Made by a program: the position numbers and the translations under genes
Notes under the pieces: model-generated
Database searches by the model: none
The model's input: only the letters and a program-made list of their open reading frames with translations
What the model was told of the DNA's origin: nothing
Origin: a virus
Direction: 5' to 3' (one strand)
Virus record (IMG/VR): IMGVR_UViG_3300044695_008209
Coordinates: 1 to 64,000 of that record
DNA length: 64,000 bases
Shown: positions 1-64,000 of the stretch, piece by piece
How positions within the stretch are numbered: position 1 is the stretch's first letter
Layout of the letters: each line of letters opens with the position of its first letter

Positions 1-1182
1 CAAGCCGATGTGCCCGCCTCCGCCCGTGACCGTGGGCACTGGGCTGCCGAGCCCGCTCCCCGTCGAGGTCCCGTAGAACTTCGTGAGGTGCGCGCTCACC
101 ACCGCGTGGTGGTCCTTCCCGGTGATGGTCCCCGTCGGCTTGCGCATGTCGAGCCCGACCACACCGCCGTAGTGCTTGGCGAGGAAGGCGGTCACCAGCG
201 CGTGCTTGGCTCCGCCGCCGACCACCGTACCCAGGGGCTCCTCGATGTTCAGGGTGCGCGGCCGCTGCCCCACCCGCTCGCCGTACCCGGTCTGGATGAG
301 CGTGGCCACCGCCACGACGTGTCGTGCCTTCGACGTCACCGTCGAGAGGGGATCCCGTGCACTCGAGGTCGCCGAGCGAGCGCTCGTGGACCGGTGGTCG
401 ATGGAGGCCACGAGAGGAGCAAGACGCCCATCCGTGTCGACCGAGAGGAGGAAGGGGTCCTTCGACTCGAAGAAGTACCGCTTCAGCCCCTCCGCGATCC
501 GCCGCTCGGTCGCCTCCGCCAACGGCTTGGAGCGGTCGAAGATGCTCGGCACCGGGATGTCCCAGTCGATGCACTCCGCGGCCGTGCGGTACGCGTGTGG
601 CCGCCCCGGGCCGTGTGTGGGCGTGGGCCACCGGATGGGGAGTCCGTCCCGACGAGCGACGAGGAAAAGCCGCTTCCTGGACGTTGGGGCGCCGAAGTCC
701 GCGGCGACGAGGGCCTTCCACGCCACCTCGTAGCCCCGGTTGTTGAGGCGCTCGACGAAGTCCGCGAAGGTCTCGCCGGCCCTCTCCTTGATGGGCTCGC
801 CGCGGTGGAGAGGTCCCCACGTGAGGAACTCCGGCACGTTCTCCATGCAGATCATGCGCGGCCGTACCTGCTCGGCCCACTTCACGATGACCCACGCGAG
901 CCCACGGATCTTCTTGCTCTTCGGCTTCCCGCCCTTGGCTCGGGAGAAGTGGGTGCAGTCGGGGGATGCCCACAGGAGATCCACGGGACGTGAGCCCACG
1001 GCCCGCTTCGGGTTCACCTTGAACACGTCGTCGTGGAAGTGCAGCGTCTCCGGGTGGTTCTTCTCGTGCATCAGGATGGCGTTGAGGTTGTGGTTGATGG
1101 CGATGTAGGGGGCGCGCCCGGTGGCCCGGAAGATCCCCTCGGACGCGCCGCCCCCGCCCGCGAAAAGGTCAACTGAAAACAA
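1..1182 (-). CDS. C5-cytosine DNA methyltransferase (3'-truncated by window edge)
   Basis: Transfers a methyl group from S-adenosylmethionine to C5 of cytosine in DNA; in phages this usually protects against host restriction. Translated by hand from a TTG start: motif I DLFAGGGGAS near the N-terminus, catalytic motif IV as SPDCTHFS (Cys in place of the usual PCQ), motif VI MENVPEF, and the motif VIII region GAPTSRKRLFLVARR. About 394 codons are visible with no stop, so the end lies left of the window. TTG is the only start after an in-frame TAG, which is the stop of the preceding gene; a purine-rich TAGGAG lies just upstream. Last visible gene of the operon. Confidence 0.88.
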   Translation of the reverse strand, partial: MFSVDLFAGGGGASEGIFRATGRAPYIAINHNLNAILMHEKNHPETLHFHDDVFKVNPKRAVGSRPVDLLWASPDCTHFSRAKGGKPKSKKIRGLAWVIVKWAEQVRPRMICMENVPEFLTWGPLHRGEPIKERAGETFADFVERLNNRGYEVAWKALVAADFGAPTSRKRLFLVARRDGLPIRWPTPTHGPGRPHAYRTAAECIDWDIPVPSIFDRSKPLAEATERRIAEGLKRYFFESKDPFLLSVDTDGRLAPLVASIDHRSTSARSATSSARDPLSTVTSKARHVVAVATLIQTGYGERVGQRPRTLNIEEPLGTVVGGGAKHALVTAFLAKHYGGVVGLDMRKPTGTITGKDHHAVVSAHLTKFYGTSTGSGLGSPVPTVTGGGGHIGL

Positions 1183-1191
1183 TGGCTGCTC

Positions 1192-1464
1192 CTACTCTTT
1201 TGCGTTCATCCACAGACCGAGGTGCCGCAGTCCGCGCAGCAGGAATGCCGACTTCACTGCGTTGAAGCCGCGGCGCTTCACGATCCACTCGAGTTCGTCG
1301 GGACCCACGGGCTCGCCGAGCTTCTCCCACATCTCGAGTTCCTGCCAGACCATCTGACCCCACTCGAACCTGCCCTTCTTCCCGGCAGCGTCGTCGACTG
1401 CGACCTGCTCCATGATGTGAGGCAGCTGCTCGTTCCACCAGCTGACCAGACTCTCCGAGGCCAT
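1192..1464 (-). CDS. hypothetical protein, 90 aa
   Basis: Not recognised. Acidic and tryptophan-rich N-terminal half followed by a basic helical segment. ATG overlaps the TGA of the upstream gene, so it is translationally coupled. Its TAG lies 9 bases before the TTG of the methyltransferase gene. Confidence 0.6.
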   Translation of the reverse strand: MASESLVSWWNEQLPHIMEQVAVDDAAGKKGRFEWGQMVWQELEMWEKLGEPVGPDELEWIVKRRGFNAVKSAFLLRGLRHLGLWMNAKE

Positions 1465-1976
1465 CAGTCGACCGTCGGTGGGTGTTCACCGAGCGCCACC
1501 AGGCGATCACATGCCAGCTCGTAGGCACGACGCAGCTTGTCGTACTCTACGCTCTGCACGTCCTGCTGCCAGGCAGGCACCTTCTGGTCCGTGGCCAGCA
1601 GGTTCTGCAGCTCCTCACGCTCGGCGTCCTCGAACTGCGCCGCTTTCCTACCCGCAGCGACGTTCGCGTCGCGCTTCTTCTCGAAGGAGCTGTGCAACGC
1701 CAGGACCTCCGGGTGACTGACGAGCTCGTTGAGGATGCGGTCCAGCGTGGCACCACGACCGCGGAACTCCTCCATCTTCGGAAGGTGGAAGTGCGTGGCG
1801 CTCTCCGCGTCGGTCACCGGAGCGACGACCGTCTGCGGCACCGGCACGCCCAGGTCGAGACGCACCATGTTCTCTGTGAGCCGCGCGTTCGGGTACCGCG
1901 ACAGGATGACGTCCGCGAGGTGGTCGAGGCGGACGCCTCCTTGCACGAAAAGGCCGTGTGTTCGGTTCCGGCTCAT
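1464..1976 (-). CDS. hypothetical protein, 170 aa
   Basis: Not recognised. Predicted mostly helical, with a charged middle (about residues 95-150) that could form a coiled coil. Overlaps the genes on both sides by 1-4 bases within the operon that starts near 8.2 kb. Confidence 0.6.
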   Translation of the reverse strand: MSRNRTHGLFVQGGVRLDHLADVILSRYPNARLTENMVRLDLGVPVPQTVVAPVTDAESATHFHLPKMEEFRGRGATLDRILNELVSHPEVLALHSSFEKKRDANVAAGRKAAQFEDAEREELQNLLATDQKVPAWQQDVQSVEYDKLRRAYELACDRLVALGEHPPTVD

Positions 1977-2266
1977 GGCTGCTCCGTGTCAGAGTGCCCT
2001 TCGAGGAGGAAGAAGCGGCCGTTAGTGCCGCGGTTCTCGCCCTCGTCCTCACAGCGGAGGAAGTCGTTCTCCCAGAGGTTGACGAGACGGTCGTGAGCCT
2101 GCTGGTGCGTCATCTCGGCCTTGTTCGCGAGCTCGCTCGCGTTCATACCGGGAGCACCGATGTGCCGCAGCCACTCGAGGACCACCTCTTCGGTCTCGAC
2201 GCCGCCCTCTTCCTCCACGTCCTCGTCGATGTTGATGTCGCAGGCGTTTCCACGCGGGTCTTTCAT
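1973..2266 (-). CDS. small protein with winged-helix-like C-terminal half, 97 aa
   Basis: The N-terminal third is very acidic. The rest (ASELANKAEMTHQQAHDRL, then NDFLRCEDEG and GRFFLLEG) has the shape of a helix-turn-helix followed by a beta-wing. This suggests a small DNA-binding protein; the link is inference from pattern only. Coupled to the next gene by overlap. Confidence 0.5.
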   Translation of the reverse strand: MKDPRGNACDINIDEDVEEEGGVETEEVVLEWLRHIGAPGMNASELANKAEMTHQQAHDRLVNLWENDFLRCEDEGENRGTNGRFFLLEGHSDTEQP

Positions 2267-2269
2267 CCT

Positions 2270-2746
2270 CTACTCCCTTCGGGGCATCGCGCCCCAGCGT
2301 TGAACAGGCTCCTCATCATCCGGATCGTCTCCGTCCTCGAGCACCCGCGGTTCGGGCTCGTGGAAGGGCCTGACCTCCGCACTGCACTCGGCGCAGTACT
2401 CGACGTCACCTTCCATGTGGTGCATCCAGCCCACGGTCTCGCCCTTCTTCAGCGCCTTCGTGGCGCACTTGAAGCAGAGGGTGTCCCCGCCATCGGCCGG
2501 CACCGTGTACAGGTACGGGTACCCCCCGTCGCCGAACTGCATGAGGACCCCCTCGTGCATGTCCAGTCCGCAGCGGTTGTTCGCGTAGTTGCCCCACGCG
2601 AACCTCTGCAGGTACTCCAGACTCTCAGCGTCGAGGTCGCCGTCGCAGCCCTCGTACTCCACGAGGTGCACGATGAGGTCGGCGCGGGTCATCTCGTCGA
2701 AGTCCTGGTAGAACTTCGCGCCTACGTCCTTCTTCGAGTCTCTCAT
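2270..2746 (-). CDS. hypothetical protein with two CxxC zinc pairs, 158 aa
   Basis: Contains CFKCATKA (about residue 91) and YCAECSAE (about residue 117), a spacing compatible with one zinc ribbon. The C-terminus is acidic. No family recognised. Overlaps the upstream gene by 4 bases. Confidence 0.55.
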   Translation of the reverse strand: MRDSKKDVGAKFYQDFDEMTRADLIVHLVEYEGCDGDLDAESLEYLQRFAWGNYANNRCGLDMHEGVLMQFGDGGYPYLYTVPADGGDTLCFKCATKALKKGETVGWMHHMEGDVEYCAECSAEVRPFHEPEPRVLEDGDDPDDEEPVQRWGAMPRRE

Positions 2747-3135
2747 GTGATCAGTTCTCCGAGAATGGCGGGCCTCGTGCGGGTCTGGAAGTCGACCTGC
2801 TCGTAGATCACCGTGTTGTGTCCGTCGACCTCGAAGTCGAACGCCGCGTGGACGAACGTGAGGTCCTCCGCAACCACCTCACCGGGGTGCACCCCGACGC
2901 GCTCGATGCGCAGGACCAGCCCCTCCTCCCACTCTTTCAGGAGGGGGATGTCGGCCGGCATCAGGAGGCGCTTGATGCGGATGCCCCACAACTGGTTCCC
3001 CTCCCCCGGCATCTCGTGCTTCAGGAAGATGTCCGCGGTCTGGCCCATGCCGGCGACGACCTCGTCGCCACGACAGAGCACCAGGATCTGGTGGCCGAGC
3101 AGGGCCCGCTTCTTGGGCAGTTCGCGGTGGCTCAC
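2743..3135 (-). CDS. hypothetical protein, 130 aa
   Basis: Not recognised. Predicted beta-rich, with alternating hydrophobic stretches and a C-terminal half that reads like an immunoglobulin- or OB-like barrel. Four-base overlaps on both sides place it in the gyrB-methyltransferase operon. Confidence 0.55.
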   Translation of the reverse strand: MSHRELPKKRALLGHQILVLCRGDEVVAGMGQTADIFLKHEMPGEGNQLWGIRIKRLLMPADIPLLKEWEEGLVLRIERVGVHPGEVVAEDLTFVHAAFDFEVDGHNTVIYEQVDFQTRTRPAILGELIT

Positions 3136-3359
3136 GCCCGCTCCTGCGCTTCGGCGATCGTCTTGGCCGCGGCGTCCCGTCCCTGCAGGCGCAGGAGCAG
3201 GACCATCGAGCTGTTGATGTCACCGATGCTCTTGGGCACGAACCCGCCCTTCCCCAGCCATTCAGCGAGGTCCTCGCATGCCTCCAGGAAGGGCTCCATG
3301 TCCACGGCGCCCTCGCCGCAGGCGTCCAGAATGCGCTGCACGCAGACTTCAGGATCCAT
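3132..3359 (-). CDS. hypothetical protein, 75 aa
   Basis: Small, helical and acidic, with a Leu-rich segment (MVLLLRLQGRDAAAKTI). No family recognised. Start overlaps the end of the preceding gene by about 11 bases. Confidence 0.5.
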   Translation of the reverse strand: MDPEVCVQRILDACGEGAVDMEPFLEACEDLAEWLGKGGFVPKSIGDINSSMVLLLRLQGRDAAAKTIAEAQERA

Positions 3360-3654
3360 CAGGTACCTCCAACTTCCCGTCGTCCGGGAGCTCTGCTGCG
3401 TTGACCCGGTGCACGAGCACGTAGGCGTGGTTGATCACGGTGTCGGTGTCGGGGAGCCGCGCCGGCAGCTCCAGGAACGTGCAGCCCTCCCCGTACCGGA
3501 GGAACTGCACGTGCCCGCGCTTCGAGGAGTCGAAGTTCAGGTTCGTGATGGGCCCGAACACCGAGTCCGGGCGCGTCATCGTCACGTCGTACTCCTGGTC
3601 GGTGCTCCGCTTCCAGATCGCCTGTCCGTACTTCGACTGTCCGTTCACGCCCAT
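3349..3654 (-). CDS. hypothetical protein, 101 aa
   Basis: Not recognised. Predicted beta-rich. Overlaps both neighbours by about 10 bases, consistent with coupled translation. Confidence 0.5.
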   Translation of the reverse strand: MGVNGQSKYGQAIWKRSTDQEYDVTMTRPDSVFGPITNLNFDSSKRGHVQFLRYGEGCTFLELPARLPDTDTVINHAYVLVHRVNAAELPDDGKLEVPDGS

Positions 3655-3953
3655 GTCGGGTCCTCCGGGTCGTTGATGTTGGGGACGTTGTCCGCGCCGA
3701 AGTAGGAGCGGCAGTCCTTACGGATCTCCACGCGGTTGCTGCGGTGCTTCAGCAGGCGCGACAAGATCCCCTCGTAGTCGGGCCAGTTCTCTGTCTGGTT
3801 GTCCTCGTTGAGCGCAGACTCGTCGAGCCACGAGCGCCAGTCCGCGAACGAAGCCACCGACTGCCAGTCCGTCGGCTTCATCCAGGACAGCTCCGGGAAG
3901 CGCTCGGTGAGAGCCGCGACCTCCTTCTTGACCAGCGTTTCTTTCTTCGCCAT
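3645..3953 (-). CDS. hypothetical protein, 102 aa
   Basis: Start placed at the ATG at 3953 (MAKKETLVKKEV) because it overlaps the TGA of the upstream gene; a longer frame to 4019 would run inside that gene. Trp- and Asp-rich middle. Family not recognised. Confidence 0.55.
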   Translation of the reverse strand: MAKKETLVKKEVAALTERFPELSWMKPTDWQSVASFADWRSWLDESALNEDNQTENWPDYEGILSRLLKHRSNRVEIRKDCRSYFGADNVPNINDPEDPTWA

Positions 3954-4972
3954 CACCACTCCCACTTCGGAAGGTGATCGTAGGTCCCGCTGTCCTGGTC
4001 GAAGTTGATGACCAGGCATTCCTCCTCACGGGCGTACTCGAGCAGCTCCCTCAACCACGCAGGCTCGCCGGAGATCTGCGCCTCGGACGGCGTGCCGTCG
4101 ACACCGGGCACGAAGGCCACCCACCCGGTCTCGTGCTGCACCGCGCGCACGCTGCCCCAGTCTGGGGAGGTCGAGGGCATGTGGGCGGTGGAGACGTCGA
4201 GCATCTTGTGCACCGCACTGGAGCGCTGGAGCAGGTCCTTCTTGGTCCAGCCGCTCTCGAGGAGGTACCGCACCTGCGCCTCCGGACCCCCGTTGTTGAT
4301 GTCGGACGCCTCCGCGGACTTCGTGTCGTGCACGAGGTCGTCGAGGTCCGCACGCTGCTCGACTTCTTCGCAGAACCGCGTGAACTCCGCCTTTTCAGTG
4401 GCCAGGCCGCGTGCGACAACCTGGGCCGCCTCGCGCGCGTCCTCCTCCACAGCCTCCATGCCGTAGAAGCCCCAGCAGCTCTCCTCGTCCCTGCCCTCGA
4501 TGGTGTAGCCGTACACGTCGCCGGCGAGGAACTGGTTCCACTCCTTCACGTGAGCTTCGGCGATCTCGAGCCACTTGACCTCCTCCATCGGGGTGCCGGA
4601 GTACTCGACCCACTGCGCGCGGGGGATGAGGATGAAGCCGCAGCGACTCACGTCCCACTTCTGATCGGGGAAGTTGGAGGCAGCGTCCGTGCCCTTGATG
4701 GCCAGCACCACGCCCCCGTGGATGTAGCTCAGCAGGGGCCAGATGCCCCAGGACTGCGGTTTCCCCTCCGCGAGGATGCCGCTCCACCACTCGTGGAACT
4801 CCGCGGGCGTCTTGAAGGGCAGGTCCTTCGAGCACTGGTAGAAGTCTCGGTGGTAGTGGTAGAGGTAGACCGGGGCATCGGTCATCTGTTCGGGGTTCTG
4901 GGCGTCCTCGTCCTGGTAGATCTTGACGACGAGACCCTCGATGTCGAGGGTCTTCACGGGTTCGGCTTTCAT
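3953..4972 (-). CDS. large hypothetical protein, 339 aa
   Basis: Start placed at the ATG at 4972 (MKAEPVKTLDIEG), with AAGGA 8 bases upstream; the frame is open further but overlaps the HNH gene there. The N-terminal half is rich in aromatics and Cys (YLYHYHRDFYQCSKD, SCWGFYGME), a pattern I associate with phage proteins of unknown role. The C-terminal half looks like a separate helical domain ending in an aspartate-rich tail. No catalytic motif seen. Confidence 0.6.
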   Translation of the reverse strand: MKAEPVKTLDIEGLVVKIYQDEDAQNPEQMTDAPVYLYHYHRDFYQCSKDLPFKTPAEFHEWWSGILAEGKPQSWGIWPLLSYIHGGVVLAIKGTDAASNFPDQKWDVSRCGFILIPRAQWVEYSGTPMEEVKWLEIAEAHVKEWNQFLAGDVYGYTIEGRDEESCWGFYGMEAVEEDAREAAQVVARGLATEKAEFTRFCEEVEQRADLDDLVHDTKSAEASDINNGGPEAQVRYLLESGWTKKDLLQRSSAVHKMLDVSTAHMPSTSPDWGSVRAVQHETGWVAFVPGVDGTPSEAQISGEPAWLRELLEYAREEECLVINFDQDSGTYDHLPKWEW

Positions 4973-4983
4973 GGATTTGGTCC

Positions 4984-5451
4984 TTAGAAAGGGATTTCTT
5001 CGTCGGGAAGCTGCGGCTCCGGTTCCTCCACTTGCGGGAAGGAGAGCCGAGTCTGTGGGCTCCAGTTCGTGTTGAGGCGGCGCAGTTCCTTCAACCACGC
5101 CGGCGGATCCTTCACCAGGCGGTTCGCGCGTCGCCGCAGGTGTAGGGTCAGCGGCTGGGCCTGCTCGACGAGGCGCCTGCGCAGGTGGTGCTCGCTGATC
5201 TGCAAGGAGGTCGCGAAGCTCTTCCAACTCTCCGAGTTACGACGCAGCCCGTTGCAGTACATGCACGCGCTGATCAGGTTGGTGTGCGCGTTCGAGCCGC
5301 CTTCAGAACGAGCGACGATGTGGTCGATGGTCAGCCCCGCGACGGACCAGTCCTGCATGCAGTAGGCGCAGCAGAGTCCGTCGCGGAGGTAGATCCCCAC
5401 GCGGGTGGATGGGCGCACCCAGGAGGAAGTGTACCCGCCCCACCGTGTCAC
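4984..5451 (-). CDS. HNH endonuclease
   Basis: Nicks or cuts DNA with a beta-beta-alpha metal fold. Motif order: CAYCMQDW (first zinc pair), TIDHIVARSEGGSNAH (the HN core), then CMYCNGLRR (second zinc pair), residues about 27-75. The basic C-terminal half (LRRRLVEQ, LHLRRRANR) could bind DNA. Starts at GTG 5451 overlapping the previous TGA. It may be a free-standing homing nuclease or a packaging-type HNH; no terminase lies nearby, which favours a selfish or accessory role. Confidence 0.85.
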   Translation of the reverse strand: MTRWGGYTSSWVRPSTRVGIYLRDGLCCAYCMQDWSVAGLTIDHIVARSEGGSNAHTNLISACMYCNGLRRNSESWKSFATSLQISEHHLRRRLVEQAQPLTLHLRRRANRLVKDPPAWLKELRRLNTNWSPQTRLSFPQVEEPEPQLPDEEIPF

Positions 5452-6074
5452 TTGAGGCTGCCTACCCGGGCCACCGCAGCGTCGAGGAGCTCGGTCTCGT
5501 GTGCGAGGTAGTAGTCCGCGAGCATCTCCGCGAGCTCATGCCTCTCCACCCGGAGCACCGGTGCCAGCCCTTCCTGCAGCTCCGAGGCATCCGAGCGACT
5601 CAGCTTCGGGGTCCGCATCGGTGGGTCACCTTCTCGCTCCACGCGTTCGTGCGGGCCCACCATCCGGATCACGTCGGCGGCGTACGTGTACGGGTAGCGA
5701 GGGCTCGACCTCCGGGGGTCCGCCCGAACCTGAGCGCGCCTCCACGCCTGCAGCGCCTCCTCGAGGGGCTGCGTCTGGTCCTCCCAGTTGATCGTGCCGA
5801 AGGAGGCGAGGGAGTAGACCGTGTCGAGCTTCAGGAGCCACCCGCCCGTGGAGTCCTGGATCTGGTCGGAGTTCTCGACGTTGCTGTGGCCGCCGTTGAA
5901 CGTGGTGAGGAAGTCGATGACCTCCCTTCCCGTGGCCACCGCCTCCTTCATGTGGTCGCGGACGGCCTTCTCGACGATGGCCATGATCTCGGGGGCGCCC
6001 GGGCCGTCGACCCTGATGGTCCCGGTCTCCGCGCCCTGCGAGACCAGGGCGTAGCTGAAGTCCTTGGTCGGCAT
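5448..6074 (-). CDS. hypothetical protein, 208 aa
   Basis: Start placed at ATG 6074 (MPTKDFSY), preceded by AGGA at good spacing, rather than the longer frame to 6110 that would overlap gyrB. Soluble and mixed alpha/beta; not recognised. Follows gyrB directly. Confidence 0.55.
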   Translation of the reverse strand: MPTKDFSYALVSQGAETGTIRVDGPGAPEIMAIVEKAVRDHMKEAVATGREVIDFLTTFNGGHSNVENSDQIQDSTGGWLLKLDTVYSLASFGTINWEDQTQPLEEALQAWRRAQVRADPRRSSPRYPYTYAADVIRMVGPHERVEREGDPPMRTPKLSRSDASELQEGLAPVLRVERHELAEMLADYYLAHETELLDAAVARVGSLK

Positions 6075-6082
6075 GTTGCTTC

Positions 6083-7996
6083 CTATCCGTCTGTGGGGTT
6101 GATCGGGCACTCGCCGAGATGTTCGCCTGCTTCTTCGATGTAGGGCAGCCGCATCCGTACATCGGAGCCCATGAGGTCCTGCAGGGTCGCAGCTGTCGCC
6201 AGCTCCTCCCCGTCTGGGATCTCGACCCGCAGCAGCCGCCGACTCTTCGGGTCCATCGTCGTGGCGTACAGCATCTGCGCAGGCATCTCGCCGAGGCCCT
6301 TGAAGTAGGACACCTGTGCGTCCGCGCGCATCTTCTTCGGGAGGGAGTCGATGTAGTCGTCTCGCTCCTCGTCACTGGTCGCCCAGAACGACGCGTTGCC
6401 GGAGTTGATGCGGTAGAGCGGCGGGCACGCCAGGAACAGCTTCCCGGCACGGATGAGCTGCGGCATCGCCCGGAAGAAGAAGGTCAAGAGCAGCGTCGCG
6501 ATGTGGTGCCCGTCGATGTCGGCGTCGACCATGATGATGACCTTGCCGTAGCGCAGGCGCTTCAGGTCGAAGTCGTTGCCGATGCTGCATCCCAGCGCCT
6601 GGATGAGGTTCGAGATCTCCTGATTCGACTCCATCTTCGGGAGGGACACCTCCATCACGTTCAGGACCTTGCCCCGCAAAGGGAGGATGGCCTGGGTGTC
6701 CCGGTCCCTGCCCTGCTTCGCCGAACCGCCGGCGGAGTCCCCCTCGACGACGAAGAGCTCCGTCTCCGCCACGTCGGAGGACGAGCAGTCCGCCAGCTTG
6801 CCAGGGAGGGTGAGGGAGTGCACCACGCTCTTCCGGCGCACGTCGTAGACGGCATCGCGCGCGGCGGTTCTGGCACGCGCAGCGTCGACCACCCTGGCGG
6901 CCAGGCGCTCTGCCTGCTTGCCGTTGGCGCTCAACCACGTTCCGAGCGCCTTCCGAACCTCGGAGGCGACGAGCCCCTGCACCTCGGGGTTGTTCAGGCG
7001 GTCCTTCGTCTGCCCCTGGAACTGCGGGTTCTCCACCAGCACGTGGATGGCCCCGATGAGGCCCTCGCGGACGTCCTCCGCCTCGACGACAGGCTTGCGC
7101 GGGAGGAGCCCGTGCTCTTCCATGTAGTCGCGCACCACCGCTGCTACGGTGGTCTTCAGGCCAGAGACGTGAGTGCCACCGTCTCTGGTCGGGATGCCGT
7201 TGGCGAACGCCCGCAGCACCTCGTCCATCTGCCGATGGTCCGTCGTCCACGTGAGGGCCACGTGGAGGTTCGGCAGCGTCAGCAGGAAGGGGAACTCGGT
7301 CACCGGCGTGAGCTTCTCGTCGACGAGCAGGGCCGCCAGCATGTCCGAGAGCCCGCCCTTGTAGCAGAACTCCTCCTCGCCCAGTAGGAACCGGACGCCG
7401 GGGTTCAGGTAGGCCTTCACCCGGATGCGCTCGCGCACCAGGTCCAGGTCGAACTCCTGGGCCCCGAAGATCTGCGCGTCGGGGGTGAACGTGATGGTCG
7501 TCCCCCTGCGGGTGGCGCGGCCCGTGCGCGAGACCTTGGGCTTCCCTGGGACACCGCGGCTGTAGCCCTGCTTGTAGGTCTCCTCGCCCCTGCAGATGGT
7601 GACTTGCAGGTCGGAGGAAAGGGCGTTGACCACCGAGCTGCCCACTCCGTGCAGGCCGCCCGCGTTCTTGTAGGCACCGCCTCCGAACTTCCCACCAGCG
7701 TGCAGCGTGGTGAGGATCACCTCGACCGCGGGCCTGCCTCCCTTGTGCGCGTCGAAGGGGATGCCGCGGCCGTTGTCTGACACGGTGGCCGTCGGCACCG
7801 GCGAGTTGGACACCACCACATCAACACGGGTGGCGTGCCCTGCGATCGCCTCGTCGACCGAGTTGTCGACGATCTCCCACAGCAGGTGGTGGAAGCCCTC
7901 CTTCCCCGTCCCACCGACGTACATGCCCGGACGCCGGCGCACCGGGTCCAGGCCCTCGAGTACCTCGATGCTCGAGGCGTCGTACTCCTTGCTCAC
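6083..7996 (-). CDS. gyrB-like: type II DNA topoisomerase subunit B (GyrB/ParE-like)
   Basis: ATPase subunit of a type IIA topoisomerase, which with an A subunit passes duplexes and controls supercoiling or decatenation. GHKL ATPase motifs: EIVDNSVDEA (41-50), DNGRGIP (74-80) and GGLHGVGSSVVNAL. The transducer is followed by TOPRIM motifs EGDSAGG (about 417) and MVDADIDGHH (about 489), then YFKGLGEM. At 637 residues it is a compact B subunit without the insert of long Gram-negative GyrB. GTG/ATG overlap with the upstream 72-residue gene. No A subunit is in the window, so it must be elsewhere, or the protein pairs with host GyrA/ParC. Confidence 0.93.
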   Translation of the reverse strand: MSKEYDASSIEVLEGLDPVRRRPGMYVGGTGKEGFHHLLWEIVDNSVDEAIAGHATRVDVVVSNSPVPTATVSDNGRGIPFDAHKGGRPAVEVILTTLHAGGKFGGGAYKNAGGLHGVGSSVVNALSSDLQVTICRGEETYKQGYSRGVPGKPKVSRTGRATRRGTTITFTPDAQIFGAQEFDLDLVRERIRVKAYLNPGVRFLLGEEEFCYKGGLSDMLAALLVDEKLTPVTEFPFLLTLPNLHVALTWTTDHRQMDEVLRAFANGIPTRDGGTHVSGLKTTVAAVVRDYMEEHGLLPRKPVVEAEDVREGLIGAIHVLVENPQFQGQTKDRLNNPEVQGLVASEVRKALGTWLSANGKQAERLAARVVDAARARTAARDAVYDVRRKSVVHSLTLPGKLADCSSSDVAETELFVVEGDSAGGSAKQGRDRDTQAILPLRGKVLNVMEVSLPKMESNQEISNLIQALGCSIGNDFDLKRLRYGKVIIMVDADIDGHHIATLLLTFFFRAMPQLIRAGKLFLACPPLYRINSGNASFWATSDEERDDYIDSLPKKMRADAQVSYFKGLGEMPAQMLYATTMDPKSRRLLRVEIPDGEELATAATLQDLMGSDVRMRLPYIEEAGEHLGECPINPTDG

Positions 7997-8211
7997 GACA
8001 GCGCCCAGATGCCGTTTCGGAGAACAAGCTCTACGACCCGGGTCAGTCGGTGGTAGCGGATGAGCACGGAGTGCTTGCCCGCCCCCTCGACCTGCTGCCT
8101 GTTGATGAGGCGCTCGTCGGGTTGGAGCGTGAAGTCCTTGTTCTCGACGAAGTCCGCGAGAACCGCGGACTTCGAGTCGTAGTCGCGGCCATAGGCCGGG
8201 GTCAACGTCAT
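7993..8211 (-). CDS. hypothetical protein, 72 aa
   Basis: First gene of the gyrB operon, behind the CATAAG promoter at 8245 and an AAGGAGG ribosome site. Small, mixed charge, no known motif. Overlaps the gyrB start by 4 bases. Confidence 0.55.
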   Translation of the reverse strand: MTLTPAYGRDYDSKSAVLADFVENKDFTLQPDERLINRQQVEGAGKHSVLIRYHRLTRVVELVLRNGIWALS

Positions 8212-8244
8212 GGTGCAGCCTCCTTTATCATTGGTTGCACCGTG

Positions 8245-8250
8245 CTTATG
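8245..8250 (-). promoter_or_regulatory. CATAAG single-box promoter (gyrB operon)
   Basis: Minus strand reads TCGTCATAAG. The leader of about 30 bases holds AAGGAGG before the ATG at 8211. The hexamer lies just after the endolysin stop codon. Confidence 0.55.
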
Positions 8251-8254
8251 ACGA

Positions 8255-8998
8255 TTACCCGGAGACCTTCACCCACACGTGGTTGGCCTTGAGGGCGCGC
8301 AGGGCGCTGAGGAGCATCTCGACGTGTGGGTACTTGGACGCGTAGTTCGCGCCCAGGGCCAGCTTGGTCGCAGCCACCGTACGCTTCCCGACGATGCCGT
8401 CGGGCTCGCCGATGTCGTACCCGGCGCGGAGGAGCAGGGCCTGCATGAGGCGGTTGTTCGACTGCCACTCACCAGCCTGGCCGACGTCGAGAGCGGAGCA
8501 CATGCAGGCGGTCTCGTACCCGATGCGGGTCTTCACGCCGATCCAGTCGTTCCAGCAGTCGAAGTGCCACCGCTCGCTCTTCTCCTCATCGGGCTTGGAG
8601 ATGATCGGAGTGAAGCCGAAGGGCTTGCCCGTCTCCCAGAGCAGGTCGATCTGCTTGTCGGCCGGCGCACCGGGGAAGACGTTCTTGGTGGACACGTCGA
8701 TCGCGCGCCCGCCCTGGTGGTTGGAGCGTCCGGGCTTGTTGGCCGCGGCGACCGCGGTGGGAGCCTTCCCGACCTTGCCCCCGGCCTCCCAGGCGCTCAG
8801 GTCGTTGAGGTACTTGACGTAGGCGTCGCGGAGGGGCTGCTGCTGAGCGCAGGTGCGCGTCAGGGAGTTGGCGACGAGCTTGCCGCCCTTCGCCTCGACT
8901 GCGGCCTTCCATGCCAGCAGCTGGTCGTGGATGTCATCGGCGCAGACAGCGTTCTTGCCGAACTCGGGGATGGCGACGAGGGGGCGGTACTGGGGCAC
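8255..8998 (-). CDS. endolysin: M15 peptidase with peptidoglycan-binding domain
   Basis: Cuts cross-link or stem peptides of peptidoglycan to lyse the host. Zinc-site motifs of the VanY/M15 family are present: SNHQGGRAIDVS (about residue 92) and ERWHFDCW (about 144). The C-terminal part (NNRLMQALLLRAGYDIG, then DGIVGKRT) is a PG_binding_1 repeat. GTG start at 8998 with AGGAG upstream. No signal peptide, so a holin is needed; the plus-strand membrane protein at 10377 is a candidate. Confidence 0.88.
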   Translation of the reverse strand: MPQYRPLVAIPEFGKNAVCADDIHDQLLAWKAAVEAKGGKLVANSLTRTCAQQQPLRDAYVKYLNDLSAWEAGGKVGKAPTAVAAANKPGRSNHQGGRAIDVSTKNVFPGAPADKQIDLLWETGKPFGFTPIISKPDEEKSERWHFDCWNDWIGVKTRIGYETACMCSALDVGQAGEWQSNNRLMQALLLRAGYDIGEPDGIVGKRTVAATKLALGANYASKYPHVEMLLSALRALKANHVWVKVSG

Positions 8999-9026
8999 GG
9001 CAGCTCCTGGGTTGGGGGGTGGTCTC

Positions 9027-9058
9027 CCCTAACAAGAGAACCCCCGAGCGGGCTCTCT
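9027..9058 (-). terminator. hairpin terminator after phosphodiesterase gene
   Basis: Imperfect stem AGAGAGCCC/GGGTTCTCT on the minus strand, followed by TTGTTAGG, a variant of the TTTAGC tail seen after other hairpins here. Confidence 0.5.
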
Positions 9059-9071
9059 GTCCACCGATCGC

Positions 9072-9522
9072 TCACCCCTCCAGGGAGGTGAGGTGCTCGA
9101 TGCCCTTGCCGCGTTTCACGACGGCCTTCACGACAGCACGCAGTGTCGTACCGATCGCCGGCACCCCTCGGAGCATCTCGCGCACCATGGGCTCGCGGAG
9201 CAGCTCGTTGCTGTAGACGGGCTTCGTGCCCTCCGCGCACGAGATGGTGATGTGCGGGACCTCGTTCAGCCCCACCAGCCCGGCCGGACCGGCGATGGCG
9301 GCGGCTTGGCCGCGGTCGTCAGCGGCGAACCCGATCATGGTGTAGTCGACCTCCTTGCCGAGCAGTGCGAAGAGAGGGTCGTCCTCCTTCGGCTTGAAGC
9401 TCAACGTGATGTGCTCGGCGTAGACGGACAGCGTGCAGGGGCGGAACTGCGGCGAGCAGGCGCGCCTTGGATTCGGTGGTGAGGAACGCGCCGATGTAGA
9501 TGACCTGGGAGCGAGTGACCAT
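9072..9522 (-). pseudogene. 2H phosphodiesterase / 2'-5' RNA ligase-like, split by a +1 frameshift
   Basis: Two-histidine phosphodiesterases hydrolyse 2',3'-cyclic or 2'-5' phosphodiesters in RNA repair. The start ATG at 9522 has the standard promoter and GGAGGTC site and gives MVTRSQVIYIGAFLTTESKA, the right N-terminus for the fold. The two HxT motifs (EHITLSF and VPHITISC) lie in another frame. The frames join at the CCCC run at 9438-9441 by skipping one base, giving 149 residues. Either programmed +1 frameshifting, a recent inactivating indel, or an assembly error. The second frame is open far upstream but has no ribosome site. Confidence 0.7.
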
Positions 9523-9540
9523 GGTTTGACCTCCATCCTC

Positions 9541-9546
9541 CTTATG
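9541..9546 (-). promoter_or_regulatory. CATAAG single-box promoter (2H phosphodiesterase)
   Basis: Minus strand ATCGGCATAAGGAGG, with the GGAGGTC ribosome site 12 bases further on before the ATG at 9522. Confidence 0.65.
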
Positions 9547-9573
9547 CCGATTCGAGCTAAGAAATAGAGCACG

Positions 9574-9613
9574 CGGTGTGCGTGGCAGGGCTTGACCCCC
9601 ACCACGCACACCG
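9574..9613 (-). terminator. 12-bp perfect inverted repeat
   Basis: CGGTGTGCGTGG and its exact complement flank a 16-base loop. On the minus strand it is followed by TATTTCTTAGC, the usual tail. Second terminator in tandem after the gene at 9700. Confidence 0.6.
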
Positions 9614-9660
9614 ACTTCAGCTTACTCGTCGTCCCGCCCAGGAACATCCAGGCTTTTGCG

Positions 9661-9693
9661 GGCTAACGAGCGACCACCTCTGCAGGTGGTCGC
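9661..9693 (-). terminator. hairpin terminator after gene 9700-9984
   Basis: Perfect 10-bp stem GCGACCACCT/AGGTGGTCGC with a 4-base loop, then TCGTTAGCC on the minus strand. Confidence 0.75.
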
Positions 9694-9699
9694 CTCTTC

Positions 9700-9984
9700 T
9701 CACTGCCAGGGATCTCCCACCGGCTGCTCCGCCTCCACCGCCTGGGCGTAGAGCCCGCGCAGCTCCGGCCGGTCCGCAAGAAGCTGCGTCCACCGCAGCA
9801 CCCCATCCTCCGTCTTGTCGAGCCGGAGGAAGAAGTCTCCCCAATACGCGACGTCACCGACCTCGACCCCATGGGCAGTGACGAGCGCCTCACCCGTCTT
9901 GGTGATGTCGGCGTCCGGCAGGTAGACCGTCTTCTTGTACTTGTAGCCATCCCCCTCGGGGGAGAACGTCCTGATTCGCTGCAT
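9700..9984 (-). CDS. hypothetical protein, 94 aa
   Basis: Start at ATG 9984 behind the conserved GAGGTGAACATG leader. Beta-rich N-terminal half with a Lys/Tyr run (YKYKKTVYL). Not recognised. No CATAAG box of its own; 26 bases downstream of the 81-residue gene, so probably co-transcribed with it. Confidence 0.6.
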   Translation of the reverse strand: MQRIRTFSPEGDGYKYKKTVYLPDADITKTGEALVTAHGVEVGDVAYWGDFFLRLDKTEDGVLRWTQLLADRPELRGLYAQAVEAEQPVGDPWQ

Positions 9985-10010
9985 GTTCACCTCGGTTGCA
10001 GTGGTTGTTG

Positions 10011-10256
10011 CTACTCCAGCGGAACGACGAGTTCGTCCGCATACCAGAAGCCGGCGTTCTCCCGGCCCTTGTCATCCGCCACACGCTTCTGCTGCTCGTG
10101 GCCCTCGATGAGGACGCGGTAGAGGACCACTTCCCCGCGGTTGTCCTCCTTCTTCTCCCGGGCGGTGATCCGCCCCTCACCGCCCGGGTCGTGACCCCCG
10201 CGCGACGGTAGAACCCTCACACGCTCCTGCATCTCGAACCTGTAGCTGGCCGACAT
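10011..10256 (-). CDS. hypothetical protein, 81 aa
   Basis: Small basic protein, predicted mostly beta. Leader GGAGGTCAAGATG and promoter at 10286. Family unknown. Confidence 0.6.
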   Translation of the reverse strand: MSASYRFEMQERVRVLPSRGGHDPGGEGRITAREKKEDNRGEVVLYRVLIEGHEQQKRVADDKGRENAGFWYADELVVPLE

Positions 10257-10285
10257 CTTGACCTCCTGTTGTTGGTGCTACTGTC

Positions 10286-10291
10286 CTTATG
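10286..10291 (-). promoter_or_regulatory. CATAAG single-box promoter
   Basis: Minus strand CTGGTCATAAGGACAG, 29 bases before the ATG at 10256; sits in the divergent gap with the plus-strand holin candidate. Confidence 0.6.
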
Positions 10292-10350
10292 ACCAGAGTG
10301 GCCTTCCTTCTGCGTCCGAGCGCCTGCCGAGGACACGGCACTTCGGTTAC

Positions 10351-10364
10351 CCTGCTCGAGCAGG
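10351..10364. promoter_or_regulatory. 14-bp perfect palindrome at ribosome site
   Basis: CCTGCTCGAGCAGG is self-complementary and overlaps the AGGAG site of the gene starting at 10377. It could be an operator or an RNA hairpin that hides the ribosome site, which would delay a lysis protein. Confidence 0.45.
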
Positions 10365-10376
10365 AGCGCGTAGTAA

Positions 10377-10790
10377 ATGAGCACCGACCCGCACGATCAC
10401 CCTCCGCCCAAAGCCATGGACCCGATCGCGGAGTGGATGCTGGAGATGACAGCGTCGCTCGAGCGGCTCTCCGCGCGTGTGCAGGCTGCCGAGAAGTCGG
10501 TGGACCAGCACGGTATTGCGCTCACGGCCAACAACGCGACCGCGGCGGCGGCGGCCAGTGCGCTGACGCGCATCGCAAAGACCGAGGAGGACCGCCTCGT
10601 CTTCGAGCGCCAGCTGGAGGCCGCGAAGAAGGAAGACGCAGCCGCCGAAAAGCTCAGATCAGACCAGTGGATGCAACGCTTCTGGGGATCGCAAGCAGTG
10701 CAGCTCCTGTTCCTGGGCATCGTGCTGGCGCTCTTGCAGTATCTCGGGGTCTCGCACATGCTGAGTCAGATCAAGGGGGTGGCTCCGTGA
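10377..10790 (+). CDS. membrane-anchored coiled-coil protein, holin candidate, 137 aa
   Basis: A long helical, coiled-coil-like stretch (about residues 20-100) leads to one hydrophobic segment near the C-terminus (VQLLFLGIVLALLQYLG, about 108-126). The only plus-strand cassette in this area, next to the endolysin region. One membrane segment with a soluble N-terminus fits a pinholin or spanin-like role as well as a classic holin, so the lysis role is inference from topology and neighbourhood. Confidence 0.55.
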   Translation: MSTDPHDHPPPKAMDPIAEWMLEMTASLERLSARVQAAEKSVDQHGIALTANNATAAAAASALTRIAKTEEDRLVFERQLEAAKKEDAAAEKLRSDQWMQRFWGSQAVQLLFLGIVLALLQYLGVSHMLSQIKGVAP

Positions 10791-11002
10791 CGCGTGCGAC
10801 GGACTTGGCCCAAGAAGCTGCGACCGGCCTCGAGACCCTGAGGTCGCGCACCACCCCGGAGACCACGATCGTCGCCCGGAACATGCTGAGCCGCCTGCGC
10901 CTGCTGAAGGACGCAGACGAGCTAAGAGAGCGCCCCTCCCCAGAGGAAGGGGCGCCCAGCCCGGACGGCCCGCAGCGACGCGCTACGCCAGCTCGTCCTT
11001 GA
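10787..11002 (+). CDS. hypothetical protein, 71 aa
   Basis: GTG start overlapping the stop of the holin candidate (GTGA). Helical N-terminal part. The C-terminal tail reads through the hairpin at 10930 and overlaps the end of the convergent gene by 20 bases, so the tail may be fortuitous. Not recognised. Confidence 0.45.
   Translation: MTRATDLAQEAATGLETLRSRTTPETTIVARNMLSRLRLLKDADELRERPSPEEGAPSPDGPQRRATPARP
10921..10955 (-). terminator. hairpin terminator after PD-(D/E)XK gene
   Basis: Stem GCGCCCCT/AGGGGCGC, then TCTCTTAGC on the minus strand. No CATAAG follows here, which shows that the TTAGC tail belongs to the terminator and not to a promoter. Confidence 0.65.
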
Positions 11003-12470
11003 GGCTCGCGACCTGCGTCCGCAGGCGCCGCACGCTGCCCCCGATCTTCTCGCTCGTGATGCGGACCTCCTCCTCGATGCTGTTCGCCGCAGAGCGGATG
11101 GTCTCGCACTTCTTCCCGATGTTCGCCACTCGCTCGACCATCTTCTCGATCTCGGCGATCTCGGTGTCGACCTTGCTGAAGTCGAAGTCGACGGCGTCCT
11201 TCTCGCGCGCGGCCTTGGCGATGAGCGCCGTGGCCAACGCATGCGCCGCCTCGAGGTAGACGAGCGAGCGGTCGTCGTCTTGGTCCCACACGACGAGCAC
11301 GCAGTCCCCGATGCGCCGCAGCGGCTTCATCCCCTCAGGGGCCGTGCGCTTGCTGAACACGAAGACGCCGACGCGCGCGTCGCGGTTCTTCATCCCGACA
11401 TCGATCTCTGCGAGCGCCTTGGTGTCCCCGTAGGACTGGTCCTCCTTGGCCTCATAGACGATCTTCTGACCAGCGCCCAGGCGGTCCGGGCCGATGGTGA
11501 TGACCGCGTCGCCGACCTTGCAGTTGCGCACGAGCCCCGTGGTGTTGCCCGTGGCGTCGAAGAGCTCGCCGGCGTTCTCGGCCATGGCCTCCAGCTGCGT
11601 GAGCAGAGCGAACTCGAAGACCTGCCCGTGCTGCGTGCCCGTAGCACCGACCCGCTTCTTCTCGTCGAAGCGCACCAGCATCTCGAGCACGCTGGTCTGG
11701 AAGTCCTGTTGCGAGCGTCCGAGCTCCGTGATGCGCCCCTCGAGCGTGAGACGGAGGCGCGTGAGGGCGCTCGCCTCGTTGTCGAGAGTGAGTTCCGCGA
11801 CGCTCTTCGCCGCGGCGGCGTCCACCCGCTGCACCAGGCGGGAGAGGGCCGAGTCGTTCTTGTCGAGGGAGAGCTCGGTGGTGAGCTGCGTGTTGCTCTC
11901 GGACACCTCGCGCAGCAAGCGCGACAGCGCGGAGTCTGGCCTGTCGAGGCTGAACTCGGAGAGCACCGCCGTGCGCTGTGCCTGGATGCCGTCCTGCAGG
12001 AGCTTCTCGATGCGCGCCCGCAGGCCGCTCTCCTGTCCAGGGTCGAGCATGCGGAGCAGGGGGCTGCCCTCGCCGATGTAGCGCAGCAGCGTCTTCGCGA
12101 CGGTGCCGCTCTCCCCGACGTGGGCCATCACGGCTCCGTTGAGGAGGTCGATGTGCGCGATGCTGCCCGCACGCAGCTTCGCGATGCTGGCCTCGAGCGC
12201 CCCCGTGCTGGGGTCGAGGTAGCGCGCGAGCTCCTGCGAGGTCGTCGTCGCCACCTGCGTTGCGTGGGCCGTGAGGACCGCGCGCACCTCGCCGATGACG
12301 TGGGCGCCCTCGTTGCGCATGGCCTCGACGTCCATCGCACCCTCGGCGTTGCTCAGAGCGAGCACGCCGATCCGGAGAGCGAGGCGAGCACGCTGGAGCA
12401 TGTCCAGGCTGTTGTTCTTCGTGAGGTAGGCAACGACCTCGGGGTCGTTCACAGAGAGGTTCAGTTCCAT
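10983..12470 (-). CDS. coiled-coil protein with C-terminal PD-(D/E)XK nuclease-like domain, 495 aa
   Basis: Residues 1-280 are helical with near-repeats, each with a SLD..DSALSRL-type core (about residues 170, 195 and 220). Around 300-400 comes a restriction-like core: GDAVITIG (Asp about 320) followed by KIVYEAKED (about 338), i.e. D...(E)xK, then a helix with NRDARVGVFVFS. The C-terminal 100 residues form another coiled coil. This layout recalls RmuC/DUF2130-type proteins, which pair coiled coils with such a nuclease fold; assignment is by motif only. Possible roles are DNA processing or attack on host or rival DNA. Last gene of the 18.7-10.9 kb operon. Confidence 0.6.
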   Translation of the reverse strand: MELNLSVNDPEVVAYLTKNNSLDMLQRARLALRIGVLALSNAEGAMDVEAMRNEGAHVIGEVRAVLTAHATQVATTTSQELARYLDPSTGALEASIAKLRAGSIAHIDLLNGAVMAHVGESGTVAKTLLRYIGEGSPLLRMLDPGQESGLRARIEKLLQDGIQAQRTAVLSEFSLDRPDSALSRLLREVSESNTQLTTELSLDKNDSALSRLVQRVDAAAAKSVAELTLDNEASALTRLRLTLEGRITELGRSQQDFQTSVLEMLVRFDEKKRVGATGTQHGQVFEFALLTQLEAMAENAGELFDATGNTTGLVRNCKVGDAVITIGPDRLGAGQKIVYEAKEDQSYGDTKALAEIDVGMKNRDARVGVFVFSKRTAPEGMKPLRRIGDCVLVVWDQDDDRSLVYLEAAHALATALIAKAAREKDAVDFDFSKVDTEIAEIEKMVERVANIGKKCETIRSAANSIEEEVRITSEKIGGSVRRLRTQVASLKDELA

Positions 12471-12475
12471 GGTCT

Positions 12476-12661
12476 TCAGTCCTTCTTGGTGAGCTGCACA
12501 GGGCGGGCAGGTTTGTCGGGGTAGATCTCGAGGAGCTTGATGTCGGCCACGACTCCGGGCCGGTTGAACAGCTCAGCGAGCTTGGCGTCGACGACGGCCC
12601 GCGCGGCGGGGTCGTCGGGCGATTGGAATGGAAGCAAGATCTTCAGGATGTAGTCCTTCAT
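12476..12661 (-). CDS. hypothetical protein, 61 aa
   Basis: Start ATG at 12661 with GAGGAGAAC ahead of it, matching the local leader. Small alpha/beta protein, not recognised. Its first 30 codons overlap the end of the GIY-YIG frame. Confidence 0.55.
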   Translation of the reverse strand: MKDYILKILLPFQSPDDPAARAVVDAKLAELFNRPGVVADIKLLEIYPDKPARPVQLTKKD

Positions 12662-12917
12662 GTTCTCCTCGGATGAGGGCATGTTTCCATGCAGCGGGCG
12701 CGCGCTTCAGGCGCCACTCCACCCGGAGGGCTTGGATCTTGTCGCCGATGTAGTGCACGTAAACGAGCGCCACCGGGCGCCGTTTGCTGGTGAACCGAGC
12801 TCCGCCAACCAACTCCCCGTTGTGCTGGCGGAGCCTGCGCTCGGGGTCGGGGGACACACCGCAGTACAGGCGCCCATCTGCGCAATGAACCAGGTACACC
12901 CACCAGCCCGGGCTCAC
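12573..12917 (-). CDS. GIY-YIG nuclease domain protein, 114 aa
   Basis: Small single-domain GIY-YIG protein of the UvrC/YhbQ superfamily: WWVYLVHCADGRLYCGVS carries the V-Y-L and L-Y-C-G core, followed by RRLRQHN and the basic RFTSKRRP. Translated from GTG 12917, which overlaps the TGA of the previous gene. The C-terminal 30 residues overlap the next gene in another frame and may be dispensable. Possibly a structure-specific or homing nuclease. Confidence 0.75.
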   Translation of the reverse strand: MSPGWWVYLVHCADGRLYCGVSPDPERRLRQHNGELVGGARFTSKRRPVALVYVHYIGDKIQALRVEWRLKRAPAAWKHALIRGEHEGLHPEDLASIPIARRPRRAGRRRRQAR

Positions 12918-13105
12918 AGGGTGTTTCCGCCCTCGGTGCAGGGGTAGCTGCTCTGCACGCTCACGGGAACACCCGGGTTCGCCTTCTTGTAGAGCCGGAG
13001 CGCACGCTGTTCGGTCTCCGGACCGCTGACGCGTTCTTCGAGAACCCAACTGTCCACCCCGGACACGCTCCGTGGCAGGTTGAAGACCACAGCGCGCCAC
13101 TTCAC
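12914..13105 (-). CDS. hypothetical protein, 63 aa
   Basis: GTG start in a GTGA overlap. Beta-like, with one Cys near the C-terminus. Not recognised. Confidence 0.45.
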   Translation of the reverse strand: MKWRAVVFNLPRSVSGVDSWVLEERVSGPETEQRALRLYKKANPGVPVSVQSSYPCTEGGNTL

Positions 13106-13587
13106 GGTGCACGCCCCTCGATGCGGTCCAGCCTCTTCAGCAGGAACTTCAGGTCGTCGAGGGCGTCATGGGGCCTGCTGACACCGTCGTGGTACCCGAG
13201 GCGCATGCCCGCGCGGTCGTTGAGGGTCACGAGGGTGCGGATCTCCTCCACCATCTTCCTTTCTCGAACTTCACGATGGTCCCACCCACAGCGTAGACAA
13301 ATGTCCGGAGGCTGATGCGACATGGGCGCGACCATCGAGACGCACATGGCTGCCGAGCGCTTCCCGCCGACGTAGGCGTTCTCGCGCAGCCACTTCAGCT
13401 GGTCCGTGTCGCCCTGGTTGAGGGGATGGTTGTCCTCCCACTCCCCGAGCTCGAAGGTCTCCACCTTCCCGACCTTGGGGTGGATGCAGTCGTTGGCGAA
13501 GTTGGCGGACTGCAGCTCCTCGACAACTCCCTCGGCGCCGAGGCCGTCGTGGTCGAGGATGACGACGGTGAGGATGTGTGCTTTCAC
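13102..13587 (-). CDS. conserved-type phage hypothetical protein, 161 aa
   Basis: Opens with TVVILDHDGLGAEGVVEEL and later GEWEDNHPLN, a pattern I associate with a widespread small phage protein of unknown function. A single CLRCGW near residue 97. GTG start in a GTGA overlap. Confidence 0.55.
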   Translation of the reverse strand: MKAHILTVVILDHDGLGAEGVVEELQSANFANDCIHPKVGKVETFELGEWEDNHPLNQGDTDQLKWLRENAYVGGKRSAAMCVSMVAPMSHQPPDICLRCGWDHREVRERKMVEEIRTLVTLNDRAGMRLGYHDGVSRPHDALDDLKFLLKRLDRIEGRAP

Positions 13588-13853
13588 GGGTTCTCCGTTG
13601 GCTGTTCATCGAAGCGCCTGCACCAGCAGGACTCGTCGCGGCACTCGACGATCCGGCTCTTGGCCTGCTCATGTCGCAGAAGGATCTCTTCCCGCGTGGT
13701 CTCGTGCAGGACCTCGTTCACGCCCATCCAGCCGCGATAGTTGCCATGCCCAAGCACGGTGATGGTGGTCTTCTCGGGCGGGTTGGGGAGCTCCTCGATG
13801 AGCAACTCCCCACGCCCGGCGAAGGTGTAGACCTTCCCTACTTCGAGCTTCAT
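13584..13853 (-). CDS. hypothetical protein, 89 aa
   Basis: Start ATG 13853 (MKLEVGKVYTF) overlaps the stop of the upstream gene. The N-terminal half looks like a small beta-barrel (GKVYTF...ITVLGHGNYRG). Cys-rich end (CRDESCWCRR). Confidence 0.5.
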   Translation of the reverse strand: MKLEVGKVYTFAGRGELLIEELPNPPEKTTITVLGHGNYRGWMGVNEVLHETTREEILLRHEQAKSRIVECRDESCWCRRFDEQPTENP

Positions 13854-14104
13854 CGCGCCTTTCTCCTTTCCAGCAGCACATGCGCTGGAACAACAGATAC
13901 GAAGCATGTTTTCTCTCGTCCATGCACGCGCCAAGAAGCGATAGCCGTGAAGCCCTGGTTGTACAGGACGACACTACATGGCCTTGGTGGGGCGGTTTTC
14001 CTGCTGGCGATGAATACCTGGTCGGGTAGGTGCTCCGGGTCACCGAGATCACGGACATAGCCGTCCGTGATGCGAACCAAGCACTCGCGGTTGGTGTCGA
14101 TCAT
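13850..14104 (-). CDS. hypothetical protein, 84 aa
   Basis: Start ATG 14104 in an ATGA overlap. Beta-rich; unrecognised. Confidence 0.5.
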   Translation of the reverse strand: MIDTNRECLVRITDGYVRDLGDPEHLPDQVFIASRKTAPPRPCSVVLYNQGFTAIASWRVHGREKTCFVSVVPAHVLLERRKAR

Positions 14105-14400
14105 CCCACTGCCCATTCGGATTGCAGGACCTCTCCCTTGTCTGAGTAGTAGATGCCGTGACTGCAGAACTTGGCGCCAGTTCTCGGGTTCTTCCATGTG
14201 ATCCCGGCGATCACGTCCTGGAACACCACGCTGACCTCCCAGTCCCGCAAACAGACCTCGAACGCACCCTCTATGCCTGCGCGCTCAGCCTTCTCCAGCC
14301 TCCGGGCCAGTCTCTCTTTCGCACGCGGGGCTGGAGATGGTGTGTACTCCAGGCGCCAGAACGGCGGCCCCATGCGCTCGTGTAGAACCTGGACGGTCAT
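14101..14400 (-). CDS. hypothetical protein, 99 aa
   Basis: Basic helical centre (RAKERLARRLEKAERA) between two beta-like ends. Unrecognised. Coupled to both neighbours. Confidence 0.5.
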   Translation of the reverse strand: MTVQVLHERMGPPFWRLEYTPSPAPRAKERLARRLEKAERAGIEGAFEVCLRDWEVSVVFQDVIAGITWKNPRTGAKFCSHGIYYSDKGEVLQSEWAVG

Positions 14401-14852
14401 CGGGGTCGTGCTCCTGGAAGGCCGAAGTAGTCCTTGATGTTCTGCGAGTACTCCGGCTTGGGAGGCGGAGGTAGTTCGCTCTCGTCCCTCCGAGCTGACT
14501 TCCCCTCCACCACCCGCTGTCCGAGCTCCACCAGGAGTTCAGGGGTCACGGCGCGGTCGTCGAAGGTCCAGATGCCGTGGCGGCTCGACGTGTGGCGCAG
14601 CATCGGAGGCAGAGCTGCGAGCAGGTCCCGCTCGTGCACGAAGATGGGATTCGCCTCGCGCCAGTAGCGGTAGGCGTCGTCGCCCACGGAGACCGTCACC
14701 GATGCGCCGAACCAGATCAGCAGGCACACCTCGAGATCGAGGTCGTCCCGCTTGACGTGCATCGCGATGCCGCGTGGTGTCCCCTTCTCGTAGTGGTACC
14801 CGCCCCAGTCCTGGGTGTACTTCGCGAGGAACAGCAGGTAGTGGGCCATCAT
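14397..14852 (-). CDS. hypothetical protein, 151 aa
   Basis: Tandem ATG codons at 14852 and 14849 overlap the previous TGA; the first is used here. Aromatic N-terminus and a proline-rich tail (LPPPPKPEYS). Unrecognised. Confidence 0.5.
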   Translation of the reverse strand: MMAHYLLFLAKYTQDWGGYHYEKGTPRGIAMHVKRDDLDLEVCLLIWFGASVTVSVGDDAYRYWREANPIFVHERDLLAALPPMLRHTSSRHGIWTFDDRAVTPELLVELGQRVVEGKSARRDESELPPPPKPEYSQNIKDYFGLPGARPR

Positions 14853-15046
14853 CCCAGCCCCTTCTTGGTGGCGAACCACTCGGTGATCACGAGCGTGCCG
14901 TCAGTGTCCTTGGCGTACACGTCGCTGTCGTCGTCGATCTGGGACTTGGGCACCCAGATGGGCCCGTCGAAGTCGTCGCACTCGACGAGCACCGCCTTCT
15001 CTGACTCGGCCACGCCCTTGCAGCCGTGCACGCGTACGGCGCTCAC
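14849..15046 (-). CDS. hypothetical protein, 65 aa
   Basis: GTG start in a GTGA overlap. Acidic; sequence suggests a small SH3- or OB-like barrel (AVLVECDDFDGPIWVP). Unrecognised. Confidence 0.45.
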   Translation of the reverse strand: MSAVRVHGCKGVAESEKAVLVECDDFDGPIWVPKSQIDDDSDVYAKDTDGTLVITEWFATKKGLG

Positions 15047-15912
15047 TCGACGCCTCCGCCCATCTCGGCAGGGTCCGGGCGCGTCAGGTGCGTCCACATC
15101 TCCACGACGTTCCGCGGGTTCTGTGGGTCCGCGTAGAGGCGGCGCACGAGTTCGTTGGTCATGCGCTCCAGGCCCTCTCTGGAGGTCCACGTCGGCGCCA
15201 GGGTGCAGTACGAGAAGGTGTCGCTCTCGTGCTCGCTCTTGAGTACGACCACATCCACGCGCAGCCTGGGCTCGTCTCCATCGCTCGCGTGCTTGAAGTC
15301 GAACTCGCCATCGACTCCCTCGCCGATCCACATCCAGGTGACACGGACGCCGTCTCGCTCGAACACCACGTCCTTGAAGTCGATCTCGTCCCCGTTCTCG
15401 ATGCCGAGGAACTCGGGGCTCGACCGCTGGTCGATGAGCAGCTTCCGCATCGTCTGCGGACCCACGATGTCGACGGTCTGACTCTTCAGGTCGACCGAGA
15501 CGTCGTCGAGCGCGAGTACATCGGCGAGCTCCATCTCCTCGGGAATGGGCTCGTCGCGCAGGACCTCGACCCAGTAGTTGGTCTTGTAGAACTTGCGGGG
15601 CGGAGGCGCGCCGTTCATCCCGGGGAACATCGTGCGCTGCCGCGTCACCGCGTCCTGGGGCTCCCGTGACCCGAAGACCCTCTCCGCCAGATCCAGGTGG
15701 GGGTCCTCGCCGTTCTCCAGCGCGTCGATCATCCGCCCCTGTGGCGAGAGGAACACCTCGTCGTAGATGACCCCCTCGCGCCCCTGTGTGTCGGGCAGGT
15801 CGCTCGTGACCGTCAGGTGCCCGAGGTCCACGTCGTACTTGATCTCGAAGCGCCCGTCGGTCTCATGGAGCTCCACCTCAAAAGTGTCGCCCGGCTTCAG
15901 TACCACTTTCAT
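15043..15912 (-). CDS. hypothetical protein, 289 aa
   Basis: Start ATG 15912 (MKVVLKPGDTFEVEL) in an ATGA overlap. Acidic and mostly beta, with no catalytic signature seen. One of the larger proteins of the operon. Confidence 0.55.
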   Translation of the reverse strand: MKVVLKPGDTFEVELHETDGRFEIKYDVDLGHLTVTSDLPDTQGREGVIYDEVFLSPQGRMIDALENGEDPHLDLAERVFGSREPQDAVTRQRTMFPGMNGAPPPRKFYKTNYWVEVLRDEPIPEEMELADVLALDDVSVDLKSQTVDIVGPQTMRKLLIDQRSSPEFLGIENGDEIDFKDVVFERDGVRVTWMWIGEGVDGEFDFKHASDGDEPRLRVDVVVLKSEHESDTFSYCTLAPTWTSREGLERMTNELVRRLYADPQNPRNVVEMWTHLTRPDPAEMGGGVE

Positions 15913-16553
15913 TCCGGCTTCTCCGCCAGCGCTTCGAGCGCTGTGATGAGGGTTTCGTCGAACGTCTTCCACGTCTGGTCGTTCTCCACCGCACGAGCAC
16001 CGATCTCCCGGAGCTCGTCGTCGGAGAGGGCGGAGACGAAGTCTCCCCACTCGTCGCTGTCCTCGAAGTGGTCGCGGATGGCCTGCGGCTCGAACGAGAC
16101 CAGCAGGGCACTGTCGTCCGGAACAGGAGGCGCGGCCTCGGCCTTCTCCGCCGCCTCGACCACGTCGATGGCGTCCTGCCAGTAGTCGGGGATGCCCTCA
16201 GGTGTGATGCACGCGACGAACGTGTGGTGCCCGTTCGAGCGGTTCTTGATGTACGTGTCCACCAGCACCTTCAGGACGTCCATCGGGGACTTCTTCGGGG
16301 CGGATTCCGCCACCACCTCCAGCTCATAGTCGATGGTGGTGTACCACTCGTGCGCCTCGCTGCACTGGACGAGGATCTCGCCGGCGTCATTGGTGCGGGG
16401 CATCTGCCCGTCCCAGCACACGCGGGTCTCGCCGCCCCACTCGGTGCGACCGTTCTCGTCGATCTCGCCGAAGAGCGCGATGCCGGGGACGTCGTCTACT
16501 GTGCCCTCGGCGGGCTCACCGCAGTTGGGGCAGTTGGGTACGCTGATCTTCAT
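15909..16553 (-). CDS. hypothetical protein with N-terminal CPNCG zinc pair, 214 aa
   Basis: MKISVPNCPNCGEPAEG at the N-terminus, with single Cys residues further on that could complete a zinc ribbon. The C-terminal half is acidic and helical. Unrecognised. Confidence 0.55.
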   Translation of the reverse strand: MKISVPNCPNCGEPAEGTVDDVPGIALFGEIDENGRTEWGGETRVCWDGQMPRTNDAGEILVQCSEAHEWYTTIDYELEVVAESAPKKSPMDVLKVLVDTYIKNRSNGHHTFVACITPEGIPDYWQDAIDVVEAAEKAEAAPPVPDDSALLVSFEPQAIRDHFEDSDEWGDFVSALSDDELREIGARAVENDQTWKTFDETLITALEALAEKPE

Positions 16554-16960
16554 GCTTTCTCCAGGTTGCTTCGGATCTTGTTGATGAGCACCTCTGCGGC
16601 CGCACCGGCTTTCCGGTCGTGCGGGAGGATGGGCTCCGCTCGCATGGCGCCGGCGTAGAGGGTCAGCGCGGCCTCGACCAGGCGCTGCTCTCCCTCGTCG
16701 ATCTCGATGTCGGGCGCTGTGAAACCGACACGCGCTGCCTCGTCTCGCGCACGAAGCCTCGCGATGTACTCCCGCGCCTTCTCCCTGCGCGTAGCCCCCT
16801 TCGAGAGCCACATCTCATGGTTGGTGAGCAGTTCGTGGATCAGCTCCTCCTTTGTGAGGGTGAAGGCCTCGATGACCTGTGCATTCTCGCCAACCAGCAG
16901 AGTGCGCAGCACCGGCTTCTTCAAGAGCTCGAGCTCCTCTCGTACCAGGGGGGTGCTCAC
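16550..16960 (-). CDS. hypothetical protein, 136 aa
   Basis: Helical throughout, rich in Arg/Glu (TRREKAREYIARLRARDEA). GTG start. No family seen. Confidence 0.5.
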   Translation of the reverse strand: MSTPLVREELELLKKPVLRTLLVGENAQVIEAFTLTKEELIHELLTNHEMWLSKGATRREKAREYIARLRARDEAARVGFTAPDIEIDEGEQRLVEAALTLYAGAMRAEPILPHDRKAGAAAEVLINKIRSNLEKA

Positions 16961-17565
16961 AGGCCGGCCTTCCGAAGCTCCGCTTTCTCGACCATGCGCT
17001 CGAGCCAGCGGAAGTCTGTCCAGTCCCGCATCTCGTAGTCGTGAGACGTCGAGTCACGGTTCCACCGCTGCTCGAAGAGCACGTGCTCCCACACGGGTTC
17101 GGGCTCGCCCCTCTTGAGCGTGTAGGTGCGGAGGTCGGGTCGGTCGTCGATGAGCGCGTCCGCGTTCACCAGGGACTTCTTCTTGATGATGTGCGCCCGG
17201 TCGGCCCACCAGTCGCCGAGGTTCTTGCGGATCCAGTACAACTTCTCTGCCGTACAGTTGGGGTGCTCGTCCAGGGGCTTCGAGCAGATGCGCACGTCGT
17301 GCATGCCCGCCAGGTGCTCCACACCGGCGAAGCCACCGGGGATGAGCTCCATGGACTCGAAGAAGCCCGGCTCGACCGTCACGGCCCGGGCTGCACGGGC
17401 CGCTTCCTTGCCGTGCGCCTTCGTGTAGGCCCCGGTGCCGTAGAAGTCCCACACGCGGGAAGGGTGGACAGTCGGCAGACCTCGTTCGGTCAGGATGTCG
17501 TAGCGGCGCTTCTCGAAGTCGGCGAGGACGCCGTCCAGGTCGACGAGGAGGACGAGTTCCGTCAC
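16957..17565 (-). CDS. 5'(3')-deoxyribonucleotidase (HAD superfamily)
   Basis: Removes the phosphate from deoxyribonucleoside monophosphates, adjusting dNTP pools. HAD motif I is DLDGVLADF (about residue 9), motif II is near ICSKPL, motif III lysine lies in IIKKKSLV and motif IV is LIDDRPD: the order and spacing of the NT5C family, with the expected length of about 200. GTG start at 17565 in a GTGA overlap. Confidence 0.85.
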   Translation of the reverse strand: MTELVLLVDLDGVLADFEKRRYDILTERGLPTVHPSRVWDFYGTGAYTKAHGKEAARAARAVTVEPGFFESMELIPGGFAGVEHLAGMHDVRICSKPLDEHPNCTAEKLYWIRKNLGDWWADRAHIIKKKSLVNADALIDDRPDLRTYTLKRGEPEPVWEHVLFEQRWNRDSTSHDYEMRDWTDFRWLERMVEKAELRKAGL

Positions 17566-17801
17566 GCCCGCACCAGCTGCACGTCGAAGTCGGTGAAGCC
17601 CTGCGTGTTCCCGACGTAGTCGGTCGGCCACCACAGCCCGTCTCGGAACCGAGCGACGACCCTGCCCTCGGCGTCGTCGTTACCGAACCGCGGCCCAGGC
17701 CCTGCGCGCAGAGTGTCACCCTCCTGCCAGACCCACCCGAAGGTGCCGGCAGTGAAGATCTCGTCGTGTTTCTCGGTGTTGATCCAGAAGTCCAGTTTCA
17801 T
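17562..17801 (-). CDS. hypothetical protein, 79 aa
   Basis: Start ATG 17801 (MKLDFWINTEKHDE). Trp/Phe-rich beta protein, perhaps a small SH3-like fold. Unrecognised. Confidence 0.5.
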   Translation of the reverse strand: MKLDFWINTEKHDEIFTAGTFGWVWQEGDTLRAGPGPRFGNDDAEGRVVARFRDGLWWPTDYVGNTQGFTDFDVQLVRA

Positions 17802-18172
17802 GACTCTCCTTGGTTGTATGCAGCCAATGCGGCTGCCTTTGGTGCGTTGAGGATGGCCGCTGTCAGCCTGTCGATGTCGACGAGGCTCTCCACGAAGTCG
17901 AGCCAGAGCCCCTCGCGCTCGTGGTCCATGCGGCGCCCCTTCTCGTTCCAGTGCTGCGCGGCCGCGTCCCACAGCTGGGCGAACTCCTCGCCGCCGTACC
18001 CGAGGGCACCGCAGCTGAAGACGCCGCCGCAGTACACGACGCTGGTGTTCTCCCCGTCGCTCTGGGTGTGGACCTCGGACATGGCCACATTGAGCCTGCG
18101 CATCATCTCGTGCATGCACAGGGCGGTTCGGATGGCCTCTGGGTAGTCCCGGAGGCGTGGTCTCTTCTCCAT
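17798..18172 (-). CDS. hypothetical protein, 124 aa
   Basis: Start ATG 18172 (MEKRPRLRDYPEA) behind GGAG. Mainly helical and acidic. Unrecognised. Confidence 0.5.
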   Translation of the reverse strand: MEKRPRLRDYPEAIRTALCMHEMMRRLNVAMSEVHTQSDGENTSVVYCGGVFSCGALGYGGEEFAQLWDAAAQHWNEKGRRMDHEREGLWLDFVESLVDIDRLTAAILNAPKAAALAAYNQGES

Positions 18173-18174
18173 GG

Positions 18175-18366
18175 TCACTCCTCTGAGTCTGCCGCAGCAG
18201 CAAAGATGGCTGCGACGAGGGGGTGGTTTCCGAACTCCAGATGTTGCTCGTCGCTCATCAGCTCCCACGCTGCGGACAGTGCATCCTGGAGGTCACCGAT
18301 CTCGTGATCCGATTCCGAGGCCATGCCGTGTTTCGTCGCAGCCTCGAACAGTTGGTCGAGCGTCAC
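18175..18366 (-). CDS. hypothetical protein, 63 aa
   Basis: GTG start at 18366 in a GTGA overlap. Short, helical and acidic, with an Ala-rich end. Unrecognised. Confidence 0.45.
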   Translation of the reverse strand: MTLDQLFEAATKHGMASESDHEIGDLQDALSAAWELMSDEQHLEFGNHPLVAAIFAAAADSEE

Positions 18367-18707
18367 CACATCACCTCTTCGGCCGTGACCGTGGAGCTGC
18401 CAGAGCGGCCGCACTTCCGACAGTTCACGTGGAAGACGAGCGTGTCCCGCTGCACCTCGCAGTTCCCGTCGAACTCGATCTCATCGTGGTTGCACGCGGC
18501 CTTCTCGTCGAGGATGTTCGCTGCGAGGCGGTATGTGATCCACACGGCCTTCATGTCGAGCCCGAGGATCTTCGCCGTCGCCTCGATCGCTGCCCGCTGG
18601 ACCTCCACCTCGAGGTCGAGCATGCACGCCACCAGCGCGCCGAGCGCCGTGGCTTCCTCACTCCACGAGTCTCCGATCTCCACGCGTACGGGAGTGCTGT
18701 TCACCAT
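18363..18707 (-). CDS. hypothetical protein with C-terminal zinc motif, 114 aa
   Basis: Start ATG 18707 follows GAGGTGAGC, the local leader. Helical core, then CNHDEIEF, NCEV and CRKCGRSG, suggesting a zinc ribbon at the end. First gene of the long operon running to 10983. Confidence 0.55.
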   Translation of the reverse strand: MVNSTPVRVEIGDSWSEEATALGALVACMLDLEVEVQRAAIEATAKILGLDMKAVWITYRLAANILDEKAACNHDEIEFDGNCEVQRDTLVFHVNCRKCGRSGSSTVTAEEVMW

Positions 18708-18738
18708 GCTCACCTCTGACAAAGTTGGTTGCAGCTCG

Positions 18739-18744
18739 CTTATG
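18739..18744 (-). promoter_or_regulatory. CATAAG single-box promoter (18.7-10.9 kb operon)
   Basis: Minus strand CTGTCATAAGCGAG. Only three bases separate it from the TTTAGC tail of the preceding terminator. Confidence 0.65.
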
Positions 18745-18746
18745 AC

Positions 18747-18776
18747 AGCTAAAGGGACGGGCTGCGGGCCCCGTCC
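18747..18776 (-). terminator. hairpin terminator after gene 18798-19136
   Basis: Stem GGACGGG/CCCGTCC, then CTTTAGC on the minus strand. Confidence 0.65.
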
Positions 18777-18797
18777 ACCACCCGTGGAGAGATGCGA

Positions 18798-19136
18798 CTA
18801 CGCCTCGCCCGGCGTGTCGATGCCGAAGCCTCGGCCCCGCCCGAAGGAGGGCTGGGTCGGGTCGTGGTGGTGCGCCTCCCCGGCCGGCAGCTTCTCCATG
18901 GCCTCCAGCACCATGTCGACCACGCTGACATCCGCGGCCAGCAGGATGTGGAACTTCGAGGAGTTGCAGGTGTGGAACTTCACGAACGAGCCCGTGCGCT
19001 TGTTCGAGAGCTTGGAGAGCCCCTCAGGGAGGACCTCCGGCACGTGCATGATGACGCCGATGCCGTCCTGGGAGAGGAGGGACTCTGCGACGTTCCACCA
19101 GGACTGCTGGCGGGCCCAGTTCAGAAGAAGGGACAT
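18798..19136 (-). CDS. hypothetical protein, 112 aa
   Basis: Start ATG 19136 behind GAGGTGAACATG. Hydrophobic start (MSLLLNWARQQSWW) but no clear signal peptide. The C-terminal part is Gly/His-rich. Unrecognised. Confidence 0.55.
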   Translation of the reverse strand: MSLLLNWARQQSWWNVAESLLSQDGIGVIMHVPEVLPEGLSKLSNKRTGSFVKFHTCNSSKFHILLAADVSVVDMVLEAMEKLPAGEAHHHDPTQPSFGRGRGFGIDTPGEA

Positions 19137-19151
19137 GTTCACCTCACCCCT

Positions 19152-19157
19152 CTTATG
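19152..19157 (-). promoter_or_regulatory. CATAAG single-box promoter
   Basis: Minus strand ACGTCATAAGAGGGGTGAGGTGAACATG. The TAA stop of the upstream gene lies inside the hexamer. Confidence 0.65.
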
Positions 19158-19569
19158 ACGTGGGCGGTTGCGGACTTTCGAGAACCTCGCAGACCTGGGC
19201 GTCCGGTGTCACCAGCCAGAGTTCGGTCTTGTGGGTCAGCTCGTTGTACCACTCGACCTTCACTGGAAGGAGGAGCATCGGGGGCAGCACATGGCGGAAG
19301 AAGTACAACACGGTGTCGTCGGCCCCCGCCTTGATGGAACAACACACGTGCCACGTCGGCACCCCGCTCACGTCCTGCACGTCGCGCGCCTGTTCCCAGC
19401 CATCCGGTTCGTAGCTCAGGGACCCGAAAGGGATGAAGTGCGCGCGAGGCATGGCTGCGAAGGAGTCGTGGATGGTGTCCCAAGACCCCCAGTGCAAGAG
19501 CGTGCGTACCCGGGCTGCTCCCTGCGGTGTGAGCGCGGCCGTGAACCTCAACGAGTAGTAGTCGCCCAT
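19153..19569 (-). CDS. hypothetical protein, 138 aa
   Basis: ATG overlaps the TGA of the AcrVA2-like gene. The beta-strand-rich middle (FIPFGSLSYEPDG, WHVCCSIKAG) may be a ferredoxin-like fold. Unrecognised. Confidence 0.55.
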   Translation of the reverse strand: MGDYYSLRFTAALTPQGAARVRTLLHWGSWDTIHDSFAAMPRAHFIPFGSLSYEPDGWEQARDVQDVSGVPTWHVCCSIKAGADDTVLYFFRHVLPPMLLLPVKVEWYNELTHKTELWLVTPDAQVCEVLESPQPPTS

Positions 19570-20663
19570 CAGGCCCTCACGATGACGGTCTTCGTCGGTG
19601 GTTTGGGGAGGTCAGCACCCTGGAGGTAGGGCGCCAGCAGGTATTCGACCAGGTAGAGTGGGCCACCCTTCCCCTCCTTCGTCTCGAGCACGCGCTCCTT
19701 GGCGGCGTCCTTCACCCAGTAGCGATGGAAGTGCCCCGAGATGTACTTCGGGTGCTTGAGCTTGCGCTCGGGAGCAGCCGCCTCCTCACGACCCTCGGCA
19801 GGGCGCGCGCTGCGCACCGTCTTGCTCAGGCTGAGCACGGTGTACGCGTCGAGGGTCTTCCCGCCCTCCTCCAGCAGCTTCTTCGCCTTCGCCGGTCTGC
19901 GCTTGGCCATCTTCTCGCCCATCTCGGGCTGCCGGCGCTCCGCCACCACGCTGGTGGTGTTCTGCATGGCATACAGCAGGTTCACGACCACGCGCTCGAG
20001 CTCGGCGATGCCGCCGAAAGCGTGCTTCGTGCCCTCGCCCAGCGGGATGCCCGGGCACAGGTGGAACACCACCAACGCGTCGTCCCGCATCTCCTTCAGG
20101 TTCCAGCGGAAGCCCTTGGGGCGGCCCACGCCGACGCAAGTGATGCCTTGGATGGCCTGGTACCCATCATCCGTGCTCACTACGGTGCGCTTCCCGTTCT
20201 TCAGGTGCTCGACTGTGTGGAAGTTCGGTGCGCCATCCTCGCCGCGGGGCACGGCGATGAGGTCCTTCACCAAGTAGAAGCCCTCGACCAGGTGCCGGCT
20301 CGTGTCGGGGTTCTCGATGTCGAACAGCGGGGGCAGGGTGACGTACATCCCGTTGTCTGGGATCCACGCTGGCAGGTCGAAGGTGCTCATGGGCATCTCC
20401 GTGTGCGTCAGCGTCTCGGCCAGCCCCTCCTCGAGGAAGTACACGGCCCTGCCGTTGTCCTTCCACGCCAGGAGGGCGAAGCACATGGCGCCCTGCGCCG
20501 TGTCGAAGCCGTCTCCGAGCCCGTCGAGCAGGCCTTGGATCTGACCAGAGGAGCGCAGTTCGCCTTCATCGAACTGCGCGCGCAGCGCAGCGTAGAGCGG
20601 GGGTCCGTAGATGCCCGCGAACATGATCTCGGGGTGTTGTTGCGAACGTGGGAGATACTTCAT
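19569..20663 (-). CDS. AcrVA2-like / phage accessory protein, 364 aa
   Basis: Features shared with the AcrVA2 family (Cas12a biogenesis inhibitors, also found in phages whose hosts lack Cas12a): an LPAW...MYVTLP segment (97-110) followed by HLVEGFYLVKDL, and a C-terminal KHPKYISGHFHRYW block resembling the family's RGHWHGYW-type end. AcrVA2 itself is about 320 residues, so the length is close. The central Lys/Arg-rich linker is divergent. Resemblance was judged from memory of the family; function in this phage is inference. Starts behind a GGTTCACC-complement leader. Confidence 0.55.
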   Translation of the reverse strand: MKYLPRSQQHPEIMFAGIYGPPLYAALRAQFDEGELRSSGQIQGLLDGLGDGFDTAQGAMCFALLAWKDNGRAVYFLEEGLAETLTHTEMPMSTFDLPAWIPDNGMYVTLPPLFDIENPDTSRHLVEGFYLVKDLIAVPRGEDGAPNFHTVEHLKNGKRTVVSTDDGYQAIQGITCVGVGRPKGFRWNLKEMRDDALVVFHLCPGIPLGEGTKHAFGGIAELERVVVNLLYAMQNTTSVVAERRQPEMGEKMAKRRPAKAKKLLEEGGKTLDAYTVLSLSKTVRSARPAEGREEAAAPERKLKHPKYISGHFHRYWVKDAAKERVLETKEGKGGPLYLVEYLLAPYLQGADLPKPPTKTVIVRA

Positions 20664-20679
20664 GGTTCACCTCACGGCC

Positions 20680-20685
20680 CTTATG
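20680..20685 (-). promoter_or_regulatory. CATAAG single-box promoter (AcrVA2-like gene)
   Basis: Minus strand CCTGTCATAAGGGCCGTGAGGTGAACC before the ATG at 20663. Confidence 0.65.
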
Positions 20686-20701
20686 ACAGGAACAACCCGG
20701 A

Positions 20702-20734
20702 GCTAAACGGACAGCGGCCCCCGTGGGCTTGTCC
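20702..20734 (-). terminator. hairpin terminator after gene 20740-21396
   Basis: Imperfect stem GGACAAGCCC...GGGGCCGCTGTCC, then GTTTAGC. Confidence 0.6.
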
Positions 20735-20739
20735 TCCTC

Positions 20740-21396
20740 TCAGCTCGGACGCAGCGTGGTATTCAGCAGGAGCATGGCCTCGTGGGCCCGCTCTCTGCGC
20801 TCCGGGACGTGCACGTCGGGGTGCACGAGCCCAGCGAGCAGCCTCCACTCCTTCTTGCCGATGGTCGGTGTTGTCTCCCGCATTGCCCGCAGGCGCTCGA
20901 GGTCGACCTGTGCCTGGAGCTTCGCGAGTTCGGCCTCATCCCGCTCGCGCGCAAGCTGTTTCATCATGACCCGCATCGCCCCGACCTCCTCTGCCGCTAC
21001 GCGGCGCTCTTCGGCTACCTGCTTGAGGTTGCGCACCTCGCTGCGCAGGTGCTCATTGGCCTCCGCGAGCTGGGTCACACGTGCGAGTGCGTACGTCGCC
21101 TGCGCCTGCTCAGACTCGAACGCGCGAGTGACCTGCATGAGCATCTCCTCTCGCCGGTGGATGCGGTCGCGCGCTCCTTTCAGCACGCGGGCCAGCCTGT
21201 CGAGGTCAAGGCCCTCGGTCTCGAAGCGCTGCAGGCGCCTCAGCTCCACCATGTCGGCCCGGTGGCGCGCGCGCATCTCTGCAAGCACGCTGTTCGCCTC
21301 GTGGAGTTCGGCCTGGAGTTCTGCGTTCGAGCTCATGAGCTCTTCCCGCACTGTGAGCTTGGCCGCCCGGTGCCTTCCGTTTCTTCCCTTACCCAT
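20740..21396 (-). CDS. coiled-coil protein with J-domain-like C-terminus, 218 aa
   Basis: Basic N-terminus, then about 150 residues of heptad-rich helix. The last 40 residues (WRLLAGLVHPDVH, then AHEAMLLLNTTL) contain an HPD tripeptide between two helices, the hallmark of J-domains, which stimulate Hsp70. Here the domain looks incomplete, so it may be only a remnant or a look-alike. Start ATG 21396 behind GAGGTGAACC. Confidence 0.55.
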   Translation of the reverse strand: MGKGRNGRHRAAKLTVREELMSSNAELQAELHEANSVLAEMRARHRADMVELRRLQRFETEGLDLDRLARVLKGARDRIHRREEMLMQVTRAFESEQAQATYALARVTQLAEANEHLRSEVRNLKQVAEERRVAAEEVGAMRVMMKQLARERDEAELAKLQAQVDLERLRAMRETTPTIGKKEWRLLAGLVHPDVHVPERRERAHEAMLLLNTTLRPS

Positions 21397-21411
21397 GGTT
21401 CACCTCGGAGA

Positions 21412-21417
21412 CTTATG
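21412..21417 (-). promoter_or_regulatory. CATAAG single-box promoter
   Basis: Minus strand CCGGGCATAAGTCTCCGAGGTGAACC, close to the full consensus. Confidence 0.7.
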
Positions 21418-21430
21418 CCCGGATGTACCC

Positions 21431-21462
21431 GCTAAATGAGGCGCCCAAGGGCGGCGCCTGTC
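21431..21462 (-). terminator. hairpin terminator after gene 21465-22280
   Basis: Perfect 7-bp stem AGGCGCC/GGCGCCT with a 7-base loop, then CATTTAGC. Confidence 0.65.
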
Positions 21463-21464
21463 CA

Positions 21465-22280
21465 TCACTCCTCGACCTTGACCGAGGGGTGCAGGTAGAC
21501 CCGCTCCTCCTCTTCTCCGTCGAGGCGCGCCATGTCGCGCACGGGTGACTCGCCGGCGGTCATGGCCTCCACGATGTCCTCCGTGGACACCTTCCCGCGC
21601 ACCAGGATGAAGCCCAGGCCCTCCCAGAAGAAGGAGCCGTGCACGTCGTGGCCGAAGCGCGCCCAGCGCTCGCTGATGCCCTTCCGCACGGCCAGCCGCG
21701 CAGTCTCGTCTCCGGCGCTCTCGTAGCGGAAGCCGTAGCGCCGCGGGAACGTGTGCTTCACCAGCTCCACGATGTTCCCGTTGCCGTCCACCTTCACGAT
21801 GTCGGCCCAATGGTAGCCCTTCTCCAGCGGCTGGTTGTCGAGCATCCGCAGCGTCGGGCCCAGCTTGCGCGCCCACAGGGACTCGCCGGAGAAGCGGACC
21901 TTGGTGTGCGGCCAGCGCTCGCTGCGCACAGGCTCCTCCAGCTTGTAGTACTCGTCGAAATCGAACTCGATTGCGTCAGACACGTTCACCTCTTTGGTTG
22001 GTTCGAGGCGGAACCACACCCAGTAGTTCCGGGTGTGGCAGCTCCGCCAGGGGTTCTTCTCGGGCCACGGGGCCTCTCGCTTCTTCAGCTCCTCTTCTCG
22101 CCACCCGGCCCAGACGATGTCCCAGGCCGTGCTCCTGGCCCGCACCACCGCCATGTCCTCCTTCGCCATGTGGGCCTTGGCGAAGAACTGCACCTCGGCG
22201 TACGGCCGTCGAGGGTCCTGGAGGTCGGGGCAGAGCCGCTTGTGGACCTCTTCGGGCAGGTCTGCCCAGATCACGGCCAC
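21465..22280 (-). CDS. hypothetical protein, 271 aa, with internal leader-like start
   Basis: One uninterrupted frame from GTG 22280, which follows the TGA of the upstream gene. At 21983 an in-frame GTG is preceded by AGAGGTGAAC, identical to the leader used by other genes here, so a second product of 172 residues (VSDAIEFDFDEYY onward) is plausible. The C-terminal part is the better-folded looking domain. No known family. Confidence 0.55.
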   Translation of the reverse strand: MAVIWADLPEEVHKRLCPDLQDPRRPYAEVQFFAKAHMAKEDMAVVRARSTAWDIVWAGWREEELKKREAPWPEKNPWRSCHTRNYWVWFRLEPTKEVNVSDAIEFDFDEYYKLEEPVRSERWPHTKVRFSGESLWARKLGPTLRMLDNQPLEKGYHWADIVKVDGNGNIVELVKHTFPRRYGFRYESAGDETARLAVRKGISERWARFGHDVHGSFFWEGLGFILVRGKVSTEDIVEAMTAGESPVRDMARLDGEEEERVYLHPSVKVEE

Positions 22281-22282
22281 GG

Positions 22283-22606
22283 TCAGTACATCAGCTGGCG
22301 CCAGGCGCGCGCCGCGGTGAAGTGTGCGACTGCCCCGACCTGGTGCTCGGGCGGCAGCACCGAGGCTGCCTTGAGGATCTCCGCAGCCCAGGTCGCCGCG
22401 AACACGCCCTTGCCGTGGGCGTTCAGCAGCGCGCGGCTCTGGGCCGTCTGCGCGAGGTCAGGACTCAGCCCCTCCTCGTGGAGCATGCGCAGCACGAGCT
22501 CGGGCCCGAAGCCCTTGTCCACGGTCCCTGAAAGGTGGGCCACCATGCCCGCGATCGAGAAGCGGGCCACCACGCGCACGAAGCGCTCGAAGGTGTTGAA
22601 GTCCAT
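22283..22606 (-). CDS. hypothetical protein, 107 aa
   Basis: Start ATG 22606 overlaps the previous stop. Helical with an Ala-rich C-terminal half. Unrecognised. Confidence 0.5.
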   Translation of the reverse strand: MDFNTFERFVRVVARFSIAGMVAHLSGTVDKGFGPELVLRMLHEEGLSPDLAQTAQSRALLNAHGKGVFAATWAAEILKAASVLPPEHQVGAVAHFTAARAWRQLMY

Positions 22607-23076
22607 CAGCGCCACACCACGGCGGCGCCGATGTCCAGCAGCTGCTGCACACCCGGGGACTCGAGGTTGCGCACGCCGAGGCTCTTGGGCAGAGACTCGA
22701 CCAGGTCCTTGGCCTCCTTGAGCCCGAGGTCGGTGATGCTGCGCACGGCCTTGATCGTCTCGATCTTCCCGCTGGTGACCCAGGCACCGGAGTCCGTCTT
22801 CCTGTCCTCCGCCATCTTCAGGAGCCACAGGTCGCCGTTGAGGAGGGGAGGCCTCGTTGGCGACACACCGGCCTCAGCGGCGTCCTTCAGGGCCACGATG
22901 TGGTTGAGGGTGTTGGTGAGCAGTCGGGAGAGCCCGGCTGCCGTCTCCAGCAGCACCGACAACTCCGGGTCGGTCTTCCGCATCGGGATGCCGAGGTTGC
23001 CGAGCTCGTGCGCGATGTACTCGGCGTACGTGGCGCACCCGCGGATGCGGTCGTGGGGTTCAGGGACGTTGGACAT
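22606..23076 (-). CDS. protein with ribosomal L7/L12 C-terminal-like domain, 156 aa
   Basis: Residues 104-130 read KIETIKAVRSITDLGLKEAK..VESLP, matching the factor-binding helix-turn-helix of the L7/L12 C-terminal domain (KI..IK.VR..TGLGLKEAKD.VE..P). In ribosomes this domain contacts translation GTPases. The N-terminal 100 residues are helical and unrelated to the L7/L12 dimerisation domain. It could bind translation factors, or simply reuse the fold. Confidence 0.7.
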   Translation of the reverse strand: MSNVPEPHDRIRGCATYAEYIAHELGNLGIPMRKTDPELSVLLETAAGLSRLLTNTLNHIVALKDAAEAGVSPTRPPLLNGDLWLLKMAEDRKTDSGAWVTSGKIETIKAVRSITDLGLKEAKDLVESLPKSLGVRNLESPGVQQLLDIGAAVVWR

Positions 23077-23093
23077 GGTTGACCTCCGCAGTT

Positions 23094-23099
23094 CTTATG
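23094..23099 (-). promoter_or_regulatory. CATAAG single-box promoter (L7/L12-like operon)
   Basis: Minus strand GCGGCCATAAGAACTGCGGAGGTCAACC before the ATG at 23076. Confidence 0.65.
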
Positions 23100-23115
23100 G
23101 CCGCAAACCTGCAGA

Positions 23116-23145
23116 TCTAAAGAACAGAGCCCCTGCGGGTTGTCC
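23116..23145 (-). terminator. hairpin terminator after gene 23155-23367
   Basis: GGACAACCC gca GGGGCTCTGTTC with mismatches, then TTTAGA. Confidence 0.55.
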
Positions 23146-23154
23146 TTGCAACCG

Positions 23155-23367
23155 TCAGTCCTTGCCGTCGCCGGTGTAGCCGGGGGGCTGCTGCACGGTC
23201 GCAGTAGCGGCGAGGTCGTACTCACCCGTCGGCATGTCCCTCTGGTCGAGGACAGGTGTGACGGAGGTGTTGAGATCGAGCACGCTCATGTTGAAGTGCC
23301 TCACGATGTACTCCTTGCACGCCTGAGCGATCTCTCTCTTGGTCAAGGTGATCTTCATCGTGGCCAT
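23155..23367 (-). CDS. hypothetical protein, 70 aa
   Basis: Start ATG 23367 overlaps the upstream TGA. N-terminal helix with KITLTKREIAQACKEYI, then an acidic loop. Unrecognised. Confidence 0.5.
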   Translation of the reverse strand: MATMKITLTKREIAQACKEYIVRHFNMSVLDLNTSVTPVLDQRDMPTGEYDLAATATVQQPPGYTGDGKD

Positions 23368-23597
23368 CAGCCCTTCCTCAGTGCGTGCTTCGTGATCACC
23401 GCCTCGGCCCACAGGCGCTCGAGCTCTTCCTGCGCCAGGTCGCACCCCTTGTTCATGGCCACGACCTTCGTGCCGAACTTCACGTCGCTCTTCTCCCCGT
23501 GCACGTGATGGACCACACCTCGAGCGATGAAGCCGTACCCCTCCTCCTTCAGGTACGTCTTCAGGTTCGAGTCCTCGACGAGCGTGTACGTGGGCAT
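23367..23597 (-). CDS. hypothetical protein, 76 aa
   Basis: GTG 23600 and ATG 23597 are adjacent; the ATG is chosen because it overlaps the previous stop. Small alpha/beta protein, unrecognised. Confidence 0.5.
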   Translation of the reverse strand: MPTYTLVEDSNLKTYLKEEGYGFIARGVVHHVHGEKSDVKFGTKVVAMNKGCDLAQEELERLWAEAVITKHALRKG

Positions 23598-24598
23598 CAC
23601 TCCCTCTCTTCCAAGGCCAAAGCAAGGCTCTCGACCTGGACGCTGAGCATGTCGAGCCTCGCGTCGATCTCCAAGCGCAGCTCCTCGATCTTCTTCTTGA
23701 GCATGTCCCTGTTCGAGAACACCAGGGCACGCACGTACTTGACCGTGGCGGGTGAGTCGGGGTCGAGTTTCTCCTTCTCCTCAGCAGGCTCCTCGACCGG
23801 CTTCGCAACCTCCTCGGCCTCCGGCACCTCGGGGCTCTTCGTGTGGGACACCACCGTGGCGCTGTCCCACTCGCGGATACCAGGGAAGGTAGGCTCGAGC
23901 AGCACATAGAGCTCCTCGTGGTCCTTCTGAAAGAGGCCGAGGTCGTTGCACTTCGCCACCCCCGCACTGACTGCGAGATCACGGAGCTCGGGCTTCTTGG
24001 GCTTGTCCGGCGGTGTTGAGCTACGCTCGGTCAGGCGCTGGTGGCCTCCCTTCTTGCGTGCCGCCACGCGCGCGACAGCCACCATCTTGGGTGGTGGGGC
24101 CTGGACTACCCCCGCCGACATCAACACCGACACGATGCCGTCGACGTAGTCCCCGACGGCCACCCCACCCGCCCTCTCGGCCAGCTGCACCAAGCTGTAG
24201 TAGGTGGTGGTGCTGACCTGCACCATCTTCCGGTTCTTCTCTGCAGCCATCATTGCCTCCTCTGCGACGTCGGGGTTCGGGTGAAAGACCACTGTGTCCT
24301 GGCGCGCCTTCCAGCGTGCCCAGGCCTCGCACAGCTCCGGGATGTAGCAGTGGTACATCGACTGTCGCGGCCCACCGATGGCCGCCCTGCTCTCGTTCCA
24401 CATCTTCGACTCCAGGGACATGGAGGAGTAGTCCGGTCCCTTGCTGCTCCACCTGGCGATGCAGCAGACACCGAGGGTCTCTCGAGGGCACACGTACAGG
24501 TCGAAGTCGTACATGTGCGTGTAGTGCCCGAGGAAGATGCACGCCTCGCAGTCGTGCTCGTATCGGGGCTTCTGGTCGCTGCGCTCTATCGAACCCAT
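23597..24598 (-). CDS. two-domain hypothetical protein, 333 aa
   Basis: Start ATG 24598 (MGSIERSDQKPRYEHDC) at a stop-start overlap. The N-terminal 60 residues carry CEACIFLG and VCPRET..VCC, a probable zinc-binding domain that I have seen in other phage proteins. The middle is helical; an acidic proline-rich linker (EVPEAEEVAKPVEEPAEE) leads to a C-terminal coiled coil. No enzyme motif. Confidence 0.55.
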   Translation of the reverse strand: MGSIERSDQKPRYEHDCEACIFLGHYTHMYDFDLYVCPRETLGVCCIARWSSKGPDYSSMSLESKMWNESRAAIGGPRQSMYHCYIPELCEAWARWKARQDTVVFHPNPDVAEEAMMAAEKNRKMVQVSTTTYYSLVQLAERAGGVAVGDYVDGIVSVLMSAGVVQAPPPKMVAVARVAARKKGGHQRLTERSSTPPDKPKKPELRDLAVSAGVAKCNDLGLFQKDHEELYVLLEPTFPGIREWDSATVVSHTKSPEVPEAEEVAKPVEEPAEEKEKLDPDSPATVKYVRALVFSNRDMLKKKIEELRLEIDARLDMLSVQVESLALALEERE

Positions 24599-24861
24599 CA
24601 GATCTCCCTTTCGGACTCGTTGGGGGTGAACCACACCTGCTTGTGCTTGCTGAAGCACCGGCCAGCGTGCCCAGGCTTCAGCTCGTGCCCCGTGCCTGCG
24701 AGGCGGAAGCGCCGAACGCACTCTCCCTCACTGGGGTCGACGCGCGCCCACACGCACAGCACTCCGCCCTGCACCGCCGTGTGCAGGAGCACCGCGTTCT
24801 TCTTCATCTCCACCGACGGGTAGTCCACCGCCGACAGAACGTACTTGTACACAACAGCCAT
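24598..24861 (-). CDS. small conserved-type phage protein (DUF7352-like), 87 aa
   Basis: Start ATG 24861 behind GGAGGTCAAG. MAVVYKYVLSAVDYPSVEM..NAVLLH...VLCVWARVDP...AGTGHEL follows the pattern of a small phage/plasmid family (DUF7352 from memory). Function unknown. First gene of a four-gene cassette. Confidence 0.6.
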   Translation of the reverse strand: MAVVYKYVLSAVDYPSVEMKKNAVLLHTAVQGGVLCVWARVDPSEGECVRRFRLAGTGHELKPGHAGRCFSKHKQVWFTPNESEREI

Positions 24862-24877
24862 CTTGACCTCCACCATG

Positions 24878-24883
24878 CTTATG
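24878..24883 (-). promoter_or_regulatory. CATAAG single-box promoter
   Basis: Minus strand ACGGTCATAAGCATGGTGGAGGTC before the ATG at 24861. Confidence 0.65.
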
Positions 24884-24893
24884 ACCGTTTACG

Positions 24894-24924
24894 GCTAAAC
24901 GAACAGCACCCACTGGGTGTGTCC
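24894..24924 (-). terminator. hairpin terminator after XRE gene
   Basis: Core stem CACCC/GGGTG with flanking partial pairing, then GTTTAGC. Confidence 0.6.
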
Positions 24925-24940
24925 GCCCACCTACCGTTCC

Positions 24941-25213
24941 CTACTCCGGATACAGCACGAGTTCGCCAAACTGCACGTTCAGCGCACACGCCAGGTCCAT
25001 CAACGTGTTCAATCGCGGATTGCTCGTGCCGGACTCGATGGCGACCACCGTGGCGCGCGACATGCCAGATGCTTCGGCCATCTCGGCCTGCGTCCACCCT
25101 TTCGCCAGACGCCACCGCACGATGTTGCGCGCCAACGTCATCCCCAACCCGTCTCCGTCTCGATGGAGGAGAAAGTCATTGGCGCGGTTGATGTGTGTTG
25201 GGACAGAAGACAC
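24941..25213 (-). CDS. XRE/Cro-CI family transcriptional regulator, 90 aa
   Basis: Helix-turn-helix from about residue 28: LARNIVRWRLAKGWTQAEMA, then SGMSRATVVAIESGTSNP and LNTLMDLACALNV, the full five-helix XRE pattern. Start is GTG 25213 within the GAGGTGAAC-GTG leader. It is a single-gene cassette with its own terminator, so it can be expressed independently; it might act on the promoters in this region. Confidence 0.85.
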   Translation of the reverse strand: MSSVPTHINRANDFLLHRDGDGLGMTLARNIVRWRLAKGWTQAEMAEASGMSRATVVAIESGTSNPRLNTLMDLACALNVQFGELVLYPE

Positions 25214-25228
25214 GTTCACCTCAAGCTC

Positions 25229-25234
25229 CTTATG
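25229..25234 (-). promoter_or_regulatory. CATAAG single-box promoter (XRE gene)
   Basis: Minus strand CGGTCATAAGGAGCTTGAGGTGAACGTG; the leader is the same as the one at 26310. Confidence 0.7.
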
Positions 25235-25250
25235 ACCGATTCAAGGCAGG

Positions 25251-25284
25251 TCTAATGAACAGAGCCCCCGTGAGGAGGATGTTC
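25251..25284 (-). terminator. weak hairpin after gene 25290-25673
   Basis: GAACA...TGTTC pairing with a large loop, then CATTAGA. Weaker than the others. Confidence 0.35.
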
Positions 25285-25289
25285 GCGCC

Positions 25290-25673
25290 TCAGTCCCACA
25301 CCATGCGACGCACATCGGCCCAGGACCCCATCGGCTGCCCGAGTCCTTCGGCGACGTAGATGACGAGTGCGGCCTTGTAGACGTGGACCTGCATCTCCAT
25401 CAGCTGTCTCTTCGGGTACAGGTCCAGCAGCTGCTTGCCGTCACCGGCATAGTACGAGCGCACCTGGTCTTCACGCTCGAACAGCTGCGCGTACAGCATG
25501 TCCATGTCAGCGGCGTACCTCAGGCGCCGAGGCGCAAGCCGCCGCACGGCCTCAAGCGCTTCAGGCACTTTCGCCCAGTAGCGATCTACGACCGGGAAGA
25601 CAGTCCCAGAACAGGCCTCGGAGAGATCCTGCTTGAGTCGTACCGTCTGGTACATCCCCAGGGACAGGCCCAT
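25290..25673 (-). CDS. hypothetical protein, 127 aa
   Basis: All-helical, Arg/Leu-rich. ATG overlaps the previous TGA. Unrecognised. Confidence 0.5.
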   Translation of the reverse strand: MGLSLGMYQTVRLKQDLSEACSGTVFPVVDRYWAKVPEALEAVRRLAPRRLRYAADMDMLYAQLFEREDQVRSYYAGDGKQLLDLYPKRQLMEMQVHVYKAALVIYVAEGLGQPMGSWADVRRMVWD

Positions 25674-26293
25674 CAGCTTCCCCCCGCGCGAACGCGCTTC
25701 AGCACCATCGCGTGGACCGCATGTACGGCCGCACGTGTGCCGTACATGTGCGCTGCCCAGGACAGTCGACCGCGGTCGCCACCGTGAACGTGGTTCCGCA
25801 CATTGTACCAGGGCATGTACCAGTCACCACCACAAGCTGTAGCGTCGGCCGGGCGCGCCTCCTGCTGCGCGAAGATGTCCTCGAGCTCGCCGTTCTCGAG
25901 GATGAGCCACCACCGGCAATCTGCATCGTGGTCGAGCACGAGCAGCGCCTCCTCTTCAGGCAGGAGGAGGATGTCGCTGGGGGTGCGCGAGGGCGCGACC
26001 GCCGGCACGGCACCCCAGAGCTCACCCTCATCGTCCTTGTGGCAGACCCACTTCCAGCCGGCGTAGTGCAGCACCAGCTCGTGACCCGCGATGTGCAGCT
26101 CGACCAGCTGGTCTGTTGACCAGTCGCCCTGGGCGCCGTCCACGGTCCAGTGCGCTACACCGAGTTCGCCCACGTCGTCGCTGACGTCGAAGTTCGAGAA
26201 GCGCCGGGAGTTCAGACGCGAGTTGATCAGCGGGAGCAGGTCGCGGTCGTCGTTGATGGGATGCGTGGAGTAGTCAGAGAACGTAACAAACAT
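25673..26293 (-). CDS. hypothetical protein, 206 aa
   Basis: Start ATG 26293 behind GAGGTGAATC. Acidic, Trp-rich middle (HYAGWKWVCHKDDEGELWG). The C-terminus is His-rich (NHVHGGDRGR). No family seen. Confidence 0.55.
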   Translation of the reverse strand: MFVTFSDYSTHPINDDRDLLPLINSRLNSRRFSNFDVSDDVGELGVAHWTVDGAQGDWSTDQLVELHIAGHELVLHYAGWKWVCHKDDEGELWGAVPAVAPSRTPSDILLLPEEEALLVLDHDADCRWWLILENGELEDIFAQQEARPADATACGGDWYMPWYNVRNHVHGGDRGRLSWAAHMYGTRAAVHAVHAMVLKRVRAGGS

Positions 26294-26309
26294 GATTCAC
26301 CTCAAGCTC

Positions 26310-26315
26310 CTTATG
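26310..26315 (-). promoter_or_regulatory. CATAAG single-box promoter
   Basis: Minus strand GCGGTCATAAGGAGCTTGAGGTGAATC before the ATG at 26293. Confidence 0.7.
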
Positions 26316-26756
26316 ACCGCGCATCAACGCGTTTCGCATCAACCGCACCAGGAACAAATCGCCCCAACCGCTCTCGAAGGAACGCACACCACGCACACTA
26401 CAGTACCAAGGACACTCCCGTAGGAACGAAATCGGCGCATCAGGGCACGCAGGGTGAGTAGTGCGCATACAGGTAAGAACAGGGCAAGCTATGCGTTCTA
26501 AGGAATAGCAGAATGGGCTTCTTAGGGCTATTCATACAAGAACAGCATGCGCATAGGCACTCTTGTGTGTAAGAACAGTACGCGTATGGGCCATCTTGAG
26601 TGCACACAGAGTGCGTCAGCAGGGCGAAATCGCGTCTTTGTGTCTGTGGTGAACACCGCCCGGGCCGGATTTGGTCATGTTCACAACACGCACTCCTACG
26701 AGGGTTCTTGTACACGGTGTTTGCGCGCACTTCTTGCACACGCACCCACATGTACG

Positions 26757-26804
26757 GGCTAACACAATGACGCCACCAAGGGACGCCACCTCCTTGCGGG
26801 GGTG
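26757..26804 (-). terminator. terminator-like end of non-coding transcript
   Basis: Direct repeat GACGCCACC at 26768 and 26782, with a small CAAGG/CCTTG stem; GTTAGCCC tail on the minus strand. Confidence 0.4.
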
Positions 26805-26843
26805 TGCGTGATGGGAGTCGAACCCATAGTTCACTGCTCAACT

Positions 26844-26849
26844 CTTATG
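26844..26849 (-). promoter_or_regulatory. CATAAG box upstream of T-arm hairpin
   Basis: Minus strand GCGTCCATAAGAGTTGAG. No gene follows; the transcript would be about 90 bases with the T-arm-like hairpin and terminator. Confidence 0.45.
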
Positions 26850-27179
26850 GACGCGTTTCACGCAGATTTGCACACACGCTCATGCACGCTGCAGGACGCG
26901 CACAAGCACTCTCGTAGAGCTTAGCGTGTAGGTCCTTAGGGCCAGAGGAATCGCACCTGGGTGGAAGAAGGGGACACAGAGGTACCCAAGGCCCCAGCAC
27001 GATTTTGCTCGTACCTAAAATCAGCACTAAGACCCCCACTCTGAGGTACCTGAAGTCCTGGGCCGCGTTTGGTGCGTCTTGAAACAGGCACTTTCAGGGC
27101 GACTCCAGAACTGCTACTCCCGACACCAGTCCTACGTTCCACCACATTTCCGGGTACGGGAATGGTCGTCTTGAGAACG

Positions 27180-27215
27180 GGCTAAACAGGCACCCCCTTG
27201 CGGGAGGGTGGCTGT
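27180..27215 (-). terminator. hairpin terminator after gene 27223-27765
   Basis: ACAGgCACCC paired with GGGTGgCTGT around a short loop, then TTTAGCCC on the minus strand. Confidence 0.7.
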
Positions 27216-27222
27216 CGTGGCG

Positions 27223-27765
27223 TCAGTCGAATGGCGACCTGGAGAACATCTCCCGGAGCGGCCGCAGGTGCGGCTTCCGGAAGCTGCTGCTCCAGTTGAG
27301 GACCTCGCGCAGGTCCTCCGTCATCCAGCCCTTCGCCTCCAGCTTCGCCCGGAGGCGACGCTGGTACTGCGCGGAGATGGTCGGGGTGTGCCCGCACTCC
27401 GCAGCCGGAAGGCCACGGAAGCTGATATCCCACCCCACCTGCCACTTCCTCTCCTCGGTGGCCTTCTGCCAGGAGTCGAGGTCCTTCCAGGCGGCCGCCT
27501 GGAACGCCACCGCGGCACGGAGCAGGACGGCGACTTCTCGCGCCTCCTCCATCGCCCGAGCCTGGGCCTTCGCGGCACGGGCGGCCCGACGGGCGGCGAT
27601 CCTGGGGGCGCGCTGCTCCGCACGCCAGACGTCGATCGACGCGCGGAGGCGGATGGATGCCGCGAACCGCGCGGGATGCGTGGCTCCGGCGGCCCGGGCC
27701 TCCGCCGCGGTCAGAGTGAGCTTGCGCTCGCGCGGGACTACAACCTTCTTGACGATAGCAGCCAT
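27223..27765 (-). CDS. Ala/Arg-rich helical hypothetical protein, 180 aa
   Basis: Start ATG 27765 behind GAGGTGAACATG. Strongly basic and Ala-rich from residue 25 to 90 (AARRAARAAKAQARAMEEA), predicted as one long helix. Might bind nucleic acid; no family seen. Confidence 0.6.
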   Translation of the reverse strand: MAAIVKKVVVPRERKLTLTAAEARAAGATHPARFAASIRLRASIDVWRAEQRAPRIAARRAARAAKAQARAMEEAREVAVLLRAAVAFQAAAWKDLDSWQKATEERKWQVGWDISFRGLPAAECGHTPTISAQYQRRLRAKLEAKGWMTEDLREVLNWSSSFRKPHLRPLREMFSRSPFD

Positions 27766-27780
27766 GTTCACCTCACACTA

Positions 27781-27786
27781 CTTATG
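27781..27786 (-). promoter_or_regulatory. CATAAG single-box promoter
   Basis: Minus strand TTCGGACATAAGTAGTGTGAGGTGAACATG; full consensus. Confidence 0.75.
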
Positions 27787-27814
27787 TCCGAAATGGAGGG
27801 GTTCTTGAGGGCGG

Positions 27815-27848
27815 GCTAAACGCACGGCACCCTCACGGGGTCGTGCGT
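27815..27848 (-). terminator. hairpin terminator after gene 27866-28246
   Basis: Perfect ACGCACG/CGTGCGT outer stem, then TTTAGC on the minus strand. Confidence 0.7.
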
Positions 27849-27865
27849 TCCACTCGGGGCGCTCG

Positions 27866-28246
27866 TCAGTTGACGAACACGCCCGAGTCCCCGTCGAGGA
27901 TGCGCTGCGCGATGCGGTTCCCGTGCATCTCGCCGAGCTCGGTGAACTTGGGCAGCATCGAGGACATCTTCCCCATCACGCGGACCCCGATGGGGTCCTC
28001 GTAGAAGGCGATGATGAACTCCAGCTCCTGCTCGTCCATCGCCTCGGCGTACACCGCGCCGAGATCGCTCTTCATCGCCTCGAGAATGCCCTTGCCGAGG
28101 GCGTCCCACTGGGCGTCGGTCGGCGCGAACAGCATCGGGAAGCCCTTGAACGCCTGCAGCATGGCGTTGACCATCTGCTCCATCGTGGTGGTGATCTGGG
28201 GCAGGTTGATGAGCTTGTTGGCCAGCTCGAGCCGGGTGGTGGACAT
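27866..28246 (-). CDS. DUF2059-like protein, 126 aa
   Basis: Start ATG 28246. The segment YAEAMDEQELEFIIAFYEDP..GVRVMGKMSSMLPKF follows the DUF2059 pattern (acidic helix, FY.sp.G). In bacteria such proteins are usually exported; this one lacks a signal peptide. The leader is longer than usual, about 45 bases from the promoter box. Role unknown. Confidence 0.6.
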   Translation of the reverse strand: MSTTRLELANKLINLPQITTTMEQMVNAMLQAFKGFPMLFAPTDAQWDALGKGILEAMKSDLGAVYAEAMDEQELEFIIAFYEDPIGVRVMGKMSSMLPKFTELGEMHGNRIAQRILDGDSGVFVN

Positions 28247-28292
28247 CGTAGATTCCGGTGACGAGAGGAAGGTTGTAGTTCCCGTCACTCTA

Positions 28293-28298
28293 CTTATG
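28293..28298 (-). promoter_or_regulatory. CATAAG single-box promoter
   Basis: Minus strand TATGGGCATAAGTAGAG; no GAGGTGAAC leader here. Confidence 0.6.
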
Positions 28299-28321
28299 CC
28301 CATAAAAGTACCGTTCTTGCG

Positions 28322-28408
28322 TCCAGCTAAACGGGCGCCCGCAACGGCGGTTCCCGTCCCTGATGTCGCAGCCTGCGACACAGACCGGGGGAGTCCCCTC
28401 CCCCGGTC
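28322..28408 (-). terminator. three consecutive hairpins after gene 28436-28690
   Basis: In transcript order: an 11-bp perfect stem GACCGGGGGAG/CTCCCCCGGTC (28383-28408), a 7-bp stem TGTCGCA/TGCGACA with a 3-base loop, then a CGGG/CCCG stem ending in TTTAGC. More structure than a simple terminator needs. Confidence 0.6.
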
Positions 28409-28435
28409 CTTCACGCGCGCGAACCGCCGGACGCC

Positions 28436-28690
28436 TCAGCCGGGCGGCGCGAACATCGGCAGGTACCACGCGTTCGGCTGGTTCTTGAGCAGCCAGGCGT
28501 GCGCGACGCTCCGTGCCATGAGGAGCAGAGCCGCCTGCAGCATCGGCGGGTAGTCGGCGACGGGGTCCGCCCACCGGTTCGACATCGTGTCCTTCATCAC
28601 CTCCTTGACCTCGACCATGACCGCGGGGACGTCCTCGGGCCACAAGCCGCGCTCCTCGAGGTGGCCAGCGACGAGCTTCTCGAACGTCAT
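28436..28690 (-). CDS. hypothetical protein, 84 aa
   Basis: Start ATG 28690 in an ATGA overlap. Helical, with a hydrophobic stretch LQAALLLMARSVAHAWLL. Unrecognised. Confidence 0.5.
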   Translation of the reverse strand: MTFEKLVAGHLEERGLWPEDVPAVMVEVKEVMKDTMSNRWADPVADYPPMLQAALLLMARSVAHAWLLKNQPNAWYLPMFAPPG

Positions 28691-29196
28691 GTGGCACCCA
28701 CGTTCAGCAGGGCGAGCGCCAGGTCGGACGGGATCCACAGGCCGTCCGGGGAGGCCGGGTCCCGCTGGCGCATGCACTGGACGAGGAGGGAGCCGCCGGC
28801 GAGGATCTGGCGCGCGATCGTCTCGTTCAGGGCCCACAGGTTCTCGAACATGAGCGCGACGTCGCGCTCCGGGTACTCGGCGAGGGCCGGGAACCGCTCG
28901 CGAACAGCGCGCAGGTGGGCGGCCTGCTCCAGCGCGGGGCTCGGCACGGGGTTGTCCTCGCGGAGCAGCTCCAGGACCTCCGCCGCGGTCTCCTCGACCT
29001 CGAGGTAGAAGCACGCGGGTCCGCCCGCCACGAGGGGGATGCCGCCCGAGCCCGGGTACAGCGTGAGGCACGTGGGACGCGGCGGGGAGCACTGACTGTT
29101 GTCGAAGACGAGCGCGACGCTCCGCGGGGACAGGTGGATGCGGGCGCCGCCGAGCAGGGAGAGCCCGATGGTTCGGGGGCGGGACGGGAAAGACAT
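28687..29196 (-). CDS. hypothetical protein, 169 aa
   Basis: Start ATG 29196 behind GGAGGTCAACATG. Beta-rich N-terminal half and helical C-terminal half. No family seen. Confidence 0.55.
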   Translation of the reverse strand: MSFPSRPRTIGLSLLGGARIHLSPRSVALVFDNSQCSPPRPTCLTLYPGSGGIPLVAGGPACFYLEVEETAAEVLELLREDNPVPSPALEQAAHLRAVRERFPALAEYPERDVALMFENLWALNETIARQILAGGSLLVQCMRQRDPASPDGLWIPSDLALALLNVGAT

Positions 29197-29212
29197 GTTG
29201 ACCTCCGAAGCC

Positions 29213-29218
29213 CTTATG
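29213..29218 (-). promoter_or_regulatory. CATAAG single-box promoter
   Basis: Minus strand CGCGCATAAGGGCTTCGGAGGTCAACATG. The stop TAA of the glycosylase-like gene lies in the hexamer. Confidence 0.65.
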
Positions 29219-29693
29219 CGCGGGACCGGAGGGCTCTTGCGTGCTCGCCGGGGTGCAGCACGTACCCGCCGCCGCGGAGCTCGGGCCACAGGTAGGGGAG
29301 GTCCGGGGGCGTGTCGGGCCACAGCAGGCCGTAGTGCGCGGGGTCCTTGCGGCGGAGGTTCGACTGGTGCGCGCGGTGGAAGGAGGGGTCGCCGACCCAC
29401 GGCGGGAGTTCTTCCGGCTCGGTCAGGTCCGCGAGCGCGGCGGTGATCTTGTCGGCGCAGGTGTCTTGATAGCCGCGGCCGGTCCAGGTCTCGCACACCA
29501 CGAGGCCGTAGAAGCAGAGCGCCGGGCGGTGTCCGGCCCACATGCGCGCCGCGGGGTGGTTTCGCCAGCCGGCGCCGTCCGGACCCAGGGCCTTGAGCAG
29601 CTGGAGGACCTCGACGCGCTGCTTGCCGAGGCGCTGCCGGTCGAGCGCGGCCGCGGACGCGTCGAAGGATGGGTAGGGGAGGAAGGTCTGCAC
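29214..29693 (-). CDS. pyrimidine-dimer DNA glycosylase (T4 endonuclease V)-like protein
   Basis: T4 endonuclease V excises UV pyrimidine dimers and nicks the abasic site. N-terminal MQTFLPYPSFDASAAALDRQ, then RLGKQRVEVLQLLKAL and later NHPAARMW match the Pyr_excise-type family pattern. GTG start at 29693 behind GGAG. Homologues in many phages of this family are annotated without proof of glycosylase activity. Confidence 0.72.
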   Translation of the reverse strand: MQTFLPYPSFDASAAALDRQRLGKQRVEVLQLLKALGPDGAGWRNHPAARMWAGHRPALCFYGLVVCETWTGRGYQDTCADKITAALADLTEPEELPPWVGDPSFHRAHQSNLRRKDPAHYGLLWPDTPPDLPYLWPELRGGGYVLHPGEHARALRSRA

Positions 29694-29715
29694 GGGCGAC
29701 TCCGGGGAGTGCAGG

Positions 29716-29721
29716 CTTATG
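29716..29721 (-). promoter_or_regulatory. CATAAG single-box promoter (glycosylase-like gene)
   Basis: Minus strand GTTCGGGCATAAGCCTGCACTCC; full consensus, 22 bases downstream of the terminator tail. Confidence 0.72.
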
Positions 29722-29742
29722 CCCGAACGCGCAGGTGCATTG

Positions 29743-29776
29743 GGCTAAACGGACAGTCCCCCGCGGGGGACTGTCC
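29743..29776 (-). terminator. 12-bp perfect hairpin terminator
   Basis: GGACAGTCCCCC/GGGGGACTGTCC followed by GTTTAGCCC on the minus strand. The clearest example of the class. Confidence 0.85.
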
Positions 29777-29781
29777 TCTGC

Positions 29782-30111
29782 TCACGACTCCCGGTCCCCG
29801 AGGAAGTCGGCGGAGGGCATCGTGCGCGTGAAGCGCTTGATGCCGGCCTCGCGGTTCTTCTCGACGGTGCCCAGGTCGTCAACTGCACCGAAGGCCGCGA
29901 ACGCGGACCGCCGGAACTCGTCGACGCTGGTCCGTGCGCCGGTGGCTGCAGTGATGGGGAACACGCGCTCCACCTCCTGCCCGTACTTGCCGAACAGGAC
30001 GATGCAGTGCTCGTTCCGGCCCAGGCCGTTGGAGGGCCACCGCTGCTTGATCCCGAACCGGACCACGATGCCGCCGGCGTCGAGGGTGTCCTCAACGAAC
30101 TCGGCGCTCAC
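29782..30111 (-). CDS. hypothetical protein, 109 aa
   Basis: GTG start at 30111 in a GTGA overlap. Small alpha/beta protein, unrecognised. Confidence 0.5.
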   Translation of the reverse strand: MSAEFVEDTLDAGGIVVRFGIKQRWPSNGLGRNEHCIVLFGKYGQEVERVFPITAATGARTSVDEFRRSAFAAFGAVDDLGTVEKNREAGIKRFTRTMPSADFLGDRES

Positions 30112-30500
30112 AGAGCACCGCCGATCTGCACCGCGCGGCGCACCGTGCGCTTGTCGGTCTCGAATGCGAGGGCGTCGACGACGTCCTCGAAGCGCACCGG
30201 GTCGATGACGTGCCGGTGGAGCAGGATCGCCGCGTTGGTCTGGCCGGCGCCGAACGTGAAGCAGGCAACGAGCTCCGCCGCCTGCGCGCAGGTGAAGCGG
30301 GGTTGCGCGGCGCACACCATGCGCAGGGCGTCGAAGCGCCCGCTGTCGAAGCTCTGGTTGTCGACGGCGCGCAGGATGCGCCGGAACGTGACGAGGTCGA
30401 TGGCAGCCCGGGCGTTCTCCGGGGAAAGGGGTGGCGGCACCGGCGCGGACGCGGTGATGAAGTTGACGACGAAGAGGGGGAAGTTGGCGTAGAGAGACAT
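30108..30500 (-). CDS. DUF4476-like protein, 130 aa
   Basis: Start ATG 30500 behind GAGGTGAACATG. FRRILRAVDNQSFDSGRFD, FTCAQAAELVACFTFG and VIDPVRFEDVVDALAF follow the DUF4476 repeat-helix pattern known mostly from animals and bacteria, function unknown. Confidence 0.6.
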   Translation of the reverse strand: MSLYANFPLFVVNFITASAPVPPPLSPENARAAIDLVTFRRILRAVDNQSFDSGRFDALRMVCAAQPRFTCAQAAELVACFTFGAGQTNAAILLHRHVIDPVRFEDVVDALAFETDKRTVRRAVQIGGAL

Positions 30501-30515
30501 GTTCACCTCAGCCTC

Positions 30516-30521
30516 CTTATG
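30516..30521 (-). promoter_or_regulatory. CATAAG single-box promoter
   Basis: Minus strand TCCGGACATAAGGAGGCTGAGGTGAACATG. Confidence 0.72.
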
Positions 30522-30564
30522 TCCGGATCCTGCACGGGTTTCATCCACTGCCTCCAGCGCCTCA

Positions 30565-30598
30565 GCTAAAGGGGCGAGCCCCTGGGGGGTGCTCACCC
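30565..30598 (-). terminator. hairpin terminator after gene 30593-30982
   Basis: Stem GGGtGAGC...GCTCgCCC with an inner G-C run, then CTTTAGC. Confidence 0.65.
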
Positions 30599-30982
30599 GC
30601 GGCCGACGGGCCCGAGGAGCCCACCCTCGTCCTCGGGGACGCTGGCGAACCTCTCGAGGAGCTGGAGCAACTCCAGCTCGGCCTGCCGACCGCCCCAGGC
30701 GGCCAGGGACTCGACCGGGGCGGGGAGCCTGAGACCCCTCGCCTCGCGGGCGATGAGCTTGAAGACCAGGTCCTCGACGTGGAGGGCCGCGGCCTCCACG
30801 TCGCCATCCCCGAGGGGGAAGAGCTCCTCCCCCGCCCACTGCACGAAGTGGGCATGGACGAGTTCGAGATCCTCCGGCACGCGGGGGAGCTCCGTGACCT
30901 CACGGAGCGCCTGCCGCAGCTCGGCGACGGGGATGACCTCGCGCTTCGCCCAGCGCTCGGCCATCTGCTGGATCATGGACAT
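30593..30982 (-). CDS. hypothetical protein, 129 aa
   Basis: Start ATG 30982 behind GAGGTGAACATG. Helical and acidic. The frame stays open about 115 codons upstream, but that stretch has no ribosome site and poor composition. Unrecognised. Confidence 0.55.
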   Translation of the reverse strand: MSMIQQMAERWAKREVIPVAELRQALREVTELPRVPEDLELVHAHFVQWAGEELFPLGDGDVEAAALHVEDLVFKLIAREARGLRLPAPVESLAAWGGRQAELELLQLLERFASVPEDEGGLLGPVGRG

Positions 30983-31383
30983 GTTCACCTCGAAGTTGGA
31001 AGGGAAGCCGATGCTCTGGGCGACCCCAGAACGTGCTCGGCAAACACACCACGATGCGCCTCGTGTAGCCCCCAGACCGGGGGTCAGGTTGTTCCCAGCC
31101 TCGTGGCAGCGCGAGCATCCTCGCCTGACTCGCGCCACAGGATCCCTCCTGGATCCCAGACTTTCGCCCCCGCTTGTCTCGGCTCGGGGTGAGCCTACCG
31201 GCGTACGTTTGCCCTGCTCCTTCAGTCGAGTCAGGGACTCCTCGAGACGTCTCTCGAGGCACCACTGCATCTCGCAGCGTTCGTTCCGATAGCCCGGCGA
31301 GGTGGTCAGCCCCATTCTCGCCCCAGGCATGGCACAGCAGCGTTGTTCACCTCCGAAGATGAGTGTAGAAGTCTGCTACCTAC
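30983..31383 (-). ncRNA. 400-base transcribed non-coding leader or small RNA (candidate)
   Basis: Follows a canonical promoter (31384) and leader GGAGGTGAAC, but AAC replaces the ATG; only a 14-codon GTG frame results. Contains hairpins CTCGAGA/TCTCGAG and CCCCC/GGGGG. Ends at the next GAGGTGAACATG. Either a decayed gene or a long regulatory leader. Confidence 0.4.
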
Positions 31384-31389
31384 CTTATG
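31384..31389 (-). promoter_or_regulatory. CATAAG promoter without downstream ATG
   Basis: Minus strand TACGCCATAAGGTAGG; the leader GGAGGTGAACAACG at 31345-31358 lacks a start codon. Confidence 0.5.
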
Positions 31390-31414
31390 GCGTAGAACCT
31401 GCGGAGTTTCCCCT

Positions 31415-31490
31415 AAATGGACGCGCCGGGTGGGAGGTAACGAGAGGATGCAGCGACTTTGTCGGTCTGCATCGTTCCCGCCCACCCTCA
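31415..31490 (-). terminator. long two-part hairpin
   Basis: Outer GGGTGGG/CCCACCC and inner GATGCAG/CTGCATC stems, with CATTTAGGG after it. Lies after gene 31504. Confidence 0.65.
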
Positions 31491-31503
31491 CGTCGAGAGG
31501 ACC

Positions 31504-32076
31504 TCAGACCCCCTCGACCACGTCGAGGAGCTCCAGGACCCAGCCGCGGTGCGCGACGCGGCTGCGCTCGAACCGCACCTGCTCGCGCAGGTGCGAGCGC
31601 AGGTCCGGACGCACGTCGAGCACCGAGGCCACCTGCGAGAGCACCTCCTCCGCCACTCGCTGCGACCCAGAGTGCTCGACGAAGGCCTCCGCGGCCTCTA
31701 CGAGCCACACTGCCTCGACGAACCACAGGTCCGTCGAGAGGAGGGTCTCCTCCGATCTCGGCAGCTGCAGGAACTCGGCCTCGTAGAAGCCGAGCATCCG
31801 CCCGGCCGCCAGGTGGTCGAACAGAGCCGAGCCCGCCTCGGGCCCGACATCATCCCGCCATCGGAGAGCAATCTCCGCCTCCCCGCGCCACCGCGGGGAA
31901 CGACAGACGTGCTCCCTGTACAGGTCGTACAGGTAGACGGCACGCGCCCGCGCCAGCGCCGCGCGGAGCAGATTGTTCAGCTCGGCAACGGAGTCCACGG
32001 GCAGGCCGAGCGGCTCGGTGCGGGAGAGGCTCTCCGCGTGGCGGAGGGTCTCGCGGGCAGAAGGGGAGAGACGCAT
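31504..32076 (-). CDS. hypothetical protein, 190 aa
   Basis: Start ATG 32076 behind GAGGTGAACATG. All-helical, rich in Leu, Glu and Arg. No family seen. Confidence 0.55.
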   Translation of the reverse strand: MRLSPSARETLRHAESLSRTEPLGLPVDSVAELNNLLRAALARARAVYLYDLYREHVCRSPRWRGEAEIALRWRDDVGPEAGSALFDHLAAGRMLGFYEAEFLQLPRSEETLLSTDLWFVEAVWLVEAAEAFVEHSGSQRVAEEVLSQVASVLDVRPDLRSHLREQVRFERSRVAHRGWVLELLDVVEGV

Positions 32077-32091
32077 GTTCACCTCACCATA

Positions 32092-32097
32092 CTTATG
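32092..32097 (-). promoter_or_regulatory. CATAAG single-box promoter
   Basis: Minus strand TTCTGGGCATAAGTATGGTGAGGTGAACATG. Confidence 0.75.
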
Positions 32098-32113
32098 CCC
32101 AGAATCGGCCGGG

Positions 32114-32339
32114 GTTTGAGCTAAGAAACGGGGGTGGGAGAGGGGGTTTCAGCTGCTCGCGCAGTTTCGCAGTGTGCACCACACCGAGCCGAGTTGCCGG
32201 GGCGTCCCCCGGCGTGTGGACGCGCATCTCTGCGCGTCACTCCTCAGCAGCCCCTCTCCCGGCGTTTCTGACTGGGGCCCGCGCGGACCCCATCCCTACT
32301 CCGCCAGTGCCGCCCTTCCGGGCTTCCCGTTTCCCCACG
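32114..32339 (-). other. non-coding tail with several hairpins
   Basis: Between the stop at 32340 and the next promoter. Contains CGCGCA/TGCGCG and GCCGGGG/CCCCGGC hairpins and ends GAAAC...GTTTCTTAGC, the terminator tail at about 32114-32144. Nothing coding seen. Confidence 0.45.
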
Positions 32340-32579
32340 TCACCACGCAGGCCCCTCGTGGACGTTGCCCTGTCCCAGACCGTGCTGGTCGAAGCGCACG
32401 CCCTGCTGCAGCATCCAGGGCAGGCTCGACAGCACCTCCGCGAGGAAGAGGCTGCCGCCCGAGTCGGGCTCCCCCGGCGCCCACTCGAAGGTGCCGGGGT
32501 CGTCCTCCTTGTACTTCGCCAGCGGGCGCGGCTTGCCGGCCGGGTCCGTCAGGTCGTAGGTGAGCCAGAGGTAGGTCAC
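32340..32579 (-). CDS. hypothetical protein, 79 aa
   Basis: GTG start in a GTGA overlap. Trp/Leu/Asp-rich. Unrecognised. Confidence 0.45.
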   Translation of the reverse strand: MTYLWLTYDLTDPAGKPRPLAKYKEDDPGTFEWAPGEPDSGGSLFLAEVLSSLPWMLQQGVRFDQHGLGQGNVHEGPAW

Positions 32580-32935
32580 GACCCGCCCTCATCGAGGGTG
32601 TGGCAGTTCGGCCGGTGCCGGCCGCGCGTTCCACCACACAGGCAGGTCGGCGGGCCCTCGTCCTCACGCGGGAGTGGCGCCGTCAGGAGGCTCGACATCG
32701 CCAGGAGGAGGCCGAGTCTGCCCCCACCGCGGCGCCCGGGCTCCCCGATCTCCACCACGCGCCGCGGTGGGGGCTCCACCTTGGGCGGGACTGGCGCGGG
32801 CATCGACTCCCCCGGCGCGTGATACCCGGTGCACGTGCACCCCTCGACGGGACACGCGTGTTCCTGCGGGAGCGCGCGGTGCTCGCCGCGGCGGTGCCCG
32901 CAGCCGCAGAGCGCCCGGAGTTCGCGGGACGTCAC
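32576..32935 (-). CDS. Cys/His-rich hypothetical protein, 119 aa
   Basis: GTG start in a GTGA overlap. Two clusters (CGCGHRRGEH...CPVEGCTC and CLCGG..RHRPNCH) could each hold zinc, joined by a proline-rich linker. Unrecognised. Confidence 0.5.
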   Translation of the reverse strand: MTSRELRALCGCGHRRGEHRALPQEHACPVEGCTCTGYHAPGESMPAPVPPKVEPPPRRVVEIGEPGRRGGGRLGLLLAMSSLLTAPLPREDEGPPTCLCGGTRGRHRPNCHTLDEGGS

Positions 32936-33360
32936 TCCGCACCCCGCACGCAGATGCCCTGCTCGAAGAGCCACGCCTCGTCGACGATGAAGACGCCTGC
33001 GAGCTCGAGCGCCGCGCGCACCTTCCGCACCTTGGCGAAGTTCCCGCCGCCGATGAGGAAGACCCGGTCGTAGCCGGTCCCGTAGTGCTCGAAGATCCGC
33101 CTCCACGTCTCCAGGCGCTTCTCGAACTTTCGAGCCGCGTAGAGCCCCAGTCCGGGCAGGATCGGCATCCAGCCGATCGGCCACCCCCGCGCGTGCAGGT
33201 GGGCCAGGCCCAGGCACATGACGTCGGACCACTCCTCGCGGATGCCCGACCAGCTGCGCGCGACGAGCTCCACGCGCAACTCCTCGCACTCGCCCTTCCA
33301 GTACGCGAAGGTAACGGGGCCAGCGAGGACCTCGTGCACCAGGTGGTTGACAGTCAGCAT
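32932..33360 (-). CDS. hypothetical protein, 142 aa
   Basis: Start ATG 33360 behind GAGGTGAACATG. Alternating helices and strands (V.LIGGGNFAKV, GVFIVDEAWLF), Rossmann-like in feel, with a Gly-rich GGGN turn. No assignment. Confidence 0.55.
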   Translation of the reverse strand: MLTVNHLVHEVLAGPVTFAYWKGECEELRVELVARSWSGIREEWSDVMCLGLAHLHARGWPIGWMPILPGLGLYAARKFEKRLETWRRIFEHYGTGYDRVFLIGGGNFAKVRKVRAALELAGVFIVDEAWLFEQGICVRGAE

Positions 33361-33375
33361 GTTCACCTCACTCCT

Positions 33376-33381
33376 CTTATG
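33376..33381 (-). promoter_or_regulatory. CATAAG single-box promoter
   Basis: Minus strand CTTCGGGCATAAGAGGAGTGAGGTGAACATG; full consensus. Confidence 0.75.
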
Positions 33382-33402
33382 CCCGAAGAAGGCCGTATCT
33401 TG

Positions 33403-33449
33403 GCTAAAAGAGCGCGACCACCACCGTACTCCCTTCCGGTGGTGGTCGC
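33403..33449 (-). terminator. 13-bp perfect hairpin terminator
   Basis: GCGACCACCACCG/CGGTGGTGGTCGC with a 10-base loop, then TCTTTTAGCC. Ends the RNA cassette at 33.45-33.7 kb. Confidence 0.8.
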
Positions 33450-33464
33450 GTCTTGTCCTGAAGT

Positions 33465-33694
33465 AGTGGAGGGGAGGGGACTCGAACCCCACTCGCCCGC
33501 TTCGTTCCGACCAGTTAGCCGCTCTTCGCCCCCCTGCAGGGATTCAAGATGCTGGTCCAGCGCCTCACTCAGAGCTGCGCAGACCGCGATGCGTGATTTA
33601 GGCGTGAGTCTCGACCGACTTCCTCGGTCCTCAGTTCGTGCGAGCCTCGTGTCCGTCTATTAGGACGTCCGGCACCTGCACGGATTCCCCCTCC
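33465..33694 (-). ncRNA. candidate tRNA-like or tmRNA-like RNA, about 225 bases
   Basis: Has its own CATAAG promoter and strong terminator but no normal gene. The predicted transcript begins GGAGGGG, exactly complementary to CCCCTCC near its 3' end. A T-arm-like hairpin with loop TTCGAGT and stem GGGG/CCCC (33475-33491) sits next to that 3' strand, and TCCG/CGGA near the 5' end could be a D-arm. A full cloverleaf was not found. The 5' purine run is also a good ribosome site for a 16-codon GTG frame (33631-33681), so the pairing may be chance. Confidence 0.4.
33631..33681 (-). CDS. possible 16-residue leader peptide
   Basis: GTG frame ending in TGA, preceded by GGAGGGGG at correct spacing, directly behind the promoter box at 33701. 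May be translated, or may be part of an RNA gene. Confidence 0.25.
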   Translation of the reverse strand: MQVPDVLIDGHEARTN

Positions 33695-33700
33695 AGCACA

Positions 33701-33706
33701 CTTATG
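33701..33706 (-). promoter_or_regulatory. CATAAG single-box promoter (RNA cassette)
   Basis: Minus strand TTCGGGCATAAGTGTGCTGGAGG, immediately after the SLOG gene stop; full consensus. Confidence 0.7.
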
Positions 33707-33712
33707 CCCGAA

Positions 33713-34156
33713 CTACGCGGCGTTTTCCACACGGAAGGTGCCGTCCGGCCAGACGATGAAGACCGGAATGCCGCGCTTCCTGGCCCTGCGGATCGTCGAC
33801 CAGGTGCCCGACCGGAGCTCTTCCTCGAACCCCGCCGGCGCGGCGATGAGGACGTCGCTCTCATCCACGATGTCCTGATTGCGGTCCAGGGGCGGCTTCG
33901 GGGGCCTCTCGCTGAGGTAGTACGGCAGCGCGTCGTGCCACTTCAGGCAGTTCGCCCGCTTCGACGGGATGTCGCATGGGTGCGCGATCACGTTGATGCT
34001 GCGGACGCCGCACAGGTAGTCGAACTCCCCATCGGCGCCGACGCAGTCGCCGTGCCGCGCGAACGAGATGTCCTGCGTGTCCGAGAGCATCTCGCCCACG
34101 CGGAGCTTCTGGGCCCCGGTCATGCCCTTCTGGGTCCCGGTGAACCCGACGATCAT
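33713..34156 (-). CDS. SLOG-family Rossmann nucleotide-binding protein, 147 aa
   Basis: MIVGFTGTQKGMT at the N-terminus, HGDCVGADGEFD, then RPPKPPLDRNQDIVDESDVLIAAP and RSGTWSTIRRARKRG: the order of the SLOG/YspA-type proteins, which bind or sense nucleotides or related ligands and often accompany defence or counter-defence systems. Role here unknown. Confidence 0.75.
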   Translation of the reverse strand: MIVGFTGTQKGMTGAQKLRVGEMLSDTQDISFARHGDCVGADGEFDYLCGVRSINVIAHPCDIPSKRANCLKWHDALPYYLSERPPKPPLDRNQDIVDESDVLIAAPAGFEEELRSGTWSTIRRARKRGIPVFIVWPDGTFRVENAA

Positions 34157-34476
34157 CGGCCGCCCGGCGGGGAGTCGAACTCCGCGACGTCGCAGCGGTC
34201 CCAGTCACCGCAGGAGTTGTTGGCCACCAGGATCGCGACCAGCTTCCAGCGGTAGGGGCCGTAGATTCGGGTCTCGACCTCGGGATTGAAGAAGGGCGGC
34301 GTTACCTTCTGGTGCCGGATGTACCAGCGCGGCGCCGGCAGGCGTGCGAGGAACCTGTGCTTGAGCCCGCGGAAGTACCCGAGGACGAGGGACCAGAGCA
34401 CCGCTCCGGTCGAGAACAGGAAGGAGGCGAAGGCGAACTCGCCGTGGTCGTTGTGCAGGTGCTGGAGCCAGTCCAT
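34153..34476 (-). CDS. single-pass membrane protein, 107 aa
   Basis: Start ATG 34476 in an overlap. One hydrophobic segment (FASFLFSTGAVLWSLVLGYF, about 15-36) followed by a basic, proline-rich part (LPAPRWYIRHQK), so the C-terminus is probably inside the cell. Function unknown. Confidence 0.6.
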   Translation of the reverse strand: MDWLQHLHNDHGEFAFASFLFSTGAVLWSLVLGYFRGLKHRFLARLPAPRWYIRHQKVTPPFFNPEVETRIYGPYRWKLVAILVANNSCGDWDRCDVAEFDSPPGGR

Positions 34477-34850
34477 CAGAGTTTCCTCCCTGCGAGCGCT
34501 GTCTCGAGCACCTGGAAGTGCCCCGTCGCGCGCAGCGCGTACTGCTGGACCCCGCGGTCGTTGACCTCGGTGTCGCCCATGTACTGCACGAACGTGGCTG
34601 CCGCACTCCTGAGGAGGTCGTAGCCCTCCAGCCGCGCGACAGCGTCGTGCTCGCCCGCGAGTGCCGCGTACTCTTCGTCGGTGATGAGCCCGGCGTCGTG
34701 CAGTGCACCGCGCTGGTGCCGTACCAGGTCGTGCTCGCGCTGCTGCGCGTCGAGGCGCGCGACCGCGCAGTTGTGGTGACCCTGCTCGCGCCAGCACCCC
34801 TCGAAGTGGGTCTGTCCGGGGTTCTCCGGGTAGGGAAACTTGGTGCCCAT
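34476..34850 (-). CDS. hypothetical protein, 124 aa
   Basis: His/Cys in the first 35 residues (HFEGCWREQGHHNC), then helical. GGAGG site upstream. No CATAAG box seen ahead of it. Unrecognised. Confidence 0.55.
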   Translation of the reverse strand: MGTKFPYPENPGQTHFEGCWREQGHHNCAVARLDAQQREHDLVRHQRGALHDAGLITDEEYAALAGEHDAVARLEGYDLLRSAAATFVQYMGDTEVNDRGVQQYALRATGHFQVLETALAGRKL

Positions 34851-34886
34851 GGGGCCTCCGTGAGAGTGAAGGGGAGGTACCGAACG

Positions 34887-34924
34887 AGCAGGAGGGACGG
34901 CCCTTGGGGGCCGTCCCTCCTGCT
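34887..34924 (-). terminator. 17-bp perfect hairpin
   Basis: AGCAGGAGGGACGGCCC and its exact complement around a 4-base loop, 65 bases after the stop of gene 34989. The tail is TCGTTCGG rather than TTTAGC. Confidence 0.75.
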
Positions 34925-34988
34925 GCCCTCTACTGGCCCGGCAGGCCCGCGCGGATCTTCGGCGTGCGGAGACTGGAGGGTGGAGAGA

Positions 34989-35618
34989 TCAGCCGATCGA
35001 GATCTGGCCGGGGAAGAGGCAGACCTCGGGCGAGCGAGACGCGGCCCACGTCGCCACGTCGGCCAGGAACGCCGCGCGCGCCGCCCGGTAGTCCGTCTGG
35101 ACCCCGAGGCGGACCCCGTTCGTCTGGGCCTTCACGACCACCGTGGTCGTGACGCCGTTCTTCTCGGTCGACCATGTCCAGCTCGACCGCGTCGCGTTCT
35201 TCTTCCGGGTGGTCGAGCTGTTGTCCTCGTCGTCCTCCTCCTCGCTGACCTCGATGGTCTCCTTCGAGACCTGGATCTTGGGGAGATTCTCGGGGCAGCC
35301 GAGTCGCTCGAGGAGGCGCTTCACCTCGGGCCGGTTCGAGTCCCCCTCGGCCTTGTGCACGCCTCCGTCGTCGACGGAGCGGTCGCGGTATCCGCCGTCG
35401 TACACGGCTTCCGCGTGGAGGACGCGGAGGGACACGCGGCGCTCCCCGTCCGCGTTGCGCTCCAGGAACGTGATCTGGGTGGCGAGGGAGCTGCTCTCGT
35501 GGAACAGCATCATCCCTGGGCGGTGGTGCGCGCTCAGGATGTCGGCAAGCGCGCCGGCAGCGGGCGCACCGGTGGTGTTGATGGTGATGTCGCGGGGACG
35601 GGGAGAAGACGAGGACAT
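34989..35618 (-). CDS. hypothetical protein, 209 aa
   Basis: Start ATG 35618. Strongly acidic stretch (SEEEDDEDNSS) in the middle; Ser/Thr-rich. No family seen. Single-gene cassette. Confidence 0.55.
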   Translation of the reverse strand: MSSSSPRPRDITINTTGAPAAGALADILSAHHRPGMMLFHESSSLATQITFLERNADGERRVSLRVLHAEAVYDGGYRDRSVDDGGVHKAEGDSNRPEVKRLLERLGCPENLPKIQVSKETIEVSEEEDDEDNSSTTRKKNATRSSWTWSTEKNGVTTTVVVKAQTNGVRLGVQTDYRAARAAFLADVATWAASRSPEVCLFPGQISIG

Positions 35619-35657
35619 GAGTGGACTCCTGAGCCGGGTAGTGGATGGCTCAAGGTG

Positions 35658-35663
35658 CTTATG
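35658..35663 (-). promoter_or_regulatory. CATAAG single-box promoter
   Basis: Minus strand CCGGACATAAGCACCTTGAGCC. Confidence 0.65.
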
Positions 35664-35688
35664 TCCGGGAACATCGACGTTTGCAGGC

Positions 35689-35728
35689 TAAGAAACAGGG
35701 TGGTCGTGGGGGCGATTGAAGTGCCCCC
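35689..35728 (-). terminator. hairpin with CTTAGCC tail
   Basis: Stem GGGGGC/GCCCCC (9-base loop), followed on the minus strand by GTTTCTTAGCC. Second in tandem after gene 35795. Confidence 0.55.
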
Positions 35729-35757
35729 GCGCCGCCTACCCGTCAGCAGCCGAGCGC

Positions 35758-35791
35758 AGCTAAAGAGGCGGACGGGGTCGTGCCGTCGCCC
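35758..35791 (-). terminator. hairpin terminator after gene 35795-36154
   Basis: Stem GGCGACGG...CCGTCCGCC with one mismatch, then CTCTTTAGC. Confidence 0.65.
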
Positions 35792-35794
35792 CCG

Positions 35795-36154
35795 TCAGCG
35801 ACTCTCCTCTCGCAGCCACTCGGTGAGGGCCGCGATGCCGAGCTCCACCCCGTCATCGTAGAGCCGGTTCCGGCAGGTCTCCCATAGGTCAGCCACGGCC
35901 CTCCCCACCTCGGCCTCCGTCCAGGAGGCGACAGGATCACGCTCGTCGACCTCCCGCAGGTGCGCCCAGAGCGTCCCGCTCTTCGAGCTCTGGGTGAGCT
36001 CGATGTAGAAGGTCGCCTTCGCGTCGAGACCCAGGATGATGGACCCCTCGTCTACCCCCCGAACGGGAGAGACTTTTCCGCCCTCTACGGCGTCCCGAAA
36101 GACGCTGAGGATGGCCCGCATCTCTGCGGGCCCGTCCAGGTAGGAGCCGCTCAT
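35795..36154 (-). CDS. hypothetical protein, 119 aa
   Basis: ATG overlaps the stop of the small membrane protein gene. Acidic, mixed alpha/beta. Unrecognised. Confidence 0.5.
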   Translation of the reverse strand: MSGSYLDGPAEMRAILSVFRDAVEGGKVSPVRGVDEGSIILGLDAKATFYIELTQSSKSGTLWAHLREVDERDPVASWTEAEVGRAVADLWETCRNRLYDDGVELGIAALTEWLREESR

Positions 36155-36285
36155 GGCGACCCCAGGACTGAGGCCTGCCAGGCGATGATCGCCCGGTCGA
36201 CTTCGCGGGTGTCCGTCACGAGGTAGAAGACGAAGAACGCGGCCAGAGCCGTGCTCACCAGGAAGCCGAAGAAGTCACAAAGCAT
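36151..36285 (-). CDS. 44-residue membrane peptide
   Basis: Start ATG 36285 behind GAGGTGAACATG. A single hydrophobic segment (FFGFLVSTALAAFFVFYLV, residues 5-23) and a short charged C-terminal tail. Very small; could alter the host membrane. Promoter at 36302. Confidence 0.65.
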   Translation of the reverse strand: MLCDFFGFLVSTALAAFFVFYLVTDTREVDRAIIAWQASVLGSP

Positions 36286-36301
36286 GTTCACCTCCGTGCT
36301 T

Positions 36302-36307
36302 CTTATG
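36302..36307 (-). promoter_or_regulatory. CATAAG single-box promoter (membrane peptide)
   Basis: Minus strand GAGGCATAAGAAGCACGGAGGTGAACATG. The TAA stop of the upstream gene lies inside the hexamer. Confidence 0.7.
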
Positions 36308-36620
36308 CCTCTTCGTAGTTCCCCTTTTCGTTCTTCCGGTACTTGACGGTCTCCGTCCCGCGGGAACGCAGGATGGTGTTGATGCTCCTCAGGAACGGGA
36401 GAGGCATGGTGCTGTCCTCGAGCGCCTTCGGGATGGGGACGTCGCCGAGTTCGGCGGCGCGGCCGACCAGGAGCACGAAGCGGATCTCGGTGGTGGTCTT
36501 GGGGTCGACGTACACGCCGGCGCGGACGCACTCCCAGGACACGCCGTCCTCCTCGTCGATGAGGACGTCCCCCGTCTTGGGGAAGAACTTCTTGTGACTC
36601 AGAACACCGATGGCGGGCAT
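36303..36620 (-). CDS. hypothetical protein, 105 aa
   Basis: Start ATG 36620 (MPAIGVLSHKKFF) behind GGAG. First minus-strand gene left of the divergent control region. Beta-rich; no family. Confidence 0.55.
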   Translation of the reverse strand: MPAIGVLSHKKFFPKTGDVLIDEEDGVSWECVRAGVYVDPKTTTEIRFVLLVGRAAELGDVPIPKALEDSTMPLPFLRSINTILRSRGTETVKYRKNEKGNYEEA

Positions 36621-36651
36621 GCGGACTCCAGGTGGTTTCAGTTTCGGGGTT

Positions 36652-36680
36652 CTTATAGCCCCTCTTGAGTGTGAGTACAA
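36652..36680 (-). promoter_or_regulatory. sigma70-like promoter TTGTAC-17-TATAAG
   Basis: Minus-strand -35 TTGTAC (36675-36680), 17-base spacer, -10 TATAAG (36652-36657). Its -35 is part of the operator repeat. Confidence 0.7.
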
Positions 36681-36701
36681 GTCTTGCGCGTGTACTCACA
36701 C
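36669..36701. promoter_or_regulatory. operator: perfect 11-bp inverted repeat between divergent promoters
   Basis: GTGTGAGTACA and TGTACTCACAC separated by 11 bases (22 bases centre to centre, two helical turns). One arm covers the minus promoter -35, the other lies in the plus promoter spacer, so one bound dimer could control both directions. Confidence 0.75.
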
Positions 36702-36712
36702 CCGGGTATGAC
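36684..36712 (+). promoter_or_regulatory. sigma70-like promoter TTGCGC-17-TATGAC
   Basis: Drives the gene at 36719. Only six bases separate the -10 from ATG, so the transcript should start at or next to the start codon (leaderless). Confidence 0.65.
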
Positions 36713-36718
36713 CCGCCC

Positions 36719-37099
36719 ATGCCAGTTCTTCACGTACCTGCTACCGGCGGCGGCCTTCAGGAGACCCACGTCTCCTCCGGGCAGTCCCTGGCAGCCGCAC
36801 TCAAGGAGCTGAACCTCCTGGGTCTGGCCGCGCAGCGCGGGATGGAACGAAGGACCTCGGCGGGGTGGGTGCGGGTCAACACCTCTCGTACCCTCCGCCC
36901 GACGGACATCATCCGGATGCGTCCGCCTGTGCAGCAGGAGCGCAAGGACCAGGGCGCCGGCGTCGCCGCCGTCCTCACGAAGCTCATGAAGGCGCTCACG
37001 CGCAAGAAGGTACCCGATGAAGTTGATCGAGCTGGTGTACGAAGGCGGCGAGGTTCTCGACCTGTGCCTCGACTCCCAGAGGGAGTACCTCCGAAGTGA
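36719..37099 (+). CDS. hypothetical protein, possible beta-grasp (ubiquitin-like) fold, 127 aa
   Basis: Start ATG 36719. Residues 1-75 (MPVLHVPATGG, SGQSLAAALKELNLLG, TSRTLRPTDIIRM) have the strand-helix-strand order and final LRPTD turn typical of ThiS/ubiquitin-like proteins; weak, by eye only. The last 27 residues overlap the next gene by 83 bases in another frame. First gene of the plus-strand module. Confidence 0.5.
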   Translation: MPVLHVPATGGGLQETHVSSGQSLAAALKELNLLGLAAQRGMERRTSAGWVRVNTSRTLRPTDIIRMRPPVQQERKDQGAGVAAVLTKLMKALTRKKVPDEVDRAGVRRRRGSRPVPRLPEGVPPK

Positions 37100-37901
37100 G
37101 CTGCGAGAGCGCTTCCTCAGCGTCGACCTTCGCGGGAAGAACGCCCTCGAGAGGAAGGTGGTGCTCCAGCGCCTCGTGGCGAAGAGCGCGGTGTTCAACA
37201 ACGTCCTGATCCGAGGGCTGTCCGGATTGGCCGAGGCATCGCAGTTCTTCACGCGATCGAGCCTGCTCCTCGACGCCCTCGGGCGGTCCGAACTCCCCGG
37301 CACCCGCGAGCTCTCCCAGTGGGCGTTCCGCACGAAGAGGGTCTTCGCCTACAGCAGCCTGATGGCCTCCGCGATCCGGGCTGCGGGCATCGGAGCCATC
37401 TCGCGCCACATCGGGCCGTGGTTCCCCACGATCGACTTCGGAGTCAGCGAGGAGGTCTCGAACAGCATCGGGGTGCTCGGGCTGGGTCGCGGCGCCCTCA
37501 TCGTGTTGGGTGACCTCAAGCGCCGGCGGGAGCAGGAGGGGCTCGAGTACGACCTGGTCACGACCGAGAGTGTCCCCGGCACCATCAAGGCCTCCTCCGC
37601 CCTCGACGTCGCAGAGCGGTGCGGCCTCCTCGTGGCGCCCTACGAGGAGATCGACAACGGCGGACCCAACGAAGCGGCGTTGCTCGCCTTGGGCACGCGG
37701 CGCGTCCTCTGCACTTCGCCGACCAGTGCCATCTACGACCTGCGCATGGACGGTCGGCTGCTGAGCGCCGCTCGCTACGAGAAGGGCAGCTACGCGGACG
37801 CCGCGCTACGCTACCAGGGCATCGAGGCGTACATGGAGGCGATCAGCTCCACGCGCCTCAACGGGTACACCATTCCGGACGAAATCCTCAGGAGACTCTG
37901 A
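37017..37901 (+). CDS. hypothetical protein, 294 aa
   Basis: Large soluble protein with mixed helices and strands. The C-terminal half has conserved-looking blocks (TIKASSALDVAERCGLLVAP, EKGSYADAALRYQGIEAYM). Not recognised; position at the head of the plus module would fit a virion structural or assembly protein. Confidence 0.6.
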   Translation: MKLIELVYEGGEVLDLCLDSQREYLRSELRERFLSVDLRGKNALERKVVLQRLVAKSAVFNNVLIRGLSGLAEASQFFTRSSLLLDALGRSELPGTRELSQWAFRTKRVFAYSSLMASAIRAAGIGAISRHIGPWFPTIDFGVSEEVSNSIGVLGLGRGALIVLGDLKRRREQEGLEYDLVTTESVPGTIKASSALDVAERCGLLVAPYEEIDNGGPNEAALLALGTRRVLCTSPTSAIYDLRMDGRLLSAARYEKGSYADAALRYQGIEAYMEAISSTRLNGYTIPDEILRRL

Positions 37902-38131
37902 TGCCCACCTCGAGCGAGGCCTACTCCGCGGTCCCGGTGAACCGGAACGCACGCCAGCGTCTCATGCGCGCAGCGCGTCTCGGTACCCGACCTGTCCGAG
38001 AGACCCCGAACATCGGAGACGCCGTGCGCGCCGTCAGTGCGGTGGCTGCGGTGGCCGATGGGTGGAGCAGCAGCTCCGCGCCGTTCCCGAGTGCGATGAA
38101 GGAAGCCTGGGCCGCACGGACGGAGAGGTAG
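37901..38131 (+). CDS. hypothetical protein, 76 aa
   Basis: ATG overlaps the TGA of the previous gene. Arg/Ala/Ser-rich and basic. Unrecognised. Confidence 0.5.
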   Translation: MPTSSEAYSAVPVNRNARQRLMRAARLGTRPVRETPNIGDAVRAVSAVAAVADGWSSSSAPFPSAMKEAWAARTER

Positions 38132-38134
38132 TCA

Positions 38135-38308
38135 GTGCCGCGACTCGTCCCGCTCAACCCGGCCGTATGCCCGCATTGCCGGAAGAAGGAGACCAAGCGC
38201 CTCGGCTTCTCCGAGGGCGACAAGGGCTCGATCTGGCAGTGCAGCGCGACGGAGTGCGGGAAGACCTTCACCGTCCCTACGCTCTCCCTCGTGAAGAAAC
38301 CCGGTTGA
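38135..38308 (+). CDS. 57-residue zinc-ribbon protein
   Basis: GTG start 3 bases after the previous TAG. Two Cys pairs: VCPHCRKKE and QCSATECGKTF, a classic four-Cys ribbon (C..C-17-C....C). May bind nucleic acid or RNA polymerase. Confidence 0.6.
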   Translation: MPRLVPLNPAVCPHCRKKETKRLGFSEGDKGSIWQCSATECGKTFTVPTLSLVKKPG

Positions 38309-38334
38309 CAGGTGTGCTCACGTGTGAGTACAAG
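38305..38334 (+). promoter_or_regulatory. sigma70-like promoter TTGACA-18-TACAAG with operator word
   Basis: TTGACA (38305-38310) and TACAAG (38329-38334). The operator word TGTGAGTACA (38323-38332) overlaps the -10, and GTGCTCAC/GTGAGTAC makes an imperfect dyad. TTGACA overlaps the stop of the zinc-ribbon gene. Confidence 0.6.
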
Positions 38335-38342
38335 GCAGATGT

Positions 38343-38807
38343 ATGGCGTGGCCACTCGACCAGTCCCCGATTCCGGAAGTGGAGGAAGACGAAGTCGTCC
38401 CTCCCTCGGATGACATCGTGCGCGCAGCGTCTACCATGCCCGCGGGAGAGGCCAAGCGCTCGAACGCGGACGCCGTCCTCGACGCAGTTGCAGGTCGTGC
38501 ACCCTTCAAGAGACGTGACCCGCGCCTCTGTCCGAAGTGCGGATCGGCGTCGAAGACCCGCGGTTCGGTGATCGGGACCCAGACGCTCACCAGGCGCTGC
38601 CAGAACCCGAAATGCAAGAACGAGTTCATGACGGGCTCCATCCGGAACAACATCGAGGTTCCGCCTCCGCCCCCCAACCCGATGCTGCTCGGCGGCCCCT
38701 ACAAGGGCGGACCGGACCGCGGCATCGGGCGCCCTCCCATCGATCCGTACGAACCCATCAACCGCCGAGTCGCCGAGGTGATTCGCAGGAGCGTAGATGA
38801 AGACTGA
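38343..38807 (+). CDS. zinc-ribbon protein, 154 aa
   Basis: Central four-Cys ribbon CPKCGSASKTRG...RRCQNPKCKNEF (about residues 63-94), related in layout to the ribbon two genes upstream. Proline-rich C-terminal linker. Only eight bases between the -10 and ATG. Likely DNA or RNA binding. Confidence 0.6.
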   Translation: MAWPLDQSPIPEVEEDEVVPPSDDIVRAASTMPAGEAKRSNADAVLDAVAGRAPFKRRDPRLCPKCGSASKTRGSVIGTQTLTRRCQNPKCKNEFMTGSIRNNIEVPPPPPNPMLLGGPYKGGPDRGIGRPPIDPYEPINRRVAEVIRRSVDED

Positions 38808-39702
38808 AGCGACCAGCTTCCCCCAGAGGGAAGACGGTGAACAGGCCTCGCGGCGACGCGCGGTACTCGAGCGCGCGAAGGCGCGTGCAGGGGCGGGCGG
38901 CGCACGTCCCGGACCGATGGAGAACGTCCCTCGGTTCGACGAAGTGCACGCCGCGGGCAAGACCATGAAGCCCGCGCCGGGACACGCCACGCCGCCGCCC
39001 GGGCTGTCCAAGGGCACCTCCGAGGCGCTCGCCGCGGTCGAGCGCGCGAACGAGGGCCGGCAGGCCCCCGCGGCGGAGCCGGAGGCCCCCGCGGAGGTGC
39101 AGGCTGAGGGGCCCCTGGACAGGGACGACATCGCCGCCCTCTTCGGCATCCCGCTCGACCGTGCCAGCGAGATCTTCAGCATCGCGTACCCGACGGCGGA
39201 CGACAACGTCTCGGTGCGTCGGCGCGTCGAGAGGCGTCTGCCCGCGCTCGACATCGGGGAGTTCCTGATGAACGGGAGTGCGACGCAGGCGGTCCCCCTG
39301 ATCCCGGTCACCGAGACCGTGAAGAAGGGCCTCACGATCACCTACCAGTCCGTGACCGAAGCCGTGGAGGCCGTGGTCGACTACCGGCTCTCCACCGAGG
39401 CCGCGAAGATCCGCAAGGAGCGGGACGGGGAGAAGTTCGTCGACGTCGAGATGTCCCAGCGGGAGTACGTGCGTCGCCAGAACGAGTACTCCCTCGCGGT
39501 CCACGTGCACGCCTACGGCGAGCAGAAGTGGCCCGCGCTCCTGACGGCGGCAGGCGCGGTCGACGAGAACTCGCTCGACTCGCGCCTGGCCAAGGTCCGG
39601 CAGATCCCCGCCCCCCTCTTCGTGATGGCCATCCAGAACCTCGCCTGGTTCCTCGACCGCGTGCAGCGGACACTGGAGGTAGCGGTTCTGGGAAATGGAT
39701 GA
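38797..39702 (+). CDS. hypothetical protein, 301 aa
   Basis: Residues 1-105 are low-complexity and disordered. The rest is helical with EYSLAVHVHAYGEQKWPALL. Four overlapped neighbours suggest virion assembly, but no family is recognised. Confidence 0.6.
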   Translation: MKTEATSFPQREDGEQASRRRAVLERAKARAGAGGARPGPMENVPRFDEVHAAGKTMKPAPGHATPPPGLSKGTSEALAAVERANEGRQAPAAEPEAPAEVQAEGPLDRDDIAALFGIPLDRASEIFSIAYPTADDNVSVRRRVERRLPALDIGEFLMNGSATQAVPLIPVTETVKKGLTITYQSVTEAVEAVVDYRLSTEAAKIRKERDGEKFVDVEMSQREYVRRQNEYSLAVHVHAYGEQKWPALLTAAGAVDENSLDSRLAKVRQIPAPLFVMAIQNLAWFLDRVQRTLEVAVLGNG

Positions 39703-40139
39703 AGACCCCGTTGGGTTGGGCGAGGGCTCAGCTGATCGCAGATCACCTGGTCAAGCCCCCGCCTTACGGGTCTCTCCTCGAGCTCATGTGCCTGGTCGTC
39801 CAACGCGAACGAGCACAACTCCGGGTCCTGGGGGCCCGCGCGCAAGCGCAGGCGGCACTGGGTGGAGAGAGCGCAGAAGCAGCCTTCAAGGACTTCGTCA
39901 ACGCGAGCAACCGAGTTGAGACCGAGGACGTCAAGAAGCGGCTGCAGGTGCAGCTCGAGAAGCTCAAGGAGATCAAGGAGATCAGGTTCAAGCCGATGGA
40001 AGTGACCGGGAAGCAGCTCAAGCTGCCGAAGGTGACCGCGGGACAGCTCCGGGAGGCCGGAGTCCTCACCGACCAGATGAGACCCGCAGGACTGCCACAA
40101 CGCCCGCAGAGGGCACGAACGCAGAGGATCAGCAGATGA
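39699..40139 (+). CDS. hypothetical protein, 146 aa
   Basis: Start ATG 39699 in an ATGA overlap. Helical with a Lys/Glu-rich coiled coil (VKKRLQVQLEKLKEIKEI). Unrecognised. Confidence 0.55.
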   Translation: MKTPLGWARAQLIADHLVKPPPYGSLLELMCLVVQRERAQLRVLGARAQAQAALGGESAEAAFKDFVNASNRVETEDVKKRLQVQLEKLKEIKEIRFKPMEVTGKQLKLPKVTAGQLREAGVLTDQMRPAGLPQRPQRARTQRISR

Positions 40140-40453
40140 CAATCGACCTCCACCTGATCGGCGCGGGCGAGTTTCGCTCCTTCCGGGAGGACATCCAGGA
40201 CACCACGTACTTCCTGCGTTTCCTGCGGGCGGACGGGGCCATGTTCGACCTCTCCGCGACGGAGGAACAGCTCGGGCGGGTCCTCGGCTTCGCTGCATCG
40301 GCGGAGCCTGCCACCGAGGACCCGCCCGCCCCGCCGCTTCGCGCTGCGTCCCCGCCCGCCCCGGACGAGGATGCCCCGCCGCCTCTGCAGCTCCGCCGCC
40401 CGGCAGTGGCTCCCGTCCTGTTCCAGACCGATGACGACGAGCACGAGCTGTGA
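40136..40453 (+). CDS. hypothetical protein, 105 aa
   Basis: Folded N-terminal 55 residues and a proline/alanine-rich tail. ATGA overlaps on both sides. Unrecognised. Confidence 0.5.
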   Translation: MTIDLHLIGAGEFRSFREDIQDTTYFLRFLRADGAMFDLSATEEQLGRVLGFAASAEPATEDPPAPPLRAASPPAPDEDAPPPLQLRRPAVAPVLFQTDDDEHEL

Positions 40454-40803
40454 GCACCGCGAGCTCCCTCGCCCTGCTGAGGATCGAGCACAAGCTCGAT
40501 CTTCTCCTCGCGTCTCTCAGCGCGAAGGACCCTGCGCTCCGTGTGCTCCTCGCAGAGGCAACAGGGCTGAGGGACTACAACGGCGACACCTGCCCGACCT
40601 GTCAGACGGAGATCAAGATCCGCTCCGACCTGACCACTGAAGAGTATGTCCGGACCTGCGGGTGCCGGCCCGAGATCCTCATCATCCCGGGAATCTCGGA
40701 TCTGAACATCCCGATCGTCGAAAAGAAGCCGACCGTCCACCCCCACGAACCAGAGGAACCCGACAATGCCGAAGTCCCAACTCCGAGCACGCGCCAAGGC
40801 TGA
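40450..40803 (+). CDS. zinc-motif hypothetical protein, 117 aa
   Basis: GTG start. N-terminal helix, then TCPTCQTEIK and TCGC, a possible small zinc site; C-terminus acidic and proline-rich. Confidence 0.5.
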   Translation: MSTASSLALLRIEHKLDLLLASLSAKDPALRVLLAEATGLRDYNGDTCPTCQTEIKIRSDLTTEEYVRTCGCRPEILIIPGISDLNIPIVEKKPTVHPHEPEEPDNAEVPTPSTRQG

Positions 40804-41107
40804 GATCTTCCAGTGCATCATCTACGACACGAAGTCGCGGAAGCGCGCCATCGTGGTCTACGCCTGCGGTGACGACGTGAAGTGGTCGACCGACATCTTC
40901 GGGCTCTTCGACCGCGACCGCGTCAACGACGCCCCGAAGTGGCTGAAGGACCAGATCTTGGACCTCCCGGCGGATGCCGAGGCGCTGGACTTCCGCGGCC
41001 GCCCGGTGACGGGGAGCCCGCCGCAGCCCCAGGACAACGCTCCCGTGCTTCGGATGCCCGAGGGCGAGTCTCTCGGCGACGAGGACTCCATCCGGCAGGG
41101 GGTCTGA
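40766..41107 (+). CDS. hypothetical protein, 113 aa
   Basis: Basic start (MPKSQLRARAKAEIF), then a beta-rich half (AIVVYACGDDVKW) and an acidic end. Overlaps the previous gene by 38 bases. Unrecognised. Confidence 0.5.
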   Translation: MPKSQLRARAKAEIFQCIIYDTKSRKRAIVVYACGDDVKWSTDIFGLFDRDRVNDAPKWLKDQILDLPADAEALDFRGRPVTGSPPQPQDNAPVLRMPEGESLGDEDSIRQGV

Positions 41108-41108
41108 C

Positions 41109-41480
41109 GTGTACAGCGTCGACAAGATCCGGCCCCAGCCAGGGTGGGCGCTCTGCCGCACCCTGAAGCCGGTCACCTCCACGCGGAGCGGGCTCGTCTT
41201 GGCCGCGGGTGACCTGGAGACGGGAAAGACCACCGAAGCCGTCGCCGAGGTCCTCCGCGTCACGCCCGCCGTCGCCGATGGCGGGCGTGAGGTCGATCCC
41301 GGTTTCCAGGCGGGAGACAAGATCCTCATCCGTGACTTCGTGAAGTTCGCCAATCCGGTGGGCGATCTCGTCGGTGCGGATCGGAACGACCGCGTCTTCC
41401 TCCTCAACAACACGGACGCGTTCGCCGTGGTGAGCGGCCCCGGGACGCTCGGCTACTACGGCGAATACCAACTCGAGTAG
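41109..41480 (+). CDS. GroES-like co-chaperonin, 123 aa
   Basis: Cpn10 caps GroEL so that client proteins fold inside; phages such as T4 (gp31) and RB49 supply their own for capsid protein folding. IRPQPGWALCRTLK at the start, a mobile-loop region SGLVLAAGDLETGKT, VDPGFQAGDKILIRDFVKFA, and DRVFLLNNTDAFAVVSG at the end match the Cpn10 barrel order. GTG start. Confidence 0.75.
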   Translation: MYSVDKIRPQPGWALCRTLKPVTSTRSGLVLAAGDLETGKTTEAVAEVLRVTPAVADGGREVDPGFQAGDKILIRDFVKFANPVGDLVGADRNDRVFLLNNTDAFAVVSGPGTLGYYGEYQLE

Positions 41481-41489
41481 GAGGGCGGC

Positions 41490-41732
41490 ATGCCTGGTAA
41501 CAAGGACGATCGCCTCCAGCTTCGGATGGAGCCGGAGCTCAAGGACTGGTTCAAGGACGATGCCGCCCCCGAAGGCGGCATGAGCCGCGTCGTCCACCAG
41601 CATGTCGCAGCCCGCTACGAGAAGAAGACCGGCAAACCTTGGAAAGGGAGCACCTCCGATGGAACGACAAAGACTGATCCCGGTGACGGAGGAGCGGCCG
41701 ATCTCGCGGAGCACGGTGCCGGGACTGATTGA
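41490..41732 (+). CDS. ribbon-helix-helix-like small protein, 80 aa
   Basis: RLQLRMEPELKDWFKDDA followed by MSRVVHQHVAARY looks like an Arc/MetJ strand-helix-helix. The tail overlaps the next gene by 74 bases. Possible small repressor; weak. Confidence 0.45.
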   Translation: MPGNKDDRLQLRMEPELKDWFKDDAAPEGGMSRVVHQHVAARYEKKTGKPWKGSTSDGTTKTDPGDGGAADLAEHGAGTD

Positions 41733-42198
41733 GGCGTTCCAGGACGCGTTCCGCCATCCCTACAAGGTCGAGCTCCTCGTGTACCGCCGAGGGGAGCCCA
41801 CGTTCACTGTGGAGCGCCTCGTGCCGGAGAGCGCTCAACCCGGGAAGGAGGGAGCGGAAGACGGGATGGAGCAGTTCCTCACCCCCTTCCAGATGATCCG
41901 TCAGCACGCGGAGCTCGAGATCCAGGAACCGTACGGCCTCCTCCTGGAAGCGATCAGCCGTGCGATCCAGTCCCTCACGACCCGCGGGTTCAAGCTCACG
42001 ATGTTCGTCTGCTCCGACAAGGCGCTGGTGCGGAAGATGGGTCGAGACCTCCGCATCGAGGACATCTGGCAGGTGCCGCTCCACGAGGACCCGGACGCCC
42101 AGGACGGCGGGGTCTTCGTCGTCGGGTCCAAGACGGGCTCCAACATCCGGGACATCGAGACGGCAGTCATGTGCCGCATGGAAGGGGGCGTGCTGTGA
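41659..42198 (+). CDS. hypothetical protein, 179 aa
   Basis: Start ATG 41659 (MERQRLIPVTEERP) behind GGAAAGGGAG. Alpha/beta with KLTMFVCSDKALVRKMG and VFVVGSKTG. Unrecognised. Confidence 0.55.
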   Translation: MERQRLIPVTEERPISRSTVPGLIEAFQDAFRHPYKVELLVYRRGEPTFTVERLVPESAQPGKEGAEDGMEQFLTPFQMIRQHAELEIQEPYGLLLEAISRAIQSLTTRGFKLTMFVCSDKALVRKMGRDLRIEDIWQVPLHEDPDAQDGGVFVVGSKTGSNIRDIETAVMCRMEGGVL

Positions 42199-42875
42199 TC
42201 GCCGAGCTGTGCACGACCAACATCATCGAGGTCATCGCCGAGGCCATCGACCCGGAGAACCAGTCCGGGAAGATCGTCCTCAAGGTCCTGGAGGAGAAGC
42301 TCTGGATCCGGATGATGCAGGACCTCCTGCGCGCCGCGAACCCGCCAGACGGGTCCTTCGGCCTGGAGGCGCACAAGGTCTTCCACCTGGGCCAGGCAGG
42401 GGTCCAGTACACTTGGATTCTGGTGGTGTGGGGCGACCCGACGGACATCCTTCCGGCACTGACGGCCATCTTGGGCCGGAAGGTCGCTGCGCCGCCGGCG
42501 TTCGCGCTGGGCCGCGCCGCCCCGACTGCTCGGACCTCGGCGACGGCCCCGGCCGCTCCGTCGCCGACGAAGACTCCCAGGCCACCGCGCGCTGCCGATG
42601 CCGATGAGGACGCCCCGCTTCCCGAGGTCCGACTGGTCCTGAAGGAAGGGACCCACAACATCAAGCGGGTCGAGGACGTCGACAACGGCGTGACCAAGAC
42701 GCGCACAACGATCAAGTTGGCCCACGTGCGGGGCGAGCGCTTCGTCAGGAACAAGAACCAGCACGAGACCATCACGCTCGACAGCGGGCGAGGGCGGTTC
42801 AAGGCTGTGGTGCAAGGCCTCACGTCAGAGGCAGGATTCTCGTATCGCCGTGAAGGCGGGGATGGAGCGCTGTGA
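42195..42875 (+). CDS. hypothetical protein, 226 aa
   Basis: GTG start in a GTGA overlap. N-terminal domain (residues 1-95), an Ala/Pro-rich linker (AAPTARTSATAPAAPS), then a basic C-terminal domain. Unrecognised. Confidence 0.55.
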   Translation: MIAELCTTNIIEVIAEAIDPENQSGKIVLKVLEEKLWIRMMQDLLRAANPPDGSFGLEAHKVFHLGQAGVQYTWILVVWGDPTDILPALTAILGRKVAAPPAFALGRAAPTARTSATAPAAPSPTKTPRPPRAADADEDAPLPEVRLVLKEGTHNIKRVEDVDNGVTKTRTTIKLAHVRGERFVRNKNQHETITLDSGRGRFKAVVQGLTSEAGFSYRREGGDGAL

Positions 42876-43645
42876 TGATCGACCAGAACGCCGCAGCCCG
42901 ACGGAGCAAGATCGGGAGCTTGAGCTCGGGAGCCGTCCCGCACTACAAGAGGGGGACGAAGGCCCCCGCACCGCTGGGTGTGGACGGGAGCGAGGCCGGG
43001 ACGGAGGCGCTGAAGAGCCTTCTCGCCCGGGAGCCGGTGGAGAAGCTCGAGAGCGCGGGCAAGTTCTCGCGCGCCAAGTGGAAGCTCCAGATCTGGATCA
43101 AGTCGGGGCGCTCCATCCACAAGCCCTTCACGTTCACCCTCTCCTTCTGGGAATCCGGGAAGCGCCTGCACGGTGGCGGCGACGAGTCGGCCTTCATCTG
43201 CCGCCGGAATCCGAACGCCCCGAAACCGGTGCGCCCTCCCTTCCTCGCGATCGGACACAGCTCGACCTTCAAGAAGGAGGCGACTGCGGACGGGTGCGAC
43301 GGCATCATCCCCGGCGAAAACGTGATCGGTGGCTTCGCGATCTGCCCGGACTGCGGGATCCGCTGGGACACCGAGCACATCGCCGACTCCCTCTTCTACG
43401 TCCTCCCCGTCGAGGTCGCGGCCACCGTCATCGCCCAGTGGTTCAGGAAGCTGGACAGCAACTGCGACCTGTACCTGAAGTACCGGGACGAGGACATCCG
43501 GGTCAAGATGATGGCGCAATCCTACGGCTTGCACGAGGCCATGCGACACAAGGGCCTGATGATCTACTCGCTGGCGCGACTCATGCGAGATCTGGCCGGA
43601 GAGGCTACCTTGGAGTCTCGCATCAAGGCGGTCCTCCTGGCGTGA
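42875..43645 (+). CDS. hypothetical protein with CPDCG zinc pair, 256 aa
   Basis: Tandem GTG-ATG at the overlap; the ATG is chosen because GGAG is 7 bases away. ICPDCGIRWDTEHIADSLFY near residue 160 plus an earlier FICRRNP may form a zinc site. Unrecognised; probably head or tail assembly given its setting. Confidence 0.55.
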   Translation: MIDQNAAARRSKIGSLSSGAVPHYKRGTKAPAPLGVDGSEAGTEALKSLLAREPVEKLESAGKFSRAKWKLQIWIKSGRSIHKPFTFTLSFWESGKRLHGGGDESAFICRRNPNAPKPVRPPFLAIGHSSTFKKEATADGCDGIIPGENVIGGFAICPDCGIRWDTEHIADSLFYVLPVEVAATVIAQWFRKLDSNCDLYLKYRDEDIRVKMMAQSYGLHEAMRHKGLMIYSLARLMRDLAGEATLESRIKAVLLA

Positions 43646-43667
43646 GGACTCCAGCACCTCCGCGGAG

Positions 43668-43673
43668 TATGCT
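43668..43673 (+). promoter_or_regulatory. TATGCT -10 for leaderless start
   Basis: TATGCT six bases before ATG 43680, with no ribosome site and no clear -35. Confidence 0.45.
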
Positions 43674-43679
43674 CTCCTC

Positions 43680-44264
43680 ATGATCGACCAACACCAGGTG
43701 CACTTCTGCTTCGCCGAGATCACCAAGGCCGCTGCGATGCCGGGTGCCCTGGCACGTGCTGGGATCGGAGCTGCCGCCGGTGCCATCGCTGACGGCGGTC
43801 CCGCGGCGATGCACGCGCTCCGGGCGCACTCGGACGTGACTCGCCTTCGCGCTGCGGGAGCCCTCTCGCCCGAGCAGGAGAAGGCGTTCACTGCCCGCCA
43901 GAAGATCCACGCGGGCTCGCACGCCCTGCGCGGGGCACTCCTCGGCGCGGCCGGCGGTGTGGCCCTCCCGCACGCTGCGACCGCGGTGAAGAAGTACTCC
44001 GGAGAGGCCGCTGCACACCTCGGGCGCGAGTTCGGCCGCGGGGCTGCCGAGCACGCAGCTCCCGCTGCCAGGGCCGCGATGCACGAGGTCGCCGGCGCCG
44101 CGCCGGCCGTGGGACGTGCCGCAGCGGCGGGCGCCGCAGGTGCCGCAGGTGCCGTGGGAGAGAACGCAGCACGCGGCGCGGTCAAGGGCGCCAAGGACGC
44201 GCTGACTCCCTCCTGGGCCGGGCGACTCAAGGAGCACGCCGCGCGCTTCATGCGGGAGGAGTAG
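43680..44264 (+). CDS. Ala/Gly-rich virion-like protein, 194 aa
   Basis: N-terminus HFCFAEITKAA, then long Ala/Gly-rich amphipathic helices (ARAGIGAAAGAIADGG, AAAAGAAGAAGAVGENAA). Composition fits an internal virion or membrane-interacting protein. A similar F..EI.K/A signature starts other small genes near 63 kb. Confidence 0.5.
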   Translation: MIDQHQVHFCFAEITKAAAMPGALARAGIGAAAGAIADGGPAAMHALRAHSDVTRLRAAGALSPEQEKAFTARQKIHAGSHALRGALLGAAGGVALPHAATAVKKYSGEAAAHLGREFGRGAAEHAAPAARAAMHEVAGAAPAVGRAAAAGAAGAAGAVGENAARGAVKGAKDALTPSWAGRLKEHAARFMREE

Positions 44265-44266
44265 TC

Positions 44267-45964
44267 GTGCCAACGGACGTTCCAGGGCTGCTCTCCTCCA
44301 TGGGTCCCCCCGGCGAGTGGTCGGGAGCCGTGGCAGGGACCGTCTCGCCCGAACAGCGGCAGGACCTCCTCCGCGCGTGGCGCTCGATGTCCGCAGAGGA
44401 GAGGAACACGATCGTCGCGAAGTGGCGTGAGCGCTTCAACGCACCAGCGGACAAGACGGCGTCGGAGGGCCGCGTCACCGCCGGCATCCTCCACGCCCTG
44501 GGCCATGCGGCCGCAGCTGAGCGGGTCGCCGTGGGCGGTCAGCGCGCGGCCGCGTACCTGCGCTCTGCGCTGCTGCACGAACCGTCGTGGCAGCCGGCTG
44601 CGCTCAAGCGTCCCACCGAGGTGATCAAGCGCGCGGGCCTGCCCGTCTCGAAGGAGCACAGGGAAGCTGCGCGCCGCGTCGACACGCACTTCCGCAGCAA
44701 CGACCCCAAGAAGTGGGACACCCTCATGGACAACGTGCAGCGCAAGTCCTTCGTGGCCGCGGTGAAGCAGGACACCCGGGCTGATCCCAAGTTCGAGCGC
44801 CACGTCGACCAGATGGGGCGGCTCCTCACCGGGAAGGCGATCGGGAAGGTCGGGCAGTACGACATCGTCCGGATGCGTGGAGGCGGCATCGGCTGCACCT
44901 GCCCCGACTGGCGCTACAAGAAGTCGGTCGCCAGTGCCGGCGAGCAGGACTGCAAGCACATTGCGGAGTGGAGAGCGACGAAGGGGGTGAAGACCGCCGC
45001 GGCCCTCTCCCCGACCACCGCCAAGAAGGTCTTCGCAGCAGGCACGGCACTCGGACTTGGGGCCCTGGCCGTAGGCCTGCACCGCAACGCGAAGAGCACC
45101 CAGTTCACGCCGGCGCAGAAGCAGATGCGCAGCCTGGCCATGCACGAGGTCGCGGGGCTCGGCATGCTGGCCAGCCCGTACGCCGCGTCCCTCGCGTCCG
45201 CCGGCGCAGAGGCCCTCTCGGGACGTCCAGGACGTGTAGGTGTCGCAGCCCGCGCTGCGCACGCGGTGCTGGAGCCGCTCTCGCACGCGATGCACGGTGG
45301 CGAGGGGCACTCCACCGTCCTCCCGCACGCGAACGAACTCCTCGGCCTCGGGCTCCTCGTGCGCCCGTCGATGCAGGAGCTGCACCACCTGAACTCCCAG
45401 ATGAAGAAGCACGGTATGGCTGCGGTAGACCGCACCGAGGTGCTCAACGACGTCGGGTTCCACACGAGGGACAACAGGTACGTCACCTTGACCGACAAGA
45501 AGTACCTGAGCGCGCTCGCGGACGGGCACATCAAGGACAACAAGGTCTTCAAGGTCCCGCACGATGTCCAGCGGCTGCACGAGCGCCTATACGATCAGGG
45601 GCTGAAGCTCCCGCACAAAGACGCCGCGATCTACCTGCGCATGGAGCACGCTGCCGCGCAGACGCCGGGAGGCAACCGCATCAAGGTGCCGGGCGAAGCA
45701 CATGCCCCTGTTCATCTCGTAGGGGACCATGGCGTTCTACGCGATCTTGGAAACCTCACGTGGTCGCCAGACAAGAAGGGACGCGGAATCCTTACGACCT
45801 TCCGCACCCCCGAGATGGGGCTAAGAACACCGTTGACCGGACAGGCGGGCCGCAGCACTCTCCTCGCCGATGTGTTCAGCCACGAGCCGAAGCTCATGGC
45901 TGAACACAAGGAGCTTCGGAACGCGGCGCGCCGGTTCCTCGGGGCGTCGGTCAAGTCCCTGTAG
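44267..45964 (+). CDS. SWIM-motif protein, 565 aa
   Basis: GTG start. Around residue 205 is CTCPDWRYKK...GEQDCKHIAEW, a C-x-C-x(n)-C-x-H zinc motif of the SWIM family, which binds DNA or protein partners. Preceded by a basic helical region and followed by an Ala-rich hydrophobic stretch (KVFAAGTALGLGALAVGL). The C-terminal third is soluble. Could be an injected or internal virion protein. Confidence 0.6.
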   Translation: MPTDVPGLLSSMGPPGEWSGAVAGTVSPEQRQDLLRAWRSMSAEERNTIVAKWRERFNAPADKTASEGRVTAGILHALGHAAAAERVAVGGQRAAAYLRSALLHEPSWQPAALKRPTEVIKRAGLPVSKEHREAARRVDTHFRSNDPKKWDTLMDNVQRKSFVAAVKQDTRADPKFERHVDQMGRLLTGKAIGKVGQYDIVRMRGGGIGCTCPDWRYKKSVASAGEQDCKHIAEWRATKGVKTAAALSPTTAKKVFAAGTALGLGALAVGLHRNAKSTQFTPAQKQMRSLAMHEVAGLGMLASPYAASLASAGAEALSGRPGRVGVAARAAHAVLEPLSHAMHGGEGHSTVLPHANELLGLGLLVRPSMQELHHLNSQMKKHGMAAVDRTEVLNDVGFHTRDNRYVTLTDKKYLSALADGHIKDNKVFKVPHDVQRLHERLYDQGLKLPHKDAAIYLRMEHAAAQTPGGNRIKVPGEAHAPVHLVGDHGVLRDLGNLTWSPDKKGRGILTTFRTPEMGLRTPLTGQAGRSTLLADVFSHEPKLMAEHKELRNAARRFLGASVKSL

Positions 45965-46262
45965 GACCATCCCGGTGCGTGCGCACCAAGATGCGCAGGA
46001 CCCGGTCGTTCTTGACCCAGACGTGCACGGACGCGTGCGGGTACGCCACCACGATTTCCGCGGTGTCCGCATCCGCGTCCGTGCATCCAGGCAGGACATC
46101 AAGCAGCAAAAGCTGCGACTCCTCCTTCGTTTCCTCGTGTGTCCTCTCCGTGTACTGGAGGCGGGAGCCGTGCGGCCCTTCGTGGATCCAGGTCTCTTCC
46201 CCAACAGGGACCGTGACCTCTCCCCCGCCGGGAAGCTCCAACGTCTTCGGGATCTTCTCCAT
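45951..46262 (-). CDS. hypothetical protein, 103 aa
   Basis: Start ATG 46262 overlaps the previous stop. Acidic, beta-rich, with HVWVKNDRVLRILV at the end. Its 3' end overlaps the convergent SWIM gene by 14 bases. Confidence 0.5.
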   Translation of the reverse strand: MEKIPKTLELPGGGEVTVPVGEETWIHEGPHGSRLQYTERTHEETKEESQLLLLDVLPGCTDADADTAEIVVAYPHASVHVWVKNDRVLRILVRTHRDGPTGT

Positions 46263-46447
46263 CACACCACCGTCATACGGCGGCAGGCCTGGCGGTTCGC
46301 CTCCTTCTTCCTGTCGCGCTGCACCAAGTGCATACCGCGCCACTCGTGGACACTGCCTCCGGCCGCGAAGTGCTCCTTGCGGATCACTCCCTGGACGGCG
46401 CGCAGGCGCTTGATGATCGCCTGCGCGCTCTTGTTCTTCTGAGTCAT
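46262..46447 (-). CDS. basic hypothetical protein, 61 aa
   Basis: Arg/Lys-rich helical peptide (IIKRLRAVQGVIRKEH, DRKKEANRQACRR). Leader GAGGTGAACC and promoter at 46464. Possibly nucleic-acid binding. Confidence 0.5.
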   Translation of the reverse strand: MTQKNKSAQAIIKRLRAVQGVIRKEHFAAGGSVHEWRGMHLVQRDRKKEANRQACRRMTVV

Positions 46448-46463
46448 GGTTCACCTCAGCTTC

Positions 46464-46469
46464 CTTATG
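46464..46469 (-). promoter_or_regulatory. CATAAG single-box promoter
   Basis: Minus strand TCTGGGCATAAGGAAGCTGAGGTGAACC, the right-most cassette of this type except those at 49.1, 54.3 and 54.7 kb. Confidence 0.7.
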
Positions 46470-46504
46470 CCCAGATCCGACCCGTGGTTGCGCGTGCCGT
46501 AGAA

Positions 46505-46514
46505 TGTGAGTACA
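46505..46514. promoter_or_regulatory. operator word TGTGAGTACA
   Basis: Single copy in the divergent gap, 17 bases of spacing from an upstream TTGCGC. The gap (46448-46661) also holds the palindrome ACGCCCGA-G-TCGGGCGT at 46561-46577 and nothing coding. Confidence 0.55.
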
Positions 46515-46661
46515 TCAGGGCTAAGAATGTTCACCGGCTCGCTTTCGTCGACCATCGACTACGCCCGAGTCGGGCGTCTACTCCCGCACTGTGGCCTGCA
46601 GGGCTGTAGCACCGGCAGTTTCAACACATGATCCTTATCCCCTGATTCTTCGGAGGTTGTA

Positions 46662-46922
46662 GTGCCCACTCTCGGCGAGTCCATCACCCAGGTGCGCGAC
46701 ATGGAGGGGCGCGCCGTCGTGCTCCGCACCGTCGCCTCCCACCTCCGCACGAAATACGTCTCGCGCGACTCGACCCCCGCCCTGGCGCAGATGCGCTCCC
46801 CTGACGGGAGCCCGGTCATCGAGGCGGTGATCGAGAACACGGCCGGGGAGTTCGAGCGGGAAGCCGCGCAGCTCGAGCAGGCAGTCAAGGCCGCGAAGGC
46901 CACCGAGGTGTCCGATGGGTAG
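46662..46922 (+). CDS. hypothetical protein, 86 aa
   Basis: GTG start behind CGGAGG. Helical, ending in a Lys/Ala-rich coiled-coil stretch. Unrecognised. Confidence 0.55.
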   Translation: MPTLGESITQVRDMEGRAVVLRTVASHLRTKYVSRDSTPALAQMRSPDGSPVIEAVIENTAGEFEREAAQLEQAVKAAKATEVSDG

Positions 46923-47421
46923 GGAGAAGGACGAGCAGAAGGCACGTGCGGCGACCCGCCGGGAGCGACTCCTGGACGAGCTCATGACCGGGGCCATGAC
47001 CGAGAACTGGGCCAAGAGCCCGAACCCGGTGAAGCGGCGCATCGGCCGGCTCGAGGTCGGCTGGCGCGAGGGTATCCAGTGGCTGGCCGAGGACATCCGC
47101 AAGATGTACCTCAACTTCACCACCGTCAGCGACGCCTACGACATCCTCGACGTCAACCTCGCCGCGATCAAGAGCCTCTGCATCGACAAGGGCATCTTCA
47201 CCGAGGAGCAGTTCACGTTGCGTCGGGACGACATCATGGCGTACGTGGACGCGGAGCGGACGCGCCGGCAGGCCGAGATGGAGGCGATCGCCGAGGCGGC
47301 GCGCGTCGAGGCTGCGAAGCCGCCCGAGGAGAAGGTCGATGCTGACCTGGTGCGGATGCACGACTCCGCGGCTGCCACCACGGACGAAGACCACATCCCC
47401 AAGAGCGCGACCCTGTTCTGA
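46915..47421 (+). CDS. hypothetical protein, 168 aa
   Basis: Basic N-terminus, then helices with VSDAYDILDVNLAAIKSLCI, reminiscent of a helix-turn-helix terminase-small-subunit-like core but not convincing. Overlaps the previous gene by 8 bases. Confidence 0.5.
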   Translation: MGREKDEQKARAATRRERLLDELMTGAMTENWAKSPNPVKRRIGRLEVGWREGIQWLAEDIRKMYLNFTTVSDAYDILDVNLAAIKSLCIDKGIFTEEQFTLRRDDIMAYVDAERTRRQAEMEAIAEAARVEAAKPPEEKVDADLVRMHDSAAATTDEDHIPKSATLF

Positions 47422-47422
47422 A

Positions 47423-47701
47423 CTACGCGTTCGTGGGAGGGTCCTCGCCGTCCGCGCGCTGAACGGGCGGCGTCGGCGTCTTCTTCGTCAGCCCGTGCTC
47501 GGCAGCATTGCCGCTGACGAAGGTGGCGAGGATGCCGGCCAATCCCAGCAGCAGAGAGTCGAGCTCGCTCTGCGAGATCTCGGGACCGTTCGGGCCCAGG
47601 CCACCGGCACCGAGTGCCAACAGGAACAGCATGAGCAGCGCCTTGTCGTAGGCATCGCCCTTGCGGCCAGCAGTCCGCACTGACTTCAGGAACGTGGTCA
47701 T
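47423..47701 (-). CDS. small membrane protein, holin-like, 92 aa
   Basis: Start ATG 47701 behind GAGGTGCAT. Two hydrophobic segments (ALLMLFLLALGAGGL, about 23-37, and LLLGLAGILATFVSG, about 52-66) with a charged, proline-rich C-terminus: the topology of a small class II holin. Minus-strand cassette with a TAGAAT -10 six bases before its GAGGTG. Confidence 0.55.
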   Translation of the reverse strand: MTTFLKSVRTAGRKGDAYDKALLMLFLLALGAGGLGPNGPEISQSELDSLLLGLAGILATFVSGNAAEHGLTKKTPTPPVQRADGEDPPTNA

Positions 47702-47738
47702 ATGCACCTCGTGGGCATTCTACAACGGAGGGATCCAG

Positions 47739-47969
47739 ATGCTTCAGGTCGTGCAGGAGTACTACTCCAATCTGCGGAAGGACGGGACCTTGTGGGGGTG
47801 TGGGCATCGCGTTGAGGATCTCGCGGTGGACGAGAACGGGCAGGTGGTGTGCGCGGTGTGCTCGGGCTACACTGCCCCTGAACGGCAACTCGTTGAAGCT
47901 GGACGGCGGAAGCGGGCTCGCCCTGCGGGAGCTGCGTTCCCGGCTGAACTACAAGGAGCAGTGCGCTGA
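47739..47969 (+). CDS. zinc-motif hypothetical protein, 76 aa
   Basis: Start ATG 47739 behind GGAGGG. WGCGHRVEDL...VCAVCSGY may hold one zinc. The C-terminal tail overlaps another open frame that ends at the next gene. Confidence 0.5.
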   Translation: MLQVVQEYYSNLRKDGTLWGCGHRVEDLAVDENGQVVCAVCSGYTAPERQLVEAGRRKRARPAGAAFPAELQGAVR

Positions 47970-47988
47970 CTCCTCGAAGGAGGAGTAG

Positions 47989-48357
47989 GTGTACGAGTAC
48001 AACGCGACGGTCGAGCGTGTGGTGGACGGAGACACGGTCGACCTGCTGATCGACCTGGGCTTCAAGATGCTGTACCGGCACTCGTGTCGGCTGTACGGCA
48101 TCAACGCGAACGAGCACGGGACGGAGGCAGGCGAGGCCGCGAAGGCGTACCTCACGCAGATGCTACCGGTCGGTATGAAGGTCGTCGTCAAGACGGAGAA
48201 GGACAAGGCCGAGAAGTACGGTCGAATCCTGGGCAGTCTCTACCTCGTGTCCGTGAAGAAGCGAAAGGTCGTGGTCGAGACCGTCTCGATCAACATGCGG
48301 CTGGTCACGGAGGGGCACGCCAAGGCCTGGGATGGTCAGGGCGCGAAGCCCGTGTAG
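47989..48357 (+). CDS. thermonuclease (staphylococcal nuclease-like), 122 aa
   Basis: SNase-fold nucleases cut DNA and RNA. YNATVERVVDGDTVDLLIDL gives the first catalytic Asp. RLYGINANEHGTEA carries the first Arg and the Glu, and KYGRILGSLY the second Arg; EGHAKAWDG closes the fold. No signal peptide, so it acts inside the cell. GTG start behind AAGGAGGAG. Confidence 0.85.
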   Translation: MYEYNATVERVVDGDTVDLLIDLGFKMLYRHSCRLYGINANEHGTEAGEAAKAYLTQMLPVGMKVVVKTEKDKAEKYGRILGSLYLVSVKKRKVVVETVSINMRLVTEGHAKAWDGQGAKPV

Positions 48358-54794: not shown

Positions 54795-57700
54795 ATGCTG
54801 GTGTACCCCGATCAGATGCAGGGAGGTCCGGGCGGACAGATGCCCGGCGCCGTGCCTGTGCCCGGGCAGTCGGTCTACCCGCCGCAGTTCTCCTACGCGC
54901 CCCGGAACTACGGCGGGCCCGCGAACAACATGGCGTCAGGCATTGGGGCCGGCGTGGCCAGCATCCCATCGGCGATGAGCACGGTCGGCATGGTGGCCGG
55001 CGTCGGGTCGATGTTCTCCTCGAGCCCGATGCTTCGAGGGCTGTCCTTCCTCGACCCGACGACTGCGGGCTTCGAGATGGGTGCAGCCCGCTTCGCTGCT
55101 TCGCGAGCTGCCGGAGCCGGAATCGGGTCGGCCCTCGGAGCTGGCGCGGCGGTGGCCCTTCCCGTAGCGGCCGCCGGCATGGCTGCGTTCGAGGGCATGC
55201 GGTACACCGGGCAGCAGTTCATGACGGGTGCGCGCGAGCAGCAGATGCTCGGAGCGCAGCTGGGCGGCATCGGCTTCGCCAACGCCGGCGCGATGGGCGG
55301 TCGCGGGTTCGGGTTCGGACAGCAGCGGCAGATCGGCCAGATGATGCGCGAGATCGACGCGGCCGACCCCTTCACCACGATGGGTGACCTGAACAAGTCC
55401 ATGGACCAGTTCACCGGTCTGGGGATGCACCGCGGCATCGAGGACGCCAAGGAGTTCGCCAAGAAGTTCGAGCAGTTCGCCAAGACGACGAAGGAGATGG
55501 CCAAGATCCTCGGCAAGACCCAGGAGGAGGCGGGGGCCATCTTCGCCCAGATGAAGCACTCGGGGTTCTACACGGCGAACGACGTGATGGGGAACACGCG
55601 TCAGCTGGGCATGGCGCGGAGCATGGGCATGGACGAGCAGACGTTCCACGCCATGCAGGGTCAGGGGGCCGGAACCGCGCGCGCCCTGGGGATGCGTGGA
55701 CGCGCCGGCGCGGTCTCCTCTGCGCGCTTCGCGTCCGACCTCATGCTCGGCGCTACGAGCCGCGCCTCCGGTGGAGTCGGTGCCTTCTCGGACACCGACC
55801 TCATGGACATCACGGGCGCTGGAACCGGGGCCGAGGCTGCCGCGCAGATGGGCGCGCAGATGTCCGCGACGATCGGCAACTTCCTGACCAACACGGCCGC
55901 GGGCCGCGGGTTCACCTCCGTGCTCGGGGAGAAGCGCGGAGGCCGCTACACCGGCGGGCTGGACCAAGCGATGGTGGCGAAGATGGCGGGCGGCGGGGTC
56001 GCGTTCCACGATCTCGCGGGGCTGGGGAGCTCGAAGATGGGCGACGCCGCGGGGCGTGCCTCCTTCTCGATCGGGCAGAACAAGATCGCCTCCTCCATCA
56101 TGGAGAGCGACGCCGGAATCGACGCCCTCCTGACCAGCATCGACCGCGAGGCCGACAGCTGGGGACGCAAGAACGGGGTCGCGGAGGAGGATCGGTTCTC
56201 TCTGTTCGCGAAGAAGGTGCTGCAGGACGACGAGCGCATGCTCGAGAAGCTCAAGGAGACGAGGAAGCACGCCCTTGAGCTTCGGGTGGCGACGCTGCGC
56301 AAGATGCGTACGGAGAGCGCCGCAGCCGCCTACCAGGTGGACATGGCCGAGAACTACACCTTCGGCGGGGTGATGGCTCAGGTCGGCGAGGGGCTGTACA
56401 ACGTCACCGGCATGAACACGGTGCGTCAGGCCGGCGCGAACCTCACGTCGAGTTCGCAAGAGACCAGCCAGCGCGTGTGGGACACGATCACGGGGACTGA
56501 GCGGTTGAACATCTCCGACGCCAGTGCGCGTCAGAGTCTGATGCGGATTGTGTCTGGCCGGGGTGGCGGTGCCGGGCTGGGGACCGCCGCTTCGGGGCGA
56601 GACTTCGCCGGCGGGTCCGCGGCGGCGCAGAGCCTCGGTCTCGGGGGTGCCGGTGTTGCGCGAGAGCTGGGCATCCAGACCTCCATCGCTCGCACTGGGC
56701 GCTACGACCAGAACGATGAGAACTGGGGTGGTGGCGAGGGGCAGGCGATCGACTCCTTCATGTCCACCCCACAGGGACTCGCCGCCAAGAGCTACATCAT
56801 GCAGGCCCGTGCGCTGCGCGAGGCCGGCAAGGACGACTCCGAGCCCCTCCGGTTGGCGAGCGAGCTGATCGAGTCGAACCCCGCACTGCGAGCGGGCAAC
56901 GTCGAGCAGGATGTGGATTACCAAGGCGGCGCGGTAGCCAATACCGGACGCCGCGACAAGATCATGGCAGCGGTGATGTCGCGTGCTGGGGACGGGCGCG
57001 CGGCGGCGAAGCTTCGAGGCAAGGGCGGGATCAAGTCCCACGCATACGGAGACCTCAAGAGCGCGCGGGAGGCGGCTGAGGGCGCATGGGGTCCCGGCTC
57101 CGTGTTCGGGAGCGATCTGGAGCGCTCGAAGGTCGCCCTCGCCGCCGGCGGCGTTGGATCGGACCTGTTCGTCGCGATGTCCCAGGATAAAGACCTCCAG
57201 AGGGGGGACAACGCGCACCGCGGCCTCGGTGTTCTGGAGGAGGAGCTGGCGGAGGAACTTCGGTACGCCACAGGAGACGAGCGCCTCGACATTTTGGCCC
57301 GCGGTGCGAGCAAGAAGTACGGGCAGTCGTTCTCCCGGGAATCGGTGAAGGCGCTGGCCAGTGTGGAGGCGCAGGAGTCCGAGTTCTACAACATGAAGTA
57401 CTACCGCCAGGGAGGGGCAGGCTCCGCCGAGGCGCGCAAGGAGCTGTCAGGACTCTACGCGACGGCCGGGATGAAGGCCAAGGACTACCAGGACTACGCG
57501 ATCCAATCCACGACGGCCCGGGGGCTGTCTGGGGTTCTGGGCGGAGCTCCGGAGGAGATCCGGCAGGCGCTCGGCGCGGACTACGACAGAGCGCTCACCT
57601 CGATGCGGGCGCTCGCAGACGGCGGCGGCAACTCCGGCGCGGCATTCAACGACCTGAGCGCGCTGATCACCTCTGTCGGGAGCAAGGACCTCAGCGGGAT

Positions 57701-58097
57701 GGCCGGAGGGAAAGAGCTGATGATGCTCGCTGCCCGCCAGAAGGCGGGACTCACGGCCGCGTCCACCGGGAGCCTCTCTGCGACCGCGAAGGCGATGGGC
57801 GTCTCCGAAGAGGACCTTCGCACTCTTTCCGGCAACGCGAGTGGAACGCTCACCAACGAGGACCTCTCGAAGGCCGTCATGCAGATGAGCGGGGTGCAGA
57901 CTGCCGAGGCGCTCGGCTCCGCACAGGGTGGCGGGATCTTCCGTCGTGGAGAGACCGTGGAGCAGCAGATGATGCTGAACCTGGAGTCCCTGGCGAAGAC
58001 GGTCAAGCAGGCGTCGGAGAACACCGCCATCCTCGCCTACAACATCAAGGAGGGTAAGCCTTTGACGGTGCCTCCTGCTGCGGAGGCACCGAGATGA
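54795..58097 (+). CDS. tail tape-measure-like protein, 1100 aa
   Basis: Long Gly/Ala/Met-rich protein with hydrophobic stretches (ASRAAGAGIGSALGAGAAVA) and extended helical parts, followed directly by baseplate-type genes; this is what tape measures look like. They set tail length and are injected with the DNA. No peptidase domain seen inside. The assignment rests on size, composition and position, not on a motif. Confidence 0.6.
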   Translation: MLVYPDQMQGGPGGQMPGAVPVPGQSVYPPQFSYAPRNYGGPANNMASGIGAGVASIPSAMSTVGMVAGVGSMFSSSPMLRGLSFLDPTTAGFEMGAARFAASRAAGAGIGSALGAGAAVALPVAAAGMAAFEGMRYTGQQFMTGAREQQMLGAQLGGIGFANAGAMGGRGFGFGQQRQIGQMMREIDAADPFTTMGDLNKSMDQFTGLGMHRGIEDAKEFAKKFEQFAKTTKEMAKILGKTQEEAGAIFAQMKHSGFYTANDVMGNTRQLGMARSMGMDEQTFHAMQGQGAGTARALGMRGRAGAVSSARFASDLMLGATSRASGGVGAFSDTDLMDITGAGTGAEAAAQMGAQMSATIGNFLTNTAAGRGFTSVLGEKRGGRYTGGLDQAMVAKMAGGGVAFHDLAGLGSSKMGDAAGRASFSIGQNKIASSIMESDAGIDALLTSIDREADSWGRKNGVAEEDRFSLFAKKVLQDDERMLEKLKETRKHALELRVATLRKMRTESAAAAYQVDMAENYTFGGVMAQVGEGLYNVTGMNTVRQAGANLTSSSQETSQRVWDTITGTERLNISDASARQSLMRIVSGRGGGAGLGTAASGRDFAGGSAAAQSLGLGGAGVARELGIQTSIARTGRYDQNDENWGGGEGQAIDSFMSTPQGLAAKSYIMQARALREAGKDDSEPLRLASELIESNPALRAGNVEQDVDYQGGAVANTGRRDKIMAAVMSRAGDGRAAAKLRGKGGIKSHAYGDLKSAREAAEGAWGPGSVFGSDLERSKVALAAGGVGSDLFVAMSQDKDLQRGDNAHRGLGVLEEELAEELRYATGDERLDILARGASKKYGQSFSRESVKALASVEAQESEFYNMKYYRQGGAGSAEARKELSGLYATAGMKAKDYQDYAIQSTTARGLSGVLGGAPEEIRQALGADYDRALTSMRALADGGGNSGAAFNDLSALITSVGSKDLSGMAGGKELMMLAARQKAGLTAASTGSLSATAKAMGVSEEDLRTLSGNASGTLTNEDLSKAVMQMSGVQTAEALGSAQGGGIFRRGETVEQQMMLNLESLAKTVKQASENTAILAYNIKEGKPLTVPPAAEAPR

Positions 58098-58306
58098 GCC
58101 GCCGAGAGGTCTCCTTCACCATCCAAACCGAGGACGGCCCCAAGACCGTCACGGTTCTCAGCGCGGTCTCCGTGGACGACGTGACCCGCGTGGCCCTCGG
58201 GAGCTACGTGCGCAGCGTGCGTGATGGCACCGAGTACGCTACCCCCTTCTCCCGCGGCATTCGCGACCTGCTCGTGCGCACGCGCATCTCGCAGAGGAGT
58301 TCCTGA
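58094..58306 (+). CDS. hypothetical tail-region protein, 70 aa
   Basis: ATGA overlaps on both sides. Beta-rich N-terminal half (SFTIQTEDGPKTVTVLSA). Probably a small tail or baseplate part by position. Confidence 0.5.
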   Translation: MSRREVSFTIQTEDGPKTVTVLSAVSVDDVTRVALGSYVRSVRDGTEYATPFSRGIRDLLVRTRISQRSS

Positions 58307-59616
58307 TGGAAGGCGCAGGCTCTCCGGTAGCCGTGCTGATCGAGTCGCCCCTCACCGGGGTGACTACGGGTACGCGCTTCACTTCTGGTACGGACATCAA
58401 CAGTCCACTCGGGAAGCAGCACCTGGCGCGGCGGCCGATGCGCGGGATCCAGGTCAAGTCCGAGACCTTCGCCACCTTGGCCCTCTCGACGTCGGCCTTC
58501 GACCTGAAGAACTCCAGCGCACCCTCCACGGGTGCCAGCTTCACGTCGAACTTCCTGCTCCAGTCCGTCTCCGAGCAGCGGCAGGAGAAGTTCCAGACCG
58601 TCCCCACCTTCGGAGCCACCTACGGCTTCTTCTACGGCGAGCAGCCGCGCATCGTCGCTTTCCAGGCCATCCTCCTCAACACCGCCGACTTCCAGTGGGA
58701 GGCGGAGTGGTGGGAAAACTACGACCAGTTCCTCCGCGGGACGCGCCTGGTAGACCGCGGGATGACCGTGACCCTGACGTACGAAGACGTCGCTCTCGAG
58801 GGCTACCTCATCGGTGCCAGCGTCACGAAGCAGGAGCCCAATCCTTGGATCGCGAACCTCTCCTTCACCATGTGGGTGACGCGGGTCACCTACCTGAGTT
58901 CCCCGGTGGGGGCCGGGTACATCCACCCCGACCACCTGCGGTCGGGGCAGACCCAGTACGACGAGTTCGAGTCCAGCGAGGGCCTCGGCAGCGCGCCCTC
59001 CATGCTGGCCGAGGTCCGGGCCCGGAACGTGGCTTCCCTCGCAGCAGGCGAGGCCACGGGCCTTCTGGGAGCACTGTCCAACGCGGCCAACGCCGTGCAG
59101 GGGTTCTCCGACAAGGTCGGCAACGCGGTGGACAACGCACTGGACTGGCTCTACGGCCGGAACATGGTCATCCCGGTGGGCTTCGCCACCTCCGACGATC
59201 GACCGGGCGCAGCCATGATGGCCGACGGATCTGGCACGGTGCTCCTGCCGAACGGCCTGACTGCGGGGACCGCGACCATCCGGTCCCCTGTGCGTGTCGC
59301 TCCGCTGGTTCAGGTGAGCGGCCCGTTCAACTTCTACGACCACAACGTCGACGAGTACCCAGCCCGCTTCCAGGCCGGGGTGCAGCTCGTCGACACCGTG
59401 CAGGAAGAGACGGCGGACCCCGCCATCGCCTTCGCGGAGGAGATGTACCGGAACTTCGGCATCGACGTCAGCAACGAGGAGGGGCAGCAGACGAGCGACG
59501 TGATGCAGGCGCTTGGGCGGGCCACCTTCGCCGCGCTCTCGTACACGGCCAGCGTGCTCAGCGCGCAGGACAAGTCCAACCTCTCCGGCAAGCCCATCGT
59601 CCCTGAGATCACATGA
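58306..59616 (+). CDS. baseplate/tail structural protein, 436 aa
   Basis: Beta-rich N-terminal half with FLRGTRLVDRGMTVTLTYED and VALEGYLIGA, a pattern common to distal-tail or baseplate hub proteins of long-tailed phages. A second domain follows around residue 230. Lies between tape measure and tail hydrolase. Confidence 0.6.
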   Translation: MEGAGSPVAVLIESPLTGVTTGTRFTSGTDINSPLGKQHLARRPMRGIQVKSETFATLALSTSAFDLKNSSAPSTGASFTSNFLLQSVSEQRQEKFQTVPTFGATYGFFYGEQPRIVAFQAILLNTADFQWEAEWWENYDQFLRGTRLVDRGMTVTLTYEDVALEGYLIGASVTKQEPNPWIANLSFTMWVTRVTYLSSPVGAGYIHPDHLRSGQTQYDEFESSEGLGSAPSMLAEVRARNVASLAAGEATGLLGALSNAANAVQGFSDKVGNAVDNALDWLYGRNMVIPVGFATSDDRPGAAMMADGSGTVLLPNGLTAGTATIRSPVRVAPLVQVSGPFNFYDHNVDEYPARFQAGVQLVDTVQEETADPAIAFAEEMYRNFGIDVSNEEGQQTSDVMQALGRATFAALSYTASVLSAQDKSNLSGKPIVPEIT

Positions 59617-62600
59617 GCCAGCTTGGAAGAGCAGAGCCGCTGCACCTGCGCCTCTTCATCGAGGGCATCGAGGTGCCAGTCATCAGTGCGGTCGTCAGCG
59701 GAAACGAGGGTGCGCCGGCGAGCGCGCAGATCGAGATCGTGCCGGCCAACGCGGGGCTGCACCTCGCAGCGCGCAGCAAGGTCATCCTCTTCTTCTACGA
59801 CGGAGGGGACGAGACGGCTCCCTCCGACGCCGACATCGAGGCCAGCAACGCGGGTGCGCGCACCCCGACCGAGGAGCGGAGGCTGGAGGACGAGGGCTAC
59901 TACCAGCTGTTCTCGGGCGAGCTCTTCTCGCTCACCTACTCGAAGTCGGGCGCCGGGTCTCGCGGGCTGGTGCTCCAGTGCCTGGACGACAGCAACAACT
60001 GGGACACGACGTACCTCTACACCCTGCGCTACTCGGCTGACTCCGAGGAGGGGGTGGTCGCGGGCAGCCAAGCAGCCATGATGGGGATCAGTGGCGGGGC
60101 CGCCGCCCCCGACGACATCCTCAACGACCCCCCGCACATCATCAGCACGATCTCCAAGCGGCAGCAGGCGCTCAACCCCTCCGTGGCGGGGTCGAAGGGC
60201 ATGCTCGGCGGCCTGCTCGGCATCCTCGAGCTCATCGGCGGTGTGCCGGGGCAGTACATGGGGATGACCGCCTGGCACACGATCCAGGAGACGCGCGTCC
60301 GGCTCCTGGACCAGATCGCGGCCGACGACGGGGACACGGCGGTGCAGGTCTTCGACGAGACCGCGTTCGAGCACTGGCTACTGGCGGGCGTCGCGGATCT
60401 CGGCACCGTCGTCAGCTTTCGGACGATCGTCGACCTCATCAACCAGTTCATCTACTACACGGTCTCGCCGAACCCGGTCGGGGTCTACATCCCCGGGGAC
60501 GGAGGTGTTCCGAAGTGGCCGGACGGGCTCTTCGACGCGGCGATCGAGAACGAGTCGACGGACGACAAGACCGGGGTGGATGCCGGCATGGATCCGGAGT
60601 TCGCTGAGCTCAAGAATGCCATCCTGGCGTACTTGATCAACGACCTCGGGTGGGACGGGGCATCCGCGAAGTCCGGGGGGAAGCCGCGGGCGCGCATGAC
60701 CAGTGGCTACCGGAGTTCTGCCGAGCAGGCGGCTGTCATGGTCGGTACGGCCCGAGAGGGGCAGACGCCTTCCAGTCCCCACATGGCCGGGTTCGCAGCC
60801 GACTTCAGCACGACGGATGGGATCGGCTTCTGCTACAAGAACAAGCCGAGCGACTCCCCGAAGGCGAGCCTCCACAAGCGGCTGATCTGGGCCGCCACGA
60901 AGTACGGCCTCTCGGACGCGGACAAGATCTACGAGAAGGCAGTCGATAAGGGGCTGCTGACGAAGGTCGAGGTCGCCAGGGCGAAGCAGATGGTCAACTT
61001 CTACCGGGACCTGGAGAAGGCGGTCAAGGAGCGGGGACAGGGGAAGGTGTTCTGGGGGGGCGGCTGGTCTGCCACAGATGCCTGGCTCAAGCTCTACGGG
61101 CTCGGCGGGGACTGCGTGCACACCGAGAGGATCGGGTGGCGCGACAAGGTCAAGGGAGAGGGCAGCGACGGGTCGAAGACGACCTCCCCCGTAGATCTCA
61201 GCGGGTACTACACGTCCAGCCTGATGAACCGCGAGCGACTCTTCACGCAGTTCTTCCACCCCGACATCTGGTTCGCCTCCCCTCCGGCGTGCAACGTCAT
61301 CTTCCCCGAGGAGATCACGACGCTCACGTTCAACCGGGACTTCATGCGCGAGACCACGCGCCTGCAGCTCTCGACGGTCAACGCTGTCATCGGGGACTCG
61401 ACGCTGCTCAACCCCGTCTACTTCGCCCCCACGATCGACAAGGCACTCAACCTGACGAGCGGTGGGCTTGGAACAGCCGCGCGCGCGTTCATCATGCCGC
61501 ACGAGAAGTTCAGCGGCATCGTGCCGAAGATGGAGAAGATCTCGGACCTCTCCCTCTACGTGCGCATCTCCGAGGAGCAGGAGGCGGCGGAGCCCGCCGC
61601 AGCTGCTCCCGCTACCGCAGAGGACCAGTACGCGACGTCCGACCCCAACGCGCCGGAGCCGACCCCATCGACCACGCCTGAGGTGCCGCCCGCAGAGGGG
61701 GAGGAGAAGTCCACGCTCGAGAAGTGGGCCGCGCGCACCACCGCCTTCACGTTCCTCTCGTACAGGTACGACGCGCGCTCCCTGAGCCTGTCCCTGAAGT
61801 TCACCCCCCGCCTCGCGATCGGGTTCCCGGCGCTCGTCGTCGACCGGACGAACCCAGAGACCACGGAGGACGAGCAGAACGAGCCCTCCACCAGCTCCTT
61901 CTCCTCGAACCACTTCCTCGGGACGATCCGCTCTCTCACGCACTCGGTCACCCAGGAGGGCGGCGCCACCACAGCGAGCTTGAGCCACGCGCGCCTCCAC
62001 AAGGCGGCCATGGACGACCTGCACGCCGCTTCCGTCTACGAGAACAAGGGGATGCTCTCCGTCCAGGTCGTGCCCAACCCGGCCGAGCCGCAGACGTACA
62101 CCAACACGGACACCTCGATGGGAACGCGGGTCTTCCGGTGGCTGCAGTCCGTGCGGGACAAGCTGGTCGCCGGGAAGCTCGACCTCGCCAAGCCGGACAT
62201 CCCGGGCCCACACGGAATGGCGCTCACGGGTGCGATCACAGTGGTGAAGGTGCTCCCCGAGGGGGGCACGGTGACGTGGTCTACGAACATCAGGGACCTC
62301 GTCGGACCGCAGCTCCAGGACGAGTTCCCCTTCTCCAGCATCACCTACACGGAGCAGACCGGGACCGCCGCCTACCTGCCTCTCGAGGAGGCGATCAAGC
62401 CCGCCTGGGTATCTGAGACCTACTCGAACAAGCTCATCGGGGGCTTCTACAAGCAGATCCTCGGTTGCGGTTCGATCCACGATCTGTACCCGAACGTCTC
62501 TCCAGGAGAGGCCCCGGACGGGGTGCCCTACTCCGGTGCCAGCATCGAGCGCGTGACGGAGGCCCTGGTGGCGGAGTACTCCGCCAGTTCGGATGGAGGG

Positions 62601-62909
62601 TACCTCGGGCACGAGTTCATCCGCGGGAAGACCGGCCGCAGCTACGCCAGCATCGGCCAGGTGTTCGGCTACGAGACTGGAACCGGAGAGAGCCGGAAGA
62701 AGGTCGAGGGGTTCTACACCCAGTCCATCGGGGACTTCTCCGGGCTCAAGGGGGACCGGTGGACGTGGATGACGGAGTCGAACGGGACGCTGGTGAACGA
62801 GCACGAGGACAACAAGATCGACCCCGGCCTCGACCCGCGAAGCGGGAGACGTGCTCCAGCCCTCGCCTACCAGTACGAGTTGACCCGGGCCTTGGGCCGC
62901 CGGGGTTAG
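59613..62909 (+). CDS. baseplate hub with M15 peptidoglycan peptidase domain, 1098 aa
   Basis: N-terminal third fits a baseplate hub. Around residues 355-510 sits a VanY/M15 zinc peptidase: RMTSGYRSSAEQA, the zinc motif SPHMAGFAADFS (about 389) and GDCVHTER (about 499) for the second His. Such tail-borne enzymes open the wall locally during DNA entry. The C-terminal half is long and beta-rich, with an Ala/Pro-rich linker. Confidence 0.75.
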   Translation: MSQLGRAEPLHLRLFIEGIEVPVISAVVSGNEGAPASAQIEIVPANAGLHLAARSKVILFFYDGGDETAPSDADIEASNAGARTPTEERRLEDEGYYQLFSGELFSLTYSKSGAGSRGLVLQCLDDSNNWDTTYLYTLRYSADSEEGVVAGSQAAMMGISGGAAAPDDILNDPPHIISTISKRQQALNPSVAGSKGMLGGLLGILELIGGVPGQYMGMTAWHTIQETRVRLLDQIAADDGDTAVQVFDETAFEHWLLAGVADLGTVVSFRTIVDLINQFIYYTVSPNPVGVYIPGDGGVPKWPDGLFDAAIENESTDDKTGVDAGMDPEFAELKNAILAYLINDLGWDGASAKSGGKPRARMTSGYRSSAEQAAVMVGTAREGQTPSSPHMAGFAADFSTTDGIGFCYKNKPSDSPKASLHKRLIWAATKYGLSDADKIYEKAVDKGLLTKVEVARAKQMVNFYRDLEKAVKERGQGKVFWGGGWSATDAWLKLYGLGGDCVHTERIGWRDKVKGEGSDGSKTTSPVDLSGYYTSSLMNRERLFTQFFHPDIWFASPPACNVIFPEEITTLTFNRDFMRETTRLQLSTVNAVIGDSTLLNPVYFAPTIDKALNLTSGGLGTAARAFIMPHEKFSGIVPKMEKISDLSLYVRISEEQEAAEPAAAAPATAEDQYATSDPNAPEPTPSTTPEVPPAEGEEKSTLEKWAARTTAFTFLSYRYDARSLSLSLKFTPRLAIGFPALVVDRTNPETTEDEQNEPSTSSFSSNHFLGTIRSLTHSVTQEGGATTASLSHARLHKAAMDDLHAASVYENKGMLSVQVVPNPAEPQTYTNTDTSMGTRVFRWLQSVRDKLVAGKLDLAKPDIPGPHGMALTGAITVVKVLPEGGTVTWSTNIRDLVGPQLQDEFPFSSITYTEQTGTAAYLPLEEAIKPAWVSETYSNKLIGGFYKQILGCGSIHDLYPNVSPGEAPDGVPYSGASIERVTEALVAEYSASSDGGYLGHEFIRGKTGRSYASIGQVFGYETGTGESRKKVEGFYTQSIGDFSGLKGDRWTWMTESNGTLVNEHEDNKIDPGLDPRSGRRAPALAYQYELTRALGRRG

Positions 62910-62938
62910 TATAGAGTCCCATCGTCTCGGAGTCCTGC

Positions 62939-63154
62939 ATGCCGACCGCCATCTCCATCGACACCCTCCGCGCCTTCTCGTCCGAGATCTCTGGGATGCA
63001 GAAGGAGTCCGCGGCCACGCTCCCGGACAAGTGGACGGCAGCAGCCCTTCTTGCCGGCGGAGCGATCGGGTCGCACGTCCTGAAGAAGGCCGTACAGGAC
63101 TGGAAGAACGGGCGGCAGATGCGGGTGCAGCAGGCCAGCTACGGAGGGTACTGA
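62939..63154 (+). CDS. small virion-like membrane protein, 71 aa
   Basis: SD CGGAG upstream; -10-like TATAGA at 62910. Starts with IDTLRAFSSEISGMQKES and has one hydrophobic stretch (WTAAALLAGGAIGSHVL). May belong to a set of F..EI.K-type virion proteins. Confidence 0.5.
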   Translation: MPTAISIDTLRAFSSEISGMQKESAATLPDKWTAAALLAGGAIGSHVLKKAVQDWKNGRQMRVQQASYGGY

Positions 63155-63678
63155 TGAGCGACGTCGTCAAGAAGCCGGAACTCCACGACTCCCCCGCGCT
63201 CGAGTCCTACGCGAAGTGGCGCCCTCGCCTGCGCCGTGGGGCCTCGTGGGCGTTCCCCGTCGCCGCGGTCGGCAAGGCTGTCGGCGGCGAGGCGCGTACC
63301 ATCGTCCCGCTCACGATCGCTGCCGGAATGGCAGGCGCCGCGGACGCGACGCTCGAAGAGAAGCTCCGGCAGTACAAGGACCACAAGGCCCGCGCGCTCG
63401 TGCAGCGCGGATTCGAGGAGAAGCACATGAGCAGCAAGAAGGCGAGTGTCGAGGATGCCAGCCTGTTCCCCGACGCTGCGGTCACCGCTGCTGAACGAGA
63501 GGCGAGCATCACGCTCACCGGACTCACGCGCAAGCGCGACGAGCTCTCCGCGCGGGCGAACAGCCAGCTGTCGGACTACTTCCCCTCCGCCGCGAAGCAG
63601 AGCGGCAGCTACGGGCGCGGGCTCCGCGTGACCACCGGCCACGGCTCGATCGCGCAGCTGCTCGCCGGCTCGAAGTAG
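63154..63678 (+). CDS. hypothetical protein, 174 aa
   Basis: ATGA overlap. Residues 25-60 are hydrophobic with Ala/Gly; the rest is helical and charged. Unrecognised; likely part of the late module. Confidence 0.5.
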   Translation: MSDVVKKPELHDSPALESYAKWRPRLRRGASWAFPVAAVGKAVGGEARTIVPLTIAAGMAGAADATLEEKLRQYKDHKARALVQRGFEEKHMSSKKASVEDASLFPDAAVTAAEREASITLTGLTRKRDELSARANSQLSDYFPSAAKQSGSYGRGLRVTTGHGSIAQLLAGSK

Positions 63679-63683
63679 GGCGC

Positions 63684-64000
63684 ATGGGCCTCCTCCTGCG
63701 CGCCTTCGAGAAGCGGGCGACGGGCAGTGTTCTGCCGGTCGCGCCGCCCGTGGCTGCGTCTGCGCCAGCCACGCTGCCCGCACCGGCGGCAGGCGTGCAG
63801 TGGCATCCGGACTGGGCACCAGAGGGCGGGTGGCAGGAGCCCGGGAACGCGAAGGGCTGGCGCCGCCCGGCGCAGGAGGGGAGGCGGAAGGAACTCTTCC
63901 TCTGGGACCAATGGAAGAAGGGCGGGCAGACTCCGGAGCTGTCGGCGCCCCTCCTGAAGTCCCTGCGGCCGGTGATCTACTCGCAGGGCGTCCGCGCCTG
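63684..64000 (+). CDS. hypothetical protein, cut by window edge
   Basis: ATG at 63684 opens MGLLLRAFEKRATGSVLPVA, then a Pro/Ala linker and a Trp-rich segment (HPDWAPEGGWQEPG). 105 codons visible, no stop. Unrecognised. Confidence 0.5.
   Translation, partial: MGLLLRAFEKRATGSVLPVAPPVAASAPATLPAPAAGVQWHPDWAPEGGWQEPGNAKGWRRPAQEGRRKELFLWDQWKKGGQTPELSAPLLKSLRPVIYSQGVRA

Follow-up and report, generated by a model that had tools for sequence, protein, structure and literature searches.

A 10-bp site recurring in the promoters of a large phage and its relatives is a candidate operator of a dispersed regulon

A nearly palindromic 10-bp sequence, TGTACTCACA (consensus approximately TGTR-N2-YACA), recurs at six loci (A–F) of a large phage and probably acts as a dispersed operator, a reading to which we assign a probability of about 0.7. 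In the proposed mechanism, a sequence-specific DNA-binding protein, most likely encoded by the phage, would bind each 10-bp site singly and block RNA polymerase, and would thereby turn down a group of operons together. Since the consensus is nearly palindromic, each site is likely to accept one dimer. Two short copies would serve a junction of divergent transcription (locus A), one for each host-type promoter; further copies would act in or over promoters B, C, D, and F, and one inside an apparent operon (E). Repression is inferred from the position of the sites alone. The phage record (G000) is 182,777 bp long, and the window, the whole stretch of DNA analysed here, is its bases 1–64,000; coordinates above 64,000 are those of the record. 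Genes of G000 were called with our own script.

The junction at locus A lies between a minus-strand block (1192–36620), in which all called genes but one are on the minus strand, and a plus-strand block (36719–45964). An earlier note on this DNA had described there an inverted repeat with an 11-base gap and two promoters with 17-bp spacers, all of which we confirmed in the sequence. The repeat, GTGTGAGTACA-N11-TGTACTCACAC (36669–36701), has arms at 36669–36679 and 36691–36701 that are perfect in G000. The minus promoter, TTGTAC-17-TATAAG (36652–36680), has TTGTAC at 36680–36675 and TATAAG at 36657–36652; the plus promoter, TTGCGC-17-TATGAC (36684–36712), has TTGCGC at 36684–36689 and TATGAC at 36707–36712. 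The predicted operator of the minus promoter, TGTACTCACA on the minus strand at 36670–36679, spans roughly −34 to −25 and overlaps the −35 hexamer, and that of the plus promoter, at 36691–36700 on the plus strand, spans roughly −28 to −19 within the 17-bp spacer. Two such adjacent sites, when occupied, would shut transcription in both directions.

Relatives were recovered through a ligase-like gene (G001, 115 kb) and through a RecA-like gene (G003, 35 kb; G004, 188 kb; G005, 69 kb), and a 294-aa plus-strand gene used as query recovered none. The junction is present in three phages only, G000, G004, and G001, and the proteins that flank the shared loci are mostly about 50–80% identical between phages. 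Both junction promoters are kept in all three with their hexamers 17 bp apart: the minus promoter reads TTGTAC-17-TATAAG in G004 and TTGTAC-17-TATAGG in G001, and the plus promoter TTGCGC-17-TAGGGC and TTGCAC-17-TACGAC, respectively. This conservation supports the view, also taken in the earlier note, that a cis-regulatory element lies between two divergent promoters. The junction promoters are weak against the Escherichia coli consensus, and neither was listed by a promoter scanner; most −10 hexamers of the site-bearing promoters lack the final T. They nevertheless stand above chance because the 10-mer recurs and because its placement inside a TTG...TA promoter is conserved in three phages. 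The −10 hexamer of the plus promoter is followed by the ATG at 36719 after 6 bases in G000, and after 6–7 nt across the phages, with no ribosome-binding site between; the mRNA from this promoter is therefore probably leaderless.

The minus promoter serves a 105-aa gene (36303–36620, minus strand, ATG at 36620) whose orthologues are 72–75% identical, and the plus block opens with a 126-aa gene (36719–37099, plus strand) whose orthologues start at the same ATG. Neither gene has a PHROG or Pfam match, and neither matches a repressor family. To the eye, the product of 36719–37099 has the appearance of a ThiS/MoaD-type beta-grasp protein, with no family match. Profile searches with the minus-strand gene and with a ribbon-helix-helix-like (RHH-like) gene discussed below matched only two already-known phages, and the minus-strand gene gave no match in bacterial genomes. 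The junction does divide a minus-strand from a plus-strand block, as had been claimed, but the label "late-type" for the plus half found no backing: its scanned genes gave no structural PHROG match, a GroES-like protein being the exception.

Comparison of the three phages suggests that locus A is two separate 10-bp sites placed back to back, one per promoter and each independent of the other, and not a single inverted-repeat operator as had been proposed. The gap between the 10-mers drifts (11 bp in G000, 13 bp in G004, and 12 bp in G001), neither relative has perfect arms (CGTACTCACA in G004; TGTAAGTACA with TGTGCTCACA in G001), and each site keeps a constant position relative to its own promoter; it is from these three facts together that we derive two sites. 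A single operator formed by both arms, with a dimer or tetramer bridging the repeat as a bistable switch between minus and plus transcription, would account for the perfect arms of G000, which lie 21 bp apart from center to center, or about two helical turns, and for a comparable pair at locus F in the opposite order. The same drift and imperfection count against it, as do the reduction of locus F to one arm in G004, the single site at D in three phages and at C in G000 and G001, and the lack of any repressor family match for the genes flanking the junction, and we consider such a switch improbable. None of 100 dinucleotide shuffles produced the exact paired-arm pattern, although perfect repeats with 11-bp arms are not rare as such, the window holding dozens of complementary stretches of at least 11 bases, mostly GC-rich hairpins. 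An exact scan of IMG/VR for GTGAGTACA-N5-20-TGTACTCAC returned 10 matches, which is about the chance number by estimate, on apparently unrelated contigs, and was set aside; a plasmid search with one repeat-rich match of that scan (L019) found nothing.

The evidence for a dispersed operator begins with the number of copies. Exact TGTACTCACA occurs eight times in the record, within matches to TTGTACTCACAC at 36669 (−), 36690 (+), 38322 (−), 46504 (−), 53647 (+), 95154 (+), 178455 (+), and 178476 (−), against about 0.1 expected as estimated from base composition. All eight copies are intergenic in G000, outside called or inspected genes. TTGTACTCACAC is found at 13 places in the 182,777-bp record when up to two mismatches are allowed, and 8 of these contain exact TGTACTCACA. 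The half-site shows no enrichment in the window once two mismatches are allowed (12 observed, 9.6 expected), so only near-exact copies count. With at most one mismatch, TGTACTCACA occurs 9 times in G001 and 14 times in G004, compared with 1 and 2 for a reversed-pattern control. Two exact copies outside the six loci, at 157492 in G004 and 8624 in G005, share flanking sequence with one another and look like coding sequence.

Comparison of flanking proteins places loci A, B, C, D, and F at orthologous positions in G000, G004, and G001, and locus E at an orthologous position in G000, G004, G005, and G003. At locus B, a plus-strand promoter, TTGACA-18-TACAAG (38305–38334), has the site in the reversed form TGTGAGTACA at 38323–38332 over its −10 hexamer, with an ATG at 38343, and this arrangement is the same in G000, G004, and G001. 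Small zinc-finger proteins (C-X2-C...C-X4-C) with weak Ogr/Delta matches are encoded on either side of this promoter, at 38135–38308 and 38343–38807. At locus C, the plus-strand promoter TTGCGC-17-TACATC (46488–46516) has TGTGAGTACA at 46505–46514 over the −10 hexamer and is kept in G004 and G001; across G000, G004, and G001 it reads TTGCGC, TTGCGT, and TTGCGC, respectively, followed by 17 bp and TACAWC, with the site position unchanged. Promoter C is followed by an untranslated plus-strand leader of about 145 nt (46517–46661), conserved in G004 and G001 with a mean column identity of 82%. Its predicted fold is multi-branched, with five pairs showing two-sided changes among the three sequences; it has no Rfam match and its single-sequence fold is no better than that of shuffles, and it is possibly a non-coding RNA.

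Locus D is again a divergent junction, between the ligase-like gene (52282–53637, minus strand) and a plus-strand gene starting at 53673. Its plus-strand promoter, TTGCTC-17-TAGTTG (53639–53667), holds TGTACTCACA at 53648–53657 in a spacer that is 17–18 bp long across the phages, and the site is single in all three, just as it is at locus C in G000 and G001. Locus F (178.5 kb) has a TTGACG promoter with the site in its spacer; its pair of sites, inverted in order relative to locus A, has both arms in G000 and G001 and one in G004. A leaderless mRNA at this locus was considered and dropped, since the supposed −10 hexamer TAGGAG may be a ribosome-binding site. Locus E (95.2 kb) lies within an apparent operon and is the sole locus with no clear promoter.

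In all three phages, the distance between the site and a TTG..TA promoter is conserved at A-minus, A-plus, B, C, D, and F. When the flanks were shuffled, such a conserved placement arose 0, 0, 0, 1, 1, and 1 times in 3000, respectively, counts that serve as a guide and not as strict P values because the offsets had been noticed beforehand; all offsets were searched in the test. Operator columns are identical in the three phages at 93%, compared with 29% in the 20 bp on either side, the first figure being inflated by the choice of sites by near-match. Within the promoters, the sites span approximately −34 to −9; their orientation is forward at A-minus, A-plus, and D but reversed at B, C, and F, while at E it flips in G005. 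This variable position and the use of both orientations favor a steric repressor over an element that is read by a sigma factor or an activator. If TGTACTCACA were instead a core promoter element or an activator site that recruits polymerase, by way, for example, of a sigma factor of the phage or of a zinc-finger activator of the Ogr/Delta kind, its presence within promoters everywhere except at E would be explained, and the phage does have a sigma-like gene as well as small zinc-ribbon proteins that score weakly against Ogr_Delta. A sigma factor or activator needs a fixed geometry, however, whereas the offset from the −10 hexamer and the orientation differ between loci, and a separate motif, CATAAG, is a better candidate for the sigma factor; we therefore regard recruitment as very improbable.

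The loci follow one another as A-B-C-D-E-F in G000 (36.7, 38.3, 46.5, 53.6, 95.2, and 178.5 kb) and as F-A-B-C-D-E in G004 (82, 127, 129, 136, 143, and 184 kb) with similar spacings. Because the circular order is the same and the spacings agree, both records look like near-complete, circularly permuted genomes. At the nucleotide level, the junction region had no match among named phages. Matches to the DNA polymerase came from 2,469 records, none of which exceeded 80% query coverage or reached 60% identity. A tyrosine integrase was searched for in the phage and not found.

A second, distinct element, GGNCATAAG, contains the motif CATAAG, which occurs 27 times in the window, between 8247 and 54748, always on the minus strand; 24 copies are intergenic and 3 are at gene edges, and GAGGTGAAC and an ATG often follow. 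Examples, all on the minus strand, are at 9543, 20682, 32094, 33378, 36304, and 46466, the copy at 36304 serving the gene directly behind the minus-strand gene of the junction. Copies of CATAAG with GAGGT behind them number 17 in G000, 13 in G004, and 7 in G001, on one strand only in each, against 0, 0, and 1 for the reversed control. These elements are likely to represent a phage-specific promoter class, and their pattern resembles that of FliA/WhiG-type promoters, the strict upstream AA being present at a few copies only. The minus strand of the window also has 12 copies of TTTAGC (for example at 18750, 20704, 24896, 29746, and 30567), always intergenic and mostly right after a GC-rich hairpin; they look like terminator tails that precede the next CATAAG gene cassette.

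A sigma-like protein is encoded at 63495–64568 of the record, across the end of the window (L075:508–1581), and matches PHROG 351 (sigma factor, E = 1.6e-7; Sigma70_r3, E = 1.2e-4), with 73% identity in G004 and 68% in G005. A first Sigma70_r2 search of the phage gave no match, and the sigma assignment thus rests on the C-terminal half. We hypothesize that this factor reads the CATAAG promoters. The site-bearing promoters would perhaps then be early ones, shut when the phage turns to its CATAAG promoters and to the sigma-like factor that would read them. The earlier note had seen the junction as the main transcriptional switch; given the same site at five other loci, the 27 minus-strand CATAAG elements, and the sigma-like factor, it is unlikely to be a sole master switch and appears instead to be one node of the regulon.

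The protein most open to consideration as binder is an RHH-like protein of 80 aa (41490–41732, plus strand), for which a 10-bp site would be a suitable size for one dimer. Its RLQLRM strand is invariant in G000, G004, and G001, its orthologues are 64–67% identical among these phages, and it was not found in the short fragments G003 and G005. The assignment follows a sequence pattern, with no Pfam RHH_1 match and no solved relative in the PDB, and the AlphaFold model has low confidence (pLDDT 50), with helices at 15–25 and 33–47. We name this protein as the binder tentatively. A literature search for phage early-promoter operators with a ribbon-helix-helix repressor found no match to the system. 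A ParB/KorB-like protein (L016:6876–7772, about 176.9–177.8 kb of the record; PHROG ParB, E = 4e-21; Pfam ParB_N, E = 5e-8; KorB weak), encoded in the operon behind site F and conserved in G004 and G001, is an unlikely though reasonable second candidate. The earlier note had suggested XRE and RHH-like binders, and only the latter suggestion retains some weight: the XRE protein (24941–25141, minus strand) has an HTH_3 match in G000 and G001 and none in G004, which carries the sites and looks near complete, and its role as binder is highly unlikely. A MerR/excisionase-like protein at 138.6 kb was also rejected, its best PHROG score being for a terminase small subunit.

The binder might also be a host global regulator that the phage exploits. 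Against this, the sites are as scattered and as tied to promoters as those of a phage regulon would be, and a literature search for the 9-mer turned up no regulator among the papers listed; we consider a host protein doubtful, and the remaining weight falls on some other phage protein. The fullest version of the phage regulon, in which host-type promoters, often leaderless, would be silenced by an RHH-like dimer at 10-bp sites in any orientation, the CATAAG promoters would be read by the sigma-like factor, and the junction would take part in the handover, is rather unlikely to be right in every part.

The proposed regulon shares features with several known systems. The repressor of the Cluster A mycobacteriophage L5 binds 20–30 asymmetric 13-mers, of which the great majority face one way relative to transcription; these sites are mostly away from promoters, and their reversal abolishes repression (PMC9283540, PMC6550527). 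Like these operators and stoperators, the sites described here are many copies of one short intergenic sequence, some of them in promoters. Unlike them, they number about eight exact copies of 10 bp, are found in both orientations, and lie at promoters except at locus E. Since the sites differ in size, in number, in orientation, and in their location at promoters, the system is not classed with the L5 type. KorB and KorA of IncP plasmids are global repressors of several promoters (PMC11790492, PMC4889941). The phage system resembles theirs as a dispersed repressor regulon, and the phage also encodes a ParB/KorB-like protein, KorB being of the ParB family. The IncP operators, TTTAGC-N-GCTAAA and the TTTAGCTAAA palindrome, are both absent from the window, and the operator sequence is unrelated. 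In the lambda-type cI/cro switch, divergent promoters have three tandem operators between them. Predicted operators likewise lie between divergent promoters at the junction, but they are single 10-bp sites that recur at other loci, and it is because no recognizable repressor gene flanks the junction that we do not consider it a lambda-type switch.

What had been an isolated palindrome becomes, in this analysis, a defined and testable regulon in large phages with no nucleotide match in the collection searched. Its sites and promoters are located exactly, and a few candidate repressors are named. The analysis also distinguishes this regulon from a second class of promoters, one that may depend on the sigma-like factor encoded by the phage.
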